A DNA stretch of 64,000 bases from Saccharopolyspora phatthalungensis. GTDB lineage: Bacteria > Actinomycetota > Actinomycetes > Mycobacteriales > Pseudonocardiaceae. Location of the stretch: the NCBI RefSeq assembly GCF_014203395.1, contig NZ_JACHIW010000001.1:4323501-4387500 (forward strand), written 5' to 3'. The notes under the pieces were generated by a model. The model worked only from the letters and a program-made list of their open reading frames with translations, was not told the origin of the DNA and did not search any database. Positions 1-64,000 of the stretch are shown here, in pieces. The number at the start of each line of letters is the position of its first letter. Positions within the stretch are counted from its first letter, which is position 1. The position numbers were made by a program, and so were the translations under genes.

Positions 1-1385
1 AGCTTCCATTGACCGTCGCGGACCGCGGTGTTTCCGGTGTGTTCCCAGAACAGGGTGTGCGGCTCGCTCTCCGCGCCGCGCAGCGCAGGCAGCATGCTCA
101 CCCCTTGCAGTGGTGGGAGTTCGACCTGCTGTCGGCGCTGCGGGTAGTCCACGCCGGCGGCCTCGAGCACGGTCGGCAGGACATCCACGAGTTGGAACGG
201 AGCGTGTTGGACGGTGCCGGCGGCGAGTCCGCCGTGTGGCCAGTGCACAATGCACGGTGCAGCGATGCCGCCCTCGTGCGTCCATCGTTTGTAACGACGG
301 AACGGCGTGTTGGACAGGTTCGCCCACGCGGTGCCGTAACTGGCGTAGGTGTCTTCCGGGCCGGGGTCGCTTTCCGGGTGGTTGCCCAGGAACACCTGCT
401 CTCCGGACCGGGTCGTGCCCGGGAAGTTCTCCGGTCGGTTGCGAAGGCTCTGGTAGTGCTCGTCTCCGATGTCCTCGGCCGAGGCGCCGTTGTCGGAGAG
501 GAACACGAACAGCGTGTTCTCCCACTGGCCGGTTTCTTCCAGTGCTGCCCGCAGCCGACCGATCCCGCGGTCCATCCGCTCGACCATCGCGGCATAGGTC
601 TGCATCCGACGGGCTTCCCAGCGTTGATCGGTGACCGCCGACCACGGCGGCTGGGTCGGGTCCCGATCGGTCAGCTCGGTGTCTTCGGGCAGGATGCCTT
701 CCCGGACCAGCCGCCCCAGCCGGGCCTTCCGGAGCGCGTCCCAGCCGTCGTCGTAGGTGCCCTGGTAGCTGTCGATGTCGGCTTCCGGGGCGTGTAGCGG
801 CCAGTGCGGCGCTGTGTAGGCCACGTAGAGGAAGAACGGGTGTGGTTGCGACGCGGATCGGTGCACGAATTCCACGGCGTCGGTGGTGATCGCGTCGGTG
901 TAGAAGAACCCAGGGGTGTCGAACTCGGCGCTTGCGTCGCGCTCCCCGCGGGTGAGGGTGCCCGGGGCGTAGTAGCTGCCGCAGCCGGTGAGGGTGCCGA
1001 AGAAGTGGTCGAACCCGCGCCGAGTCGGCCATGCCGCGCACGGTGTGTGCACCTCGGAGGACAGGTGCCACTTGCCTGACATGCCGGTCGCGTAGCCGGC
1101 GGCACCGAGTATCTCGGCGGTGGTCGCACACCGGTCGTTGAGGCTGCCGAGATACCCCCGGGGCGTATCGTTGCTGGTCAGGACGCCGATCCCGGTCTGG
1201 TGTGGGTGCAGCCCGGTGAGCAACGACGCCCGGGACGGGCTGCACCGCGCTGTGTTGTAGAAGTTGCTGAACCGCACGCCCGAGCGGCCGATGGCGTCGA
1301 GGTTCGGGGTGCGGATCTCCCCGCCGTAGCAGCCGAGATCGGAGTAGCCGAGATCGTCGGCGAGTACGAGGACGACGTTCGTCAT
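1..1385 (-). CDS. Sulfatase, arylsulfatase family (3' end outside window)
   Basis: Alkaline-phosphatase-superfamily sulfatase that hydrolyses sulfate esters. The ATG at 1385 begins a frame that stays open to base 1, so about 461 residues are visible and the C-terminus lies beyond the window. Asp10-Asp11 are the usual Ca2+ ligands, and Cys48 in C-S-P-S-R is the cysteine converted to formylglycine in type I sulfatases. The G-K-W-H motif follows at about residue 110, and an F-L-S-D-N-G-A stretch supplies the distal metal site. No signal peptide is visible at the N-terminus, so a cytoplasmic enzyme is likely. It lies downstream of the MFS permease gene on the same strand, 34 bp after its stop, so the two probably form an operon in which the permease imports a sulfated compound. 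The substrate cannot be read from sequence. Family call is firm. Confidence 0.93.
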   Translation of the reverse strand, partial: MTNVVLVLADDLGYSDLGCYGGEIRTPNLDAIGRSGVRFSNFYNTARCSPSRASLLTGLHPHQTGIGVLTSNDTPRGYLGSLNDRCATTAEILGAAGYATGMSGKWHLSSEVHTPCAAWPTRRGFDHFFGTLTGCGSYYAPGTLTRGERDASAEFDTPGFFYTDAITTDAVEFVHRSASQPHPFFLYVAYTAPHWPLHAPEADIDSYQGTYDDGWDALRKARLGRLVREGILPEDTELTDRDPTQPPWSAVTDQRWEARRMQTYAAMVERMDRGIGRLRAALEETGQWENTLFVFLSDNGASAEDIGDEHYQSLRNRPENFPGTTRSGEQVFLGNHPESDPGPEDTYASYGTAWANLSNTPFRRYKRWTHEGGIAAPCIVHWPHGGLAAGTVQHAPFQLVDVLPTVLEAAGVDYPQRRQQVELPPLQGVSMLPALRGAESEPHTLFWEHTGNTAVRDGQWK

Positions 1386-1419
1386 GGTGTCCCTTCAGTC
1401 GATGTGCGCTGGTCGTGAA

Positions 1420-2853
1420 TCAGGTAATGGCGCTGCGCCGCGGTGTGCCGTGGTCGTCCGGGTGGCTGCGTTCCCCGCTGAGTTCGTCGATCGAGCGTCG
1501 GGCGGGTTCGTACCGGCGGTAGGCGTAGGCGAGTGCTGAGAGCACGAGGCCGACTGCGCCGCAGATGAGGACCACCCCGCGGAAGCCGAGCAGTTCCAGG
1601 CCGACCGGTACGAGCAGTACGACCAGCCCGTTACAGAAGCGGTTCAGGCCGTGCGCGAGCCCGTTCGCGGCCCCGCGGACGCTGGTCGGGAGCAGTTCGC
1701 TGGGAAGCACGCCGCTGATGCTGGAAGCGATCCAGTTGAAGACTCCGTACAGGCAGTACAGCGGGACCAGCACCCAGGTTCCGAAGCCGATCGTCACCAT
1801 GAGTACGTAGACCAAAAACAGCGCGACATGCGTCGAGATGTACGCCCGGATCCGACCAATCCGGTCCACCAAGGTGAACGACAGGATGGCGCCGATCAGG
1901 GCGCCCACCCAGATCACCGCGCCGCTGAGCACCGATTGGATCTGGGAGAGCTTGCCGATCTGCTCGAACACGTACGGGCCCAGGATGCTCGATCCGCCGC
2001 CCACCAGCGAGACGAAGCCGACGAGCGTGATCACGATGAGGGCAATCGTGCGGTGCGGGCCGGTCACGAGGGTGCGCATGCCAGGAACGGCCGCGCGGGC
2101 CCGCTCGCCGTGTGTACGCAGAGCCTGCGCCTGCGCCTCCAACCGGCCAGCGGACGTTGAGATTCCGAAGTAGGCCAGCGCCTCCACGGCCTGGTCGGTG
2201 CGCCCCTTGAGCAGCAGCCAGCGCGGGGACTCGGGCAGATGCAGCCGGGCCAGCAGAGCGATCATCGCCGGAACGGCGCCCGCCGCGAACATCCACCGCC
2301 ACGCGTTCTCGTCGCCGACAGCGAGCAGCAGGGCGTCGACCAGAATGGCGGACAGAGCACCGGTGGACCACATGATCTGCGGCAAGGCGCCGGCCCAGCC
2401 ACCGCGTGAGTTCCGGGGTGCGATCTCGTTCAGGAAGGCCAGACCGGCCGCGAGCTCGGCGCCGATCGCCACCCCGAGCAACACCCGGGCGGTGTACAAC
2501 TGCTCAACGTTGGTGACCAGCGCGGAGAGCAGGCTGATGGCGACGAAGCAGACGAGGGTCCACTGGAAGATGACCCGGCGGCCGAGCCGGTCGGCCAGTC
2601 GTCCGAAAATGATCGCGCCGACCATCGACCCGAAGTATGTCGACGCGCCGAGCAGGCCGATCTGGCCTGCGCCGAGGTGCATCTGGTCCTTCACCTGTAC
2701 CAGCACACCGCTCAACGCGATCAGGTCGTATCCGTCGACGAACATCCCGGCTGCGATCGTGCGCATCGCGATGCGGCGACGTCGATCGACGTGCCGGTCG
2801 TCGTCGAAGGTGCCCAGTCCTTCCGATTGCGGCGAGGAGTCTGCAGTGACCAT
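1420..2853 (-). CDS. MFS transporter (metabolite:H+ symporter type)
   Basis: Twelve-helix major facilitator permease of 477 residues. The motif between helices 2 and 3 (G-R-L-A-D-R-L-G-R-R) and the P-E-S-P-R-W motif after helix 6 are typical of the sugar-porter and aromatic-acid/metabolite symporter branches. I chose the ATG at 2853 because a GGAGG ribosome site lies just upstream; the in-frame ATG at 2865 would place that site inside the gene. It is divergent from the ROK regulator, with a 12-bp palindrome in the shared upstream region, and precedes the sulfatase on the same strand. It probably imports a sugar, sugar acid or sulfated glycan unit under control of the ROK protein. The substrate is inference. 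Confidence 0.9.
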   Translation of the reverse strand: MVTADSSPQSEGLGTFDDDRHVDRRRRIAMRTIAAGMFVDGYDLIALSGVLVQVKDQMHLGAGQIGLLGASTYFGSMVGAIIFGRLADRLGRRVIFQWTLVCFVAISLLSALVTNVEQLYTARVLLGVAIGAELAAGLAFLNEIAPRNSRGGWAGALPQIMWSTGALSAILVDALLLAVGDENAWRWMFAAGAVPAMIALLARLHLPESPRWLLLKGRTDQAVEALAYFGISTSAGRLEAQAQALRTHGERARAAVPGMRTLVTGPHRTIALIVITLVGFVSLVGGGSSILGPYVFEQIGKLSQIQSVLSGAVIWVGALIGAILSFTLVDRIGRIRAYISTHVALFLVYVLMVTIGFGTWVLVPLYCLYGVFNWIASSISGVLPSELLPTSVRGAANGLAHGLNRFCNGLVVLLVPVGLELLGFRGVVLICGAVGLVLSALAYAYRRYEPARRSIDELSGERSHPDDHGTPRRSAIT

Positions 2854-2872
2854 GAAATCCTCCATTGGATTC

Positions 2873-2884
2873 AGTCGCGCGACT
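2873..2884. promoter_or_regulatory. Palindromic putative ROK operator
   Basis: A perfect 12-bp palindrome, AGTCGCGCGACT, followed by AT-rich DNA, sits between the divergent permease and ROK genes, about 20 bp upstream of the permease start. It is the obvious candidate site for autoregulation by the adjacent ROK protein. Binding is inferred from position only. Confidence 0.55.
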
Positions 2885-2955
2885 AAACTAAATTATTCGG
2901 CGTGGTCTGCCAACCCCCAGCTCGCGCCGGTCGTCCGGCGGGCGACATTAGGATC

Positions 2956-4239
2956 GTGAACGTGCCCTCTGCCCGTCACGATCAGGCCACGCTGCGTCGT
3001 GGGAATCTCGGTCTCGTCCTGCGCACCGTGTACGACCTTGGCCCGGTCTCGCGGTCAGACCTGGTCAGGCGGACCGGGCTCAATCGCACCACCATGATCA
3101 GCCTGGTCGCGGAGCTGATCGACAGAGGCCTGCTGGAGGAAGTGGGCAATCGGCATCCCGGCACCGCCGGTCGGCCGTCCGTCTTGCTGGACATTCACTC
3201 CCGAGGCGCGGTCGCGCTGTCCGCAGCGGTGGGGCTGGACCGGCTAGAGGTGCTAGCCAGCAACCTCCGGGGCCGACCGGTCGCTCACCGCGAGCTGCGC
3301 CTGGACGTGCCCAGGGACTCGCCGGAGACAGTGGCGTCCCGGCTGGCCGACCTCGTGGGTGACCTCGAGGGAGAACTCGCTGGATACTCGGGCAGCATCG
3401 CCGGCCTCGTTGCGATCGTCGCTGGAATGGTCGACGCGGCCAGCGGAATGGTCTACCTGTCACCCGCGCTGGGGTGGCAGGACGTCCCCCTGCGTGAGCT
3501 CCTGAACGAGGCCCTCGACGGGCCGGACTACCCGGTACTGGTCGACCGGCGTGGGCGGCTGTGCGTGGAAGCGGAACGTCGAGCCGAACCGGGGGCGACA
3601 ACCCGGGACCTGGTCGTGCTTTTCGGCGACCTAGGGGTCGGTGGCGGGGCGCTGGTCAATGGCCGCACCGTGCTCGGGGCGCACGGGCTCGGCGGTGAGT
3701 TCGCGCATGTCGTCGTCGACCCGAATGGTCCGGAGTGTGATTGCGGCGCGCGCGGCTGCCTTGGGGCACTCGTCGGGCTCCCACCGCTGGCCGAAGCCGC
3801 CGGGCTGCGACTCGGCGACGGCAGCGGGCTAGCGGTTGTCGTCGAGCAACTCCGGACCCGAGCCGCGGATGGTGACGACCAAGTCGTCGCCGAACTGCGC
3901 CGGCAGGCTACTTGGCTCGGTACCGCAGCCGCGACGCTGGTGAACGTCTTCGACCCGGAAGCGGTCGTACTTGCCGGCTGGTTCGGAATCCTGGCTGAAT
4001 GGATGCTGCCGACGGTCCGCTCGGTGCTCGACCAGCGCCTGGTGCTACCGCAACGTCGCGCGCTGGATGTAGGGGCCTCCACACTCGGGCTGCAGGCGCC
4101 GATACATGGCGGTGTCGGGACGGTCCTGGAACACGTCTTTGCTGACCCCGTCGGTTCCACTGGTGTCGCGCCGAGATCTAAACTGATCTCATCCAGATCA
4201 CTCCTGGGCGCCACCTCCCGGAATCACTCCAGCTCATGA
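2956..4239 (+). CDS. ROK family transcriptional regulator
   Basis: Repressor of the NagC/XylR type, 427 residues from the GTG at 2956. The N-terminal winged helix-turn-helix includes the S-R-S-D-L-V-R-R-T-G-L-N-R stretch, and the remainder is a ROK sugar-kinase-like fold. The zinc motif C-x-C-G-x-x-G-C is at Cys261, Cys263 and Cys268, just after a G-E-F-A-H-V loop. I preferred this GTG over the upstream GTG at 2902 because the extra 18 residues are not ROK-like and the shorter start aligns with the family's R-x-x-N start region. It is divergent from the MFS/sulfatase genes and presumably releases its operator when it binds a sugar or sugar phosphate. The effector is unknown. Confidence 0.88.
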   Translation: MNVPSARHDQATLRRGNLGLVLRTVYDLGPVSRSDLVRRTGLNRTTMISLVAELIDRGLLEEVGNRHPGTAGRPSVLLDIHSRGAVALSAAVGLDRLEVLASNLRGRPVAHRELRLDVPRDSPETVASRLADLVGDLEGELAGYSGSIAGLVAIVAGMVDAASGMVYLSPALGWQDVPLRELLNEALDGPDYPVLVDRRGRLCVEAERRAEPGATTRDLVVLFGDLGVGGGALVNGRTVLGAHGLGGEFAHVVVDPNGPECDCGARGCLGALVGLPPLAEAAGLRLGDGSGLAVVVEQLRTRAADGDDQVVAELRRQATWLGTAAATLVNVFDPEAVVLAGWFGILAEWMLPTVRSVLDQRLVLPQRRALDVGASTLGLQAPIHGGVGTVLEHVFADPVGSTGVAPRSKLISSRSLLGATSRNHSSS

Positions 4240-4674
4240 TCGGACTGGCCCCGCGACCGCCACGGTCGGCGTCGGGCTATTCAAACCTGACCGGGGTATT
4301 CACATCGAGGGCGGCACACTCGACACCGATCAACGGAATAGTCGAGGCGTTGCGAGATGGGCCAGGACACCACCGTGCCCCGTGCGATCGGTGCTGGATC
4401 GCATCGTTGCATTGCGGGGAACAGGAACGTTGCTGGCACCTTATTTGAAAAGAGGGGCGGATGGAGGTTTGCCGGTCAGTACCGCAGTGCCTGCCGCTTA
4501 AGCGGGATCCCACCAAAGCAGGCAACTAGAGCCCCTTGACCATCCTCACTGGACGGTGCCCAACCTTGGAGGTTACGGAATAACCACACATCGACAAGGT
4601 ACGGCAACGGTTTCAGTGTTGGGTCGGAAATGGCTCAGAAACAGCCTGCCGTCGGCTCGGCCGAACTCCTGACC
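4240..4674. other. Intergenic stretch, no supported gene
   Basis: No open frame here has family resemblance or a credible start. The short frames at 4236-4539 on both strands are unrelated in sequence to anything recognisable. The base composition is lower in GC than the flanks, which fits decayed mobile DNA next to the recombinase relics. Confidence 0.5.
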
Positions 4675-4790
4675 GCGCTGACCGGATAACACGGTGTGAA
4701 TGCCGCAGCGCGTGTTGGCAGCGACCTTCTTGCCTTCGAGGTTCATGAACTTCCCAAGGCGGCCCACGGTGCACTCGCGCAGATAGAGCC
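4675..4790 (-). pseudogene. Tyrosine integrase relic A
   Basis: A short minus-strand stretch reads L-R-E-C-T-V, then K-F-M-N-L-E, then V-A-A-N-T-R. These blocks line up with residues 131-165 of the intact integrase at 33646-34869 (L-R-E-C-T-V, N-F-M-L-D-L-E-R, V-A-A-N-T-R-R-G-I-R). Only this part of the core-binding region survives, and it has no start or catalytic domain. It is a fragment of a close relative of that integrase, abutting relic B. It may mark a former attachment or recombination site. Confidence 0.7.
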
Positions 4791-4802
4791 GGGTACCGGA
4801 AG

Positions 4803-5150
4803 TTGTTGGAGCGCTACGTGTTGCAGCACTTCCGCGGCACGTCGGTTGGCCAGATCGACCCGAAGGCAGTGGAGGACTTCGCTACGGCGCTCGCAACCCG
4901 CAAGCGCCCACTCGCGCCCCGGGCGCTGAAGCACGCGTGGTCGGTGTTCGACCGGGTGTTGCGGTACGTCGTCCGGCACGACGCATTGCCCGCGCGAACC
5001 CGGTTGACCGTACGTATAACGCCCTGGGCGGCCACGGGTCCGGCGACGAAACCCCGTTTGAACCGCACCCGCTCACCCCGGCTCAGCTCGGGGCCATGCT
5101 GGCGCACGTTGAGGCGCGGGCCCGATCGACGCCTTGGCGCTGAAAGTGTT
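4803..5150 (+). pseudogene. Tyrosine recombinase relic B, frameshifted
   Basis: The first frame reads like an integrase SAM-like core-binding domain (L-E-R-Y-V-L-Q-H-F-R-G, then R-V-L-R-Y-V-V-R-H-D-A-L). The match then moves to another frame, which contains N-P-V-D-R and later P-F-E-P-H-P-L-T-P-A-Q-L, the usual linker into the catalytic domain. A further shift near 5125 is needed to continue. The catalytic Arg, His and Tyr are absent. The reading frame is therefore broken at least twice and the gene is dead. Confidence 0.65.
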
Positions 5151-5560
5151 GGCATGCCGGTAAGCCCACGGTGATAGCGGAAGATCGTGCGCAACCCGGC
5201 CGCAGTCAACGGCTTGCCCCGGTTCGGCCCCTTGGCCACGAGAAACAGGCGGGCGCTTGCGGATTCGGGCCGTTCGGCCAGCAGATACACCTGGATCACC
5301 GAGGCGACGTCGGCATCCAGCGGCCCGGCGTTCCCGCTGGCCCTTACCGACCACCCGCAGCCATCGGCCGCCGATATCGGCGTCAACGACGTCCAGGCCC
5401 AGCACCTCGGCGGAACGCAGCCCGCAATACAGCATCAAGCCCGCGATCGCCCGGTCCCGCCACGCATGAAAACTCGCCAGAAGCTCCGCCGCATCCGACT
5501 GCGATAGCGCCGTGGGCAGACGACGAGGCTCCCGGAGCCGAAGCGACGAACGGGTTTTCG
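5151..5560 (-). pseudogene. Tyrosine recombinase relic C, frameshifted
   Basis: On the minus strand one frame contains R-D-R-A-I-A-G-L, then L-Y-C-G-L-R-S-A-E-V-L, which holds the first catalytic Arg of a XerC/D-like recombinase, and then V-V-G-K-G-Q-R-E-R-R. The frame then shifts to one reading P-L-D-A-D-V-A-S-V-I and G-P-N-R-G-K-P-L-T. The H-x-x-R box and nucleophilic Tyr are missing because the homology ends at the junction with relic B near 5150. It differs from relics A and B, so at least three recombinase genes contributed to this scar. Confidence 0.7.
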
Positions 5561-5762
5561 GCCGACGGACGGTGTGCGCGAGCATACCGCTGCGCTCACC
5601 CGCTACCCGCCAGGGCCTCCCATCTGTGTCTTCCCCGTGCGGATGCTCCTATCTTGGATAGAAAGTTGGCACCGGCGCGATCCCCTCGGACCATGCGCTT
5701 CGTGTCGCTGGTGATCCCAAGATCGCGCCGTACGGGCAAACGGGATTACGCCCCAATGCGGC

Positions 5763-7130
5763 TTAATGTTCTGCACCGGCGAGAGGTTGCTCCGATAGCA
5801 GCGCATTGCGAGCGGCTTCGCCGGAACGGTGCCGCAGCACGCGCAGTACGATCGACGGGCGACCCAGCGTCGTGGGCGGATCCACCATGTGAAGAACCCG
5901 GAGGAACTGCTGATACAGGACGTCGTCGTGAGGCATCGCGCGCATGAGCCTACGCAGATAGCCGAGACCCGCTCTGATCGGCAGTGGTGCGCGATGTCGT
6001 TGCCAGCCCCAGTCGGATGAAGTCGCGAGCAGCCATGGCCACCTCGTCCGGCGGGCCAGCACGCGCTGGAACCGCCTCGTAGCACCGGCCGGGATTCCGT
6101 ACGGAGGGCATCCCTGCAGGAACTCACGCAGTTCTATCGCCTCGAAGGCGCTGACCGTCAAACCCTGCCCGTAAATTGGGTTGAACGTACAAACGGCATC
6201 TCCGACCGCGATCAACCCGTCGGGCCAGCGACGCAACCGGTGACAAGCCAGCCTGCGGTTCCCGGTGCGCGAGTAGCGCCGGATCGGTGATGCCGGGCTC
6301 ATCTGCGCGACCAGGTCGGCCACGGGCACCCGCAACGACCTGAGGTACTCGGCAAACGCTTCCTCGTCGTGGGGTGGTTTGCCGTCCTCGATGCCCTGAA
6401 GGGTGAGGAGCAGCCGATCTCCTTCCACCCTGGACACGAAGCCTCCCCGCCGCACGTCCGGCGCCTGGAGGAACTCGGCAAGCCCGGTCCACTCGGGCCA
6501 TACACCGGACGGGTTGTCGTAAAGCCTTGACGCGTACCCCACTCCTGCGTTGAGCACGGTCTCGCGGGGGCGGCCGAATTCCGCCTGCTCCAACCACTCC
6601 GCAAGATGCGAAGACCGGCCGCTCGCGTCCACGACAAGATCCGTGGGCAACGTCTTCTCGCCACCGGCGTCGCGGTAACTGACACCGGTGACGGCACGTT
6701 CGTCTGCTCTCAGACCAAGCACGGTGCAGCCATCCGCGAGCGCGACACCCGGCAGCGCGAGCACCCTTTCCCGCAGCGACGACTCGAACAGCGACCGGGT
6801 GAACGACTGGACGATCAGGCCAGTCTGCAGTCTTGACGCCCAGCCGTCGGCAAACCTGACGGCGACCTGCTCACCAAAGTCGAAGGTCGGTGCTCCCGCG
6901 TTACTCAGCTCGTCGCGGAAGCCTGGGAACAACTCCTCCACCAGCTCGCCACCCTGAGCGCTGAGGGCGTGCAAGTGATGGGACTGCGGTATGCCGGCGC
7001 GGTGATCCTTACCTGTCAGACGATCTCGCTCAAGCAGGAGCACGGAGGAGAACCTCTCGCTCAACACCCGCGCCGCCAGCAGTCCAGACACGCCAGCACC
7101 AATCACCACCGCTTGACTGAAGTCCCTCAT
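5763..7130 (-). CDS. FAD-dependent monooxygenase of the terpene operon
   Basis: Flavoprotein of 455 residues. The N-terminal Rossmann motif is G11-A-G13-V-S-G16 followed by an acidic residue at the end of strand 2, the middle D-L-V-V-D-A-S-G-R-S motif follows, and the C-terminal G-D-A-V-C-x-F-N-P-I-Y-G-Q-G loop contacts FAD. This is the PHBH/squalene-epoxidase-like class that hydroxylates or epoxidises hydrophobic substrates. The ATG at 7130 overlaps the terpene synthase stop by four bases (ATGA), so translation is coupled. A further upstream in-frame ATG at 7208 would run into the synthase gene and lacks homology. It is the last gene of the leftward terpene operon and probably oxidises the terpene product. 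The exact reaction is unknown. Confidence 0.85.
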   Translation of the reverse strand: MRDFSQAVVIGAGVSGLLAARVLSERFSSVLLLERDRLTGKDHRAGIPQSHHLHALSAQGGELVEELFPGFRDELSNAGAPTFDFGEQVAVRFADGWASRLQTGLIVQSFTRSLFESSLRERVLALPGVALADGCTVLGLRADERAVTGVSYRDAGGEKTLPTDLVVDASGRSSHLAEWLEQAEFGRPRETVLNAGVGYASRLYDNPSGVWPEWTGLAEFLQAPDVRRGGFVSRVEGDRLLLTLQGIEDGKPPHDEEAFAEYLRSLRVPVADLVAQMSPASPIRRYSRTGNRRLACHRLRRWPDGLIAVGDAVCTFNPIYGQGLTVSAFEAIELREFLQGCPPYGIPAGATRRFQRVLARRTRWPWLLATSSDWGWQRHRAPLPIRAGLGYLRRLMRAMPHDDVLYQQFLRVLHMVDPPTTLGRPSIVLRVLRHRSGEAARNALLSEQPLAGAEH

Positions 7131-8131
7131 AACATTGGCCTTTCCTCCAAGTCGAGATTCGCTGCTCCAGACGCAGGGCCGGTGCGGTACCGCGCGCTCT
7201 CCTGACACCAGTCAAGCTCCCCGCGCACGATATGTTCCAGTGCTCGGACGTGGCGGGATACCGCGATCCGCTCGCCCTGCGGCAACGACATCTGTTCCAG
7301 TCGCGTGCGGAGCTCGACGAAACGACCGACATCGTTGTGGAAGAGACCGACCGCCTTGGCGAACGCCTCGGAAAGCTCGTTGCTGTACTTCCGCTGGAGA
7401 ACGAAGACGATGTTGTGGGTTTCGCCGGCGGCGATCTCCTTGTTCAACGAGTACAGGTCGTTGATGAGGAACATCAGCCTGCCCGCGGTGCGGATTAGAT
7501 CGGCATAGGTGGTTGTGTTACGTATGCATTGCGGCACGGCGATGCCTTCGGCAACCTCGATCAGGTCTACAAGAACCAGCCAAGCGAAGGTGTCCAGCCT
7601 CAGGTCGAAGTAGGCGTCCAGTAGCGGCACTTTCTGGTCCACCCGCATCGACACCTCTAGCGCGACTCCTCTGGCGAAAACGAGGAGATGGTCGGCAAGA
7701 CGTTCCCTGAGCAGGGGGGCGGTCTCGCGAAAGCCCTGGTGCCACAGCTCGTCCAGCGCGTGCCACAGTGGTTCATGTGAGCCCGGCGAACCGCTGCTGC
7801 GGAGAACTCGAGCGAGCTGGTCCGCAGCCTGGTGCGCCCGGTCGGGTGCCAGGCCCAGTCGATGAGGGTCGAAGTGGTCGTCGTAGACGAACATCCAGAC
7901 GATGAGGCGTCCGATGAGATTGAGTTCTGAACACCCAGCCTGGGGATACACGGAAGCGATCAGGTCGCTGAAGCGAGCGGCTCGCACGTGCCGCGCGACA
8001 GCCCCGTCGCCGACGAGACTCGTTTCGTTCAACCAGGCGGTGAGGTTGGCGTCGAGTACTGCCGCGTGCGGACTGCGCGCTGGCGAAAATGGAACGCCTA
8101 ATTGTTGCGCGGCCAGATCGAACGATGGCAC
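7127..8131 (-). CDS. Class I terpene synthase
   Basis: Terpene cyclase of 334 residues that ionises a prenyl diphosphate using three Mg2+. The first metal motif is D84-D-H-F-D88. The second, NSE motif is N224-D-x-x-S228-x-x-x-E232. An R-Y pair near residue 320 fits the C-terminal diphosphate sensor. The length is normal for bacterial cyclases. It starts with GTG at 8131, two bases after the stop of the desaturase-like gene, and ends overlapping the monooxygenase start. The linked prenyl diphosphate synthase at 11885 suggests a GPP, FPP or GGPP substrate made locally; chain length and product cannot be read from sequence. Confidence 0.92.
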   Translation of the reverse strand: MPSFDLAAQQLGVPFSPARSPHAAVLDANLTAWLNETSLVGDGAVARHVRAARFSDLIASVYPQAGCSELNLIGRLIVWMFVYDDHFDPHRLGLAPDRAHQAADQLARVLRSSGSPGSHEPLWHALDELWHQGFRETAPLLRERLADHLLVFARGVALEVSMRVDQKVPLLDAYFDLRLDTFAWLVLVDLIEVAEGIAVPQCIRNTTTYADLIRTAGRLMFLINDLYSLNKEIAAGETHNIVFVLQRKYSNELSEAFAKAVGLFHNDVGRFVELRTRLEQMSLPQGERIAVSRHVRALEHIVRGELDWCQESARYRTGPASGAANLDLEERPML

Positions 8132-8133
8132 GG

Positions 8134-9507
8134 CTACCTCACTCTCGCCGGCATCGGGGTGCTGAGTACGCGCCCGATTCGTTGCGCGGCGAGCATCCCG
8201 GAGGCGGCACTGTGATTGGTCGTCGAGTGCGCGAGGAAGTCGCCGCCCGCGAGCTGGACTCTGCTGTCTACCGAACGTGCCGCGCTGAGCCCCTTCAACG
8301 CTCGGTAGTCACCGGGACGGCGGACCACGATACCCAGAGGAACGCGGCAGACGCGGAGCAGTTCGGCGTGACTCTCGAGCTCAGGGAGCACCCGCAGGCG
8401 TCGCGCTCCGGCCAGGGCTGCGGCCGCCAGAAACCCATCGTCCGAGTCGAGGTGTGACGCCGACCAGTTGCCGCGGAAGTGGGCCATGGCGAGACCACGT
8501 CCCGCGGCCACGCGTCCTTGCGCCATGTTGTGCGGCAACACGAATCCGCACATTTCCGGATGCTCCTTGCGTGGGAAGTCGAGAACGACCTCTTTGGCCG
8601 CGGTAGGCCGGTCCAGCCCGAATGCGATGTGGATACTTGCGGCGTACCGCAGCGATTCGAACGCCGTTCTCTCGATTTCCTGAAGCTGGGGGTAGATCCC
8701 GTGGACGAGCGGCGGCGGCACCGCGATCACACATGCTTGCGCTCGGACGGTTGTCGTTGCGTTGTCACGACACCAGGTCACCTCGACCTCTCCCGCACGC
8801 TCCTCTACAGACAGGACAGTCGCCTCGTGCTCGACCGCCACGTGTTGGGCGAGCGCCTGGGGAAGAAAGCCGACTCCGGTCGTCGAGGTGAGGAACCCCC
8901 CTCCTCCGAGCAGGCTGCGCAGGATCATGAAGGGCCCGATGCTCGACGTGACTTCGGCGTCCTCCAACGAGGCGAGGATGCACAGCAGATCGAGCGCGTA
9001 GTCCACGGTCGCGTTGCTGATGCCCCGCCGGGCCGCGTACTCGGAGACCGAATGGTGATCCTGCGTGGACATCGACGACATGTCCTCCCAGCTGAGCGAG
9101 GGCCGCAGTCGGGCGTAGTCGATCAGGAGTCGAACCGCGTCGGTCGGTGGCACCAGCTTTAGCAGGCCTGCTGCCATACGCGGCAAGGACTTGACGTTGA
9201 TCCGTTGGACGCGTCCCTCTTTCACGACACCGACCAGGCTCGACGACCGGAGCGGCCGAGCGTTCACCGCTGCCGCGAGTCGGAGGAGATGCTTATAGCG
9301 ATAGGACAGCAGGGAAGCGGCGAGGTCGACGGGAAAACCGCCGTGGTCCACGTTCGCCATGCGTCCCCCGACCTCGTCTCTGGTCGAGCTTTCCAGTACC
9401 GTGACGCGATATCCTTCGCGCTGCAGGAGAAAGGCCGCGGTGAGGCCGCCGATGCCAGCGCCCACCACCACGACGTTGCAGTCCGAGCATGCGGAGGTTT
9501 CCCGCAT
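8134..9507 (-). CDS. FAD-dependent desaturase/amine-oxidase-like enzyme
   Basis: Flavoprotein of 457 residues in the phytoene desaturase / protoporphyrinogen oxidase superfamily. The N-terminal G-A-G-I-G-G-L-T-A-A dinucleotide motif is followed by V-T-V-L-E-S and the G-G-R signature at about residues 47-49. The C-terminal half is less conserved, and the usual final FAD loop (G-D) is represented by L-A-G-G-D-F. It starts at ATG 9507, which shares one base with the preceding TGA (TGATG), and ends two bases before the synthase GTG. In the operon it could desaturate or isomerise a terpene or its polyprenyl precursor. The reaction is inference. Confidence 0.82.
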   Translation of the reverse strand: MRETSACSDCNVVVVGAGIGGLTAAFLLQREGYRVTVLESSTRDEVGGRMANVDHGGFPVDLAASLLSYRYKHLLRLAAAVNARPLRSSSLVGVVKEGRVQRINVKSLPRMAAGLLKLVPPTDAVRLLIDYARLRPSLSWEDMSSMSTQDHHSVSEYAARRGISNATVDYALDLLCILASLEDAEVTSSIGPFMILRSLLGGGGFLTSTTGVGFLPQALAQHVAVEHEATVLSVEERAGEVEVTWCRDNATTTVRAQACVIAVPPPLVHGIYPQLQEIERTAFESLRYAASIHIAFGLDRPTAAKEVVLDFPRKEHPEMCGFVLPHNMAQGRVAAGRGLAMAHFRGNWSASHLDSDDGFLAAAALAGARRLRVLPELESHAELLRVCRVPLGIVVRRPGDYRALKGLSAARSVDSRVQLAGGDFLAHSTTNHSAASGMLAAQRIGRVLSTPMPARVR

Positions 9508-9995
9508 CAGATCACCTGTCCCGCGAGGCCGAGTTGACCGAGGAGACTCATGGAGTCGTAGTACTCGAACTCGCGGTAGATCAGACCCGAACGCACTTCT
9601 ATGACGTTGGCCATCAGCAGTGAAATCGTCCGGCCGGTCGCGGGCTTCCCATGCAGTGGGCCGGTGTTGGTGCCATGCACGACGACCTCGGCGAGCGAGC
9701 GTCCGTCACCGGCATCGTTGATGTGCCTGATGTCGAAACTCATGTCGGGAAAGGCCTCTGTGTACGTGCGCGCCACCTCAACACCTGCCTCAGCGCCGTG
9801 CAGCTCAGCGCCGCTTGCGTTGCGGTAGACGTACTCGTCATGGTAGAGCGCACGGAGCTCATCGAAGTCGTGCTTGGCCACCACGTCGAGCAACTTCCGG
9901 TGCAGCTCTGTACTCGTGATCAGCCCAACCCCGCGGGCACGCGGCACAAAGGAGGATGTCATTGCGGAGAACTCAGGCAAATTGGTTTCTGACAT
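9507..9995 (-). CDS. SnoaL-like / NTF2-fold protein
   Basis: Small alpha+beta-barrel protein of 162 residues. The N-terminal helix region, then Y-H-D-E-Y-V-Y-R-N, the G-x-E-A-G-V-E-V segment and the strand F-P-D-M-S-F-D-I are typical of SnoaL polyketide-cyclase-like proteins. I chose ATG 9995, with GGAG upstream, over the ATG at 10103 whose 36 extra residues are unlike the family. It is the first gene of the terpene operon. SnoaL folds catalyse cyclisation, isomerisation or hydrolysis, so it may act on an oxidised terpene. Its specific role is not known. Confidence 0.82.
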   Translation of the reverse strand: MSETNLPEFSAMTSSFVPRARGVGLITSTELHRKLLDVVAKHDFDELRALYHDEYVYRNASGAELHGAEAGVEVARTYTEAFPDMSFDIRHINDAGDGRSLAEVVVHGTNTGPLHGKPATGRTISLLMANVIEVRSGLIYREFEYYDSMSLLGQLGLAGQVI

Positions 9996-10071
9996 GCTGC
10001 CGCTCCGATCACCTGAAGAGGCGGTCTGCTGGAAGTCGGATGGCCGCAAGGATAACCACGGTTTGGGTTGC

Positions 10072-10087
10072 AACGATCCGGATCGTT
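10072..10087. promoter_or_regulatory. 16-bp perfect palindrome upstream of terpene operon
   Basis: AACGATCCGGATCGTT is a perfect palindrome about 77 bp upstream of the SnoaL start and 330 bp upstream of the IclR start. Its position fits an operator for the leftward terpene operon. The IclR protein is the nearest candidate regulator; this link is inferred from proximity. Confidence 0.55.
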
Positions 10088-10189
10088 CCACGCTGCGGAA
10101 CACCAGTTAGGTGACGTTGTGGTAGATGTGGCGGCTCAAGATGCAGTGGCGAGACCTTTGCGGTGACTTCCGCAGGCGGACGGTCTGAC

Positions 10190-10300
10190 ATGGACGATCG
10201 TGCTGTGTGCACCGCGATGGTATTCGTCCTGACCAGTGGGTCCGCGTGGCGACACCTGCCGCCCAGCTTCGGAATGAAGGTCTCTACCACGCATCGCCCG
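10190..10300 (+). pseudogene. IS5-type transposase N-terminal relic
   Basis: The plus strand encodes D-D-R-A-V, then V-F-V-L-T-S-G-S-A-W-R-H-L-P-P-S-F-G, then a T-H-R near 10290. This matches the N-terminal DUF4096 region of IS5-family transposases, where G-C-A-W-R-H-L-P-P-S-F-G is highly conserved. Nothing of the DDE domain follows. It lies in the region between the terpene operon and the IclR gene, so it may have altered their promoters. Confidence 0.7.
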
Positions 10301-10414
10301 TGTGGCCATCATGGGGGCCCAAAAGTGCAGAGATTTCTATCTAGGTCTGTTGCTGATCCTGTACCTAGGCAAGCCTGTAGCTCTCCCAGTCCTGCAAACG
10401 AGGAGCATGTGACG

Positions 10415-11317
10415 ATGAGTGAGCAGCCATGCCAGACCTCGGATCGCGCAGAGACACAAGGAGGCTTCACGCGCAGCGTTGATCGAGCGTTGTCGCTTCT
10501 GGAGGCGTTGGCAGCGCACGGTTCGCCGTCCAGCCTATCCAGCCTTGCCCGTGCTACTAATCTCTCCAAGGCAACCGTGCATCGGATATTGAACACGCTC
10601 GTTGCGCGAGGGTTTGCAGAAAGAGCAGGTGATGGTTACACACTTGGTAACCAAATGCTTCGGCCGAGACCGGAGGCAATTCGGGCTGCTGCACTGCAGC
10701 GGAAGCTGATGCCTTTCCTACTGGCGCTATATGAGCGGACGCATTGTGCGGTGAGCGTTGGAGTGTTGCACCGGGGCTACGTCTTTTACTCGGATCGGCT
10801 GCATCATCAGTGGCATCACGACAGCTTCCGGCAGCCGGTGCCTGCGCACTGCAGTGCGGTGGGCAAGCTGTTCCTCTCATATGAGCGTGACGCCGTCGCC
10901 GGGCTCGCTGAGCGGGAGCTGAAGCGGTTCACAGCAATGACGATTACAAGGGTTGGCGATCTCAGCTGTGAGCTGACGGTTGTTCGCCGGAAATCTGTGG
11001 CGTACTCACATGGCGAATATCTTCGTGACGAAGCTGAGGTTGCGGTTCCGATCTTTGGGCCGGATAGGCGGATTGTGGCCGGGGTGTCCGTTGCGGGCCC
11101 GCTCGATTCGATGAATTTGGATGCGGTCCGGATGGAGGCCAGCCAGTCTGCTCAAAAAGCCTCCTACTATCTTTCCCAGCCGACCGCACTGGGGCTCTCG
11201 CAGCGCTGCGGCTCGCAGTACGACGGAGCGACGCTTGAAGCCTGTGGGCAACTGGGAGGGGGCATACCGTCTCAGAGGGCTAGTTCCGGTCGCAGCTGCG
11301 ATGCTTGCGAGGGGTAA
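10415..11317 (+). CDS. IclR family transcriptional regulator
   Basis: DNA-binding regulator of 300 residues. It has an N-terminal winged helix-turn-helix (S-V-D-R-A-L-S-L-L-E-A-L, then L-S-K-A-T-V-H-R-I-L-N-T-L) and an effector domain containing H-C-S-A-V-G-K and the V-A-G-V-S-V-A-G-P motif. The ATG at 10415 has AGGAG ten bases upstream; the long upstream extension of the same frame is the IS5 relic. The last ~45 residues extend beyond the usual ~255-residue family length and are Gly/Ser/Cys rich, so the 3' end may be altered by a frameshift. It lies between the terpene operon and the MEP genes and is the likely pathway regulator. The ligand is unknown. Confidence 0.85.
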   Translation: MSEQPCQTSDRAETQGGFTRSVDRALSLLEALAAHGSPSSLSSLARATNLSKATVHRILNTLVARGFAERAGDGYTLGNQMLRPRPEAIRAAALQRKLMPFLLALYERTHCAVSVGVLHRGYVFYSDRLHHQWHHDSFRQPVPAHCSAVGKLFLSYERDAVAGLAERELKRFTAMTITRVGDLSCELTVVRRKSVAYSHGEYLRDEAEVAVPIFGPDRRIVAGVSVAGPLDSMNLDAVRMEASQSAQKASYYLSQPTALGLSQRCGSQYDGATLEACGQLGGGIPSQRASSGRSCDACEG

Positions 11318-11884
11318 CTGATCGCTGGTGCCAGCGCCCATCCCGCCGGATCTCAGCCCGCGCGTCAGGCCGAAAACACCACTCGCGAGAAAGCCTCAGG
11401 CAGGTGTGGACGTGACACACCTTGGTTCCAAATCATATTCAGCTATCTGAGCGTACCGAACGTCTCTCCGCACGACTTCGCTAGAACCGCGGGTCGACAA
11501 GCCACTGTGGACACCAGGATCGGCAAGCGACTGCTACTCCTTCCGTCCGAGTTGGTTTCACCTGTTGAAACTTTCTCTTGTGACAGAGCCATCTGTCGCG
11601 CAGTCTGGCTTGGTCACATTCGTTGAGCAAAAAGCGCGGTAGCCGCGACAAGGATCTGAACCTTCCTCGAGTGGATGGTTCTCGCCTGGTTTGGGAGTAA
11701 GTTCGGCAGATCTGCTCACCCGCGTACGTCCGGGCTAACCTACGCGACCGCGAACCATGACCAGAATCAGTACAAGCGTACGCATCGACTACTGATATGG
11801 CACGCCCCACTCTGCTTCGAGACTTTTCGGTGTCGCCGCGAGACGGCCGCCACATCCCAATCAGCGCTGCGAAATGAGGATGCC
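11318..11884. other. 567-bp intergenic region upstream of the MEP operon
   Basis: No supported gene. It holds a perfect 7-bp inverted repeat (AGGTGTG, 7-nt gap, CACACCT; 11402-11422), which could terminate the IclR gene or act as an operator, and a shorter GACAGA/TCTGTC repeat at 11582-11597. It should carry the promoter of the prenyl synthase operon, but I could not fix a convincing -35/-10 pair. Confidence 0.45.
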
Positions 11885-12925
11885 GTGACTCTTACGACGA
11901 CGCCGGCACACCGATCGGCCAGCGAAGTCCTCAGGTGGAGCAGGACCACCATCGAACCAGTGCTGTGTGCCGCGGTGCGCCGCCTGCCGGGCTCCATGCT
12001 GCACATGGCCGGTTACCACCTCGGGTGGTGGGACGCGATTGGCGAGCCGTGCCAGGCACCGGCTGGCAAGGCGATCCGGCCCGCGCTGACGCTGCTGTCT
12101 GCCCAGGCGGTCGGCGGCGCACCGGAGGTCGCGGTCGGCGCGGCTGCCGCGGTGGAATTGGTGCACAACTTCTCGCTGGTGCACGACGACGTGATGGACG
12201 CCGACGAGATGCGTCGGCACCGGCCGACCACCTGGTCTGTCTTCGGCGTCAACCGGGCGATCCTGGCCGGCGACGTGATCCTGGCCGCCGCGTTCCAGGC
12301 GCTCGCAGCCACGGGGTCTCCCGCCTGCACCGCGACCGCGGTGGACGTGCTCGCCCAGTGCGTGAGCGCGCTGTGCGAGGGGCAGAGCGTCGACCTTTCC
12401 TTCGAGGAGCGCAACGACGTCGACACCGGCGAGTACTTGACCATGGCCTGGGGCAAGACGAGCGCACTGCTGGGCACATCGTGCGAGCTGGGCGCGGTGC
12501 TCGCCGGTGGGGGTGAGCGGCAGCGGAAGGCGTTGCGGGACTTCGGCGAGCACCTGGGCCTGACGTTCCAGCTCATCGACGACCTGCTTGGCATCTGGGG
12601 CGACCCGGCGGCCACCGGCAAGCCGGCCGGCGCGGACCTGGTGCGGCGCAAGCAGTCCTACCCCGTGGTGAGCGCGCTGCGCGCGGGTGGCCAGGCTGCC
12701 ACCGAACTGGCCGAACTTTACGCCCAGCCCGAGGCCTTCACGCCAGAGCAGGTCACCGAGGTGGCGCTGCTGGTGGAACGGGCCGGCGGTCGCGAGGCGA
12801 CCCAGCGCCACGCCCGGGAGCAGCTCGCCGATGCCCTCGCGGCGCTGGAGGCCGTCCACCTAGCCGAGCAGGCCAAATCGGAACTGCTCGTACTCGCCGA
12901 ACTCGTCGCCCGTCGCAACAGCTGA
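11885..12925 (+). CDS. Polyprenyl (probably geranylgeranyl) diphosphate synthase
   Basis: Trans-isoprenyl diphosphate synthase of 346 residues that condenses IPP with allylic diphosphates. The first Asp-rich motif is D101-D-V-M-D105, and the second region is D232-D-L-L-G-I-W-G-D240. The G-K-A-I-R-P substrate-binding motif is at about residues 61-66. The GTG at 11885 was chosen because family homology begins there; the open frame extends upstream to 11675 but that part is not family-like. Its stop is followed ten bases later by the ispH GTG, with a GAGGAG ribosome site between them. The residues before the first motif decide chain length, but I would not assign it from sequence alone; GGPP is likely by analogy to actinobacterial clusters. 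Confidence 0.9.
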
Positions 12926-12935
12926 GGAGAAGGTC

Positions 12936-14183
12936 GTGCACCCACTCGTCTGGCACATCAGGGCAACGCCCGCCGATCCGGCCCCGAGCGACGCGGTCCT
13001 CGTCGCGAGCAGCTACCGTCTCGTCGACCGGCTGCCGTCGGACTGCGCGGCGGCACCGCTGCTGGTAGGTGAGCTGCGTCGGCACGGCATCAGCGCCGTC
13101 TCGACCCATGTGGACGTTGGCGTCGGTGAGCAGATCGCGTCGGCGCCGCGTGGCGGCGATATCGACCTGCTCGCCATTGGCGCCGACCAGCGCAGCCGGA
13201 CCATAGTGGACAGTGTGCTCGGCAGTTGGCTGTCGGTGGCCGCGCCCCGCACGGTGCTGCTGGCCAGCCCACGCTCGTTCTGCGCCGGCGTGGAGCGCGC
13301 GATCGGCATCGTCGAACGGGCGCTCGAGCAGGCCGAGGGCAGCCCGGTGTACGTCCGCAAAGAGATCGTGCACAACAAGCACGTCGTGCGGGACCTGGAG
13401 AAGCGCGGCGCAGTGTTCGTGAACGAGCTCCACGAGGTGCCCGACGACGTGACGGTCGTCTTCTCCGCGCACGGCGTTTCCCCCGCTGTCCGCGACGAGG
13501 CCGACCGGCGGGGACTGCGAGTCATCGACGGGACCTGCCCGCTGGTGTCCAAGGTGCACTCCGAGGCACGCCGGTACGCCGGTCGCGGCGACACCGTAGT
13601 CCTGATCGGACACCGTGGCCACGAGGAGGTGGAGGGTACCTTCGGCGAGGCGCCGGACCAGACCGTCATCGTCGAGACAGTGTCCGATGTGGACAACCTG
13701 AGCATCGCCGACCCGTCACGGGTTTCCTACCTGACCCAGACCACGCTCGCGGTGGACGAGACCGCCGACGTGGTGGAGGCGTTGCGCGCCAAGTTCTCCG
13801 CGCTGCGCGGCGCGGCCTCCGACGACATCTGCTACGCGACGACGAACCGGCAGAGCTCGCTGCGCGCGGTTGCCGATCAGGCCGGCCTGGTGCTGGTGGT
13901 CGGTTCTGCCAACTCGTCGAACTCGGTTCGTCTGGTGGAACTGGCCGAGCGCGGCGGCACCCCGGCTCACCGGATCGACGACGTCACCGACATCCGACCG
14001 GAGTGGCTGGCGGAGGCCAGTGTGGTCGGGTTGACCGCGGGCGCGTCCGCGCCACCGAACCTGATCGAGGAGATCGTGCGCGCACTGGGCGGGTTGGGCC
14101 CGCTGGACGTGCGGCAGATCGAGACGACGACCGAAACCATCCATTTCGGACTTCCCAGCGCCGTTCTGACCCTTCGGGAGTGA
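12936..14183 (+). CDS. ispH: 4-hydroxy-3-methylbut-2-enyl diphosphate reductase with N-terminal extension
   Basis: Last enzyme of the MEP pathway: reduces HMBPP to IPP and DMAPP with a [4Fe-4S] cluster. Cluster cysteines are Cys116 (S-F-C-A-G-V), Cys201 (G-T-C-P-L-V) and Cys299 (I-C-Y-A-T-T-N-R-Q). Also present are I-V-H-N-K-H-V-V and S-A-H-G-V. At 415 residues it is about 100 longer than usual, because residues 1-100 precede the normal start (T-V-L-L-A-S-P-R). This part is not recognised as a known domain. It is the second gene of the precursor operon, starting with GTG after a strong ribosome site, and its TGA is two bases before the dxs GTG. It is probably a pathway-dedicated copy beside a housekeeping ispH elsewhere, which is inference. 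Confidence 0.93.
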
Positions 14184-14185
14184 CC

Positions 14186-15982
14186 GTGACCATCGGCGAC
14201 TTCATCGCGTCGGTTCCCGTGCCACGGCAGCGCACTGCGCTGCTGGAAACCGTCGCCGGGCCCGCCGACCTGCGTCGGCTGGACCATGCCGACCTGGCCG
14301 AACTGTCCGCCGAGATCCGCGAGTTCTTGGTGACTTCGGTGTCCGCGGTCGGTGGTCACCTCGGGCCGAACCTGGGCATCGTGGAGCTCACCCTGGCCCT
14401 GCACCGGGTGTTCCACTCGCCGCAGGACCGCATCCTGTTCGACATCGGGCACCAAGCGTACGTGCACAAGCTCGTCACCGGCCGCGCCGCCGGGTTCGCC
14501 TCGCTGCGGCAGTACGGCGGCCTGTCAGGCTACCCGTCGCGGGCCGAGAGCGAGCACGACGTGATCGAGAACTCGCACGCGTCGACCGTGCTGGCCTACG
14601 CCGACGGCATGGCCAAGGCGTTCGCGATCAGCGGCGAGTCCGACCGCCACGTGGTCGCGGTCATTGGCGACGGAGCACTGACCGGCGGCATGTGCTGGGA
14701 GGCGCTGAACAACATCGGCGACACCCGCAACCCCATCGTCGTCGTGCTCAACGACAACGAACGGTCCTACAGCGCCACGGTCGGCTCAATCGCCGCGCAC
14801 CTGCGGGAGTTGCGGAACAACCCGCGGGCCAAGCCGCTGTTCGAGGATCTGGGGCTGACCTACCTCGGCCCGGTCGACGGCCACGACACCGAGGCGCTGG
14901 AGGCGGCGCTGTCCGCGGCCCGCGCCACCAGTCGGCCGACGATCGTGCACTGCGTGACCGTCAAGGGCAAGGGCTACCCACCCGCCGAGCAGGACGAGGC
15001 GGACCGGATGCACGCTTGCGGTCAGATCACCCCCGCCACCGGCAAACCGATCAGCGCCGGAAAGCCCTCCTGGACCTCGGTCTTCGAGCGAGAGATCGCG
15101 GCGATCGGTGAGCGGCGGCAGGACGTGGTCGCGATCTCGGCCGCGATGCCGTTGGCCGTCGGGCTCGGCACCTTCGCCGAGCGATTCCCGGACCGCTTCT
15201 TCGACGTCGGCATGGCCGAGCAGCACGCCGTCACCTCGGCGGCCGGGCTGGCCATGGGCGGGACGCACCCCGTGGTCGCCATCTACGCCACGTTCCTGAA
15301 CCGGGCGTTCGACCAGGTTCTGCTGGACGTCGCGCTGCATCGTTTGCCCGTGACATTCGTACTCGACCGTGCCGGCATCACCGGGCCGGACGGTCCGAGC
15401 CATCACGGTATGTGGGACTTGTCGATGCTGGCCATGGTGCCCGGTTTGCGGGTCGCCTGCCCCCGTGACGCGGCCAGGCTGCGGCGGTTGCTCGAGGAGG
15501 CGGTCGACACCGAGGACGGACCGACGGCGATCCGTTTCCCGAAGGCGTCCATCGGCGAGGACATCCCCGCGGTCGGCCGGGTCGGTGACGTCGAGGTGTT
15601 GCTGCCGGGCGGCAACGATGTGCTGCTGGTGGCCGTCGGTGCCACCGCACCGACGTGCTTGGCGGTTGCGGAAGCGCTGACCTGGCGCGGAATCGGCGTC
15701 ACCGTCGTCGACCCGGGATGGGTGCTGCCGGTCGACTCTGGCCTGCTCGACCTCGCCCGCGACCACCGCACGGTCTACGTCGTCGAGGACGGCCTGCACG
15801 GCGGTGGCGTCGGCGACGCGGTCGCCCGCACCTGTGGCGCCACTGGTGTCAGCGCGCCCGTCCGTTCGTTCGGAATCCCCGGGCGCTTCCTGCACCACGG
15901 CACCCCGCAACAGCTCGCCCGCGACTGCGGCCTCGACGCCGAGGGCATCACCGACAGCATCCTGCGCGACGGAGGACTGTGA
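14186..15982 (+). CDS. dxs: 1-deoxy-D-xylulose-5-phosphate synthase
   Basis: Thiamine-diphosphate enzyme joining pyruvate and glyceraldehyde 3-phosphate, the entry step of the MEP pathway; 598 residues. The ThDP-binding G-D-G-A-L-T-G-G-M motif is followed by an N-N residue pair. The transketolase pyrimidine-domain glutamate lies in G-M-A-E-Q-H-A-V-T. Near the start are G-G-H-L-G-P-N-L-G and H-Q-A-Y-V-H-K. An in-frame GTG at 14180 overlapping the ispH stop is an alternative start. It is slightly shorter than the typical ~630 residues. It shares a base with ispG (TGATG at 15980-15984), so the operon is tightly coupled. Confidence 0.95.
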
Positions 15983-17127
15983 TGAGCGTTCAGCTTGGCA
16001 TGCCCGCGACCCTGCCCCCGGTACTGAGCGAACGCCGCAAGACCCGCCAACTCCAGATCGGCTCCGTCGGCATCGGCAGTGACCACCCGGTAGCCGTCCA
16101 GTCCATGACCACCACTCTCACCGCCGACGTCAACGCCACGCTGCAGCAGATCGCGGAGCTGACCGCTGCGGGCTGCGACATCGTCCGGGTGGCCTGCCCC
16201 AGCGCGGACGACGCGGAGGTGCTGCCGGCCATCGCGCAGAAGTCGAAGATCCCGGTCATCGCCGATATCCACTTCCAGCCGAAGTACGTGTTCGCGGCGA
16301 TCGAGGCCGGTTGCGCCGCGGTGCGCGTCAACCCGGGCAACATCAAGAAGTTCGACGACAAGGTCAAGGAGATCGCGCAGGCCGCCAAGGACCACGGCAC
16401 GCCGATCCGGATCGGCGTCAACGCCGGTTCGCTGGACCCGCGGCTGATGCAGAAGTACGGCAAGGCGACACCGGAGGCGCTGGCCGAGTCGGCGCTGTGG
16501 GAGGCGAGCTTGTTCGCCGAGCACGACTTCCACGACCTGAAGATCTCGGTGAAGCACAACGACCCGGTCGTGATGGTGCGTGCCTACGAGATCCTCGCCG
16601 AGCAGTGCGACTATCCGCTGCACCTCGGCGTCACCGAGGCCGGCCCGGCGTTCCAGGGCACGATCAAGTCCGCGGTCGCCTTCGGCGCTCTGCTGCGGCA
16701 GGGCATCGGGGACACGATCCGGGTGTCGCTGTCGGCGCCGCCGGTCGAGGAGATCAAGGTCGGCACCCAGATCCTGCAGTCGCTGAACCTGCGGCCGCGG
16801 AAGCTGGAGATCGTGTCGTGCCCGTCGTGCGGACGGGCGCAGGTGGACGTGTACAAGCTGGCCGAGGAGGTCACCGCCGGCCTGGAGGGCATGGAGGTGC
16901 CGCTGCGGGTCGCGGTCATGGGCTGCGTCGTCAACGGGCCGGGCGAGGCGCGGGAGGCCGACCTCGGCGTCGCCTCGGGCAACGGCAAGGGCCAGATCTT
17001 CGTCAAGGGCGAGGTGATCAAGACGGTGCCGGAGCACCAGATCGTCGAGACCCTGATCGAGGAGGCCATGCGCATCGCCGAGGACATGGAACCCGTGCCC
17101 GGCTCCTCGCCGGTGGTCGTGTCATGA
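15982..17127 (+). CDS. ispG: 4-hydroxy-3-methylbut-2-en-1-yl diphosphate synthase
   Basis: Makes HMBPP from the cyclic MEcPP intermediate using a [4Fe-4S] cluster; 381 residues. The TIM-barrel N-terminus begins with the family's [10 protein letters not shown]. The cluster cysteines are Cys280 and Cys283 (C-P-S-C-G-R) and Cys315 ([10 protein letters not shown]). The ATG at 15982 shares its first base with the dxs stop, and its own TGA overlaps the next ATG (korA) by four bases. Only the steps between dxs and ispG (ispC, D, E, F) are missing from this operon and must be elsewhere. Confidence 0.96.
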
Positions 17128-18092
17128 CCGCCGCCGCTCCCGGTCCCGCTGTGAAGGAAGTGGATCGGGTCGTGATCCGGTTCGCGGGCGACTCCGGCGA
17201 CGGCATGCAGCTGACCGGTGACCGCTTCACCTCCGAGGCCGCCACCTTCGGCAATGACCTCGCCACCCTACCCGACTTCCCCGCCGAAATACGCGCCCCA
17301 CAAGGCACTCTACCTGGCGTTTCCAGCTTCCAACTACACTTCGCCGACTACGACATCCGCACACCCGGCGACTGCCCCGACGTACTCGTCGCGATGGACC
17401 CCGCCGGGCTCAAGGCCAACATCGCCGACCTGCCCGCCGGCGGCATCCTCATCGTCAACACCGATGAGTTCACCAAACGCAACCTGGCCAAGGTCGGCTA
17501 CACCAGCAATCCTATGGAAGACCAGTCACTGGCCTCCTTCCAAGTACACCAGGTCGCGATGGCCAGCATCACCCGCGCCGCACTCGAACCCACCGGCCTG
17601 TCGAAAAAGGATGCCGAACGCGCGAAGAACATGTTCGCCCTCGGCCTGCTGTCCTGGATGTACAACCGGGAAACCGTCGGTACAGAGCGGTTCCTGCGCG
17701 AGAAGTTCGCCAAGAACCCCGCCATCGCCGAGGCCAACATCCTCGCCTTCCACACCGGCTGGAACTACGGCGAGACCACAGAGTCGTTCGCGGTGACCTA
17801 CCTGGTCGCCCCGGCCAAGCTCATCGCAGGCATTTACCGGCAGATCACCGGCAACACCGCGCTCGTCTACGGCATCATCGCGGTCGGCCAGTGCGCCAAA
17901 CGCCCGGTATTCCTGGGGACCTACCCCATCACCCCCGCCTCGGACGTGCTGCATGAGTTGGCCAAGCACAAGAACTTCGACGTCACCACCTTCCAGGCCG
18001 AGGACGAGATCGCCGGGATCGGTGCCGCACTGGGCGCCTCCTTCAGGGGGCGCTCGGCGTGACCGCCACCTCGGGTCCAGGCATCGCGCCGC
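17124..18092 (+). pseudogene. korA: 2-oxoacid:ferredoxin oxidoreductase alpha subunit (korA), truncated
   Basis: Fused gamma/alpha subunit of an actinobacterial KorAB enzyme. The gamma part starts V-V-I-R-F-A-G-D-S-G-D-G-M, and the alpha part is recognised by G-T-Y-P-I-T-P-A-S and F-Q-A-E-D-E-I-A-G-I-G-A-A. The open frame ends at 18062 after 312 residues. One base is missing after G-A-S-F: shifting the frame restores G-A-L-G-V-T-A-T-S-G-P-G-I-A up to about 18092, where homology stops at the IS3 relic. Roughly half of the normal ~620 residues and all of korB are absent. The start overlaps the ispG stop. KorAB can reduce ferredoxin, so in an intact ancestor it could have fed electrons to IspG and IspH; that role is inference. 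Confidence 0.85.
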
Positions 18093-18167
18093 GGAGGCGA
18101 CCTTCGTCGGGCGCGCGCTGGACTCCGATCGTAAGCAGTTGACGGAGGTGCTGCGGGCCGCTGCTGA

Positions 18168-18440
<273 letters not shown>

Positions 18441-18444
18441 GACT

Positions 18445-19148
18445 GTTGCGATCCTCATCGGCCCCGTAGGGCCGATGCCACCGCTTCGCAATCTTGTCGG
18501 CGTCGACCTTGGCGAGGTTGCGATCCTCATCGGCCCCGTAGGGCCGATGCCACCACTGCTGGTGCGGGTTGAGCTGGCGGAGCTTGGCCTTGTTGCGATC
18601 CTCATCGGCCCCGTAGGGCCGATGCCACTTCGGTGCGCCGCCACGGGATGTGATCGACCGAGCAGTTGCGATCCTCATCGGCCCCGTAGGGCCGATGCCA
18701 CTCGAGGGTGAGCATGCCCGGTGTCGCCGCCCCCGACCAGTTGCGATCCTCATCGGCCCCGTAGGGCCGATGCCACTGATCACGGGCGTGGCATGACCAG
18801 CCATCAACGAGAGGTTGCGATCCTCATCGGCCCCGTAGGGCCGGATGCCACCCCCGAGACCAGATGGGGGCCCAGGCATGAGCAACGTCGTTGCGATCCT
18901 CATCGGCCCCGTAGGGCCGATGCCACACCAGCCATCAACGACATGACCAGCCATCAACGAGAGGTTGCGATCCTCATCGGCCCCGTAGGGCCGATGCCAC
19001 TAGCCATCTCATCGGCCACGGCCTGCCTGGACGACAGGTTGCGATCCTCATCGGCCCCGTAGGGCCGATGCCACTGGACAGGCCGGTGGACACCACCGTG
19101 GACGCGTCCACGTTGCGATCCTCATCGGCCCCGTAGGGCCGATGCCAC
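18445..19148 (-). CRISPR. CRISPR array 1, type I-C associated: 10 repeats, 9 spacers
   Basis: Ten copies of a 37-nt repeat at 18445, 18517, 18592, 18665, 18740, 18814, 18890, 18964, 19038 and 19112, with 35-38 nt spacers. On the plus strand the repeat begins GTTGCGATCCTCATCGGCCC and ends GGGCCGATGCCAC. On the minus strand it has a 9-bp stem (CATCGGCCC/GGGCCGATG, loop TACG) followed by AGGATCGCAAC, an 11-nt tail of the size of a Cas5c-made 5' handle. The copy at 18814 has one extra G. The homologous leader lies at the right end, so transcription should run leftward and new spacers enter at 19112. Spacers at 18777 and 18927 share their 21 repeat-proximal bases. Confidence 0.98.
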
Positions 19149-19300
19149 CCTGTGCGAACAGGGAGAACTGTATCTCGGAACCTTTCATGTGACCGCACTG
19201 AGACCGACACGCCCGCGATCACTTCGGTGAGTGTAGGCGTGTCGCACGACGCTTGGTCATCCTGAGCGGGTTGCGTTCCGCAGCGTAGGGGGTTTGTTGG
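19149..19300 (-). promoter_or_regulatory. Leader of CRISPR array 1
   Basis: The first ~145 bp right of the last repeat are clearly homologous to the DNA right of array 2 (32717-32860). Shared blocks include AACAGGGAGAACTGTATCTC and GTGTCGCACGACGCTTGGTC. Within it CGACACGCC (19205-19213) and GGCGTGTCG (19236-19244) form a perfect 9-bp inverted repeat. The rest of the gap up to cas3 (19301-19497) has no gene and should hold the cas3 promoter. Confidence 0.8.
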
Positions 19301-19497
19301 GGCTGGCGCTGGTGACCGGTGATGTGGCCTCTGGGCTCATCGTGTGTCCGGGCGGTGCGTCTTTTCGTGTGGGGATCGCGGGATGGTTCTTCTTTTGTCG
19401 GGGGTCGGTGCTAAGACGTTTCCGGTCACATGGCGATGGCTGTTTGTGCGGTCAACGTCAGTAGGGAACCGCCTTCGACGATTCTGGGGAGAACCCG

Positions 19498-21708
19498 ATG
19501 TGGGCGCATAGTGCCAACATGAACGGGCAGTGGCATGCGTTGTCGGATCATGCTCGTGCTACCGCTTTGCTGGCGGAGCGGTTCGCGTCTGCGTTTGGCG
19601 CGGGTGAGTTGGGACATGCCCTCGGGCTCTTTCATGACGCGGGGAAGGGACGCGGGTGCTGGCAGGAAGGTTTGCTGAAGGCCGGCGAGCACAAGGGTCC
19701 GGTTGGGACCCCGCACAAGGATTTGGGGGCGAATCTGCTGCGTGCGGCTGCGGGTCCGGCGGCGATGGCGATTTTGGGACATCACGGTGGGCTGACTGAA
19801 CTCGATGAGCTGCGCGATCTTTCTGGGGCGCGGGGTGACGATGAAGCGGTACAGGCATTCCTTGGTGAGGTTGAGGAAGCCGCTCGGGTTCTTGAGCTGC
19901 CGCCGGGCTCGTTGTTGCCGGGAAACTGGCGTCGATCGAATCTGGTTGCCGAGTTGGGTATTCGCCTTGCTTTTTCCGCGCTGGTCGATGCCGATCATCT
20001 CGACACGGCGGCGCACTTCGACGGGCTCCCGGAGGCGCATGTGCGGCCGGATGCTGACATGGCCGACCTGCGTGACCGGTTCGAGTTGGAACGCAAGACA
20101 ATGCTGGCTGGCCGGGAGTCTTCTCCTATCGACGCGCTTCGTGAAGGCGTCTACCAACGCGCTATCGAGCACGCCGCCGGCGGGACTGGCATCTACCGGA
20201 TGCCTGCCCCCACAGGGGTGGGCAAGACACTCAGTGCCGCCGGTTTTGCGCTGCATCATGGTGCGGAGCACGGCAAGAATCGGGTCATCGTGGCGGTCCC
20301 GTTCATCACGGTGACTGAGCAGAACGCACAGGTCTACCGCTCGATGCTGGGTCCGGACGCGGTGCTCGAACACCACTCTGGCGTGCGGCCACCGGAAAAG
20401 GGCGAGCATGAGCGCAGGCTGCGTTCGGCTGTCGAGAACTGGGATAGCCCGTTCGTCGTCACGACCACGGTCCAGCTGTTCGACTCGCTGTTCAGCCGCA
20501 AGCCGGCGCAGATGCGCAAGCTGCACCGACTCGCCAACTCGGTGGTGGTGCTCGATGAGGTGCAGGCGTTGCCGCTGCGGGTGCTGACACCGATCCTCGA
20601 TGCCTTGCGCACGCTGTCCGAGGAGTTCGGTACCACCGTGTTGCTCACGTCGGCGACACAACCTTCCTTCCATGCTCTGGACATCTGGAACGGGCTGGAG
20701 GTTCAGGATGTGGTCGACGAGCCGCGAGCGTTGTTTCAGCGCTTGAGGCGGGTGCGTTACCGGTGGTGGCTGGAGCCGAAGCCGGAATTGGCCGAGGTCG
20801 CTGCGAAAGCCGCCGAGCACGAGCAGGTGTTGGTCGTGGTCAACACGACCGCCGATGCCCGCGGTATCTACCGGCAGTGGAGAGATGACGGAGTGCGCAA
20901 TGCGTTTCACCTGTCCACGCGGATGTATCCGGAACACCGGCGGACCGTGCTGAAGAAGGTGCGCGGCCTGTTGGCCGTGGGCGAACCGGTGCGGCTGGTG
21001 TCGACGCAGCTCATCGAAGCGGGAGTGGACGTCGACTTCCCGGTGGTGTACCGGGCTTTCGCCCCGGCGGAGGCGCTGCAGCAGGCAGCGGGCCGGGCTA
21101 ACCGCGAGGGGAAGGGCGCGACAAAAGGTCTGGTCGTGGTGTTCGATGCCGAGGACATGACGTCCCCCGCCGGGTACGGGATCGGAGTTAAGGTCACCAG
21201 CGAGGTCTTCGGCCCGCAAAGCGATTCCCGCACGGTGGACCCCGACGATCTTGACGCGCTCGACGCGTACTACCGCACGCTCTACAGCAGGGGTAACACG
21301 GAAAACGGCAGGCGAGCACGAGAGATTCAGAGCAACCGCGCGAAGCTCGACTACACGGCGGTGGCCGAGGGTCCGCTGCGTGCGGGGGGAGCGGGCCAGG
21401 TCCGAGACGGCTCGCTGGCGTTTCGGATGCTCGATGACGACACGGTCCCGGTTGTCGTGACCGACCATGAGGGGCCGACTCCCGCTGCGCAGTTGCTGCG
21501 TCGATTCCAGCAAGCTCCCGAAGAAGGACGTTGGTTGCTGCGCGAGCTGCAGCCTTACGTGGTGGCGCTGCCGAGGCGGCTCCTGGACGTTCCGGCGATC
21601 CGGGCGTTCTGCTCGCCGCGCATGGGTGATCTGCATGAATGGATCGGCCCGTACCACGAGGCATACGGCATCGACACATCCCACTCCCAAGAACAGGAGG
21701 TCTGGTGA
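19498..21708 (+). CDS. cas3: Type I-C Cas3 nuclease-helicase
   Basis: Signature effector of type I systems: an HD nuclease fused to a superfamily 2 helicase, recruited by Cascade to degrade target DNA; 736 residues. HD domain: W-A-H-S at the start, H46-D47 in L-F-H-D-A-G-K, and G-H-H-G-G. Helicase: Walker A A237-P-T-G-V-G-K-T244, D353-E-V-Q box II, S385-A-T box III, and the C-terminal Q-A-A-G-R-A-N-R box VI. All key residues are present and the length is normal. GGGGAGA lies before the ATG. The stop overlaps a GTG (GTGA at 21705), where cas5c would normally begin, but here about 710 bp intervene before the real cas5c start. Confidence 0.97.
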   Translation: MWAHSANMNGQWHALSDHARATALLAERFASAFGAGELGHALGLFHDAGKGRGCWQEGLLKAGEHKGPVGTPHKDLGANLLRAAAGPAAMAILGHHGGLTELDELRDLSGARGDDEAVQAFLGEVEEAARVLELPPGSLLPGNWRRSNLVAELGIRLAFSALVDADHLDTAAHFDGLPEAHVRPDADMADLRDRFELERKTMLAGRESSPIDALREGVYQRAIEHAAGGTGIYRMPAPTGVGKTLSAAGFALHHGAEHGKNRVIVAVPFITVTEQNAQVYRSMLGPDAVLEHHSGVRPPEKGEHERRLRSAVENWDSPFVVTTTVQLFDSLFSRKPAQMRKLHRLANSVVVLDEVQALPLRVLTPILDALRTLSEEFGTTVLLTSATQPSFHALDIWNGLEVQDVVDEPRALFQRLRRVRYRWWLEPKPELAEVAAKAAEHEQVLVVVNTTADARGIYRQWRDDGVRNAFHLSTRMYPEHRRTVLKKVRGLLAVGEPVRLVSTQLIEAGVDVDFPVVYRAFAPAEALQQAAGRANREGKGATKGLVVVFDAEDMTSPAGYGIGVKVTSEVFGPQSDSRTVDPDDLDALDAYYRTLYSRGNTENGRRAREIQSNRAKLDYTAVAEGPLRAGGAGQVRDGSLAFRMLDDDTVPVVVTDHEGPTPAAQLLRRFQQAPEEGRWLLRELQPYVVALPRRLLDVPAIRAFCSPRMGDLHEWIGPYHEAYGIDTSHSQEQEVW

Positions 21709-21884
21709 CCACGCTCGGTCAACCTCCGACGGCCTGGAGCAAATGCTCAGCTCCTGCCTTCCCTCTGCAGCCGCAAATCGGCGGCACCGAACCAGACGTT
21801 CGATGCCGCCGAGCCTTTGGTCGGCGTTCCGCCGTCCGGAAGCTGATTGCGATCCTCACCAGCTCTCGCCTCGTGCCGACCTGA
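21705..21884 (+). CDS. Possible small ORF overlapping the cas3 stop
   Basis: A 59-codon frame starts at a GTG overlapping the cas3 TGA (GTGA) and has AGGAGG at the right distance, so ribosomes leaving cas3 would probably enter it. The product is Arg/Pro rich with no recognised domain. The antisense of this frame is the proposed guide RNA, so the coding reading may be accidental, or it may be a decayed remnant of a former cas5 5' end. Low confidence that it is a functional protein. Confidence 0.2.
   Translation: MTTLGQPPTAWSKCSAPAFPLQPQIGGTEPDVRCRRAFGRRSAVRKLIAILTSSRLVPT
21780..21880 (-). ncRNA. CRISPR repeat-like guide RNA (CreA/CreR-like), putative
   Basis: Read on the minus strand, 21880-21846 resembles one CRISPR repeat. 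It keeps an imperfect hairpin with a GAGA loop and ends AGGATCGCAAT, 10 of 11 bases identical to the array handle AGGATCGCAAC. A 35-nt pseudo-spacer (21845-21811) follows, then a strong hairpin (21810-21780: GGCGGCA/TGCCGCC plus an inner CGAAC/GTTCG) that begins GGCGGCATCG, close to the start of the array repeat. This is the psi-repeat, psi-spacer, psi-repeat layout of CreA antitoxin and CreR regulatory guides. TAAGGT at 21889-21884 is a possible -10 just upstream. Transcription and Cas5c processing are predicted only. Confidence 0.6.
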
Positions 21885-21934
21885 CCTTAACTTGGCGAGC
21901 TCGGCAAGCAGGCGGCCCGCCCGTGTCTAATGAC

Positions 21935-21955
21935 TCCGCCTTCCGGCAGCTGGAA
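21935..21955 (-). promoter_or_regulatory. Self-target of the repeat-like guide, with TTC PAM
   Basis: On the minus strand TTC (21955-21953) is followed by CAGCTGCCGGAAGGCGGA (21952-21935). The pseudo-spacer of the nearby guide begins CAGCTTCCGGACGGCGGA. They agree at 16 of 18 positions and differ only at 6 and 12, the bases that are flipped out and not read in Cascade crRNA. TTC is the usual type I-C PAM. The match stops after position 18, so binding without cleavage is expected. On the plus strand the site lies just upstream of TAACAT (21968-21973), a possible -10 box. Confidence 0.65.
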
Positions 21956-22052
21956 CCTAGGCGCTGATAACATGATCACCAGCCGGGGGAAAGGCGACTA
22001 TTTCGGGAATGGCGGGTGACGAGAGTAAACCTGCGGTTCAGGCTTCAGTTGG

Positions 22053-22277
22053 ATGCGGATGTTAAGCCGAATGCCGAGTTCGGGTGCACACGTACGGACG
22101 AATGTGCGGCAAGTAGTGGAGGCACTCCGGTGCGCGGGGAAGTTTACGGCCGCTGGCTCACCCATACAGTGGCGCAAGCGCAACAAGGCGACTGTATTGC
22201 TCAGCGCTGCTCTCGGGAGCGGTGAATTGCTGACCGTTCTCATCCTGCTGCGGCTGAGCGACTGGTGGGGACAGTAG
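22053..22277 (+). CDS. Hypothetical small ORF in the cas3-cas5c gap
   Basis: A 74-codon frame downstream of the putative repressed promoter. The product is basic in its first half (R-K-R-N-K) and has a hydrophobic stretch near the end (A-T-V-L-L-S-A-A-L and L-L-T-V-L-I-L-L), so a membrane-active peptide is conceivable. The ribosome site is weak and no family is recognised. Two other tiny frames (ATG at 21972, 15 codons; ATG at 22009, 18 codons) lie between the target site and this frame. Any of them, or an RNA, could be the regulated product. Listed as a candidate only. Confidence 0.2.
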   Translation: MRMLSRMPSSGAHVRTNVRQVVEALRCAGKFTAAGSPIQWRKRNKATVLLSAALGSGELLTVLILLRLSDWWGQ

Positions 22278-22300
22278 GTTTCCCGAGTTGGCAGGCATCG

Positions 22301-22330
22301 GCCTGACGTTGTGAGGGCACAACGTCAGGC
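22301..22330. terminator. Perfect 13-bp hairpin upstream of cas5c
   Basis: GCCTGACGTTGTG, loop AGGG, CACAACGTCAGGC: a perfect 13-bp stem with a 4-nt loop, with no T-run after it. It could end transcription of the upstream small-ORF region before cas5c, or be an operator or RNA element controlling cas5c-cas8c-cas7c. Confidence 0.6.
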
Positions 22331-22417
22331 ATGTGTTGTAAAACCAGGCGCATGCCCGGCGACGAGCCCTGGGCTATAGCGCCGACACATCAAGGTTTCA
22401 CGAGAACAGGAGGTTTG

Positions 22418-23098
22418 GTGACCCAGGAATTGCCAGTGTCTAGTGAAGGCGCACCACCTGTAAGCGTGCAGGTCTGGGGGCCGGGTGCGTTGTTCACCCG
22501 TCCGGAGTTGAAGGTGGAGCGCGTTTCTTACCCGATGATGACGCCGACCGCTGCTATTGGTGTTCTCGAAGCGATTTTCTGGAAGCCGGAGTTCGATTGG
22601 CGGCCGGTGGCGATCGATGTGCTCAACCCGATCCGGCAGTTCACCCAGCGCCGTAATGAGACCATCGATCTGGCTTCGGTGGCGGATGCGGCGCTGCGGG
22701 GGCGGCGGGTCGACACGGCCGAGAACCGTACGCAGCGTAACTCGGTGTGTCTGCGTGATGTTTCCTACCGCATCCATGCGCATGTGGAGTTGCGTGAGCA
22801 TGCCACGAAGAAGGCCGCGGCCTATCGGGATCAGTTCCGGCGGAGGGTCGAGCGCGGGCAGTGCTTTCACCAGCCTTATCTGGGCACGCGCGAGTTCACC
22901 GCGTATTTCGGTATGCCGGATGATCGCCCGGCCATCGCGGTCGATGCCGATCTGGGGGTGATGCTGCACGGGGTGCGTCATCCGAAGAAGGGGGACAAGA
23001 GCACGGTCACGTTTTCGTGGTTCACCGCTCGTCTTGAGCGGGGTCGGTTGCACGTCCCGCGTTCGGGGATCACCTCCGCTGGGATGGGGGCGCTGTAG
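22418..23098 (+). CDS. cas5c: Type I-C Cas5, crRNA-processing endoribonuclease
   Basis: RAMP-fold subunit of 226 residues. In type I-C, which lacks Cas6, Cas5c cuts the pre-crRNA and then stays on the 5' handle in Cascade. The start V-T-Q-E-L and the following Q-V-W-G-P-G-A-L-F-T-R-P-E and S-Y-P-M-M-T-P-T-A-A-I-G stretches are the family N-terminus. The C-terminal half carries a G-T-R-E-F motif and G-V-M-L-H-G-V. I chose GTG 22418 because AGGAGG precedes it; the ATG at 22331 begins inside the hairpin region and lacks homology. The stop shares one base with cas8c (TAGTG). Confidence 0.93.
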   Translation: MTQELPVSSEGAPPVSVQVWGPGALFTRPELKVERVSYPMMTPTAAIGVLEAIFWKPEFDWRPVAIDVLNPIRQFTQRRNETIDLASVADAALRGRRVDTAENRTQRNSVCLRDVSYRIHAHVELREHATKKAAAYRDQFRRRVERGQCFHQPYLGTREFTAYFGMPDDRPAIAVDADLGVMLHGVRHPKKGDKSTVTFSWFTARLERGRLHVPRSGITSAGMGAL

Positions 23099-24915
23099 TG
23101 CTGGTGCAGCGTTTGGTCGAGTATGCCCGGGAGAACAGTGACAGTGCGCCGTTTCACCGGGAACGTGAGTTCGTGTGGCGGCTCGACCTCTATAGCGACG
23201 GTCGGCCGGCCAGGTTGACCGGCATCCGGGAACCGGATGCGAAAGGCAAACTGCGTGGCCAGCGGCACACGACTCCTGCGGTGACCCGAACGGTCGGGGT
23301 GGCGCCTCAGCTCGGAGCCGACGACATCCAGTACGTGTTCGGGTGGGGCGATGACACCACCAAGCCGGAGCGCGTCGCCCAGTGCCACGAGCATTTCGTG
23401 TCGCTGATCTCGGCATGGGCGGGCCAGGCCGACGATGATCACGCGGCTTTGAGCGTGCGGGAGTTCTACCGGCAGCAGGACTACATTCGCTGGGAGCGTC
23501 CTGCCGACTACGGGGCCAAAGACGGTGTGCTCATCGCCGTCGATGAGCAGTTGATCATCAAGCGGTCTTCGTTGGTGCGGTTCTGGGCCGATGAAGTCAT
23601 CCGCCGCAAGGGCGGCAAGAATGGTGGCTTCGGGCTGTGCCTGGCGTGCGGGACCGAAAGTCCGCTGGTGGACTCGATTCCCGGCACGGTCCCGAAACGG
23701 CTCGTGCCGGGTGCGGGCAACGATGTCGCGCTGGTCAGCGTGAACGCGCAGGTTTTCGGCTACGGGCTCACCACCGGTCTCCAGCACACACCGATCTGCT
23801 TCACGTGTGGAAATGCGGTCAGCGTCGCTTTGACGCACCTGCTGAGCTCAGAGCACGCGACGAAACTGCCCGGCCAGGACAGCGTGATGGTCTGGTGGGT
23901 CCTGGGCGCATCACCCAACGACATCTTCGATGTGATGCCCCGCAACGCCGATCCCGGTGCGGTGAGCCGGCTGCTGAAGGAACTGTGGTCCGGTGAGCTG
24001 GACAGGGCCGCGGAACTCGCCGAGCAGTGGGACAGCCAGGAGCGGTTCTGCTCACTGAGCCTCGGCGGGAACTCCTCGCGAATCATGGTGCGCGAATGGA
24101 TCGACATGCCGCTGGCGGCGGTCGCCCGCAACTTGGGGCGTTGGTATGACCACATGCGCATAGCGTCCGGCTGGCATGACGAGCCCGTCTCGCACGGCTT
24201 GTGGCACCTGGTACTGGCCACCGGCCGGTGGGAGTCGGGAGGCGACGGCGCCCCAGGTCGTTACGCCGAGATCGGCGCGAAGTCGGGTCGCCGCCCGGAG
24301 CACATTCAGCGCGATCTGCTGGCCCGCGCGTTGCGCGGCGTCCCGCTACCCCGCTCGGTGCTGCACCACGTACTGCGCCGCATCGCTTCCGACGGGCACG
24401 TTGACGCGCCCCGCGCAGGGCTGCTGCGCCTGGCGCTGTGCCATCCCCGAGACAAGGAGCCCCGCGTGTCCCCAGGACTTGACGAAGAATCGCATGACAC
24501 CGCCTACGTCTACGGTCGGGTCTTCGCGCGTTTGGAGGAGATCCAGTACCTAGCACACGGCAAGGAAGTCAACACCACCTTCGGGGATCGCTTCCTGGCC
24601 GGAGCCATTGGAAACCCCACGCCGGCAGTGATGGCCGGACGCAAACTCGCCTCGGCATGGCTGAACAAGATCCGCCGGAATCCCAAAACCTCCCGCGCCC
24701 TGCGCCGCCTGCGCGAGGATCTCGACCAGCTGCTGCATCTGGTCGACCACACCGCGCCTTTGACCGGCTACCTCCCCCCGGAGCAGCAAGCCCGTTTCGT
24801 CCTGGGCTACCACCAGCAACGCGCACATGACACACAGCAGCGCCGGGCCCGCAAGGCCGCCGACGGCGACGACCCGGAGCGCGGCGACGACGGCGGACCC
24901 GACGAAAACGCCTGA
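23098..24915 (+). CDS. cas8c: Type I-C Cascade large subunit
   Basis: Large subunit Cas8c (Csd1 family), 605 residues, which recognises the PAM and opens target DNA. The central C181-L-A-C184 and C234-F-T-C237 pairs form the expected zinc ribbon, and the C-terminal third is rich in helices, as in Csd1, where an internal start often yields a Cas11c small subunit. The GTG start overlaps the cas5c TAG by one base. The C-terminus is charged (D/E/R rich) without clear motif. A good fit in length and order for I-C. Internal translation of Cas11c is inferred from the family, and I did not identify its start. Confidence 0.93.
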   Translation: MLVQRLVEYARENSDSAPFHREREFVWRLDLYSDGRPARLTGIREPDAKGKLRGQRHTTPAVTRTVGVAPQLGADDIQYVFGWGDDTTKPERVAQCHEHFVSLISAWAGQADDDHAALSVREFYRQQDYIRWERPADYGAKDGVLIAVDEQLIIKRSSLVRFWADEVIRRKGGKNGGFGLCLACGTESPLVDSIPGTVPKRLVPGAGNDVALVSVNAQVFGYGLTTGLQHTPICFTCGNAVSVALTHLLSSEHATKLPGQDSVMVWWVLGASPNDIFDVMPRNADPGAVSRLLKELWSGELDRAAELAEQWDSQERFCSLSLGGNSSRIMVREWIDMPLAAVARNLGRWYDHMRIASGWHDEPVSHGLWHLVLATGRWESGGDGAPGRYAEIGAKSGRRPEHIQRDLLARALRGVPLPRSVLHHVLRRIASDGHVDAPRAGLLRLALCHPRDKEPRVSPGLDEESHDTAYVYGRVFARLEEIQYLAHGKEVNTTFGDRFLAGAIGNPTPAVMAGRKLASAWLNKIRRNPKTSRALRRLREDLDQLLHLVDHTAPLTGYLPPEQQARFVLGYHQQRAHDTQQRRARKAADGDDPERGDDGGPDENA

Positions 24916-24966
24916 CCTCCGATCGACTGCAGACCCACGGATTTTTTGAGGAAAGAAAGGTCTTCC

Positions 24967-25857
24967 ATGACTCTCGACGCTCACCTGGACCCGGCTGTGC
25001 GCCACGACATGGTGTTCTTGTTCGACGTCACCGACGGCAACCCCAACGGCGATCCTGACTTCGGCAACCGGCCACGCATGGACGAGGAATCCGGGCACGG
25101 TTTGGTCACCGATGTTGCGCTCAAGCGCAAGATCCGTAACACCTTGCCGCTGGCCGCCGGCGATGACCCGCGCTACGGGATCTTCGTCGAAGCCGGGCAC
25201 GCGCTGAACACGCGGCTCGGTGAGACCATGAGCGCCAACAAGATCGACCGCAAGAAGAAGCGGCTCACCGAGGAGGAGCTGCGCACCGCCCGGTCATGGC
25301 TGACCGAGCGCTACGCCGATATCCGTCTGTTCGGCGCGGTGCTGTCCACCGGCGAGACCAAAGCCCTCGGCCAGATCTACGGCCCGCTGCAGGTGACCAA
25401 CGCCCGCAGTTTCCACCCGGTGATGCCGCAGCAGCACACGATCACTCGCGTCACCCAAACCAAGGCTGAGGACATCGAGAAGGGCGAATCCACCGAGATG
25501 GGCGGCAAGTGGACAGTCCCTTATGGACTGTACAAGGCCGAGATCTACTACTCTGCCGCTCGCGGGACGCAGACCGGTGTGGACGGCCGGGACTTCGAGC
25601 TGCTGTACCGGACGCTGGAAATGATGCTCGACCACGACCGCTCCTCGGCCCGGGGCACGATGACCGCACGGGGACTGTATGTGTTCAGCCACGACAACGC
25701 CTTCGGCAACGCCCCAGCCCACAAACTCACCGAGCGCATCACCGTGCGATTGAGCGAACAGCTCAGCGGGCCACCGCGCTCCTTCGGCGACTACGTCGTA
25801 TCCGTCGACGAAGATGGCCTGCCCTCGGGCATCACCATGACCAAACTCCTCTCCTGA
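24967..25857 (+). CDS. cas7c: Type I-C Cas7 backbone subunit
   Basis: Csd2/Cas7c, 296 residues; several copies form the crRNA-binding backbone of Cascade. The N-terminal L-F-D-V-T-D-G-N-P-N-G-D-P-D motif and later L-F-G-A-V-L-S-T-G and G-L-Y-V-F-S-H-D-N-A-F-G-N are typical of the family. The ATG at 24967 has GAAAGG six bases upstream; an in-frame TTG at 24946 would add seven residues with no better support. It follows cas8c after 51 bp and precedes cas4 by 10 bp. Confidence 0.95.
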   Translation: MTLDAHLDPAVRHDMVFLFDVTDGNPNGDPDFGNRPRMDEESGHGLVTDVALKRKIRNTLPLAAGDDPRYGIFVEAGHALNTRLGETMSANKIDRKKKRLTEEELRTARSWLTERYADIRLFGAVLSTGETKALGQIYGPLQVTNARSFHPVMPQQHTITRVTQTKAEDIEKGESTEMGGKWTVPYGLYKAEIYYSAARGTQTGVDGRDFELLYRTLEMMLDHDRSSARGTMTARGLYVFSHDNAFGNAPAHKLTERITVRLSEQLSGPPRSFGDYVVSVDEDGLPSGITMTKLLS

Positions 25858-25867
25858 GCGGGCTGAG

Positions 25868-26503
25868 GTGGACGAAGGAGCCGACGAAGCGGCGTGGACG
25901 AGTATTCCGGTCTCGGCGATCGAGCACTTCGCCTACTGCCCCCGGCAAGCCGCGCTGATCCACCTCGATCGCTACTTCGCCGACAACACCGACACCCAAC
26001 GCGGGCACTTCGCGCACGAAGTCGTCGACTCCGGTGGCCCCAGCGTCTCGCGCACCGGGATACCCACCTGGAGCTCACTGGAAATCAGCGACTCCGAGCT
26101 CGGGGTGCACGGCGTCTGCGATGTCGTCGAGTTCCACCAGGGCGAGCCGGTTCCCGTGGAACACAAGTCGGGCAGCTACCGGCCCGGCAGCGCCGCGGAC
26201 CTGCAAGTGGCGGCGCAGGTGCTGTGCCTGCGCCGGATGTTCTCAGCGGCGGTGCCGCACGGTGTGATCTTCGCCGGTCGGCACCGCCGCCGCTACGAAG
26301 TCGTGGTCGACGACGCGCTGGAGCAACGGTTGCGCGCCGTGCTCGCTCGCCTGCGGCAGGTGTTTCGAACCGGAGCACTACCCGCTCCGGTCAATGACGC
26401 ACGGTGCGATCGCTGCTCGCTACGGGAGGGCTGCATGCCCTCCGTACTCGTGGACGCCTCGGCACTGTTCGTACCGCAGCCGTTGGGACGGTGGGATGAC
26501 TGA
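25868..26503 (+). CDS. cas4: Cas4 nuclease for prespacer selection
   Basis: RecB-like nuclease of 211 residues with a [4Fe-4S] cluster; in type I-C it joins Cas1-Cas2 to trim prespacers and check the PAM. Cluster cysteines are Cys24 (Y-C-P-R-Q) and Cys180, Cys183, Cys189 (C-D-R-C then G-C). The nuclease motif is Asp85 with Glu98-x-Lys100. It begins with GTG at 25868, and its 3' end overlaps the cas1 start by 8 bp. Confidence 0.92.
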   Translation: MDEGADEAAWTSIPVSAIEHFAYCPRQAALIHLDRYFADNTDTQRGHFAHEVVDSGGPSVSRTGIPTWSSLEISDSELGVHGVCDVVEFHQGEPVPVEHKSGSYRPGSAADLQVAAQVLCLRRMFSAAVPHGVIFAGRHRRRYEVVVDDALEQRLRAVLARLRQVFRTGALPAPVNDARCDRCSLREGCMPSVLVDASALFVPQPLGRWDD

Positions 26504-27494
26504 GCTATTGCGCACGCTGTTCGTCACGACTCCAGGCACGAGCCTGCATCTGGAAGGCGACACCGTGCGCATTCACCATCCCGAACGGCCGGGACGCAAC
26601 ATCCTGCCTTTGGTGCGCATCGAGCAACTCGTGGTGTGGAGGGGCGTCGACGTCAGCAACGAGCTGCTGCTGCGCTGCACCGACGACCAACGCGGGATCA
26701 CCTGGCTGTCCCGCAACGGACGGTTCCTCGGCCGCGTGGGTGGTGCGCAGACAGGCAATCCGTTGCTGCGGCTGGAACAGGTCCGCGCCTACGACGATCC
26801 GCACCGCAGACTAACCATCGCCAAGGCAGTGGTGGCCGGGAAACTGCAGAACTACCGCCAACTGCTGCTGCGTATCGCCCGCGACGCCGACGAACCACGC
26901 AAGACCGAAATCCGCGCCGTGGCCCAGCAGCACAGCGAAGCACTGGCAGCGGTGGCTGCTAGTGCTTCGCTGACCGAACTTCTCGGCATCGAAGGGATGG
27001 CCGCGCGCAGCTACTTCCAAGCGATGCCGATGCTGGCGCGGGGCGTTCCGCAGGGACGTACCCGCCGGCCACCACAAGATCCTTTCAACTGTGTTCTCTC
27101 CTTCGGCTACGGAATGCTGCGCGTGGCTGTCGTGGGCGCGCTGGAGCAGGTCGGGCTGGATCCCTACATCGGCTACCTGCACGGCGTGCGCTCAGGCAAA
27201 CCATCGCTGGCCTTGGACCTGATGGAAGAACTGCGACCACTGTTGGTGGACCGTCTTGTGCTGGCATTGTTCAACCGAAAGAAAATCACCGCCAAACACA
27301 CCATGACCGATCCCGGCGGTGGAGTCACACTCACCGAGGAGGGACGCAAACTCGTGCTCAACGAGTGGTCGCAAGCACGGGAACGACTCTGGAAACACAG
27401 CGGCGTGCAACACGACGTACCGGCCGCACTGCTCCCGCTAGTCCCGTCTTTCGCACATGAGGATGGTTGGGGCGGGAACGGTGATTCGTCTTGA
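26496..27494 (+). pseudogene. cas1: Cas1 integrase, 3' end disrupted by an IS element
   Basis: Spacer-acquisition integrase. The metal ligands are present: Glu166 (G-I-E-G), His229 (Y-L-H-G-V-R) and Asp241/Glu244 (D-L-M-E-E). Native sequence runs to His321; then 11 residues encoded by the end of an inserted element replace the true tail. The missing 3' part survives at 29179-29271, beyond the element. The remaining 332-residue protein is close to normal length (about 345-350 expected), so it may keep partial activity, but the C-terminal residues usually needed for stability or Cas4/Cas2 contact are lost. Start ATG 26496 overlaps cas4. Confidence 0.9.
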
Positions 27495-29178
27495 TCATCT
27501 TATCGTGGCTGGATGCGGGAACGACGGCGTCGGCAACCGATTGCGTATGGCGGGCCGAGTGTGGAGAAGATGCTGGGTGCGTTGCCGGTGGTGGCCGAGT
27601 TCTGCCGTCGCCTCGACCTGGCCGGGATCATCGACCGGGCCTGCCCGGTCAGGCGGGACGTGGCGATCCTGACGCACGGGCAGGTGATCGAGGCGCTGGT
27701 CGCGAACCGGTTGACGTCACCGGCACCGCTGCTGCGTGTCACGGACTGGGCGCGATCGTGGTCGGTTGAGGAAGTGCTGGGTATCGATCCCGCCGCACTC
27801 AACGACGACCGGATCGGCCGTGCTCTGGACGCGATCGCGCCGGAGTTGGATCGCATCGTCGGATCCGTTGGGGCGCAAGCGATCACCGGGTTCGGGCTCG
27901 ACGTGTCCCGATGCCATTGGGACATGACCTCGATCTCGCTGTACGGCGCTTACGAACACGCCGATCCCGGCTATGCGGCCCCACGATTCGGTCATCCCAA
28001 AGACCGGCGCCCGGACCTCAAGCAGATCCAGGCCGGGCTGGCGGTGACCGGGGATGGCGGGGTGCCGGTCTTGCACCGGTCCTACGACGGTGGCGCCGGC
28101 GAGGTGGCTCAGGTGGTGGGCGCGATGACTGCACTGAAAGACCTCGCCGGTCCGAGAGAATTCCTGCTTGTCGGCGACTCCAAGCTGGTCTCCTACGACA
28201 ACCTGCATGCCATGATCAGCGCCGGGGTGACGTTCATCGCCCCGGCGGCGAAAACTTATGTCGGCTCTGCCGAACTGGCCGCGCTCGACCCGCCGACGGC
28301 GGCCGTGGTGGACTACGTGGCCGAGCGGGACGCGAACACACCGGCCGATCAGCGGGGCACCTGGCGGGTGGTCGAGGACGCCATCACCGTGCCCGGTAAG
28401 CGGAAGAAGGACTCGGTACTGCGGCTGCGGCGGGTGTTCGTGCACTCCTCGGCCCGTGCCGGGGCCGCGGCCACCGCACGGGCCCGCAAGCTCGACCGCG
28501 CCACGGGTGACCTCGACCGGCTGATCCGCGGGCTCGGCTCCCGGCACTACCCGACCGAGCAGGCCGTGACCGACCGGATCACCGCCATCGCCCGTGACCG
28601 CCGGGTGAAGGCATACCTGCGCAGCGAGGCCGGCACCGACCCGGTCACCGGCAAACCCACCCTGACATGGTGGTTCGACAAGGACGCGCTCGATGCCGAG
28701 GCCGCCACCGACGGCTGGTACGCACTGCTGACCAACCTGCCCGCCGACGTCACCGCAGCCGAGGTCCTGATCCGCTACAAGGGCCAGGAAGTAGTGGAAC
28801 GCCGCTATTCGGCGTTCAAAGGCCCACTGGCGGTCGCACCGATGTTCCTCAAAACCAACCGGCGTATCACCGCCCTGATCACCGTGATCTGCCTGGCCCT
28901 ACTCATCTTCTGCCTCATCGAACGCGCGGTGCGAACCGCGATCGCTCCCCAGGTCAAGATGCCCGGACTCTACCCCGGTCAGCAGGCCAAGCCCACCGGC
29001 CGCCTGATCTTCCAAGCGCTGGCCGGCATGCGGCTGATTCCGGCCGGCGCCGGGCAGCCGGCGATCATCCCGCAACCCACCCCAGCCCAGGCCCGGCTCC
29101 TCGACCTACTTGCCGTCGACCCCACCCAACCACCATGATCAACCAGCCCGGCATACCCGGGCTCCTCCCACACTCACC
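27460..29178 (+). mobile_element. IS1634-type insertion sequence inside cas1
   Basis: The element is bounded by CATG on both sides (27456-27459 and 29179-29182); removing it and one CATG restores an uninterrupted Cas1 reading frame. It is 1719 bp with one transposase. The ends are only weakly inverted (left AGGATGGTTGGGG, right reverse-complement GGTGAGTGTGGGA). The intact transposase and clean duplication suggest a fairly recent insertion. Confidence 0.85.
27513..29138 (+). CDS. IS1634 family transposase
   Basis: DDE transposase of 541 residues. The N-terminus has G-P-S-V-E-K-M-L, then a long DDE domain with G-L-D-V-S-R-C-H-W-D and L-L-V-G-D-S-K-L-V-S-Y, and the C-terminal Y-K-G-Q-E-V-V-E-R-R-Y-S-A-F-K-G containing the catalytic Glu, then F-L-K-T-N-R-R-I-T-A-L-I-T-V. 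It appears full length and has no frameshift. Starts at ATG 27513 and is the only gene of the element. Confidence 0.93.
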   Translation: MRERRRRQPIAYGGPSVEKMLGALPVVAEFCRRLDLAGIIDRACPVRRDVAILTHGQVIEALVANRLTSPAPLLRVTDWARSWSVEEVLGIDPAALNDDRIGRALDAIAPELDRIVGSVGAQAITGFGLDVSRCHWDMTSISLYGAYEHADPGYAAPRFGHPKDRRPDLKQIQAGLAVTGDGGVPVLHRSYDGGAGEVAQVVGAMTALKDLAGPREFLLVGDSKLVSYDNLHAMISAGVTFIAPAAKTYVGSAELAALDPPTAAVVDYVAERDANTPADQRGTWRVVEDAITVPGKRKKDSVLRLRRVFVHSSARAGAAATARARKLDRATGDLDRLIRGLGSRHYPTEQAVTDRITAIARDRRVKAYLRSEAGTDPVTGKPTLTWWFDKDALDAEAATDGWYALLTNLPADVTAAEVLIRYKGQEVVERRYSAFKGPLAVAPMFLKTNRRITALITVICLALLIFCLIERAVRTAIAPQVKMPGLYPGQQAKPTGRLIFQALAGMRLIPAGAGQPAIIPQPTPAQARLLDLLAVDPTQPP

Positions 29179-29271
29179 CATGTGCGAAACACCCGGCTAG
29201 TGCAGGCACGACTGTTCGCGCGCTACCTGCGCGGAGATCAGCCCGCCTACGCACCGTGGGTGGCGAACTGA
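29179..29271 (+). pseudogene. Severed 3' end of cas1
   Basis: Reads H-V-R-N-T-R-L-V-Q-A-R-L-F-A-R-Y, then L-R-G-D, then A-P-W-V-A-N and stop. This is the usual Cas1 C-terminus and continues directly from His321 of the 5' part once the inserted element is removed. The stop is one base before the cas2 GTG. Confidence 0.85.
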
Positions 29272-29272
29272 C

Positions 29273-29563
29273 GTGGAAATGCTCATCACCTATGACGTCG
29301 ACACCAGCACACCAGCCGGTGCACGCAGACTCCGCAGAGTCGCCAAAGTCTGCGAAGCATACGGACTGCGCGTGCAAAAGTCCGTCTTCGAAGTCGTGTG
29401 CACCGAGGTGGACTGGCTACTCATGCAGCAACGCCTGCTCGACGTCATCGACGCCGAGCACGACAGCATCCGCGTCTACAAACTGCACCACGGCGCCCTC
29501 GCCAAAGCCGAGCATCTCGGCCACTCCCCACCAGCACCACACCACACTCCCTTGGTCTTCTAG
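29273..29563 (+). CDS. cas2: Cas2
   Basis: Ferredoxin-fold partner of Cas1 in spacer integration, 96 residues. The first strand L-I-T-Y-D-V-D-T contains the conserved Asp. R-V-A-K-V-C-E-A-Y-G-L-R-V-Q-K-S-V-F-E and R-V-Y-K-L are typical Cas2 segments. GTG at 29273 follows the cas1 stop by one base, showing that cas1-cas2 were coupled before the IS insertion; ATG 29279 is an alternative. Its transcription now depends on reading through the element or a promoter within it. Confidence 0.93.
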   Translation: MEMLITYDVDTSTPAGARRLRRVAKVCEAYGLRVQKSVFEVVCTEVDWLLMQQRLLDVIDAEHDSIRVYKLHHGALAKAEHLGHSPPAPHHTPLVF

Positions 29564-29799
29564 CCACCGGGTCGCTTCGGAAAATCGAAACGTCCTACCG
29601 AACCGCGATCCCCGAGCGCGTCAGGCACAGAAACGGCGAGGTCCGGCGTAGCCGACCACGGCACCACACGTGAACATCAACCGACGACAGCGGCGAGGAA
29701 CGCCATGATTGACGGCTGGGACCACATCCGGCACGAAGACAAGAAACGGGAAGCCGGGCTTCAATCGGGCAGTCAGCCGCTGCTGCTGGCGGCGCTACG
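29564..29799. other. Gap between cas2 and array 2 (trailer side)
   Basis: 236 bp with no supported gene. It has no resemblance to the two leaders, which agrees with this being the trailer end of array 2. Leftward array transcripts would run through it into the antisense strand of cas2. Confidence 0.5.
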
Positions 29800-32716
29800 G
29801 TTGCGATCCTCATCGGCCCCGGAGGGCCGATGCCACGCGAGCAGGAACACGCTCAGGCGCAAGCATTCCGGCAGGTTGCGATCCTCACCGGCCCCGGAGG
29901 GCCGATGCCACGCGAGCAGGAACACGCTCAGGCGCAAGCATTCCGGCAGGTTGCGATCCTCACCGGCCCCGGAGGGCCGATGCCACGCCTGCTCAACGAT
30001 CCGATGTACATGGCCTTCTACCCGGTTGCGATCCTCATCGGCCCCGGAGGGCCGATGCCACCTCTCGGGACACACTGGTCCCGTAGTCGGAATTCGGTTG
30101 CGATCCTCATCGGCCCCGGAGGGCCGATGCCACTTGCAGGTCTTGCCCTCGTACCCGGCTCCGTCGGAACAGTTGCGATCCTCATCGGCCCCGGAGGGCC
30201 GATGCCACAACGCGGGCGAGGTACTCGTCCGGGACGTCGGGGTGGTTGCGCTCCTCATCGGCCCCGGAGGGCCGATGCCACAGATCGCCAGCACGACGAT
30301 CACGACGGCGATGGCAAGGTTGCGCTCCTCATCGGCCCCGGAGGGCCGATGCCACTTTGCGGCGTCCTGGACGCTGTAGAAGCGGTGCACGTTGTTGCGA
30401 TCCTCATCGGCCCCGGAGGGCCGATGCCACATCGACGTCCAGGTTGACGCCGACATAGCCCGCGCTGTTGCGATCCTCATCGGCCCCGGAGGGCCGATGC
30501 CACCAGTAGGCAGACAGGGGAGGTGATGTCACGATGGTTGGGTTGCGATCCTCATCGGCCCCGGAGGGCCGATGCCACCAAACAGATTGACGAGCTGCAC
30601 CTAGCGCTTGATGTCGTTGCGATCCTCATCGGCCCCGGAGGGCCGATGCCACGCCAGATGACCCGGAGTGGGTGTACGTCTCGTGGCAGCTGTTGCGATC
30701 CTCATCGGCCCCGGAGGGCCGATGCCACCTGGTGATCCAGTGGTGGGTTTCGTTCAACAGCGTGTTGCGATCCTCATCGGCCCCGGAGGGCCGATGCCAC
30801 TTCCAGTCGATCCACTGGGCGTCCTCGGTCAGCATCATCCGGTTGCGATCCTCATCGGCCCCGGAGGGCCGATGCCACCACTCCGCATACCGCGGGTGCC
30901 CTTCCCCTTTGTGTCCGTTGCGATCCTCATCGGCCCCGGAGGGCCGATGCCACTCCCGCGCTGGTGCGCCTGACCAGGTAGCCAGGAGTTGCGATCCTCA
31001 TCGGGCCCCGGAGGGCCGATGCCACATTGGTTCGCCAGCGGACCGTACAAGGCCGGGGAGTGGTTGCGATCCTCATCGGCCCCGGAGGGCCGATGCCACC
31101 TCCGACCGAACCCTCACCGCGGCACTCTACGACCTGGTTGCGATCCTCATCGGCCCCGGAGGGCCGATGCCACGCCGCGTCCAGTGCTGTGGCGGAGTCC
31201 CCCAGCTTGTTGCGATCCTCATCGGCCCCGGAGGGCCGATGCCACCCCAGTGCGGCCAGCATTCCTTCCGCGTCCAGTGCAGTTGCGATCCTCATCGGCC
31301 CCGGAGGGCCGATGCCACCAGGCGCGTACAGGTCGTAGCTGCGGCCCTTCTTGTGGTTGCGATCCTCATCGGCCCCGGAGGGCCGATGCCACCAGCAGGT
31401 CGTCGACAGCACCCGTCGCCTGAGGTGTTGCGATCCTCATCGGCCCCGGAGGGCCGATGCCACCATGCGGCACCTCGGTCCGCGTCTCCCAGTACGAGGG
31501 TTGCGATCCTCATCGGCCCCGGAGGGCCGATGCCACAACTGCGCGCGTCGGACTTCGCTCGGCTTCCCGTCCCGGTTGCGATCCTCATCGGCCCCGGAGG
31601 GCCGATGCCACCTAACCATTCCGCTGACCTCAACCCGCCAATCAAGAGAGGTTGCGATCCTCATCGGCCCCGGAGGGCCGATGCCACTCGACACATCCCC
31701 GGAGGACGCGGCGGTCGCGCTGGAGTTGCGATCCTCATCGGCCCCGGAGGGCCGATGCCACCACTGATGTCGACACCACGGCGGTGGGCGGCGTGCCAGT
31801 TGCGATCCTCATCGGCCCCGGAGGGCCGATGCCACTCACGGGGGCCGGTCCCCGTGGACTTCTCGATCAGGTTGCGATCCTCATCGGCCCCGGAGGGCCG
31901 ATGCCACCATGCGGCACCTCGGTCCGCGTCTCCCAGTACGAGGGTTGCGATCCTCATCGGCCCCGGAGGGCCGATGCCACAACTGCGCGCGTCGGACTTC
32001 GCTCGGCTTCCCGTCCCGGTTGCGATCCTCATCGGCCCCGGAGGGCCGATGCCACCTAACCATTCCGCTGACCTCAACCCGCCAATCAAGAGAGGTTGCG
32101 ATCCTCATCGGCCCCGGAGGGCCGATGCCACTCGACACATCCCCGGAGGACGCGGCGGTCGCGCTGGAGTTGCGATCCTCATCGGCCCCGGAGGGCCGAT
32201 GCCACCACTGATGTCGACACCACGGCGGTGGGCGGCGTGCCAGTTGCGATCCTCATCGGCCCCGGAGGGCCGATGCCACTCACGGGGGCCGGTCCCCGTG
32301 GACTTCTCGATCAGGTTGCGATCCTCATCGGCCCCGGAGGGCCGATGCCACCACTCAGGACGAACACCGAGGAGATCCCCATGATCCGGTTGCGATCCTC
32401 ATCGGCCCCGGAGGGCCGATGCCACACACCGTCGCGACCTTGAGTCGGTCGTCCCAATCCAGTTGCGATCCTCATCGGCCCCGGAGGGCCGATGCCACGG
32501 TCCGCACGCCGCGCCAGTCGCACTTAACACAGCGTTGCGATCCTCATCGGCCCCGGAGGGCCGATGCCACCCGGCGGAGCGCCGCGCTCGCCCCGCGGCC
32601 CCTGGGGTTGCGATCCTCATCGGCCCCGGAGGGCCGATGCCACCTCACGGGTCAGGCCCATCTGAACCGCCTGGTCCATGTTGCGATCCTCATCGGCCCC
32701 GGAGGGCCGATGCCAC
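29800..32716 (-). CRISPR. CRISPR array 2, type I-C associated: 40 repeats, 39 spacers
   Basis: Forty 37-nt repeats from 29800 to 32716 with mostly 34-39 nt spacers (one of 41, before 30842). The repeat differs from array 1 at one loop base (CGGA instead of CGTA). Variants cluster at the left: CTCACCGG at 29875 and 29950, GCGCTCCTC at 30245 and 30319; the repeat at 30988 has an extra G. The first two spacers are identical. Six spacers in 31464-31907 are repeated in the same order in 31908-32351, so about 32 spacers are unique. The homologous leader is on the right, so transcription and growth proceed from there. Confidence 0.98.
31464..32351. repeat. Tandem 444-bp duplication of six CRISPR units
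   Basis: 31464-31907 and 31908-32351 each contain the same six spacer-repeat units in the same order, starting with the spacer CATGCGGCACCTCGGTCCGC. The shift between copies is exactly 444 bp at every unit I compared. Explained by unequal recombination between repeats. Confidence 0.95.
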
Positions 32717-32860
32717 CCTGCACGAACAGGGAGAACTGTATCTCGGTACTTATCATGTGACCGTACCGAGACCGACACGCCCGGGGATCACTTCGGTGAG
32801 TGTAGGCGTGTCGCACGACGCTTGGTCATCCTAAGCGGGCTGCGTACCCCGGCGCAGGGA
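32717..32860 (-). promoter_or_regulatory. Leader of CRISPR array 2
   Basis: Homologous to 19149-19300 beside array 1, with a few substitutions. CGACACGCC (32773-32781) and GGCGTGTCG (32805-32813) repeat the same inverted pair with one extra base between. The conserved position beside both arrays marks it as the leader carrying the array promoter and integration signals. Confidence 0.8.
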
Positions 32861-33645
32861 TTGGTTCGGCCTCACGAGCTCCCGGGTCCATCTAGTCGTA
32901 TTCAGCCGTGAGCTTGCGGCTCGCTCGATGCGCACCGTAACCGTAAATGCTAGGGGATGCTGCTGTATCCGCGTGCTGCCTTTGGGCGCGTGGGGCATTG
33001 TTGGGGGGCGAACCGACTGAGGCGCCGGCACGGGAGGCGGGTGGGTCTAACTTGGGTCGGGGAGTCCAGCGCGGGCTGGCACAACCATCGTTTATCCATG
33101 CTTTATGGTCCGTTGCGGGGTACTGTGAACCGCCATGGACCACATGCCGCGCCTGATGTCGCTGCAGCTCAGCGCGATCAACTACACTCAGGCACGGCAC
33201 AGTCCGGAAACGTCCAAATTCAGGTTCAGTTACAAACGTCGGTGGTTTCGACGCCAGAGTGTGGTTTGCTGACCGAGCCGCTGGCGTTGATGCAGGTGCT
33301 GCACGAAAATCGTCGAACGGACGGACCCTCTCTGACCGCTCCGCTGCTGGTATCCCTGGCGAACGTGTCTTGGACCTGTGCACGGCCATCCGCACATACC
33401 GCCCTGCGGCAACGACGACTGACCAAGCCCCCAGAAAGGGGGCGCGGCCGGGCATAACCACTGATCGGGGCATCTGCTTGCAGGGCGTCAGTGCCGCGTG
33501 TCGAGGCGTCGGCGGGCTGCACGGGTGCAGAGGAGCTCTACACTCGCGGCCGAAGGACGTCTTGGCCGCCCACCGACGTGCTTGGGGAGCCGGGGCACCA
33601 GCCTGCTACTTTCCGGCGACGGGGTTGTTACCCCTTGACGGTGTG
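32861..33645. other. 785-bp region without a supported gene
   Basis: Several frames are open but none has family resemblance or a good start (for example the short frame from the ATG at 33135). A GCCCCC-AGAA-GGGGGC hairpin near 33430 could be a terminator. It probably represents decayed mobile DNA between the array leader and the integrase. Confidence 0.4.
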
Positions 33646-34869
33646 CTACTCCTTGGCGCTGTATGCCGCGTGGAGTGCGGCGGCAGCAGCCGGATTCCGC
33701 ACCCCGCGTCCCATGTACACGTTCTGGGTCATCGCTGGGTTGGCGTGCCCAAGCTGGTCGGCGATCTCTCGGGCGGTCTGCCCGGACATGTCCAGGATGG
33801 TGGCCACCATCTTGCGGCCGACGTGAGTGGTGAAGTCGGGGTACTTGATGCGTTCCCGCATCCGTCGCACTGAGCGCTGCATGTTACTGGGGTGGCGCCA
33901 ACCCAGTGTGCCGGACGGGAATACGGGCTCGTTTTCGTGGGCGTCGAGCGGTTTGCGCACTAACAGCAGTGTGTACAGGTAGTCGGGGAGTCCGATGACG
34001 CGGTTGGCTTTGAATGTCTTGCCATCGTGGCGGACCAATCCCTTTCCGGACACGGCGACGATGTTGCCGTTAATCCATAACGATCGGGGCGGGACCTGCT
34101 CGCCATCGACGGTGATGGGCTGGTCGGTCAGGTTGAGGTCGCGCCATCGGACAGCCAGCGCCTCGCCGAACCTAACGCCCGTGCCGAACAAGAACCGGAT
34201 GTAATCAGGAAGGTCAGCGCTTACGGCGACCTTGTCGGCATCGAGCTTGGCCAGGAAATCCGACAATTGCTCGGCCGTCATCGCAACAGGCTTCTTTGCT
34301 GTGCCTTCGATGTCGGAGAGATCGCGGACCGGATTGTGGTCGACGATCTCGTGGCGGACCGCGTACTGCATCACGCCGGACAGCACGGTGCGGATGCCCC
34401 GGCGGGTGTTGGCGGCAACATTCTTGCGCTCCAGGTCCAGCATGAAATTCTCGAGTTTGCTCACGGTGCACTCTCGAAGGAGAAGCTGCCCGATCGACGG
34501 CAGGACGTGCTTGTCCAAGCGCCCTTTGTATCGGTCGTAGGTGGTGCCGCAGCGTCGGATCTGAATTTGCTCAAGGTAGAGCGCTGCGGCGTCCTTGAAG
34601 CGCGACCCCGCGCCGAGGGCGGTCTGCTGGCCGGCCTGCTTGACGAGTGCTCCGCGGAGGCTGCGCCGTGCCTTCGTCTCGTTGTTGCCGACGCGCTCCA
34701 CCTGTCGGGTGTGGCCGTCGTGTCCGCGGTACTTGGTCATGGCGCGCCAGCTGTCGATCTTCGCGCCGGTGGGGATCGATGCCTTGGGAACCCACTTGCC
34801 GTCGACGCGGCCGTAGGTGCGGATCGTGCTCCAGGTGCCGAGGGGCAGTGGAGGGCGAACCGTGATCAT
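33646..34869 (-). CDS. Tyrosine recombinase / site-specific integrase
   Basis: Phage-type integrase of 407 residues with an N-terminal arm-type region, a core-binding domain (about residues 90-185) and a catalytic domain. Catalytic residues: Arg233 (G-V-R-F-G-E-A-L), His349-x-x-Arg352, His375 (L-G-H-A-N) and nucleophile Tyr385. No frameshift is seen, so it should be active. Its start is about 85 bp from a tRNA 3' end, the usual place for a tRNA-integrating element, and the gene points away from the tRNA. It is a relative of relic A at 4675. I could not find the second copy of the tRNA 3' end within the window. Confidence 0.92.
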   Translation of the reverse strand: MITVRPPLPLGTWSTIRTYGRVDGKWVPKASIPTGAKIDSWRAMTKYRGHDGHTRQVERVGNNETKARRSLRGALVKQAGQQTALGAGSRFKDAAALYLEQIQIRRCGTTYDRYKGRLDKHVLPSIGQLLLRECTVSKLENFMLDLERKNVAANTRRGIRTVLSGVMQYAVRHEIVDHNPVRDLSDIEGTAKKPVAMTAEQLSDFLAKLDADKVAVSADLPDYIRFLFGTGVRFGEALAVRWRDLNLTDQPITVDGEQVPPRSLWINGNIVAVSGKGLVRHDGKTFKANRVIGLPDYLYTLLLVRKPLDAHENEPVFPSGTLGWRHPSNMQRSVRRMRERIKYPDFTTHVGRKMVATILDMSGQTAREIADQLGHANPAMTQNVYMGRGVRNPAAAAALHAAYSAKE

Positions 34870-34915
34870 CTCCCAAAAGCATGGGTTTTGTATGGATGAT
34901 CTATGGTAACAACTA

Positions 34916-34945
34916 GCAGGTCAGGCTCTATGTGCGCTGACCTGC
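34916..34945. repeat. 9-bp inverted repeat between integrase and tRNA
   Basis: GCAGGTCAG (34916-34924) and CTGACCTGC (34937-34945) are perfect inverted copies with a 12-nt gap, directly after the tRNA 3' end. It may be the tRNA terminator or an integrase binding site. Confidence 0.5.
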
Positions 34946-34951
34946 ATCTAT

Positions 34952-35028
34952 TGGTGCCCCCGGTGCGACTCGAACGCACACTGGACGGATTTTGAGTCCG
35001 CTGCCTCTGCCGATTGGGCTACGGGGGC
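34952..35028 (-). tRNA. tRNA-Leu (anticodon CAA), CCA encoded
   Basis: The minus strand folds as a tRNA: acceptor GCCCCCG/CGGGGGC, three-base D stem, anticodon arm GCGGA-CTCAAAA-TCCGT with anticodon CAA, T arm GTGCG-TTCGAGT-CGCAC, discriminator A and encoded CCA. The variable region is only about five bases, which is unusual since leucine tRNAs normally carry a long variable arm. It is the likely attachment site for the neighbouring integrase. Confidence 0.9.
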
Positions 35029-35180
35029 TTGCTGGGTCAGCATACTCGATCGATGATCAACCGTTCCCCAGGGGTCTTCGGTGCCTCGGGGGCTTGGTTC
35101 GGGGCCTTGGTGGGCGTGATCATCGCGAGTTAGGTTCGCAGTCTCAACTCAGCGTGTCCGGTCGAACACGGGGGTCGGTG

Positions 35181-36572
35181 ATGGTCGATGACGCCAGGGT
35201 CGAGTCCGCGGCGGAGGACGCCGACAGAGTTGGGTTACGCCGGAGCCTGAAGAACCGGCACCTGCAGATGATCGCGCTTGGCGGCATCATCGGCGCCAGC
35301 CTGTTCATCGGTAGCGGGGCCGTGATCGCCACCGTCGGTCCGGCCGCCGTGCTGTCTTACGCCCTCGGCGGGTTGATCGTGGTGCTCGTGATGCGGATGC
35401 TCGGTGAGATGGCGACCGCGGCCCCCGCGCTCGGGTCGTTCATGGAGTACGCGCGGACCTCGTTGGGCGATTGGGCCGGGTTCACCATCGGCTGGCTGTA
35501 TTGGTACTACTGGGTCGGCGTGGTCGCCTTCGAGGCCGTGGCCGGCGCTGGGTTGCTGAATCCCTTGGTGGCGGTCGTGCCGCAGTGGCTCATCTCGCTG
35601 GTGTTGATGTTGCTGCTCACCGCCACGAACCTGGTTTCGGTGCGGTCGTTCGGCGAGACCGAGTTCTGGTTGGCCTCCATCAAGGTCATCACCATCGTGA
35701 TCTTCCTGGTGTGCGGAACCGTTTTCGTGCTCGGGCTCTGGCCCGGTGCCGAGGTCTCCGTCGGGAACATTGCGCTTGACGGGTTCATCCCGAAGGGCGG
35801 CTTCGCCGTGCTGCATGGCGTCGTCATTGTGGTCTTCTCTTACTTCGGCACCGAAATCGTCACCATTGTGTCGGCCGAGTCGAACGAGCCGGAGAAGTCG
35901 GTGGCCAAGGCGACCAGGGCCGTGGTGTGGCGGGTGCTGCTGTTCTACGTCGGTTCGGTGACCCTGCTGGTCATGATCACGCCGTGGCGGGAGATCCCCA
36001 CCGGCGGCAGCCCCTACGCCGCGGCCTTCACGCGGTTCGGATTGCCCGCCGCGGAGGTCATGGTGAACGTGGTCGTCTTCACCGCCGTGATCTCGGTGCT
36101 CAACTCCGGGCTCTACACCTCTTCCCGGATGCTTTTCGCCTTGCAGCGGCGGGGTTTCGCGCCGGGCTGGGTCCGCGACATCAACCGTCGCAGAGTGCCG
36201 TGGAAGGCGATCTTGCTGTCCACCCTGGTCGGTTACGCCGCCGTTGCCGCGAGTTACGTCTCGCCGGACACGATCTTCTACTTCGTCATCAACTCCGCCG
36301 GGGCCGTCGCGCTGTTCATCTACGGGATGATCGCGGTCTCCCAGCTGCGGATGCGTCGCCGGCTGGAACGGGAGATGCCTGAGCGGCTGAAGTTGCGGAT
36401 GTGGTTCTTCCCCTATTTGACGTGGGCCACGCTGATCGTGATCGCCGCCGTCGTGGTCACGATGGGCGCCATCGAGGAGGCCCGTTCGCAGCTCACGCTG
36501 AGTTTGGTCAGCTTCGCCGGGATTGTGCTGAGCTACCTGCTGTTCGTGCGGCGGCGGGTGGCGAAGGCTTGA
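35181..36572 (+). CDS. Amino-acid permease (APC / AAT family)
   Basis: Twelve-helix amino-acid:proton symporter of 463 residues. The N-terminal L-K-N-R-H-L-Q-M-I-A-L-G-G-I-I-G segment is the signature of GABA/AAT-type permeases, and G-T-E-I-V-T-I-V-S-A-E-S-N-E-P lies in the conserved loop after helix 6. A GTG at 35178 directly before the ATG at 35181 is an alternative start. The substrate may be an aromatic or branched amino acid, GABA or proline; not decidable here. A single gene between the tRNA and pdtaR. Confidence 0.9.
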   Translation: MVDDARVESAAEDADRVGLRRSLKNRHLQMIALGGIIGASLFIGSGAVIATVGPAAVLSYALGGLIVVLVMRMLGEMATAAPALGSFMEYARTSLGDWAGFTIGWLYWYYWVGVVAFEAVAGAGLLNPLVAVVPQWLISLVLMLLLTATNLVSVRSFGETEFWLASIKVITIVIFLVCGTVFVLGLWPGAEVSVGNIALDGFIPKGGFAVLHGVVIVVFSYFGTEIVTIVSAESNEPEKSVAKATRAVVWRVLLFYVGSVTLLVMITPWREIPTGGSPYAAAFTRFGLPAAEVMVNVVVFTAVISVLNSGLYTSSRMLFALQRRGFAPGWVRDINRRRVPWKAILLSTLVGYAAVAASYVSPDTIFYFVINSAGAVALFIYGMIAVSQLRMRRRLEREMPERLKLRMWFFPYLTWATLIVIAAVVVTMGAIEEARSQLTLSLVSFAGIVLSYLLFVRRRVAKA

Positions 36573-36688
36573 TCAACGCGATGTCGCAATGGTCACGTCG
36601 CGTGTTTACCTCGGCGTGAAGTCATAGCCGGTAAGCTGCGGTTTCCGATGCAAACCGCATCGGCGGACCCGAGTTTTGGAGGACCCCG

Positions 36689-37300
36689 GTGACGACGCCG
36701 GCTGCCGAGGACACACGCGAGTCCAAGCCCGTCGAACGTCGCGTACTCGTGGCCGAGGACGAGGCGTTGATCAGGCTCGACTTGGTCGAGATGCTCCGCG
36801 AGGAGGGGTACCAGGTCGTCGGCGAGGCCGGGGACGGGCAGGAGGCCGTCCGTCTCGCCGAGGAGCTTCGCCCCGATCTTGTGATCCTGGATATCAAGAT
36901 GCCGAAGATGGACGGCATCGAGGCCGCTTCCAACATCGCCGGTGAGCGGATCGCGCCGGTCGTGATCCTGACCGCGTTCAGCCAGCGCGATCTCGTCGAG
37001 CGGGCGCGGGACGCGGGCGCGATGGCCTATTTGGTCAAGCCGTTCGCCAAGCGCGATCTGGTGCCGGCCATCGAACTGGCGGTGTCCCGCTTCACCGAGG
37101 TGCAGGCACTGGAGGCCGAGGTCGCGGACCTGACCGAGCGGCTGGAGGCGCGCAAGACCATCGAGCGGGCTAAGGGCCTGCTGATGAGCAAGCACAACCT
37201 TTCCGAGCCTGAGTCGTTCCGCTGGCTGCAGCGGACCGCCATGGACCGCCGGACCACGATGAAGGCCGTGGCCCAGGCGGTGCTGGAAAACCTCTCCTGA
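36689..37300 (+). CDS. pdtaR: ANTAR-domain response regulator
   Basis: Two-component regulator of 203 residues: receiver domain (residues 18-135) with the acidic pair E23-D24, phospho-acceptor Asp68 (L-D-I-K-M-P-K-M-D-G) and V-K-P-F; then a coiled linker and a C-terminal ANTAR domain that binds paired RNA hairpins to prevent termination. The GTG start has GGAGGA upstream. The neighbourhood (polA, rpsA, coaE, uvrB) matches that of mycobacterial PdtaR (Rv1626), the partner of sensor kinase PdtaS. The kinase is not in this window. Confidence 0.92.
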   Translation: MTTPAAEDTRESKPVERRVLVAEDEALIRLDLVEMLREEGYQVVGEAGDGQEAVRLAEELRPDLVILDIKMPKMDGIEAASNIAGERIAPVVILTAFSQRDLVERARDAGAMAYLVKPFAKRDLVPAIELAVSRFTEVQALEAEVADLTERLEARKTIERAKGLLMSKHNLSEPESFRWLQRTAMDRRTTMKAVAQAVLENLS

Positions 37301-37361
37301 GACCGGTGAACTCGTCCCAGTGCGGCGGGGCGACCCGCAGCGCGCGGTTGGCGAGAACTGA

Positions 37362-37784
37362 TCACTGCCCGGGCGGCTGGTCGCGCAGCACGCAGGTCAG
37401 CCGCGCCGAGCAGGTCCGCCGGCCCTCTTCGTCGGTGATCGTGATGTCGTAGGTGGCGGTCGAACGCCCCTGGTGCAGGGGCGTGGCGACGCCGGTGACC
37501 GCGCCTTCGGTGGCCGCGCGGTGGTGCGTGCAGGACAAGTCCAGCCCTACCGCTAACCGGTCCGCGCCCGCGTGCAGGCCCGCGGCGATGGATCCGAGGG
37601 TCTCGGCCAGCACCGCGTTGGCGCCGCCGTGCAGCAGACCGTAGGGCTGGCGGTTGCCGGCGACCGGCATGGTGCCGACCACTCGATCAGGTCCGCATTC
37701 GACGATTTCGATGCCCATCCGCTCGGTGAGCTGCTCGTCGGCGGCCCTCAGCACCGGGCTCGGCCGGTTGTTATCGCTGGTCAT
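37362..37784 (-). CDS. Hotdog-fold thioesterase, PaaI family
   Basis: Acyl-CoA thioesterase of 140 residues. L-L-H-G-G-A-N-A-V-L-A-E-T contains the His-Gly-Gly hotdog signature and the conserved catalytic acidic residue on the central helix. The ATG at 37784 has a GGTGAG site and matches the usual family length; the ATG at 37841 adds 19 unlike residues. It is convergent with pdtaR and divergent from polA. Physiological substrate unknown. Confidence 0.87.
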   Translation of the reverse strand: MTSDNNRPSPVLRAADEQLTERMGIEIVECGPDRVVGTMPVAGNRQPYGLLHGGANAVLAETLGSIAAGLHAGADRLAVGLDLSCTHHRAATEGAVTGVATPLHQGRSTATYDITITDEEGRRTCSARLTCVLRDQPPGQ

Positions 37785-37872
37785 CGTCTCACCACCGTTG
37801 AACGCAGCCACCGCTGGGTCCTCCTGTCGCCTCCGGTACAAGCTGTCGGCTCTTCAGCCTAGACTCGCCGCC

Positions 37873-40566
37873 GTGACGTATTCCGAGGACCGACGCCTGC
37901 TGCTCATTGACGGCCACTCGATGGCCTACCGCGCCTTCTACGCCCTGCCGAAGGAGAACTTCCAGACCGGCACCGGGCAGCACACCAACGCGGTCTACGG
38001 CTTCACCTCGATGCTGATCAACCTGCTCCGCGACGAGGCGCCCACCCACCTCGCCGTCGCCTTCGACGTCTCCCGCAAGACCTTCCGCAGCGAGACCTTC
38101 ACCGATTACAAGGCCAATCGCGGCACCACGCCGGACGAGTTCCGCGGCCAGGTCAGCCTGATCCAGGACGTCCTGAGCGCGCTCAACATCCCGGTGCTGA
38201 GCAAGGAGAACTACGAGGCCGACGACGTCATCGCGACGCTGACCACGCAGGCCGCCGCGGAGGGCTTCCGCGTCTCGATCTGTACCGGGGACCGGGATGC
38301 GCTGCAGCTGGTCACCGACGACATCACGGTGCTGTACCCAACCAAGGGCGTCTCGGAGCTCACCCGCTTCACCCCGCAGGCCGTCGAGGACAAGTACGGC
38401 CTGACGCCGCAGCAGTACCCGGACTTCGCGGCGCTGCGCGGCGACCCGTCGGACAACCTGCCGAAGATCCCGGGGGTGGGGGAAAAGACCGTCACCAAGT
38501 GGATCCAGCAGTTCGGCTCGCTGGCTGACCTGGTGGACCGGGTGGACGAGGTCAAGGGCAAGGCCGGTGCGGCGCTGCGCGAGAACCTGTCGTCGGTGCT
38601 GCTCAACCGGCAGTTGACCGAGTTGGTTCGCGACGTTCCGCTGGAGTCGGTGCCGGCGGACCTGGCGGCGCGTGCCTGGGACCGCGATGCGGTGCACCGG
38701 CTGTTCGACGACCTGGAGTTCCGGGTGCTGCGCGACCGGTTGTTCGCGACGCTGTCCAGCGCCGAGCCCGAGGTGGAGGAGGGCTTCGAGATCTCCGGTG
38801 GGCTCATGCAGCCCGGCCAGTTGGCGGCGTGGCTGGACAAGCACGCCCGCAACGGCAACCGGGTCGGGCTGGCGTGCACCGGGCAGTGGGCGCGCGGCCA
38901 CGGCGACCTGACCGGCATCGCGCTCGCCACCGCTGACGGCGCGGGTGCATTCGTCGATGTCGGCGCGCTGACGGAGAAAGATGAGCAGGCGCTGGCGGCC
39001 TGGCTGGCCGACCCCGCTGCGACCAAGGCGGCGCACGATGTCAAGGGGCCGCTGCACGCCATCCGCGACCGCGGCTGGACGCTGGCGGGCTTGACCAGCG
39101 ATACCGCACTGGCCGCGTACCTGGTGCGGCCCGGGCAGCGGTCCTTCGAACTGCCGGATCTCGTCGTCCGCTACCTGCAGCGTGAGCTGCGAGCGGAGCA
39201 GGGCGAGGACGACGGCCAGCTGTCGCTGCTGGAAGACGAGGCGGAGACCAGGGAGAAGGCCGCGGCCGCCGAACTGGTCAGAGCCCGTGCGGTGGCGGAG
39301 CTGGCGGACTCGCTCGACACGGAGCTGGACCGCATCGACAGCCGTGGCCTGCTCACCGACCTGGAGCTGCCGCTGCTCGTGGTGCTCAGCGAGCTGGAGG
39401 GCGCGGGCATCGCGGTCGACGCCGAGCAGCTCGCCGAGCTGGGCGCGCGTTTTGCCGCCCGGGTCAAGCAGGCCGCGCAGGACGCCTACGGCGTGATCGG
39501 CAAAGAGATCAACCTCGGTTCGCCCAAGCAGTTGCAGGTGGTGCTGTTCGACGAGCTGAACATGCCGAAGACCAAGCGCACCAAGACCGGTTACACCACC
39601 GACGCCGAGGCGTTGCAGACGCTTTACGAGAAGACCGAGCACCCCTTCCTGCAGCACCTGCTGGAACATCGCGATGCCACCCGGTTGAAGACCACTGTGG
39701 ACGGTTTGGTGAAGTCCATTTCGGACGATGGGCGGATCCACACCACGCTGAACCAGACGATCGCGGCCACCGGCCGGCTGTCCTCGACCGATCCGAACCT
39801 GCAGAACATCCCGATTCGCACCGAGGAGGGCCGCCGGATCCGGGAGGTCTTCGTCGTCGGCGGCGGCTACGCGGAGCTGATGACGGCCGACTACAGCCAG
39901 ATCGAGATGCGCATCATGGCGCACCTCTCCGGCGACGAGGGGCTCATCGAGGCGTTCCGCACCGGTGAGGATCTGCATAACTATGTCGCCTCCCGGGCTT
40001 TCGGGGTGCCGATCGGCGAGGTCGACCACGAACTGCGGCGCCGGGTCAAGGCGATGTCCTACGGGCTGGCCTACGGCTTGTCGGCCTACGGGCTGGCGCA
40101 ACAGTTGCGGATCTCCGCCGAGGACGCCAAGACGCAGATGGACGCCTATTTCGCCCGGTTCGGCCGGGTCCGCGACTACCTGCGGGAGGTCGTCGACCAG
40201 GCGCGCAAGGACGGCTACACCTCGACGATCCTGGGGCGGCGCCGTTATTTGCCCGATCTGACCAGCGACAACCGGCAGCGGCGGGAGATGGCCGAGCGAA
40301 TGGCGCTCAACGCGCCGATCCAGGGCAGCGCCGCCGACATCATCAAGGTCGCGATGCTGGGCGTGCACCGTGCGTTGCGGGACAACGACATGCGGTCGCG
40401 GATGCTGCTGCAGGTGCATGACGAGCTGATCATCGAGGTCGCCGACGATGAGCGGGCCGAGGTGGAGAAGCTGGTGCGCGAGCAGATGGGTTCGGCGCAC
40501 CGGCTGGACGTGCCGTTGGAGGTCTCGATCGGCGTCGGCCGCTCCTGGGACGCCGCCGCGCACTGA
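37873..40566 (+). CDS. polA: DNA polymerase I
   Basis: Repair and Okazaki-fragment polymerase of 897 residues. The 5'-3' exonuclease domain (residues 1-290) contains L-L-I-D-G-H-S and G-D-R-D-A-L-Q-L. A central 3'-5' exonuclease-like domain lacks the usual D-x-E metal motif, as in many actinobacteria, and is probably inactive. The polymerase domain has D-Y-S-Q-I-E-M-R (motif A), R-R-R-V-K-A-M-S-Y-G (motif B, O helix) and Q-V-H-D-E-L-I (motif C). GTG 37873 is chosen because homology starts there; the frame is open further upstream. Divergent from the thioesterase. Confidence 0.97.
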   Translation: MTYSEDRRLLLIDGHSMAYRAFYALPKENFQTGTGQHTNAVYGFTSMLINLLRDEAPTHLAVAFDVSRKTFRSETFTDYKANRGTTPDEFRGQVSLIQDVLSALNIPVLSKENYEADDVIATLTTQAAAEGFRVSICTGDRDALQLVTDDITVLYPTKGVSELTRFTPQAVEDKYGLTPQQYPDFAALRGDPSDNLPKIPGVGEKTVTKWIQQFGSLADLVDRVDEVKGKAGAALRENLSSVLLNRQLTELVRDVPLESVPADLAARAWDRDAVHRLFDDLEFRVLRDRLFATLSSAEPEVEEGFEISGGLMQPGQLAAWLDKHARNGNRVGLACTGQWARGHGDLTGIALATADGAGAFVDVGALTEKDEQALAAWLADPAATKAAHDVKGPLHAIRDRGWTLAGLTSDTALAAYLVRPGQRSFELPDLVVRYLQRELRAEQGEDDGQLSLLEDEAETREKAAAAELVRARAVAELADSLDTELDRIDSRGLLTDLELPLLVVLSELEGAGIAVDAEQLAELGARFAARVKQAAQDAYGVIGKEINLGSPKQLQVVLFDELNMPKTKRTKTGYTTDAEALQTLYEKTEHPFLQHLLEHRDATRLKTTVDGLVKSISDDGRIHTTLNQTIAATGRLSSTDPNLQNIPIRTEEGRRIREVFVVGGGYAELMTADYSQIEMRIMAHLSGDEGLIEAFRTGEDLHNYVASRAFGVPIGEVDHELRRRVKAMSYGLAYGLSAYGLAQQLRISAEDAKTQMDAYFARFGRVRDYLREVVDQARKDGYTSTILGRRRYLPDLTSDNRQRREMAERMALNAPIQGSAADIIKVAMLGVHRALRDNDMRSRMLLQVHDELIIEVADDERAEVEKLVREQMGSAHRLDVPLEVSIGVGRSWDAAAH

Positions 40567-40819
40567 CCCGCTCCGGCCGCTGTTTCGGCCGGTCAGGGTC
40601 GGGGTAGCGGGTAACCACGAGATTGCGGCTCGGTCCCGAAGTGATCATTTCCGGGGTTCGGCCCGGGCGGGCCGCCTGGAATGGTGGATATCACCGTCGC
40701 CGGGCCCGCCCGAACGCGCCGCGCGTCGGTGCGGATAGCCTGCGCTACGCGTTACCGGTAGCGGCTGCGTTAGCCGGTGTATTGCACGGGCGCGGGCCGC
40801 GCCAACCCCGAGGAGGAGC

Positions 40820-41227
40820 ATGATCAGCATCGACAGAGTGGATCACCTGGTCCTCACCGTCGCCGATGTCGATCGGGCAGTGGAGTTTTACGAGCAGGTC
40901 CTCGGCATGACGCCGGTGACGTTTCCCGGCGATCGGCGCGCGGTGAGCTTCGGTCGGCAGACGATCAAGCTGCACGCGGCCAGCGAACTGGTGGAGCCGA
41001 CCGCGACGCACCCGGTGCCCGGCTCGGCCAACCTGTGCTTCATCACGGAGAACGCGATCTCCGAGGTCCAGGAGCACCTGCGCGCCAACGAGGTGCGCAT
41101 CGAGGAGGGGCCGGTCAGCCGGATCGGCGCGGCGGGTCCGATCACTTCGCTGTACCTGCGCGACCCGGACGGGAATCTGATCGAGGTCGCCCGCTACGAC
41201 GACGAGCCCGCCGGGGATGTCGCGTAG
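40820..41227 (+). CDS. VOC-superfamily (glyoxalase-like) protein
   Basis: Small metal-binding enzyme of 135 residues made of two beta-alpha-beta-beta-beta repeats. The first starts D-H-L-V-L-T-V-A-D-V, with a His ligand; the second ends L-Y-L-R-D-P-D-G-N-L-I-E-V, with the Glu ligand. Good AGGAGG ribosome site. VOC members include glyoxalases, dioxygenases and resistance proteins, so the reaction is unknown. The 253 bp after polA hold no gene. Confidence 0.85.
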   Translation: MISIDRVDHLVLTVADVDRAVEFYEQVLGMTPVTFPGDRRAVSFGRQTIKLHAASELVEPTATHPVPGSANLCFITENAISEVQEHLRANEVRIEEGPVSRIGAAGPITSLYLRDPDGNLIEVARYDDEPAGDVA

Positions 41228-41243
41228 CTCATGGAAAGGGCGG

Positions 41244-41280
41244 TTTCAATGGAAATCAGCACGTCGATTTCCATTTGAAA
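41244..41280. terminator. Bidirectional terminator between convergent genes
   Basis: TTTCAATGGAAATC (41244-41257) and GATTTCCATTTGAAA (41266-41280) form a nearly perfect 14-bp stem with an 8-nt loop between the convergent VOC and YhgE genes. The run of A/T at the stem ends suits termination in both directions. Confidence 0.75.
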
Positions 41281-41287
41281 TCGCCAA

Positions 41288-43312
41288 CTATAGGGATAGC
41301 TCGGGTTTCAGCCGGGTCGGGGTCCAGACCCGTTGACGCCAGGCCGCGATCGTGCTCAGCAGCAGCGCCGCCGCCAGGTAGCAGAGCAAGACCCCGACCG
41401 CGTTCGTCACCGCCGTCGTGCCCGGCCCGCCGTAGAGCAGGTGGCGTAGACCGCTGACCACGTAACTCAGCGGGAGCACCTGGTGCAGCGGGTGGAGCGG
41501 CTCCGGGATCGTCTGCCACGGGAACGTGCCGCCCGCCGTGACCAGTTGCAGCACCAGGACGATCAACGCGATGAACTTGCCCTTCGGGCCGAACGCGGCG
41601 TTGAGTGCGTGCACCACCGCGGTGAAGGCGAACGACGTCAGGATCAGGAACCCGAGCGTCCACCAGGCGTGCGCCGGGTGCACCCCCACCCCGAAGACCA
41701 CGACCAGATACAGCAGCACGGCTTGCGCGAGGCCGACGGCCGCCGCGGGCAACCAGCCGCCGAGCGCGACGCGCCAGGGCGCGACACCGGCGGCGAGCGC
41801 GCGGCTGGACAGCGGGCGCATCAGCAGAAAGAGCACGAAACCGCCGATCCACAACGCCAGGCCCAAGAAAAACGGTGCCAGCCCGGCGCCGTAGGTGTCC
41901 GCCTTGACCTGGGCCTTGGTGTCCACGGCCACCGGATCGCCGATGGTGTCCGCAGTGGCGTTGCGGGTCCGCTCGTCGGGATTCGGGATGTCGTTGACGC
42001 CCTTGCCCAGCTCCGTGGCGAGCGTGCTCGACCCTTCCGCGAGCTTCCCGGAGCCGTCGGCTAGCTGCTTGGCGCCACCGGCGAGCTGGTCGGCTCCGCC
42101 GCTGAGCTGCTTGGTCCCGGTCAGTGCCTGCTGCTCGCCATCGCGGAGCTGCTGCGCGCCGTCGTCGACCCGGGTAGCACCGTCGGCGAGGCGGTCGATT
42201 CCGTTGGTCATCGTCGGCATCGCGGTGGCCAGTTTGCGGTTTCCCGCGGCCACCTGGCGGGATCCCTCGGCGAGCGCGCGCACCTGGCCGACCTGGGTCT
42301 GCACCTTGCCGTTGGCCTCGCTCATGGGGCCGTTGAGCTGGTCGAGGCCCGCGACGATCCGCTGCGCGGTCGCCTCGTCCAGCCCGGCTTGGCGGAGCTG
42401 CTCGGCGATGCGCACCTTGGCCGTGTCGAGGTTGTCCACGATTTCCTGCGAAACCCCGCCGAGCTCCGCCGCCTTGGACGCGAGCTGCTCGTTGCCCGCG
42501 GCGACCTGCTCCGCACCGTCGGCGAGTTTCGCGGTCTGCGCCGGCAGCGGCGCGGTCGACCTCCGGAGCTCATCGAGCCCGCTGCGGAGCTGGCCGGTGC
42601 CGTCGGCGAGCCGGTTCGCGCCACCGGCGAGTTCGGTCTGGCCCGCAAGCAGTTGGTGGGCGCCGGTGGACAGCTGCGCGGTGCCCTGCCGGGCCTTTCC
42701 CAGCCCGTCGTTGAGCTGCCCGGCGCCGTCGGCGAGTCGGCTCGCGCCGTTGGCCGCTTCGGCGGTCTTGTCGTGCACGGTGTTGAATCCCAGCAGGAAC
42801 TGGTTCGCCGCCTCGGTCCCGGCGCTGGCCGCTACCCCTTTGCGTACCTCGGAGGCCACCTTGTCGGCGATGGTGCCGACGAGGTAGTTGTTGGCGTCGT
42901 TGGTGATCAGCTGCAGCTTCGCTTGTCGAGGTTGGAAGTCGGCGGGGGAGAGCAGCGCCGCGGAGAAGTCTCTTGGCAGCACCAGCGCGAACGTGTAGCG
43001 GCCGCTGGCGACGCCCTCCTGGGCCTGCTGCGCGTCGGTGCGGTTCCAGTCGAAGGTGCCTGAATCGACGAGTTCCTGGTAGACGTCCTGACCCGCCGCC
43101 AGCCGGGTGCCGTTTTCGCGTTGTGCGCCCGCATCGTCGATGACCACGGCGGCGGGCACCGAGTCGAGCTTGCCGTAGGGATCCCAGTTCGCGTAGATGT
43201 ACATCGCGCCGTACAGCAGCGGCACCAGGGTGACCGCGAGCAGCGCGAGCTTGGGCAGCTTGCCCGAAGTGAGGCGGCGCAGTTCGGTGGCGGCAAGCCG
43301 GAAACTAGTCAT
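41288..43312 (-). CDS. YhgE/Pip family membrane protein (ABC-2 type)
   Basis: Integral membrane protein of 674 residues. One N-terminal helix (L-A-L-L-A-V-T-L-V-P-L-L-Y-G) is followed by a large extracytoplasmic region whose middle is a repetitive coiled coil with many L-A-D-G-A and Q-L-A-x-G units, then five C-terminal helices as in ABC-2 permeases. Relatives include YhgE and the phage-infection protein Pip. Its ATG overlaps the stop of the ATPase-like gene by four bases (ATGA), so the two are translated together and probably act as a pair. Transported substrate unknown. Confidence 0.88.
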   Translation of the reverse strand: MTSFRLAATELRRLTSGKLPKLALLAVTLVPLLYGAMYIYANWDPYGKLDSVPAAVVIDDAGAQRENGTRLAAGQDVYQELVDSGTFDWNRTDAQQAQEGVASGRYTFALVLPRDFSAALLSPADFQPRQAKLQLITNDANNYLVGTIADKVASEVRKGVAASAGTEAANQFLLGFNTVHDKTAEAANGASRLADGAGQLNDGLGKARQGTAQLSTGAHQLLAGQTELAGGANRLADGTGQLRSGLDELRRSTAPLPAQTAKLADGAEQVAAGNEQLASKAAELGGVSQEIVDNLDTAKVRIAEQLRQAGLDEATAQRIVAGLDQLNGPMSEANGKVQTQVGQVRALAEGSRQVAAGNRKLATAMPTMTNGIDRLADGATRVDDGAQQLRDGEQQALTGTKQLSGGADQLAGGAKQLADGSGKLAEGSSTLATELGKGVNDIPNPDERTRNATADTIGDPVAVDTKAQVKADTYGAGLAPFFLGLALWIGGFVLFLLMRPLSSRALAAGVAPWRVALGGWLPAAAVGLAQAVLLYLVVVFGVGVHPAHAWWTLGFLILTSFAFTAVVHALNAAFGPKGKFIALIVLVLQLVTAGGTFPWQTIPEPLHPLHQVLPLSYVVSGLRHLLYGGPGTTAVTNAVGVLLCYLAAALLLSTIAAWRQRVWTPTRLKPELSL

Positions 43313-43971
43313 CGTAGACCTTCAGCGGAATCCAGAGTGGACATTTCGAGGTTGTCCGCGCCGATTCGGGCGGGTGGCATGCCCAGCTTGTCGGCGGAGT
43401 GCGGGGCGCAGAGCGCGATCACGGCCATGCCTCGCTCGGCGTGACGGGCGGCTAAGGAGTACCAGCCGGCCGGGTCGCCGCCGTGGCGGTCGGGGCAGTC
43501 CAGCACCAGGGCGCGGGTTGTGCGGTTCTCGCAGGCGAGATCGAGCAGCAGCCGGGTGCGTTCGTACCCGGCCAGGTTCTCGAAGCGCTCTTCGCCCGCT
43601 CCCTCGCGCAGCCAGTCCCGAGCCGACAGCCAGTCGCGGACCTTGCGCCGGCCGGACTTGCGGGCAGCCAGGCTCAGGCCCTCGGCGACGACGTCGCGCA
43701 ATGCCAGCGCGCCGTCGGGTTCGGTGATCTGCGGCGCGTCAACGACCGCGACGGTGCGTCGCAGTGCGGTTGCGTCGATGGCGCCGTTCAGGCGGACGGT
43801 GCCGCGGGTGGGGCGCAGCCGCCCGGACAGTGTCAGCGCCAGCGCGGTGCGACCGGAGTTCGGATCGCCCGTCACCAGCAGGACCTGGCCGGTCCGCGCG
43901 CGCAGCGAAGTGGGTGCCAGCAGCGGTCCGTGTGCTCCGCTGACTTCGACGCCGGTGGCGACGATCTCCAC
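43309..43971 (-). CDS. ABC ATPase-like partner with altered Walker A
   Basis: 220-residue protein resembling an ABC nucleotide-binding domain. The P-loop reads G-D-P-N-S-G-R-T, with Arg in place of the usual Lys. The Walker B is A-L-V-L-D-C-P-D, with Asp-Cys instead of Asp-Glu. There is no clear L-S-G-G-Q signature (L-A-G-Y-E-R is at that place). It may bind nucleotide weakly or serve a structural role. GTG 43971 follows GAGGAG; upstream in-frame starts are less likely. It is coupled to the YhgE gene by overlap. Confidence 0.75.
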   Translation of the reverse strand: MEIVATGVEVSGAHGPLLAPTSLRARTGQVLLVTGDPNSGRTALALTLSGRLRPTRGTVRLNGAIDATALRRTVAVVDAPQITEPDGALALRDVVAEGLSLAARKSGRRKVRDWLSARDWLREGAGEERFENLAGYERTRLLLDLACENRTTRALVLDCPDRHGGDPAGWYSLAARHAERGMAVIALCAPHSADKLGMPPARIGADNLEMSTLDSAEGLR

Positions 43972-44017
43972 GCAGACTCCTCGGCTCTGACCCGGCCGCC
44001 GCACGGCCGGGCGAGCG

Positions 44018-44950
44018 TCAGCGCAGCGCGGTGGCCGGGCGCACCTCCCACATCGTCCACAGTGGCCGGTAACCCTGCCGGGGCCAGAACACGGAGGACA
44101 GCGGGTTGGGCGGGTTGTAGTACAGGAAGCTGCCGATGACTCCGGCGCGCGCGAACTCGTTGTGCGCCAAGGTCATCAGCTGTCGGCCGATGCCGGTGCC
44201 GCGGACCTTCTCCTGCACCGACACGCAGTTGACGTACGCCCACATGCCGGCCCGGAGCCGGTAGCTGCTGGGGGACTTGGCGGTGTCGACCCAGCCGCAT
44301 TCCGCGACCGCGACCGGCGTCCCGTCCTGCTCCGCAAGCCACACCGGATCGCTGGAGTGCAGGCGCACGTGCGCAGCGGTCCGCTTCAGCCGCGGAGCGT
44401 CGGGTCGGTACGTCGACGTACCGACCAGGGCGGCGTATTCGAGCTCGGCAAGGGTGAGTTCGACGACGGCGTCCAGGTCGGCCGGTCCGGCGCGACGCAC
44501 TTTTACGGTACCAGATAGTTCCGTATATTCGGCGGGGGTGGGTGGGCGCACGGCCAGGCAGGAAAGCGGGAGGAAGCCGTGGTCGAGCAGGGCCCGTGTC
44601 GCCGCGATGTCCCGGCTGGGCCAGACAACCGTGCAGGACGAGTTGGGCCCCGGTGAGGCGTGTGTCGCCAGCCATTCGCGCCAGGCTCGCAACAACGCGT
44701 CCATGCCCGCCTGGGGCTGCTCGCCGACGATCGGGAAGAGCTCGAAGACCTCGCTGGCCTGCCAGAGGCTCTGCGCCGACCCCGGCGGATTCGAGTTCCG
44801 CGCCACGAGCCCGGCCACCGCGCCGCCATCCAGGGTCTGCGTCACGATCGGCTCGCCGCTGGACGGCAGGTGATGGGTGTCCGGCAATTGCGGGTCCAAC
44901 GCGGCGAACCGCGCGAACTGCAACCGCATCAACTCCTGTGCCGTAGCCAC
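44018..44950 (-). CDS. GNAT acetyltransferase
   Basis: 310 residues, with the acetyl-CoA-binding GNAT core in the second half: V-N-C-V-S-V-Q-E-K-V-R-G-T-G-I-G-R-Q-L (motif A, R-G-x-G-x-G) and a final A-R-A-G-V-I-G-S-F-L-Y-Y-N strand. The N-terminal half looks like a degenerate second GNAT repeat. GTG start with AGGAG. It lies nine bases after the methyltransferase on the same strand. Acyl acceptor unknown. Confidence 0.85.
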   Translation of the reverse strand: MATAQELMRLQFARFAALDPQLPDTHHLPSSGEPIVTQTLDGGAVAGLVARNSNPPGSAQSLWQASEVFELFPIVGEQPQAGMDALLRAWREWLATHASPGPNSSCTVVWPSRDIAATRALLDHGFLPLSCLAVRPPTPAEYTELSGTVKVRRAGPADLDAVVELTLAELEYAALVGTSTYRPDAPRLKRTAAHVRLHSSDPVWLAEQDGTPVAVAECGWVDTAKSPSSYRLRAGMWAYVNCVSVQEKVRGTGIGRQLMTLAHNEFARAGVIGSFLYYNPPNPLSSVFWPRQGYRPLWTMWEVRPATALR

Positions 44951-44959
44951 AACTTCTCC

Positions 44960-45820
44960 TTAGGAGTCGAGGACGCAGACGAAGATCGCCGTGCCCGGGA
45001 ACAACCGGCCGCGCAGCGGGCTCCACTGCCCCCAGACCTGAGTGTGCCCCTCCGGCCACTCCGGTTCGACCAGATCGACCAGCCGGAATCCGGCGGCGGT
45101 CAGCTGGCGGACGTAATCACCGAGGGTGCGGTGGTGCTCCACGTAGGTGGCCCGGTCGGCGTCGTCGACCTCGACGTACGGGGTGCGGTCGAAATAGGAA
45201 TGGGTCACGGTCAGCCCGGTCGGGCCCGGATCGTCCGGAAAGATCCACCGCATCGGGTGGTTCACGGCGAAGACCCAGCGGCCGCGGGGTCGCAGCACTC
45301 GCGCGACCTCCCGGAACACCGCCCCGGAATCGGACACGAACGGCACCGCGCCGAACGCCGAGCAGGCCAGGTCGAAGGAGTCGTCGGCGAACGGCAGGCA
45401 GTCCGCGCTCGCCTGCACCAGCGGCACCGCGGTCCCGCTGTGCCGACCGCCCGCCGCGGCATGCCGCAGCATCCCATCCGAGATGTCGAGCCCCACCGGC
45501 AGCGCGCCCTGGTCGGCCAGCCACCGCGAACACGACGCCGCGCCGCAGCCGACTTCCAGCACCCGCTTGCCCCGGACATCGCCGAGCAGCCCGGCATCCT
45601 GCTCGCGGAGCCGCTCCGGGCACCAGACGAAATCGCTCTCGCCGAGAAACGCACCGTGCTCGGACTGGTAGTCGTCGGCGTCGGCATCCCACCAGAGTCG
45701 GCTCGCGCTCCGCGATTCCGCCGCGCCGACCGTGCGCTTGCTCACACCGGTTGTGCCCAGCAACCGTTCTGCCGCACTACCCTGGGGTTCGTCGTCTTCC
45801 GGGTCGTCGGGTCGTGTCAA
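44960..45820 (-). CDS. Class I SAM-dependent methyltransferase
   Basis: 286-residue methyltransferase. The Rossmann motif I is V-L-E-V-G-C-G-A-A, followed by G-L-D-I-S (motif II) and a motif IV region F-D-L-A-C-S-A-F-G-A. I chose the TTG at 45820 because GGAGAA lies at the right distance; GTG 45745 is an alternative just before the conserved part, and the frame is open further to 46117 without homology. Neighbouring genes do not show its substrate. Confidence 0.85.
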   Translation of the reverse strand: MTRPDDPEDDEPQGSAAERLLGTTGVSKRTVGAAESRSASRLWWDADADDYQSEHGAFLGESDFVWCPERLREQDAGLLGDVRGKRVLEVGCGAASCSRWLADQGALPVGLDISDGMLRHAAAGGRHSGTAVPLVQASADCLPFADDSFDLACSAFGAVPFVSDSGAVFREVARVLRPRGRWVFAVNHPMRWIFPDDPGPTGLTVTHSYFDRTPYVEVDDADRATYVEHHRTLGDYVRQLTAAGFRLVDLVEPEWPEGHTQVWGQWSPLRGRLFPGTAIFVCVLDS

Positions 45821-45907
45821 GGATTCTCCGCACCGATTGTGGGTACTGCTCGGACGTGAAGCATTGTCGTCGTCCGGGACCGGCTGGTCGTCGAGGTGTA
45901 CCGCAGT

Positions 45908-45937
45908 TTGCCCGACGATCGAGAAAGCGCGTACGAT
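45908..45937 (+). promoter_or_regulatory. Probable rpsA promoter
   Basis: TTGCCC (45908-45913) and TACGAT (45932-45937), 18 bp apart, lie about 180 bp upstream of rpsA in a 300-bp region (45821-46120) that has no other gene. The long 5' leader after it may hold regulation of S1 by itself. Confidence 0.5.
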
Positions 45938-46120
45938 ACCGCCCGCGCCGTGGGTCTTTTTTTCGGCGGCTCTTCCGCACCGGGTCGCACCGGGGGTGGA
46001 GGCCGGTCGAGGAAGCGGAATCTCCTGGTCCAGCAACCAGCTGGTCTTGGCCGGATGCCCGGGGCGCGGCAACAATGTAGATCCAGCGACCAACCTATCC
46101 GTACCGGAGCAACCCACCTG

Positions 46121-47623
46121 ATGTCCACCGACACCACCACCGTCCCGACTGCAGCCGCCACCAAGCCGCAGGTCGCAGTGAACGACGTCGGGACGGAGGA
46201 GGACTTCCTCGCCGCCGTCGACCAGACCATCAAGTACTTCAACGATGGGGACATTGTTGAGGGCACCATCGTCAAGGTCGATCGCGACGAGGTGCTGCTT
46301 GACATCGGCTACAAGACCGAGGGCGTCATCCCCTCCCGCGAACTGTCAATCAAGCACGATGTCGATCCTGCCGAGGTCGTTTCCGTCGGCGACTTCGTCG
46401 AGGCGCTTGTTCTCCAGAAGGAGGACAAGGAAGGCCGTCTGATCCTCTCCAAGAAGCGCGCCCAGTACGAGCGCGCCTGGGGCACCATCGAGGAGCTCAA
46501 GGAGAAGGACGAGCCCGTGCGCGGCACCGTCATCGAGGTCGTCAAGGGCGGCCTCATCCTCGACATCGGGCTGCGCGGCTTCCTGCCCGCCTCGCTGGTC
46601 GAGATGCGCCGCGTCCGCGACCTGCAGCCCTACGTCGGCCGCGAGCTCGAAGCCAAGATCATCGAGCTGGACAAGAACCGCAACAACGTGGTGCTGTCCC
46701 GCCGTGCCTGGCTGGAGCAGACGCAGTCCGAGGTCCGCAGCGAGTTCCTCAACCAGCTGCAGAAGGGCCAGGTCCGCAAGGGCGTCGTGTCCTCCATCGT
46801 CAACTTCGGTGCGTTCGTCGACCTCGGTGGTGTTGACGGTCTGGTGCACGTCTCGGAGCTGTCCTGGAAGCACATTGACCACCCGAGCGAGGTCGTCGAG
46901 GTCGGCCAGGAAGTCACCGTCGAGGTGCTCGACGTGGACATGGACCGCGAGCGCGTGTCGCTGTCGCTGAAGGCCACCCAGGAAGACCCGTGGCGCCAGT
47001 TCGCCCGCACCCACGCGATCGGCCAGATCGTGCCGGGCAAGGTCACCAAGCTGGTGCCGTTCGGCGCGTTCGTCCGGGTCGACGAGGGCATCGAGGGCCT
47101 GGTGCACATCTCCGAGCTGGCCGAGCGCCACGTGGAGATCCCGGAGCAGGTCGTCCAGGTCGGCGACGAGGTGATGATCAAGGTCATCGACATCGACCTG
47201 GAGCGTCGCCGGATCTCGCTGTCGCTGAAGCAGGCCAACGAGGGCTTCAGCCCCGACTCGGAGTTCGACCCCACCCAGTACGGGATGGCCGCCGAGTACG
47301 ACAACGAGGGCAACTACATCTACCCCGAGGGCTTCGACCCGGAGACCCAGGAGTGGCAGGAAGGCTACGACAAGCAGCGTGAGGAATGGGAGCGGCAGTA
47401 CGCCGAGGCCCACACGCGCTTCGAGAAGCACATCAACCAGATCACCAAGGCCCGCCAGGCCGACGCGGAGGCCGCTGCGGCCGCCGCGGCCGGTGGCGGC
47501 GAGGAGCAGGCCAGCGGTGGTGGCAACTACTCGTCGGCTTCGAACGACGAGCAGGACAGCGGCTCGCTGGCCAGCGACGCGCAGCTGGCTGCGCTGCGGG
47601 AGAAGCTCTCCGGCGGCGCGTGA
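46121..47623 (+). CDS. rpsA: 30S ribosomal protein S1
   Basis: 500 residues with four S1 RNA-binding domains (about residues 35-105, 120-190, 207-277 and 294-363), each with the G-x-V-x-x-I-x-x-F-G-A-F-V-D or equivalent turn, and an acidic, Gln/Ala-rich C-terminal tail. Brings mRNA to the ribosome. ATG 46121 begins the conserved sequence; the open frame extends upstream but without homology. The neighbours polA and coaE match the actinobacterial order. Confidence 0.97.
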   Translation: MSTDTTTVPTAAATKPQVAVNDVGTEEDFLAAVDQTIKYFNDGDIVEGTIVKVDRDEVLLDIGYKTEGVIPSRELSIKHDVDPAEVVSVGDFVEALVLQKEDKEGRLILSKKRAQYERAWGTIEELKEKDEPVRGTVIEVVKGGLILDIGLRGFLPASLVEMRRVRDLQPYVGRELEAKIIELDKNRNNVVLSRRAWLEQTQSEVRSEFLNQLQKGQVRKGVVSSIVNFGAFVDLGGVDGLVHVSELSWKHIDHPSEVVEVGQEVTVEVLDVDMDRERVSLSLKATQEDPWRQFARTHAIGQIVPGKVTKLVPFGAFVRVDEGIEGLVHISELAERHVEIPEQVVQVGDEVMIKVIDIDLERRRISLSLKQANEGFSPDSEFDPTQYGMAAEYDNEGNYIYPEGFDPETQEWQEGYDKQREEWERQYAEAHTRFEKHINQITKARQADAEAAAAAAAGGGEEQASGGGNYSSASNDEQDSGSLASDAQLAALREKLSGGA

Positions 47624-47646
47624 GTCTGACGCCTAGCGGCTGAAGG

Positions 47647-47681
47647 AACGGCCCTGCACCTTTCCGAGGTGCGGGGCCGTT
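47647..47681 (+). terminator. rpsA terminator
   Basis: AACGGCCCTGCACCT, TTCCG loop, AGGTGCGGGGCCGTT: a 15-bp stem with one mismatch, then TTTCC, 24 bases after the rpsA stop. Confidence 0.8.
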
Positions 47682-47780
47682 TCCGTTGCACGTGACCGAC
47701 GTTCCCGGCCGATCCCGTGCCGGCGGGACTGCGCTGACGTGGCAGGTGGGACGGGGCATTGGACTGGCAAGATGGGTCCC

Positions 47781-48971
47781 GTGTTGCGGGTGGGATTGAG
47801 CGGTGGCATCGGGTCGGGGAAGTCGACGGTGGCCCGGCGGTTGGTGGAGCGCGGCGCGGTGCTCATCGACGCCGACGTGCTGGCCCGGGAAGTGGTGCAA
47901 CCGGGCAGCCTGGGGCTGGCCGAACTCGTCGAGCGGTTCGGCGGCGACATCCTGGACGCCGACGGCGCGCTGAACCGGCCGGCATTGGCGGCCAAGGTCT
48001 TCGGCGACAGCGAGGCGCGCGCCGACCTCAATGCGATCACGCACCCCAAGATCCGCGAACTGACCGCCGAGCGGATGGCGCGGGCACCCGTCGACGCGAT
48101 CGTGGTCCACGATGTGCCGCTGCTGGTCGAGGTCGGCTACGCGCCGAACTACCACCTCGTGGTCATCGTCGACGCGCCCGAACCGGACCGGGTGCGGCGG
48201 CTGATCGATCGCGGCCTGGCGGAAGCGGACGCGCGTGCCCGCATCGCCGCGCAGGCCACCGACGAGCAGCGGCGCGAGGTCGCGGACGTGTGGCTCGACA
48301 ACAGCGGTTCGGTCGATGACCTGGTAGCCCGGGTCGATGCGCTCTGGCCGGACCGCCTGGTGCCGTTCGAGGAGAACGTCCGGCTGCGGCACCACCCGCC
48401 GAGGCGGGCGCCGAAGCTGGTCGATCCGGATCCGGAGTGGCCGCGGCAGGCGCGGCGGCTGATCGCCCGGATCGAGCGGGCGGCGGGGGACAAGGCGCTG
48501 CGGGTCGACCACATCGGCTCGACCGCCGTGCCCGGCTTGCCCGCGAAGGACATCATCGACCTGCAGCTGACGGTCCGGTCCCTGGCCGACGCCGATGCGC
48601 TGGCCGAGCCGCTGGGCGATGCCGGTTTCCCGGTGTGGCCGGACATCCACAACGACACCCAGCACGCGTTCGCACCGGACCCTGCGGTCTGGGAGAAGCG
48701 GCTCCATGTGTCGGCTGACCCGGGTCGCTACGCGAACCTGCACATCCGCGTCGACGGGTCGCCGGGCCAGCGCGTCGCGCTGCTGTTCCCGGCCTGGCTG
48801 CGCGCCGATGACGCGGCCCGCGAGGAATACCTGGCTATCAAGCGGAAGCTAGCCGCCGAACATGCTGCCGACCCGGATCACAGCGCCTACGCGGATGCGA
48901 AGGAACCCTGGTTCGCCGAGGCCCTTCCGAGGGCCTGGCGCTGGGCCGACCAAACCGACTGGAGCGAATGA
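47781..48971 (+). CDS. coaE: Dephospho-CoA kinase fused to GrpB-like domain
   Basis: Last enzyme of CoA synthesis. The N-terminal kinase (about residues 1-195) starts L-R-V-G-L-S-G-G-I-G-S-G-K-S-T, the P-loop, then D-A-D-V-L-A-R-E-V. The C-terminal ~190 residues are a GrpB/UPF0157 nucleotidyltransferase-like domain, recognised by H-I-G-S-T-A-V-P-G-L. Such fusions are common in actinobacteria; the second domain's function is unknown. GTG 47781 and ATG 47772 are both possible starts. Confidence 0.93.
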   Translation: MLRVGLSGGIGSGKSTVARRLVERGAVLIDADVLAREVVQPGSLGLAELVERFGGDILDADGALNRPALAAKVFGDSEARADLNAITHPKIRELTAERMARAPVDAIVVHDVPLLVEVGYAPNYHLVVIVDAPEPDRVRRLIDRGLAEADARARIAAQATDEQRREVADVWLDNSGSVDDLVARVDALWPDRLVPFEENVRLRHHPPRRAPKLVDPDPEWPRQARRLIARIERAAGDKALRVDHIGSTAVPGLPAKDIIDLQLTVRSLADADALAEPLGDAGFPVWPDIHNDTQHAFAPDPAVWEKRLHVSADPGRYANLHIRVDGSPGQRVALLFPAWLRADDAAREEYLAIKRKLAAEHAADPDHSAYADAKEPWFAEALPRAWRWADQTDWSE

Positions 48972-49167
48972 TCTTTTCGCGCCAAGCGGCACCCGAGTGA
49001 TCTTGGGTGATCTCGGGTGTCGCTCGCGCCGGCATTCACGACCACAGCGCGCATCGCCGACCGATCTGTCCTATTTGGACGAAGGTGCGAACCTGGACTT
49101 TTCCAACGACGACGCCGAGTTCGATCCGATCTCAACGCGACCCGGCACCGGACCTCGCCGGGCGTGA

Positions 49168-49674
49168 TCACCAGGCTTCGAAAATGCCTCGGTGGGCGAG
49201 CCACTCGTTGATGTCGCGGTGCCGGGTGACCTCTTCCAGCGTCCGGTGCACCGTGCGCAGCGCGTAGTCGGCCTCGCTGAGCCGGATCAGACCGCCGTCC
49301 ACCGCAGCGGCGAACTCGGCGGCGTGGGTGATCCGCGCACGGCCGCGGTCCCCGACCTCCAGGCCGAGCAGCAGATCGGTCGTGGTCCACGACCGCGTCT
49401 CGCGCTCAATGTGGACCGCGGTGAGCGTGCTCGGGCCAGGGCGCGAGTGCCTGCTGCGCGGGCGGTAGCGGGTCAGCCGCAGCCCGAGATCGGGCAGCAG
49501 CCAGGTGATTTCGGCGTCGTGCTCCGCTGCTTCCGGGGTTGAGTACTCCACCGCGAGCCCCCAGCGCTCGACGTGGCAGACCTCCAACTGGTGAACGAAG
49601 CCGGAAGGCTGTCTACGCTGCGAACTGAAGACGTCGATCACTTCCACCAATTGAGGAGAAATCCCAGCGCCCAC
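49168..49674 (-). CDS. DUF402 family protein (first of two)
   Basis: About 168 residues. The V-E-V-I-D-V-F start, W-L-L-P-D-L-G-L-R-L-T-R-Y and the final E-W-L-A-H-R-G-I fit the DUF402 family of metal-dependent phosphatase-like or RNA-linked proteins. Its pattern matches the next gene (V-E-V-F-D-L-V, W-L-L-P-A-L-G-L-R-I-T-R-W, K-W-L-R-D-N-G-I), so they are paralogs. Start uncertain: GTG 49674 or TTG 49695. No assigned role. Confidence 0.7.
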   Translation of the reverse strand: MGAGISPQLVEVIDVFSSQRRQPSGFVHQLEVCHVERWGLAVEYSTPEAAEHDAEITWLLPDLGLRLTRYRPRSRHSRPGPSTLTAVHIERETRSWTTTDLLLGLEVGDRGRARITHAAEFAAAVDGGLIRLSEADYALRTVHRTLEEVTRHRDINEWLAHRGIFEAW

Positions 49675-49801
49675 GCCTATTGACAGTAGCGTCAAATCCG
49701 ACCCGGATGATCAACAACAGCGGGTTTCCAGGTAACTTTTCGGGGCTCGTAGCGTATCGATTCGGTGCGTGCACGAACTATCACCGGGTTGGCGGTAGCT
49801 C

Positions 49802-50377
49802 TCATTCGCGGAGTGCGGGATCTTCGGTGAGTTGCCCATGCCACGACAGCTCGATCCCGTTGTCGCGCAACCACTTCGCGAGGTCGTACCGGTGTCGGGC
49901 GAGCCCCTCGACGGTCTCGCACGCGCGCCGCATCGCGCGCTCCGCCGTTTCGGGATCCAGCAGTTTCGCTTGCACTGCGACCACGAATTCATCGATGTCC
50001 AGCACCTGCGCCGCGCGCCGGTCCCGCACCACGACGTCGAGGTAGTGATCGACGGTGCGCCACCGATGTTCCCCCGGCTCGATGTCCACCACGTCCAGGT
50101 AGAAGTCCACGTCCTTCTCGTGGCCGGGATGGTAGTACCAGCGGGTGATGCGCAGCCCGAGCGCGGGCAACAGCCAGGATTCCAGGGCGGCGATGGTCGG
50201 GTGGCCCGGCGTCGGACGCGCCAGGTAGAGGCCGAACGGCTGGTGACGGAAGTGCGTCACGGTGCGCACATGGCCCTTGGGGTCGGTGTTGGTGTTCGCG
50301 ACCAGGTCGAAGACCTCGACCTTCGGCGGGTGAACGGGCAGGCCGAGCTGTTCGGCGATCTCGCGCTGCGTGGTCAC
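49802..50377 (-). CDS. DUF402 family protein (second of two)
   Basis: 191 residues of the same family as the gene at 49168, with the W-Y-Y-H-P-G-H segment and D-V-D-F-Y-L-D-V-V-D strand typical of DUF402. It occupies the place of Rv1632c between coaE and uvrB in Mycobacterium, so it is the likely ortholog. GTG start at 50377. Function unknown. Confidence 0.75.
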   Translation of the reverse strand: MTTQREIAEQLGLPVHPPKVEVFDLVANTNTDPKGHVRTVTHFRHQPFGLYLARPTPGHPTIAALESWLLPALGLRITRWYYHPGHEKDVDFYLDVVDIEPGEHRWRTVDHYLDVVVRDRRAAQVLDIDEFVVAVQAKLLDPETAERAMRRACETVEGLARHRYDLAKWLRDNGIELSWHGQLTEDPALRE

Positions 50378-50471
50378 CCTGCCACTGTATGCGGGCGGGC
50401 GCGGCGTCTGAAGGTCGTCGCGCCCGCTCTCTCTTGACCACTTGTGTCACGTCACCTCCGATCGGTCGCGG

Positions 50472-50903
50472 TCAAGTCGTCGCGCGGGTGGCGTAGGCCG
50501 GAGCCATGATGCCCAGCCCCGCGAGGATCAGGATCGCCCCGCCGATCACGTTGCACAGCACGGTGCTGGTCACGACGACGGTTCCGCTCATCACGAAAAC
50601 GGCCACGATCGTCCACACGCCCAGCACCGGACAAGTCCAGGCGATGCCGTGCGTGCGGTGGTAGGCGGCCGCGAACGAAAGCCCGAGAAGGGCCGCGGTC
50701 AGCCCGACGACCAGGTTGTTCACCGTCAACGACGGCGTCCTAGCGGCGAACCCGGTGATCCACGGCGACAATGCGACGAACAGCCCAGCGAGCACGGCGA
50801 GGCCGTCCGCCACCTGAGCGGTCGGAGTTTCGGCGGCTCGCTCGTAGCGCAGGCGCATCTCGGCGAGATCGGGATGCCCAACGATAGGTGTGCTGCCCGA
50901 CAT
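50472..50903 (-). CDS. SPW repeat membrane protein
   Basis: 143-residue protein with a short soluble start and four predicted membrane helices. The second half of helix 1 has L-S-P-W-I-T-G-F, the SPW motif. Small SPW proteins of this type are widespread in actinobacteria and of unknown function. ATG at 50903; divergent from uvrB. Confidence 0.8.
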   Translation of the reverse strand: MSGSTPIVGHPDLAEMRLRYERAAETPTAQVADGLAVLAGLFVALSPWITGFAARTPSLTVNNLVVGLTAALLGLSFAAAYHRTHGIAWTCPVLGVWTIVAVFVMSGTVVVTSTVLCNVIGGAILILAGLGIMAPAYATRATT

Positions 50904-51011
50904 CACACCACCTCCTGCACTGGGGTGACGCAATTCATTATCTGCCCTGGCAGCCGTTTGGTCACCCCGTGACGCAGCACGATGTCGGGGCGGGCTCGTA
51001 CATTGGTTGTC

Positions 51012-53168
<2,157 letters not shown>

Positions 53169-53222
53169 TGGGGTTGGGCGGCGAGTGCTTGTCGGTGCCC
53201 AGGTTTACTGTGCGCGCTGGAG

Positions 53223-53672
53223 GTGGTTGTGGTGGGCTTGGGGTTTCAGGTGACTTTCGATGCGCACGATCCGATGCGGTTGGCGCAGTTCTGGGCGGTA
53301 GCATTGGAGTACGAGATGCAGCCGCCGCCTTCGGGCTTCGAATCGTGGGAGCAGTTCGCCCGGACCGTCGGGATTCCTGAGGAGAAGTGGGGCGACTTCG
53401 CCGCGGTGATGGATCCGGCGGGCGAGGGACCCAGGGTGTTCTTCCAGCGCGTGCCCGAAGGCAAGACGGCGAAGAACCGGGTGCACCTGGACGTGAATGT
53501 CTCCCAACGTGGCCTGGCGCTGGACGAGCGCGCGGAGCGACGCGAGATCGTGGCGAGGCATGTCGAACGCCTCAAGGGCCTCGGGGCCACGTACGTCCGC
53601 GAAGTCGACGAGCCCAACGGCTACTGCGTCGTCCTGCAAGACCCCGAAGGCAATGAGCTTTGCGTGCAGTGA
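53223..53672 (+). CDS. VOC-superfamily (glyoxalase-like) protein
   Basis: 149 residues in the glyoxalase_6 branch. F-Q-V-T-F-D-A-H-D-P-M-R-L-A-Q-F-W is the first repeat, and V-H-L-D-V-N-V and V-V-L-Q-D-P-E-G-N-E-L-C belong to the second. GTG start with GGAGG. Its role is unknown; it follows uvrB by 54 bp and may be co-transcribed. Confidence 0.83.
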   Translation: MVVVGLGFQVTFDAHDPMRLAQFWAVALEYEMQPPPSGFESWEQFARTVGIPEEKWGDFAAVMDPAGEGPRVFFQRVPEGKTAKNRVHLDVNVSQRGLALDERAERREIVARHVERLKGLGATYVREVDEPNGYCVVLQDPEGNELCVQ

Positions 53673-53795
53673 CCGGTCTGAGCACACTCGCTGGGGGTCC
53701 GCTGACTCCGGAGGGTTGGCGATTTCGCGTGAAAACGGCGTTTCCGCGGTGCGCCAAGGACAGTCGATCGCACGGTAGCGAGGAGGCGTCAGGCT

Positions 53796-55022
53796 GTGGG
53801 CGCGAGCGCAGGAAACGAGATGATCGCCATCCATCCCGAGGCACCGGAGTCCTTTGTGGAACATCCTGCAGTTCATGTCAGTACGACGATTTCCTGGCAC
53901 GAGAACGGCCGCTTGCGGTCGGCCCAGTGGAGGTCCGCCGCTGGCGCACGGGCACCGAAAAATGTCGGCGTTGCTACTGCCGGCCTCGACGTCGACAGTG
54001 CCCTCCGGAATGCGTCGCAAGGCATCGGAATGTTGTGGCGCGCCGACTACTCGAACGCTCGGCGGTTGCTCTCCGACCTGAGCAAGCGCCTGGACCGCAA
54101 ACCGATCCGGGCCGTACCGGATCCGGCCGAGAGGTTCTACCGGTACCGCCAGACGCGGAAGAACCGCGCTCGAGTGCTCGGAATGCTTCTCGTCGAGTTG
54201 AATGCGGACCTTGTCGTAGATCTGCCTCGGGCACCGGATGTGCGCGCCGCGTGCCGCGAGGTGTACGGCGCTCCGGGGGAGTCGTGCATTGTCTCCCTCC
54301 GCGAGCTTCTGGGGGTGTTGAGTGCTCACCAATGGCGCACGCTCGGTGTGTACGTCCCGGCTCTGAATGCCCGGATTCATCCCCACTACGGTGTGTTTTC
54401 CCCTACCCGCGACGAATACGTGGATCTCGTTGCGTCAGCCGAGATAGCCGAAGTAGGAACGGCGTTCGACATCGGGACGGGCACTGGCGTGCTCGCGGCG
54501 GTGCTCGCCAGGCGCGGAGTTGGTCGTGTGGTGGCCACTGATGTCGCACCGCGGGCTGTGGCTTGCGCCCAGGACAACGTGCGAAGGCTGGGATTTGGCG
54601 ATCGCGTGACCGTGACACAGTCCGATCTGTTCCCGCCCGGACGCGCCGATCTGGTGGTCTGCAACCCACCGTGGCTACCCGCGACACCGAACTCGGCTCT
54701 TGACGCGGCGGTTTTCGATCCAGAGGGACGCATGTTGTCAGGGTTCATTCGTGGCGTTGCGGATCACCTGGCAGTCGGTGGTGAGGCTTGGCTGGTGTTG
54801 TCGAACCTGGCCGAGTTGCTTGGACTGCGTACTCGTGGGCAGCTGTTGGATGAGTTCGGTGCCGCCGGCCTTGCCGTGCTCGGGCGCCTCGACACGCGTC
54901 CGCGGCATCCCCGGGCACGGGAGGCGCGGGGGCCGCTCGGGGCGGCGCGAGCAGCGGAACAGGTCTCGCTTTGGCGCTTGGCCCCGGCCGGATGCGATGA
55001 CAGGCGAGACCGGACCGCGTAA
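53796..55022 (+). CDS. Methyltransferase with N-P-P-W motif
   Basis: 408 residues. The second half is a class I methyltransferase: F-D-I-G-T-G-T-G (motif I), A-T-D-V-A-P (motif II) and V-C-N-P-P-W-L-P (motif IV). The N-P-P-W form is typical of enzymes acting on amino groups of glutamine or nucleobases (HemK/RsmC-like). The N-terminal ~200 residues are not recognised and may bind the substrate. GTG start with GAGGAGG. Target unknown. Confidence 0.82.
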   Translation: MGASAGNEMIAIHPEAPESFVEHPAVHVSTTISWHENGRLRSAQWRSAAGARAPKNVGVATAGLDVDSALRNASQGIGMLWRADYSNARRLLSDLSKRLDRKPIRAVPDPAERFYRYRQTRKNRARVLGMLLVELNADLVVDLPRAPDVRAACREVYGAPGESCIVSLRELLGVLSAHQWRTLGVYVPALNARIHPHYGVFSPTRDEYVDLVASAEIAEVGTAFDIGTGTGVLAAVLARRGVGRVVATDVAPRAVACAQDNVRRLGFGDRVTVTQSDLFPPGRADLVVCNPPWLPATPNSALDAAVFDPEGRMLSGFIRGVADHLAVGGEAWLVLSNLAELLGLRTRGQLLDEFGAAGLAVLGRLDTRPRHPRAREARGPLGAARAAEQVSLWRLAPAGCDDRRDRTA

Positions 55023-55151
55023 GTTCGGTCCGACGCGCAGGAAAATGACTCAATTCTGAGATGTTGCGTAGCGCAACGGTCCTGGCCCGGGCAATGAGGC
55101 CCGGGCAATGAGGTTGTGACGGGTCGGCAATCGAGCGGACGGAGGAGTTCC

Positions 55152-55712
55152 TTGGCGAAGTTGATCTACTCGGCGATCGCCTCGCTCGACGGTTACATCG
55201 CCGACGAGGACGGCGATTTCGGCTGGGCCGAGCCGGACGAGGAGGTGCACGCATTCGTCAACGACCTTGAGCGGCCGGTCGGCACTTTCCTGCTCGGGCG
55301 CCGGACGTATGAGCTGATGATCGGTTGGGACGACGCGGATTCCTTCGCCGACCAGCGGCCCGTCATGCAGGACTTCGCGCGGATCTGGCAGGCGGCCGAC
55401 AAGATCGTGCACTCCTCGGCGCTGGAGGAGGTGTCCACCGCCCGCACGCGCATCGTTCGGTCCTTCGACCCCGAGGCGGTCCGGCGGTTGAAAGCGTCGG
55501 CGGAACGCGACATCACCGTGGGCGGTCCCGGTCTGGCGGCGCATGCGTTCCGGGCCGGACTGGTCGACGAATGCCACCTGTTCCTGATACCGGTGCTGGT
55601 CGGCGGCGGCACGCGGGCTCTTCCCGACAAGGTTCGCCTCGGTCTGGAACTCCTCGACGAACGCCGTTTCGGCGGCGGCGTGGTCCACCTCCGCTACCGC
55701 GTCAGGAAATGA
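55152..55712 (+). CDS. Dihydrofolate reductase-like (RibD C-terminal) protein
   Basis: 186 residues. Begins K-L-I-Y-S-A-I-A-S-L-D-G-Y-I-A-D, the typical start of this oxidoreductase fold, with L-L-G-R-R-T-Y-E-L-M, then G-G-P-G-L-A-A-H-A-F (NADPH-binding) and P-V-L-V-G-G-G-T-R-A-L. TTG 55152 has GGAGGAG upstream. Related proteins are stand-alone reductases of unknown substrate. Confidence 0.85.
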   Translation: MAKLIYSAIASLDGYIADEDGDFGWAEPDEEVHAFVNDLERPVGTFLLGRRTYELMIGWDDADSFADQRPVMQDFARIWQAADKIVHSSALEEVSTARTRIVRSFDPEAVRRLKASAERDITVGGPGLAAHAFRAGLVDECHLFLIPVLVGGGTRALPDKVRLGLELLDERRFGGGVVHLRYRVRK

Positions 55713-55719
55713 AACCGCG

Positions 55720-56649
55720 TCAGCTGGTGATGTCCTTGTCGTGGAAGCGCCAGATCGCCAGGGCCGTGAAAACCGCCGCGTAGGCCAGCCCCGAAAAGGC
55801 CCCGCGGGCCATCGCGGTCCAGTCGATGTTCTCGCTCAGGAGGTCCGAGTACGCCGTCGAGTAGTGCGTCGGCAGGTAGTCGCGCAGATCTCCGAGGGCC
55901 GTGATCTGGTCGAGGATCTCCGAAAGGATCGAGACCACCACCGCGCCGCCGACCGCTCCCAGCGGCGCGTCCGTGCTGACGCTCAGCCACAGCGCCAGCC
56001 CGGCGATCCAGGTCAGGTGCACCGCGAGATACACCGTGGCCACCGCCAGGCTCATCATCCCGGCCGGGAACGGCACCGCTTCGCCGGTGGTGCTGACCAG
56101 TTCGCCGCCGCCGAACCAAAGCAGGCCCACGCCGAGGGCGCCCGCAGTGAGCAGCACCAGCCCGAAACCCGACAGCAGCGCCGAAACCACGGCCTTCTGG
56201 CGGAGCAGCCGGATGCGGGGCACCGGGGCGGCCAACAGGTATTTCAGGCTCGACCAGGACGCTTCGCTGGCCACCGTGTCGCCGAAAAACAACGCCACCA
56301 CCACGACCAGCAGGAAGTTGGTCGAAGCGAACAGGGTGAACACCGCGAAGTTCAGGCCGCTGGTGGTGGCCATGTCGGCCAGCGTCCGGCCGCTGCGCCT
56401 GCCGTCGTCGCCGATCTCGAAGGCCAGCAGCAGCAAGAACGGCAGCACCACCAGGAAGCCCAGCGCGAGCCGGGTGCGGCGGCGCCGCAGCTGGCGGGCC
56501 AGCTCCACCCGCACCGGCAGCGTCCGCTTCGGCCGGTAGCCCTCGACGCTGCCGTCGGGCTGGAATGCGTGTCGGCGGCCGGAGCGGACCACCGCCGTCT
56601 CGGCGGTATCCAGCTGTCCCACCTTGGGCTGTTCGGCTTCGTCGGTCAC
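55720..56649 (-). CDS. ABC transporter permease (ABC-2 type)
   Basis: 309-residue permease with about six membrane helices after a soluble N-terminus of ~65 residues. T-V-A-S-E-A-S-W-S-S-L-K-Y-L-L is the amphipathic loop typical of this family. The GTG at 56649 overlaps the stop of the fusion gene (GTGA at 56649-56646), so both subunits are made together. Substrate unknown. Convergent with the reductase gene. Confidence 0.87.
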   Translation of the reverse strand: MTDEAEQPKVGQLDTAETAVVRSGRRHAFQPDGSVEGYRPKRTLPVRVELARQLRRRRTRLALGFLVVLPFLLLLAFEIGDDGRRSGRTLADMATTSGLNFAVFTLFASTNFLLVVVVALFFGDTVASEASWSSLKYLLAAPVPRIRLLRQKAVVSALLSGFGLVLLTAGALGVGLLWFGGGELVSTTGEAVPFPAGMMSLAVATVYLAVHLTWIAGLALWLSVSTDAPLGAVGGAVVVSILSEILDQITALGDLRDYLPTHYSTAYSDLLSENIDWTAMARGAFSGLAYAAVFTALAIWRFHDKDITS

Positions 56650-59507
56650 CGGTGATCCTCCCCGACCAACTGCAAGAAAGCGTCCTCCAACCGACGTCGC
56701 GGCCCCACCTGGTGCACCGCGATCCCGGCGGCGACCAGCACGTTGACCGCCACCGCCGCCGGGTGCCCGGCGAGGTCGGCGTGCACCAGATCGCCGTCGA
56801 TCTCCACCGGGCCGAGCCCTTCGATGGTGCGCAGCGCCTCGGCGGCCCGCTCCGGCTCGTCGACCCGGAACGTCGCCTCGCCGCCGACCGCCACGATGTC
56901 GGCGACGCTGCCCGCAGCCACCAACCGGCCGTCGTGCATCACGCAGACGTGCGTGCACGTCTGCTCGACCTCGGCCAGCAGGTGGCTGGACACCAGCACC
57001 GCGCGGCCGGTTGAGGCGTAGCGGCGCAGGATCTCGCGCATCTGGTGGATCTGCGGCGGATCCAACCCGTTGGCCGGCTCGTCGAGCACCAGCAGCTCCG
57101 GCAGCCCGAGCATCGCCTGGGCGATCGCGAGCCGCTGCTTCATGCCCTGGCTGTAAGTGCGCGCCCGGCGGTGGGCCGCGGTGCCGAGCCCGGCGATTTG
57201 CAGCACCTCGTCGAAGTGGGCCTGCAGCATCGGCCGCCCGGTCGCCGCCCAGTAGTACCGCAGGTTGTCCAAGCCGGATAGATGCGGCAGGAAACCCGGG
57301 GTCTCCACCAGAGCGCCGACCCGGGACAGCACCGGTGCGCCGCCGACCAGCCGGTGGCCGAACACCCGGATCTGCCCGGAACTGGGTTTGAGCAGCCCCA
57401 GCAGCATCCGCAGCGTGGTCGTCTTGCCCGCCCCGTTCGGTCCGAGCAGACCGACGATCTGGCCGCGCTCGACGCGGATCGACAGGTCCTGGACCGCGGT
57501 GGGCTTGTCCGGGTACGACTTGGTCAGCCCGGCGATCAGCAGCGGGGTGTCGGCCAGCAGCGGGTCGACGTCGTCGGTGCTCTTGCGCCGGATCAGCGAG
57601 ATCAGCCACGCCGCCAGCGCTAGCGCGAGGATGACGCCGATGCCAACCAACGGACCCATCGGCACGACGTTGGCGGTCGTCGTCGCGCCCCGCACGGACG
57701 GAATGGATACCGCCCTGTCGCCGGCTAGGCCGATGCGGTGCACCGCCGGTTCTCTCGGCACCGCGTACGCCTGGTCGGTCGTCGCCACAGCCAGTTCCAG
57801 CCAGTGGTTGGTCTCCAGGGGGTGTACGACGCCCGGCAGCGTCACGGCCACGTCGACCGGGGTGCCATCCGCCGGCAACCCGACCACGTGCAGCGGGGAC
57901 ACGGCGTTGCCGATCAGACTGCGCTGGTGGTCCGGGCCGACGTCGTAGAGCTTGGCGAATAGCACCGCGTCGCCGGTCGCGGGCTGGCCAGGCACCGACG
58001 CCACCGACAGGCGGGTCTGCGCCGTACCCGAGATCATCAGCTGGCTGTCCAGCGGTTCGGTGCGGAACACCGCGACCTGGCCGGGCAGGTCACGGGCCAG
58101 CGACCGGCCGAGGCTGCCGGCCGCGTCGAGCACCTCGCCGGCGCCTGGCAGCGAACTGGTGGCGGCCGGATTGCCGCCCGGCGGGTTGACGACCTGCGTC
58201 GGCGCGCCGTGCAGTTGCAGCGCGAAGCGCGGGGTGCGCTCTGCTCGCACGCCCGGATAGGCGGGTGCGGACACGGTGCGGACCGGGACCTCGCCGTTGC
58301 GCTGAGGTCTGCCGGCGATGTCGTATTCGAAGCCGGTACCGGGGTCGGGCACCGGCGGCACCCCGCCGAGGTGAAAGGCGAACCAGTCCGCGATGCGTTC
58401 GCGCAATGCCGGACCGGGCGTGGCGCCGTCGTGGCCGCCGGCGAACCAGATCGTCTTGACCTTGCCGCCGGCGGCGGCGATCTGCCGGGCGTTGGCATCC
58501 GACTGGTCCAGGCCGAACAGGGTGTCTCGTTCGCCCTGCACCAGCAGCGTCGGCACCTTGATGTTGGCGGTGACGGTCTTCGGGGAGACCCGGTTGAGCA
58601 GTTCCAGCGTCGCCGACCCGGCTCGCCCGGTCTGCGCCACCTCGGCGTAGGCGGCGCACACCTGCGGGGTGAAATTCCCGCAGGTCAGCGGCTGATTCGC
58701 GGATTCATTGCGGAAGCCGGATCCGCCGTCGGTGCGCGGGAATGCTTGCGATCGCTGGTCGGTGCGCTGTACCGGCGAGCTGCCCGCCGAGAACAGCAGA
58801 CCCGTCCAGGCCTGCTTGAACACGCCCTGGTCCCCGAAGGCTCCGTGGGCCGGGGTGTCGCCACCGACGCGGTCGACCGAGGCGGCGTTGGGCAGCAGCG
58901 CCTGGCCAAGGTCGTTGTAGGTCATCACCGGCGCGATCGCATCCACCCGGGGATCGGTCCCGGCCAGCAGCAGGCTCAGCGCGCCGCCGTAGGAGTCGCC
59001 GGTGACGCCGACGCGCGGATCGCCGTCGCGGTCGCGCAGCACCTCCGGCTGGCGTGCCAACCAGTCCAGCAACTGGTGGGCGTCAGCCACCTCGTAGTCG
59101 GGGTCGTTCAGCGCGATCTTGCCGGTGCTGCGGCCGAAACCGCGGGAGGAATAGGTCAGCACGGTGAACCCGCGGCGGACCAGTTCCTGCGCCTGGGCCG
59201 CGGTGTCGTCTTTGCTGCCGCCGAACCCGTGCGCTAGCAGCACCGCGGGCGCCGGGGTGTCGGCCGGGGCGAACAGCGTGACGTCGATCTGCACCCGCTC
59301 GCTGCCGCTGGGGCCGTCCAGCACGTCCAGCAGTGCCTCCCGGGGCGGTTCCGGGGCGGCGGCCGGTCGTTCGTTACCGGACCACAGGAAAGCGCCGAGC
59401 ACCACGAGGGCTATGCAGGACAGGGCGATCAGCACGAGGCCCTTGCGGCGACGGGGCGAGGCGGACACGCAGTTGACAGTAGGGGAAGACAACGGCACCG
59501 GTTTCAT
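56646..59507 (-). CDS. Membrane-anchored hydrolase fused to ABC ATPase
   Basis: 953-residue fusion. An N-terminal helix (about residues 23-42) is followed by an alpha/beta hydrolase of the X-Pro dipeptidyl-peptidase/CocE type (about residues 60-400; nucleophile Ser172 in G-D-S-Y-G-G; H-G-F-G-G oxyanion loop), a beta-rich C-terminal domain (400-600) and a second helix near residue 630. A complete ABC ATPase follows (Walker A G-P-N-G-A-G-K-T, signature Y-S-Q-G-M-K-Q, Walker B L-L-V-L-D-E-P). The topology puts the hydrolase outside and the ATPase inside. It is paired with the downstream permease. The sense of the fusion, perhaps cutting a substrate on export, is inference. Confidence 0.88.
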   Translation of the reverse strand: MKPVPLSSPTVNCVSASPRRRKGLVLIALSCIALVVLGAFLWSGNERPAAAPEPPREALLDVLDGPSGSERVQIDVTLFAPADTPAPAVLLAHGFGGSKDDTAAQAQELVRRGFTVLTYSSRGFGRSTGKIALNDPDYEVADAHQLLDWLARQPEVLRDRDGDPRVGVTGDSYGGALSLLLAGTDPRVDAIAPVMTYNDLGQALLPNAASVDRVGGDTPAHGAFGDQGVFKQAWTGLLFSAGSSPVQRTDQRSQAFPRTDGGSGFRNESANQPLTCGNFTPQVCAAYAEVAQTGRAGSATLELLNRVSPKTVTANIKVPTLLVQGERDTLFGLDQSDANARQIAAAGGKVKTIWFAGGHDGATPGPALRERIADWFAFHLGGVPPVPDPGTGFEYDIAGRPQRNGEVPVRTVSAPAYPGVRAERTPRFALQLHGAPTQVVNPPGGNPAATSSLPGAGEVLDAAGSLGRSLARDLPGQVAVFRTEPLDSQLMISGTAQTRLSVASVPGQPATGDAVLFAKLYDVGPDHQRSLIGNAVSPLHVVGLPADGTPVDVAVTLPGVVHPLETNHWLELAVATTDQAYAVPREPAVHRIGLAGDRAVSIPSVRGATTTANVVPMGPLVGIGVILALALAAWLISLIRRKSTDDVDPLLADTPLLIAGLTKSYPDKPTAVQDLSIRVERGQIVGLLGPNGAGKTTTLRMLLGLLKPSSGQIRVFGHRLVGGAPVLSRVGALVETPGFLPHLSGLDNLRYYWAATGRPMLQAHFDEVLQIAGLGTAAHRRARTYSQGMKQRLAIAQAMLGLPELLVLDEPANGLDPPQIHQMREILRRYASTGRAVLVSSHLLAEVEQTCTHVCVMHDGRLVAAGSVADIVAVGGEATFRVDEPERAAEALRTIEGLGPVEIDGDLVHADLAGHPAAVAVNVLVAAGIAVHQVGPRRRLEDAFLQLVGEDHR

Positions 59508-59813
59508 CCAGACGCGGGCGAAGGCAAGACGCTATGAAGCAGAGACCAAACAGCAACCGGACACCTCGTCGTGCCCGCTGCCGAGGCCATGCCGCATCCC
59601 CGCGTGCGGTCCCGGTGCGACCGGGCGGTGGAGATCATAACGGTGATCGGGTGAGACGCAATGATCTCGGCCCGCCGTCGGTGTGAAGCGGTGGTCGTTC
59701 GCATTGCCGCCCCCCAGCGGCGGGCCGTACGGTTTGCCGCGTGATGTTCGTTGCTTGTCTCCACCCCGCCTGGTGTTTGGAGCCACGCATAAGTGACAAT
59801 CTTGGCAAGTGGT

Positions 59814-59911
59814 GGAGGGGAGTATTCCTTCGCGACGGTGTCGTCATCACGGAACTTGCCTGGACAAGCCCGGTGCCGTCGACCGGCCAGAGGCCGGTGG
59901 AAGAGACCTCC
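59814..59911 (+). ncRNA. yybP-ykoY (Mn2+) riboswitch, putative
   Basis: Upstream of terC, a GGAGG/CCTCC closing stem (59814-59818 / 59907-59911) frames GGGGAGTA (59817-59824) and a CGGTGCCGTCGACCGGCC segment near 59871. GGGGAGTA and the final GAAGAGACC are hallmarks of the yybP-ykoY aptamer, which controls TerC and other manganese-related genes. The 300 bp before it (59508-59813) have no gene. Confidence 0.7.
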
Positions 59912-59946
59912 GGTCCCCGGCGCATGCCCTGAACCGGAGGTAATGG

Positions 59947-60978
59947 ATGGGTGCCGACGTGACGTTGCTCGCCCAGCAGGCGCAGGCTGCGGTCGATCGA
60001 CTGGACGTTCCGTGGTGGGTCTGGGTGGCCACGCTCGGTGGCCTGGCCTTACTGCTCTTGCTCGACCTCGTGATCGTGGATCGCAAGCCGCACGAGGTGA
60101 CCACCGCCGAAGCCGCCAAATGGGTCGTCTTCTATGTGGCTTGCGCGATCCTGTTCGGGGTCGGCGTGTGGTTGTTCGGAGACTCGCACTTCGCGATCGA
60201 ATATTTCACCGGTTACATCACCGAATACTCGCTGAGCGTGGATAATCTGTTCATCTTCATGGTGATCATGTCCAGCTTCGCCGTTCCGTCGATCCACCAG
60301 CATCGGGTGCTGCTGATCGGCATCCTGCTCGCACTGGTGATGCGCGGCATCTTCATCGCGGTCGGCGCCGCGTTGATCGCCAAATTCGTCTGGATCTTCT
60401 TCATCTTCGGCGCGTTCCTGCTGTGGACCGCGATCAGCATGGTGCGCAAGAAGGACGAGGACGAGGAGTACCACGAGAACGCCGTGGTCCGCTGGGTCCG
60501 CAAGGTGTTCCCGGTGACCGAGGACTACCACGGCTCCAAGTCGAGCGTGAAGATCGACGGCAAGCGCTATCTGACCCCGATGTTCGTGGTGATCGTCGCG
60601 ATCGGCAGCGCCGACCTGCTATTCGCGGTCGATTCGATCCCGGCGATCTTCGGCATCACCCAGGACCCGTTCCTGGTCTTCACCGCCAACGCATTCGCCC
60701 TGATGGGGCTGCGGCAGCTGTACTTCCTGCTCGGCGGGCTGGTGGACAAGCTGGTCTACCTGTCGGTGGGGCTGGCGGTGATCCTCGGGTTCATCGGCAT
60801 CAAGCTGATCTTGCACGCGTTCCACGAGTACCACCTGGTGCCGGAGTGGCTGGAGATCAACAACTGGTTGTCGTTGTCGGTCATCGTCCTGGTCCTGGCC
60901 ATCACCACCTGGGCCAGCCTGGTGAAGTCAAAGAAGGACGCCGAGGCGCAGGAACAGGAACCGGCCGAGAACGCTTGA
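59947..60978 (+). CDS. TerC family membrane protein
   Basis: 343-residue protein with about nine membrane helices. E-Y-S-L-S-V-D-N-L-F-I-F and A-D-L-L-F-A-V-D-S-I-P-A hold the acidic/Asn metal-binding residues of the family. TerC proteins (Alx, YkoY) help export manganese or load it onto secreted proteins. The upstream aptamer-like element supports manganese control. ATG 59947 with GGAGG; ATG 59943 is out of frame. Confidence 0.92.
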   Translation: MGADVTLLAQQAQAAVDRLDVPWWVWVATLGGLALLLLLDLVIVDRKPHEVTTAEAAKWVVFYVACAILFGVGVWLFGDSHFAIEYFTGYITEYSLSVDNLFIFMVIMSSFAVPSIHQHRVLLIGILLALVMRGIFIAVGAALIAKFVWIFFIFGAFLLWTAISMVRKKDEDEEYHENAVVRWVRKVFPVTEDYHGSKSSVKIDGKRYLTPMFVVIVAIGSADLLFAVDSIPAIFGITQDPFLVFTANAFALMGLRQLYFLLGGLVDKLVYLSVGLAVILGFIGIKLILHAFHEYHLVPEWLEINNWLSLSVIVLVLAITTWASLVKSKKDAEAQEQEPAENA

Positions 60979-60989
60979 TCCACGTGCCC

Positions 60990-61008
60990 GGGTTCTCGGC
61001 AGGAACCC
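60990..61008. terminator. Possible terminator between terC and RES gene
   Basis: GGGTTC (60990-60995) and GAACCC (61003-61008) form a short stem 12 bases after terC, between convergent genes. Short but well placed. Confidence 0.4.
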
Positions 61009-61136
61009 ACGGCATTGCCGGTTGCTGCCGACCGGTTCCCGGCACCTGCCGATGCGGCAAGACAGCAGACTGGGCATACACAAGTCGGGGATCCCGGAGC
61101 CCAGGCGGCGTCCGAGGTTCCGCTACCGGCAAACCA

Positions 61137-61793
61137 CTAGTCCAGCAGGGTGTAACTCAACTCCTTGCACACCCGTCCCAGCGGTACGTCCAGCCCCGGA
61201 TGGCTCAACGGCAACAGCACGTCGGGCGAGTCCGGCAGCGCTGTCGCCGCAGGCGGGTCCCACAAGCACAGCGATGGGTTGCCCGCGTCCATCGACGAGC
61301 GGTACCAGAGCCCGTCGAGCTCCGGATAGGCCGCGCGGATTCCGCGCGCCCACGCCTGGGTGCGCAGCTTGGGCCCGCTGCTGATCGCCTGCGAGGCGCC
61401 GGCGCGGGTGGGCCACAGGCCGGTCAGGTCCAGTAGTCGTAGCGTCCGACGTGGACGAAACAGCACCAGGTGCGGGCTGCGCGTCCGGCGATCCACTGTG
61501 GAGGTCGCCTGGTAGACCTCGGCGATGCAGGTCTGCACCGAGATCGAGAAGTACAGCACGCCGTGCTCTCGGGTGACGGTTGGACCGCCTTGGGTGTTGG
61601 GCAGGTGCGGGTCGAACCTGGCGTGCGGCAGCGGGCCGGCATAGCGGAAGCTGTCCCACTGCTGGGGATGGTTGCCCCCGGAGGTGAACACGCGCACCAG
61701 GCGAGTGCCGGCGGGCACCGCGATCACGTCTTCGGTGCGCCGGAGCATCGCCTGCAGCGCAGCGGGCGCGGGCGGCTGTGGTAGCCGTGCCAT
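61137..61793 (-). CDS. RES-domain toxin
   Basis: 218 residues. RES proteins of the MbcT type are NAD+-degrading toxins. Visible family residues: Arg31/Arg34 (T-R-L-V-R-V), Arg59, Tyr81 (G-V-L-Y-F-S), Glu92 (I-A-E-V-Y-Q) and W-Y-R-S-S near residue 165. It follows the antitoxin gene by 40 bp on the same strand, the normal order. Toxicity is predicted by family. Confidence 0.85.
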   Translation of the reverse strand: MARLPQPPAPAALQAMLRRTEDVIAVPAGTRLVRVFTSGGNHPQQWDSFRYAGPLPHARFDPHLPNTQGGPTVTREHGVLYFSISVQTCIAEVYQATSTVDRRTRSPHLVLFRPRRTLRLLDLTGLWPTRAGASQAISSGPKLRTQAWARGIRAAYPELDGLWYRSSMDAGNPSLCLWDPPAATALPDSPDVLLPLSHPGLDVPLGRVCKELSYTLLD

Positions 61794-61833
61794 GGAGGTC
61801 CTGGGTTTGGGTCTCGAAGGTTGGGGAAGGGGC

Positions 61834-62418
61834 TCAGGCCGGGGTGCCGATCGTGGCGGCGAGCTCGGCGACCCGCTGCGGGTCGCCGCCGGCCAGCAGC
61901 CACTCGCGCGGGCTCGCGGGCCGGTCCCCGAGTTCGAGGTCCTCCTGCGGCGTCGTCATGAAGTTGGCCAATACGAGCGCCGGTTGGTCGACGGGCATCA
62001 ACGACAGCACGATGTCCAGGCCGGGCAGCACGTCGGTGTCGCTGAACTGCCACGCAGGCAGTCGCCACCCGCCGCGGTCCTTCCAGCCGATCAACCGTCG
62101 TTCGCTGATCCGGTGGCGGATCCGGCTGCTGTCGACTCCCACCCGCTCCGCGGCCTGGCTGACCGACAGCGCGGTGTCGCGCAGCACGGCCTGTTCGGCG
62201 ACGGTCCGCGCGCGGGCGTCGACTTCGGAGTCGTCCAGCGGGGTCAGGTCCAGGCCGGCTTCGGCGAGCGCGACTCGTTCCGCATCAGTGAAGTGCGCAG
62301 CCGGGTCCACCTGGGGCGCGGTGAGCTTCTTCGCTGCATCCTCGACCAGATTGAGGAATTCGTTGGCAGTGACCTTTAAACCGGCCCGTGCCAACACGGT
62401 CTCCAGCGCGGCTGACAT
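61834..62418 (-). CDS. Antitoxin partner of the RES toxin
   Basis: 194 residues. A helix-turn-helix (L-S-V-S-Q-A-A-E-R-V-G-V-D-S-S-R-I-R-H-R) is in the middle, and a C-terminal part has W-L-L-A-G-G-D-P-Q-R-V, like the toxin-blocking segment of MbcA/Xre antitoxins. ATG 62418 has GGAG; an upstream ATG at 62508 adds 30 unlike residues. It probably also represses the pair's promoter. Confidence 0.8.
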   Translation of the reverse strand: MSAALETVLARAGLKVTANEFLNLVEDAAKKLTAPQVDPAAHFTDAERVALAEAGLDLTPLDDSEVDARARTVAEQAVLRDTALSVSQAAERVGVDSSRIRHRISERRLIGWKDRGGWRLPAWQFSDTDVLPGLDIVLSLMPVDQPALVLANFMTTPQEDLELGDRPASPREWLLAGGDPQRVAELAATIGTPA

Positions 62419-63163
62419 GACTCCAGGGTAGCGCCTGAAAGCCGAAATGTGTGCGCGAACGTGCGCCGAGTGCGAAATATCACTTGTAGTAGCATGTGGA
62501 TTGCGCACTGTGACGGAGATCCGGTTCCGATCGGGGTGTTCTTCGCCGTAATCGTGGGGCGAAACGCCCGCCGGAGGCGGAGTTGATTACGGCAAGGTGT
62601 CCAAATGGGCCCGACCGGATTGGGGATTGCGTTGGCACTGCTGGCGTCCCCTTTGATTCGCCAAGTCGCCCGTCGTTGAGTTTCGGGGTCCGGCCGGTGT
62701 AGGGCTGCGGTCGGTGGCCCCGCTTGCGCGGCTCGGTGCGGTTGGTGCCGGGGGGTCGGCATTGGCGCTCTCGGCACTCGGGGCTACCGCCGATGGGCTT
62801 GGCGCAGCGAGGCGGTCAATATTTAACCTATTTTAGTTTTAGTTAGTTAAAAGTTTTCCAAGCTTCGGCGGCATTCGCTTCGCTTCCGGGCGACGTTTCG
62901 CTGTTCGCTGCCGGATGGGGCGACATGGGTGTACGGCTAGACAGCCGCGCCAGGGGCCGCGTTGTCGAAGACCAGTGCGATGACGTATGCACCGGCCGGC
63001 GTGCGGCCGAGGGTTGACGTGACCGCGCGCGCACCGTTGACTGGACGTACCGACTGGTCGGTCTCGGACATGTTTGGCGCCGAGGTGGCCGACTTGAACG
63101 GCGGTGCGAGTCGGTGAAAGCGGCTGCCGCCGCATGGTGAAAAGCGGGAGAGGAAGGAAATCG
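62419..63163. other. 745-bp intergenic region with an AT-rich patch
   Basis: No supported gene. At about 62815-62862 there is a roughly 45-base A/T-rich tract with repeated TTAGTT units, unlike the GC-rich surroundings. It may be a promoter region or a binding site for a nucleoid protein. The antitoxin promoter must lie in the first ~100 bases. Confidence 0.45.
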
Positions 63164-63919
63164 ATGAGCAAGCGTTTCGACGGCCGGGTGGCGATCGTGA
63201 CCGGGTCGAGCCGAGGCATCGGCCTGGCCATCGCGGAACGCCTGGTCTCCGAAGGCGCGAAGGTCACCCTGACGGCGCGCAAGCCCGAGTCGCTGGCCGA
63301 GGCGGTGCAGGGCCTCGGCGGCGCCGAGAACGCGCTCGGCATCGCCGGGAAGGCCGACGACGAGGAGCACCAGGCCGAGACGATCGCCAAGACCGTGGAG
63401 ACCTTCGGCCGGCTGGACATGCTGGTCAACAACGCCGGCATCAACCCGGCCCACGGCCCGCTGATCGACCTGGATCTGGGAATCGCGCGCAAGACCTTCG
63501 AGGTCAATGTGCTCGCGACGGTGGCGTGGACCCAGCAGGCCTACCGGGCGTGGCTGAAGGAGCATGGCGGTTCGGTGCTCAACGTGTCCTCCGTGGCCGG
63601 TCTGCGGCCCGCGCCGGGCATCGGTTTCTACGGCGCCACCAAGGCGATGTTGGCGCACATCACCAAGGAGCTCGCGTTGGAGCTCGGTCCGGACGTCCGG
63701 GTCAATGGCATTGCTCCGGCCGTGGTCAAGACGAAGTTCGCCACCGCGCTGTACGCGGACAAGGAGGACGAGATCGCCGCGGGCTACCCCTTGAAGCGGT
63801 TGGGAATTCCCGCCGACATCAGCGGTGCGGCGGCGTTCCTGCTCTCCGCGGAGGCATCCTGGATCACCGGGCAAATCCTGGTGCTCGACGGCGGTGTGAC
63901 CCTGAGGGGCGGGGTGTAG
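63164..63919 (+). CDS. Short-chain dehydrogenase/reductase (FabG-like)
   Basis: 251-residue NAD(P)-dependent oxidoreductase. T-G-S-S-R-G-I-G nucleotide motif, N-N-A-G, catalytic Ser in N-V-S-S-V-A-G, and Y-G-A-T-K (Tyr and Lys). The final G-Q-I-L-V-L-D-G-G-V is usual for FabG-type members. ATG 63164 has GAGAGGAAGG. Substrate unknown. Confidence 0.92.
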   Translation: MSKRFDGRVAIVTGSSRGIGLAIAERLVSEGAKVTLTARKPESLAEAVQGLGGAENALGIAGKADDEEHQAETIAKTVETFGRLDMLVNNAGINPAHGPLIDLDLGIARKTFEVNVLATVAWTQQAYRAWLKEHGGSVLNVSSVAGLRPAPGIGFYGATKAMLAHITKELALELGPDVRVNGIAPAVVKTKFATALYADKEDEIAAGYPLKRLGIPADISGAAAFLLSAEASWITGQILVLDGGVTLRGGV

Positions 63920-63986
63920 GTGCGGCTTGCCGCAGGCATGACCGACGGGTCGATACGCTGAGCGGGGATCGACAGGGGAGGCAGAC

Positions 63987-64000
63987 ATGACGCGGTCGGC
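63987..64000 (+). CDS. Start of a further gene (cut by window end)
   Basis: ATG at 63987 with AGGGGAGG eight bases upstream, then four codons before the window ends. Too short to identify. Confidence 0.45.

Follow-up and report, generated by a model that had tools for sequence, protein, structure and literature searches.

A solitary crRNA-like guide lies on the minus strand between cas3 and cas5c in the type I-C locus of Saccharopolyspora phatthalungensis, within the 64,000-nucleotide stretch of DNA analysed here (the window), and its spacer matches a TTC-flanked site in the same gap. Going by the letters alone, the guide/target pair is almost certainly real, and the element is probably, by analogy, the type I-C counterpart of CreR, that is, a one-spacer crRNA-like guide that would turn Cascade into a repressor of its own genes. 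The features of the locus are as follows:

18445-19122, minus strand: CRISPR array 1, first to last handle (handle search)
19498-21708, plus strand: cas3 (profile matches)
21685-21710, plus strand: left copy of a 26-nt junction duplication, at the end of cas3 (repeat comparison)
21778-21812, minus strand: 3' hairpin of the guide RNA, a terminator or cap or a rebuilt second repeat (inverted-repeat search, fold)
21811-21845, minus strand: pseudo-spacer (guide) of 35 nt, identical to the target over nt 1–18 apart from positions 6 and 12
21846-21880, minus strand: degenerate type I-C repeat (psi-repeat), with its handle AGGATCGCAAT at 21856-21846
21884-21889, minus strand: -10-like hexamer (TAAGGT) a few nt before the psi-repeat, putative guide promoter (by eye)
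21935-21952, minus strand: guide target, matched part of the protospacer, which at full length would extend to 21918
21953-21955, minus strand: TTC PAM of the target
21968-21973, plus strand: -10-like hexamer TAACAT, 12 nt from the PAM and facing cas5c, putative targeted promoter
22053-22277, plus strand: 74-aa hydrophobic ORF between target and cas5c (ORF list)
22301-22330, plus strand: terminator-like hairpin with a perfect 13-bp stem, between the targeted site and cas5c
22398-22423, plus strand: right copy of the junction duplication, in the start region of cas5c, 713 bp from the left copy
22418-23098, plus strand: cas5c, the expected repeat-processing nuclease (profile matches)
23098-24915, plus strand: cas8c (profile matches)
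24946-25857, plus strand: cas7c (profile matches)
25868-29563, plus strand: cas4, cas1, an IS1634 transposase gene and cas2 (NCBIfam models)
29800-32690, minus strand: CRISPR array 2, first to last handle (handle search)

The NCBIfam models find Cas3, Cas5c, Cas8c, Cas7c, Cas4, Cas1 and Cas2, a complete type I-C set; Cas5c, Cas8c and Cas7c exceed the type I-C cut-offs, the general Cas1, Cas2, Cas3 and Cas4 models exceed theirs, and the Cas1c model stays under its own (342.1 vs. 385 bits). PADLOC concurs for the four effector proteins submitted, with a best Cas7 model that spans I-B and I-C. The processing of crRNA repeats is an established role of Cas5c. The IS1634-family transposase gene (27513-29138) splits cas1 from cas2, and array 2 contains an exact 300-bp direct duplication of repeats and spacers (31427-31726 and 31871-32170, 444 bp apart). 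In many relatives, cas3 runs into or directly adjoins cas5c, and in others the two are apart; the guide element looks as if it had been inserted at the cas3–cas5c junction, because the 26-nt stretch is duplicated there, with 23 of 26 nt identical between the copies.

The psi-repeat, read on the minus strand from 21880 to 21846, has the sequence GTCGGCACGAGGCGAGAGCTGGTGAGGATCGCAAT, and its handle agrees with the array handle AGGATCGCAAC at 10 of 11 positions, the last base alone being different. Against an expectation of 0.06, the window contains 49 copies of the motif AGGATCGCAAY, of which 48 belong to the two arrays and one to the psi-repeat, and outside the arrays of the 8.54-Mb assembly GAGGATCGCAAY is found at the psi-repeat and at one other place only. 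The initial annotation had described a minus-strand repeat-like unit with a 10/11 handle, followed by a 35-nt pseudo-spacer, and both are borne out, the former as the only occurrence of the motif outside the arrays of the window. The hairpin that it ascribed to this unit is present in the isolated psi-repeat (−11.6 kcal/mol) but is weak beside that of the array repeat (−19.4 kcal/mol), and it is absent from the predicted fold of the whole guide RNA, which counts against the CreR-like reading. The second hairpin, described at first as rebuilt from a repeat, is a strong inverted repeat with 15-nt arms that are 93% complementary; it is more likely, on comparison of sequences, to be a terminator or cap, because 18 folded relatives have strong structures at the same place that are unlike their own repeats, as judged by eye. 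Predicted energies for the 19 guides folded (those of the window, L032 and L033 among them) run from −24 to −43 kcal/mol, often as a single strong hairpin, for a 70-nt segment that starts 25 nt past the handle, taken without a shuffle control. By eye, the hairpin of the window retains GNGGCATCG from the start of the repeat at 8 of 9 bases, and it may therefore derive from a second repeat. A search of Rfam over 21600-22500 gave four weak matches and none above a gathering score, the best reaching 21.1 bits vs. a cut-off of 82.

The target, which lies 107 bp from the guide and outside the span first described, was missed by the initial annotation. Pseudo-spacer nucleotides 1–18 correspond to 21952-21935, and pairing is lost past nucleotide 18; when both strands of the window were scanned with these 18 nucleotides, 21952-21935 was the sole non-self site matching all 15 non-sixth positions. 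Across the assembly, CAGCTNCCGGANGGCGGA is matched perfectly at the guide and at the target and nowhere else. No second genomic target was found: the sole site with one mismatch (position 9) is flanked by ACC rather than TTC, and for the two-mismatch genomic sites the flanks of those with a locus were examined by a partial pattern. Position 6 of a guide is not read by Cascade. Thus, the window has the features of CreR in the form of a repeat with the array handle outside the arrays and beside cas genes, together with a partly complementary spacer and a PAM.

The arrangement recurs in other type I-C loci. Cas5c loci were drawn from 397 genomes of the order, 200 genomes of a second family and a named genome collection (best 80 of 586), giving 110 loci including the window and 106 after the removal of four exact duplicates, with near-identical sets retained. 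A match required a handle outside the arrays with at most two mismatches from the locus's own array handle, or from a default handle in loci without a readable array or handle, and a TTC site within 700 bp that agreed with the spacer at 9 or more of the 10 seed positions. Under this rule, 22 of the other 105 type I-C loci have the guide/target arrangement, which with the window makes 24 matches in 23 of 106 loci; all ten seed positions match in 15 of these and nine in the other 9, and guide sequences vary among loci, each matching its own locus. Of these matches, 23 are placed either in the cas3–cas5c gap or no more than 402 nt ahead of cas3, the L093 match, counted in the gap, sitting at the extreme end of the cas3 match and the second L109 match lying elsewhere. 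No match was found under the rule in 83 of the 106 loci, which counts against the CreR-like reading, as does the fact that TTC matches outside Actinobacteria (L075, L093, L108 and L109) reach nine seed positions at most. Also against it, the 278-bp cas3–cas5c gap of Amycolatopsis thailandensis (L045) is without a guide, and its array repeat agrees with that of the window over the 31 nt recovered. L032 and L033 retain the guide, with about eight seed positions paired, and were left uncounted under the threshold; L037 has a repeat-like guide with an exact handle upstream of cas5c (minus strand, 7487), which matches its target weakly, at 8 of 10 seed positions, and is followed, by eye, by a classic-looking terminator hairpin with a T-run. 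Conservation in related type I-C loci, which had been proposed as a check, is therefore confirmed as to layout but confined to a minority of loci, and of the suggestion of a new instance, perhaps a new class, the presence of such a guide in a complete type I-C locus stands, whereas its singularity does not. DNA homology was tried as evidence of recurrence and rejected: a 751-bp region compared with 200 relatives gave itself and six matches of 23–40 bp, and the two that were fetched are unrelated, sitting among genes that, to judge from their ORFs, resemble thiamine genes.

Several controls bear on these counts. With shuffled handles (shuffles near the real handle were skipped), 20 rounds gave 16 matches, one of them with ten seed positions. 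A search free of any PAM, run on 85 repeat-like candidates from 54 loci, gave 20 sites with ten of ten seed positions within 500 nt, flanked by TTC in 15 cases, TTT in 3, TTG in 1 and AAC in 1. The TTT and TTG cases belong to L085, L092, L116 and L119 (Chloroflexi, Geobacteraceae and gammaproteobacterial MAGs) and the AAC case to L109; in the former four, the ten seed positions match a site on the same strand 22–38 nt upstream of the handle, and as this site shares bases with the upstream portion of the repeat itself, these cases could stem from a local duplication. When guides were scored against foreign regions, 0 of 380 pairs reached 9 of 10 (20 of 23 guides, L093, L109 and L133 being omitted), the own-locus scores in this comparison being high through selection. 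For the held-out set, 394 genomes from the class were searched and 15 had a Cas5c match, 13 of them not previously fetched, of which three were duplicates of earlier loci and 10 were new loci; the default handle was used in L145, L149, L152 and L156. The same rule found matches in 5 of these 10, with nine seed positions in L146 and ten in L150, L154, L155 and L157, all of them in the cas3–cas5c gap or 185–188 nt upstream of cas3 and none elsewhere.

Guide and target can also be followed through divergence. The 400 nt before cas5c were aligned for five related loci (L032–L035 and L061) and read by eye; the handle core ATCGCAAC is invariant in them. Seed positions 3–4 of the guide read TG, TG, CA, TG and TA, respectively, and the target agrees with the guide at these positions in each of the five; position 6 is mismatched in L035 and L061, and position 9 in L032, L033 and L035. 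As read from this alignment, changes at seed positions 3 and 4 of the guide are mirrored in the target. Such co-change provides a sequence-only test that is applicable to other subtypes.

CreR has been reported for types I-B, I-E and V-A in one review (PMC13131331), and RNA-guided autorepression for type I at large and type V-A in section 9 of another (PMC12737573). Like CreR, the window element is a crRNA-like guide beside cas genes with limited complementarity to a putative promoter region before cas genes; it differs in belonging to type I-C, with Cas5c in place of Cas6 or Cas12a, and in lying on the strand opposite the cas genes, whose repression would follow by analogy. Liu et al. 2023 is said to be the primary paper on CreR, and Shmakov et al. 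2023 reportedly predicted standalone repeats whose spacers partly match cas promoters, a likeness that the window element would share. In open-access titles and the starts of abstracts, no type I-C CreR or CreA with a target appeared among the matches listed, a scope outside which Shmakov et al. 2023 falls. For haloarchaeal CreA, the rule of seed positions 1–5 and 7–11 plus TTC is given in PMC8501985. CreA of CreTA is described for type I-F besides I-B. The window element shares with CreA the degenerate repeat, this seed, the TTC PAM and a near target among cas genes; it differs in that its pairing extends to 18 nt and its target is without a demonstrated or conserved toxin. Racrs are described as solitary repeat-like units of viruses and plasmids that mimic repeats, with one type I-C case tested; the window element is likewise a solitary repeat-like unit, but it has a guide and a matching target and lies within a host cas cluster rather than on a virus or plasmid remote from such genes.

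What the targeted site may control is suggested by its surroundings. On the cas strand, TANNNT follows GAA, the complement of the PAM, within 0–12 nt at 11 of 16 minus-strand targets vs. 15 of 250 nearby GAA sites, a count that includes the window and covers neither the six loci with plus-strand targets nor L093; the same stretches have one TANNNT on the opposite strand, and the nominal P is 1.2e-10 for loci that are not fully independent. Among the held-out loci, 1 of 3 minus-strand targets is positive, which counts against the CreR-like reading, and in the two that fail TANNNT begins at offset 13, beyond the 0–12 limit. Also counting against this reading are the result of a sigma-70 scan, in which no full promoter was found, the separate conserved motif that lies closer to the cas gene in some guide loci, and the terminator-like hairpin at 22301-22330, because it is placed between the targeted site and cas5c; the scan for such hairpins found 1 vs. 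0.5 expected in shuffles. In ten loci, reading toward the cas gene, the guide comes 35–89 nt after the target, and the cas gene itself is 158–471 nt from the target, so a promoter there may mainly drive the guide. The layout of the window is reversed, with the target facing cas5c at 466 nt and the guide on the opposite strand; the held-out locus L157 shares this layout and has its target about 60 bp before cas5c, which argues that the cas genes are the regulated ones. Because the guide matches a likely cas control region, the system probably turns itself down through its own DNA-finding machinery.

On this CreR-like reading, leftward transcription would start a short way upstream of 21880 and yield an RNA that ends at the hairpin 21812-21778, and Cas5c, given its known role, would recognise the degenerate repeat and leave the 11-nt handle. 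The complex of Cas5c, Cas8c and Cas7c with the guide would then bind the matching site 21952-21935 beside the TTC PAM; Cas3 would spare the DNA, as proposed because pairing goes no further than 18 nt and leaves out positions 6 and 12, and the complex would merely block the promoter facing cas5c, by analogy with CreA and CreR. Depletion of Cascade by crRNAs or anti-CRISPRs would lift the repression and yield more Cas protein.

A guide of CreA or CreR type in a type I-C system had been proposed at the outset, and its presence in a complete locus stands, while CreR is favoured over a CreA antitoxin because no convincing toxin was found under the target. If the guide instead repressed a small toxic RNA or peptide at about 21980-22330, so that loss of Cascade killed or arrested cells as in CreTA, the -10-like site that follows the target, and after it the 74-aa hydrophobic ORF and the terminator-like hairpin, would be accounted for, as would the seed and PAM rule that the guide shares with haloarchaeal CreA. 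That ORF, however, has no homologue among 5.8 billion proteins within the sensitivity of the search, no NCBIfam or PADLOC match and no ribosome site visible by eye, and its codon index is 0.46 vs. 0.63–0.75 for seven genes, which served together with dxs (misframed, and scoring 0.57) to construct the index. By eye, no mini-ORF of the haloarchaeal CreT kind, with a strong ribosome site and rare codons, was recognised, which leaves room for CreT of other kinds, such as that of type I-F; in a GTG ORF at 22016, an AGA and a GTA codon stand side by side, without a clear ribosome site. ORFs were listed for loci with a cas3–cas5c gap of 180–2200 bp, a scope that leaves aside those with the guide upstream of cas3, and small hydrophobic ORFs do occur in other guide-bearing gaps. 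The gaps of L033, L034, L061 and L127 (and of L032, by eye) have related small membrane ORFs that lie beyond the guide's target and are encoded on the strand opposite the cas genes; yet this Micromonosporaceae ORF looks unlike that of the window, has four database matches only and is absent from the list for L035, and the 80-aa hydrophobic ORF of L082, unrelated in appearance, overlaps its target rather than following it. In L157, moreover, only about 60 nt separate the target from cas5c. A small hydrophobic ORF as a conserved toxin was not supported by the database searches, and the addiction reading is unlikely, and less likely than the CreR-like one.

The ten loci with the psi-repeat 35–89 nt after the targeted site, and the strong structures found after the spacer, would also suit a self-limiting guide, whose target mainly controls synthesis of the guide RNA itself (or of a divergent short RNA) with little effect on the cas genes. 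The conserved motif mentioned above, described at the end of this text, points the same way: 20 of 60 loci have it no more than 200 nt ahead of cas3 or cas5c, four of them guide loci (L030, L048, L063 and, at cas3, the window). Against this, the window and L157 have their guide on the opposite strand, so that the targeted site faces cas5c without an intervening guide, and in L075 and L108 the target lies between the guide and cas5c; we regard such self-limitation as quite improbable. Least probable is a remnant of a shrunken CRISPR array, or a Racr, without regulatory function. A whole array does occupy the same cas3–cas5c site in Saccharopolyspora endophytica (L044), and a type I-C Racr is on record; a relic, on the other hand, is not expected to retain a genome-unique TTC-flanked match or guide/target co-change, and Racrs ride on viruses or plasmids, whereas the window element is inside host cas genes. 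The L044 array (about 5150-5650 of the oriented locus) has several repeats, some of them degenerate, and may resemble a precursor of the one-spacer element.

Returning to the CreR-like reading, a broader form of it can be put forward tentatively, at somewhat less than even chances: type I-C systems of several phyla may repeatedly have built guides, presumably cut by Cas5c, against the promoter region of their own effector genes, and since guide and target co-evolve, each lineage would have a private guide/promoter pair, in a reversed form in the window and L157. If this is true, the reversed, divergent form would uncouple the supply of guide from the repressed promoter and let cas expression report directly on how much Cascade is free. 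Type I-C crRNA processing relies on Cas5c, so autorepression, if it is shown in type I-C, would imply that guides made by Cas5c do regulatory work too; it would also offer ready lineage-specific guide/promoter pairs for probing how crRNA load and anti-CRISPR attack are sensed.

The conserved motif upstream of the cas genes, [TC]TGTC[AG]G-N10-TA, was counted over the 200 nt preceding cas3 or cas5c of actinobacterial loci, where its 20 of 60 compare with 8 of 4370 background tiles, several of the 20 being near-identical Actinopolyspora loci; in the window it lies at about 19394-19420, upstream of cas3. With a full TANNNT, it is found in 16 of 60 loci, the window not among them, vs. 7 of 4370 tiles. 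We take it to resemble the PafBC, or RecA-independent, DNA-damage promoter of actinobacteria, and if it is a promoter of this type, it would place type I-C cas genes under DNA-damage control.
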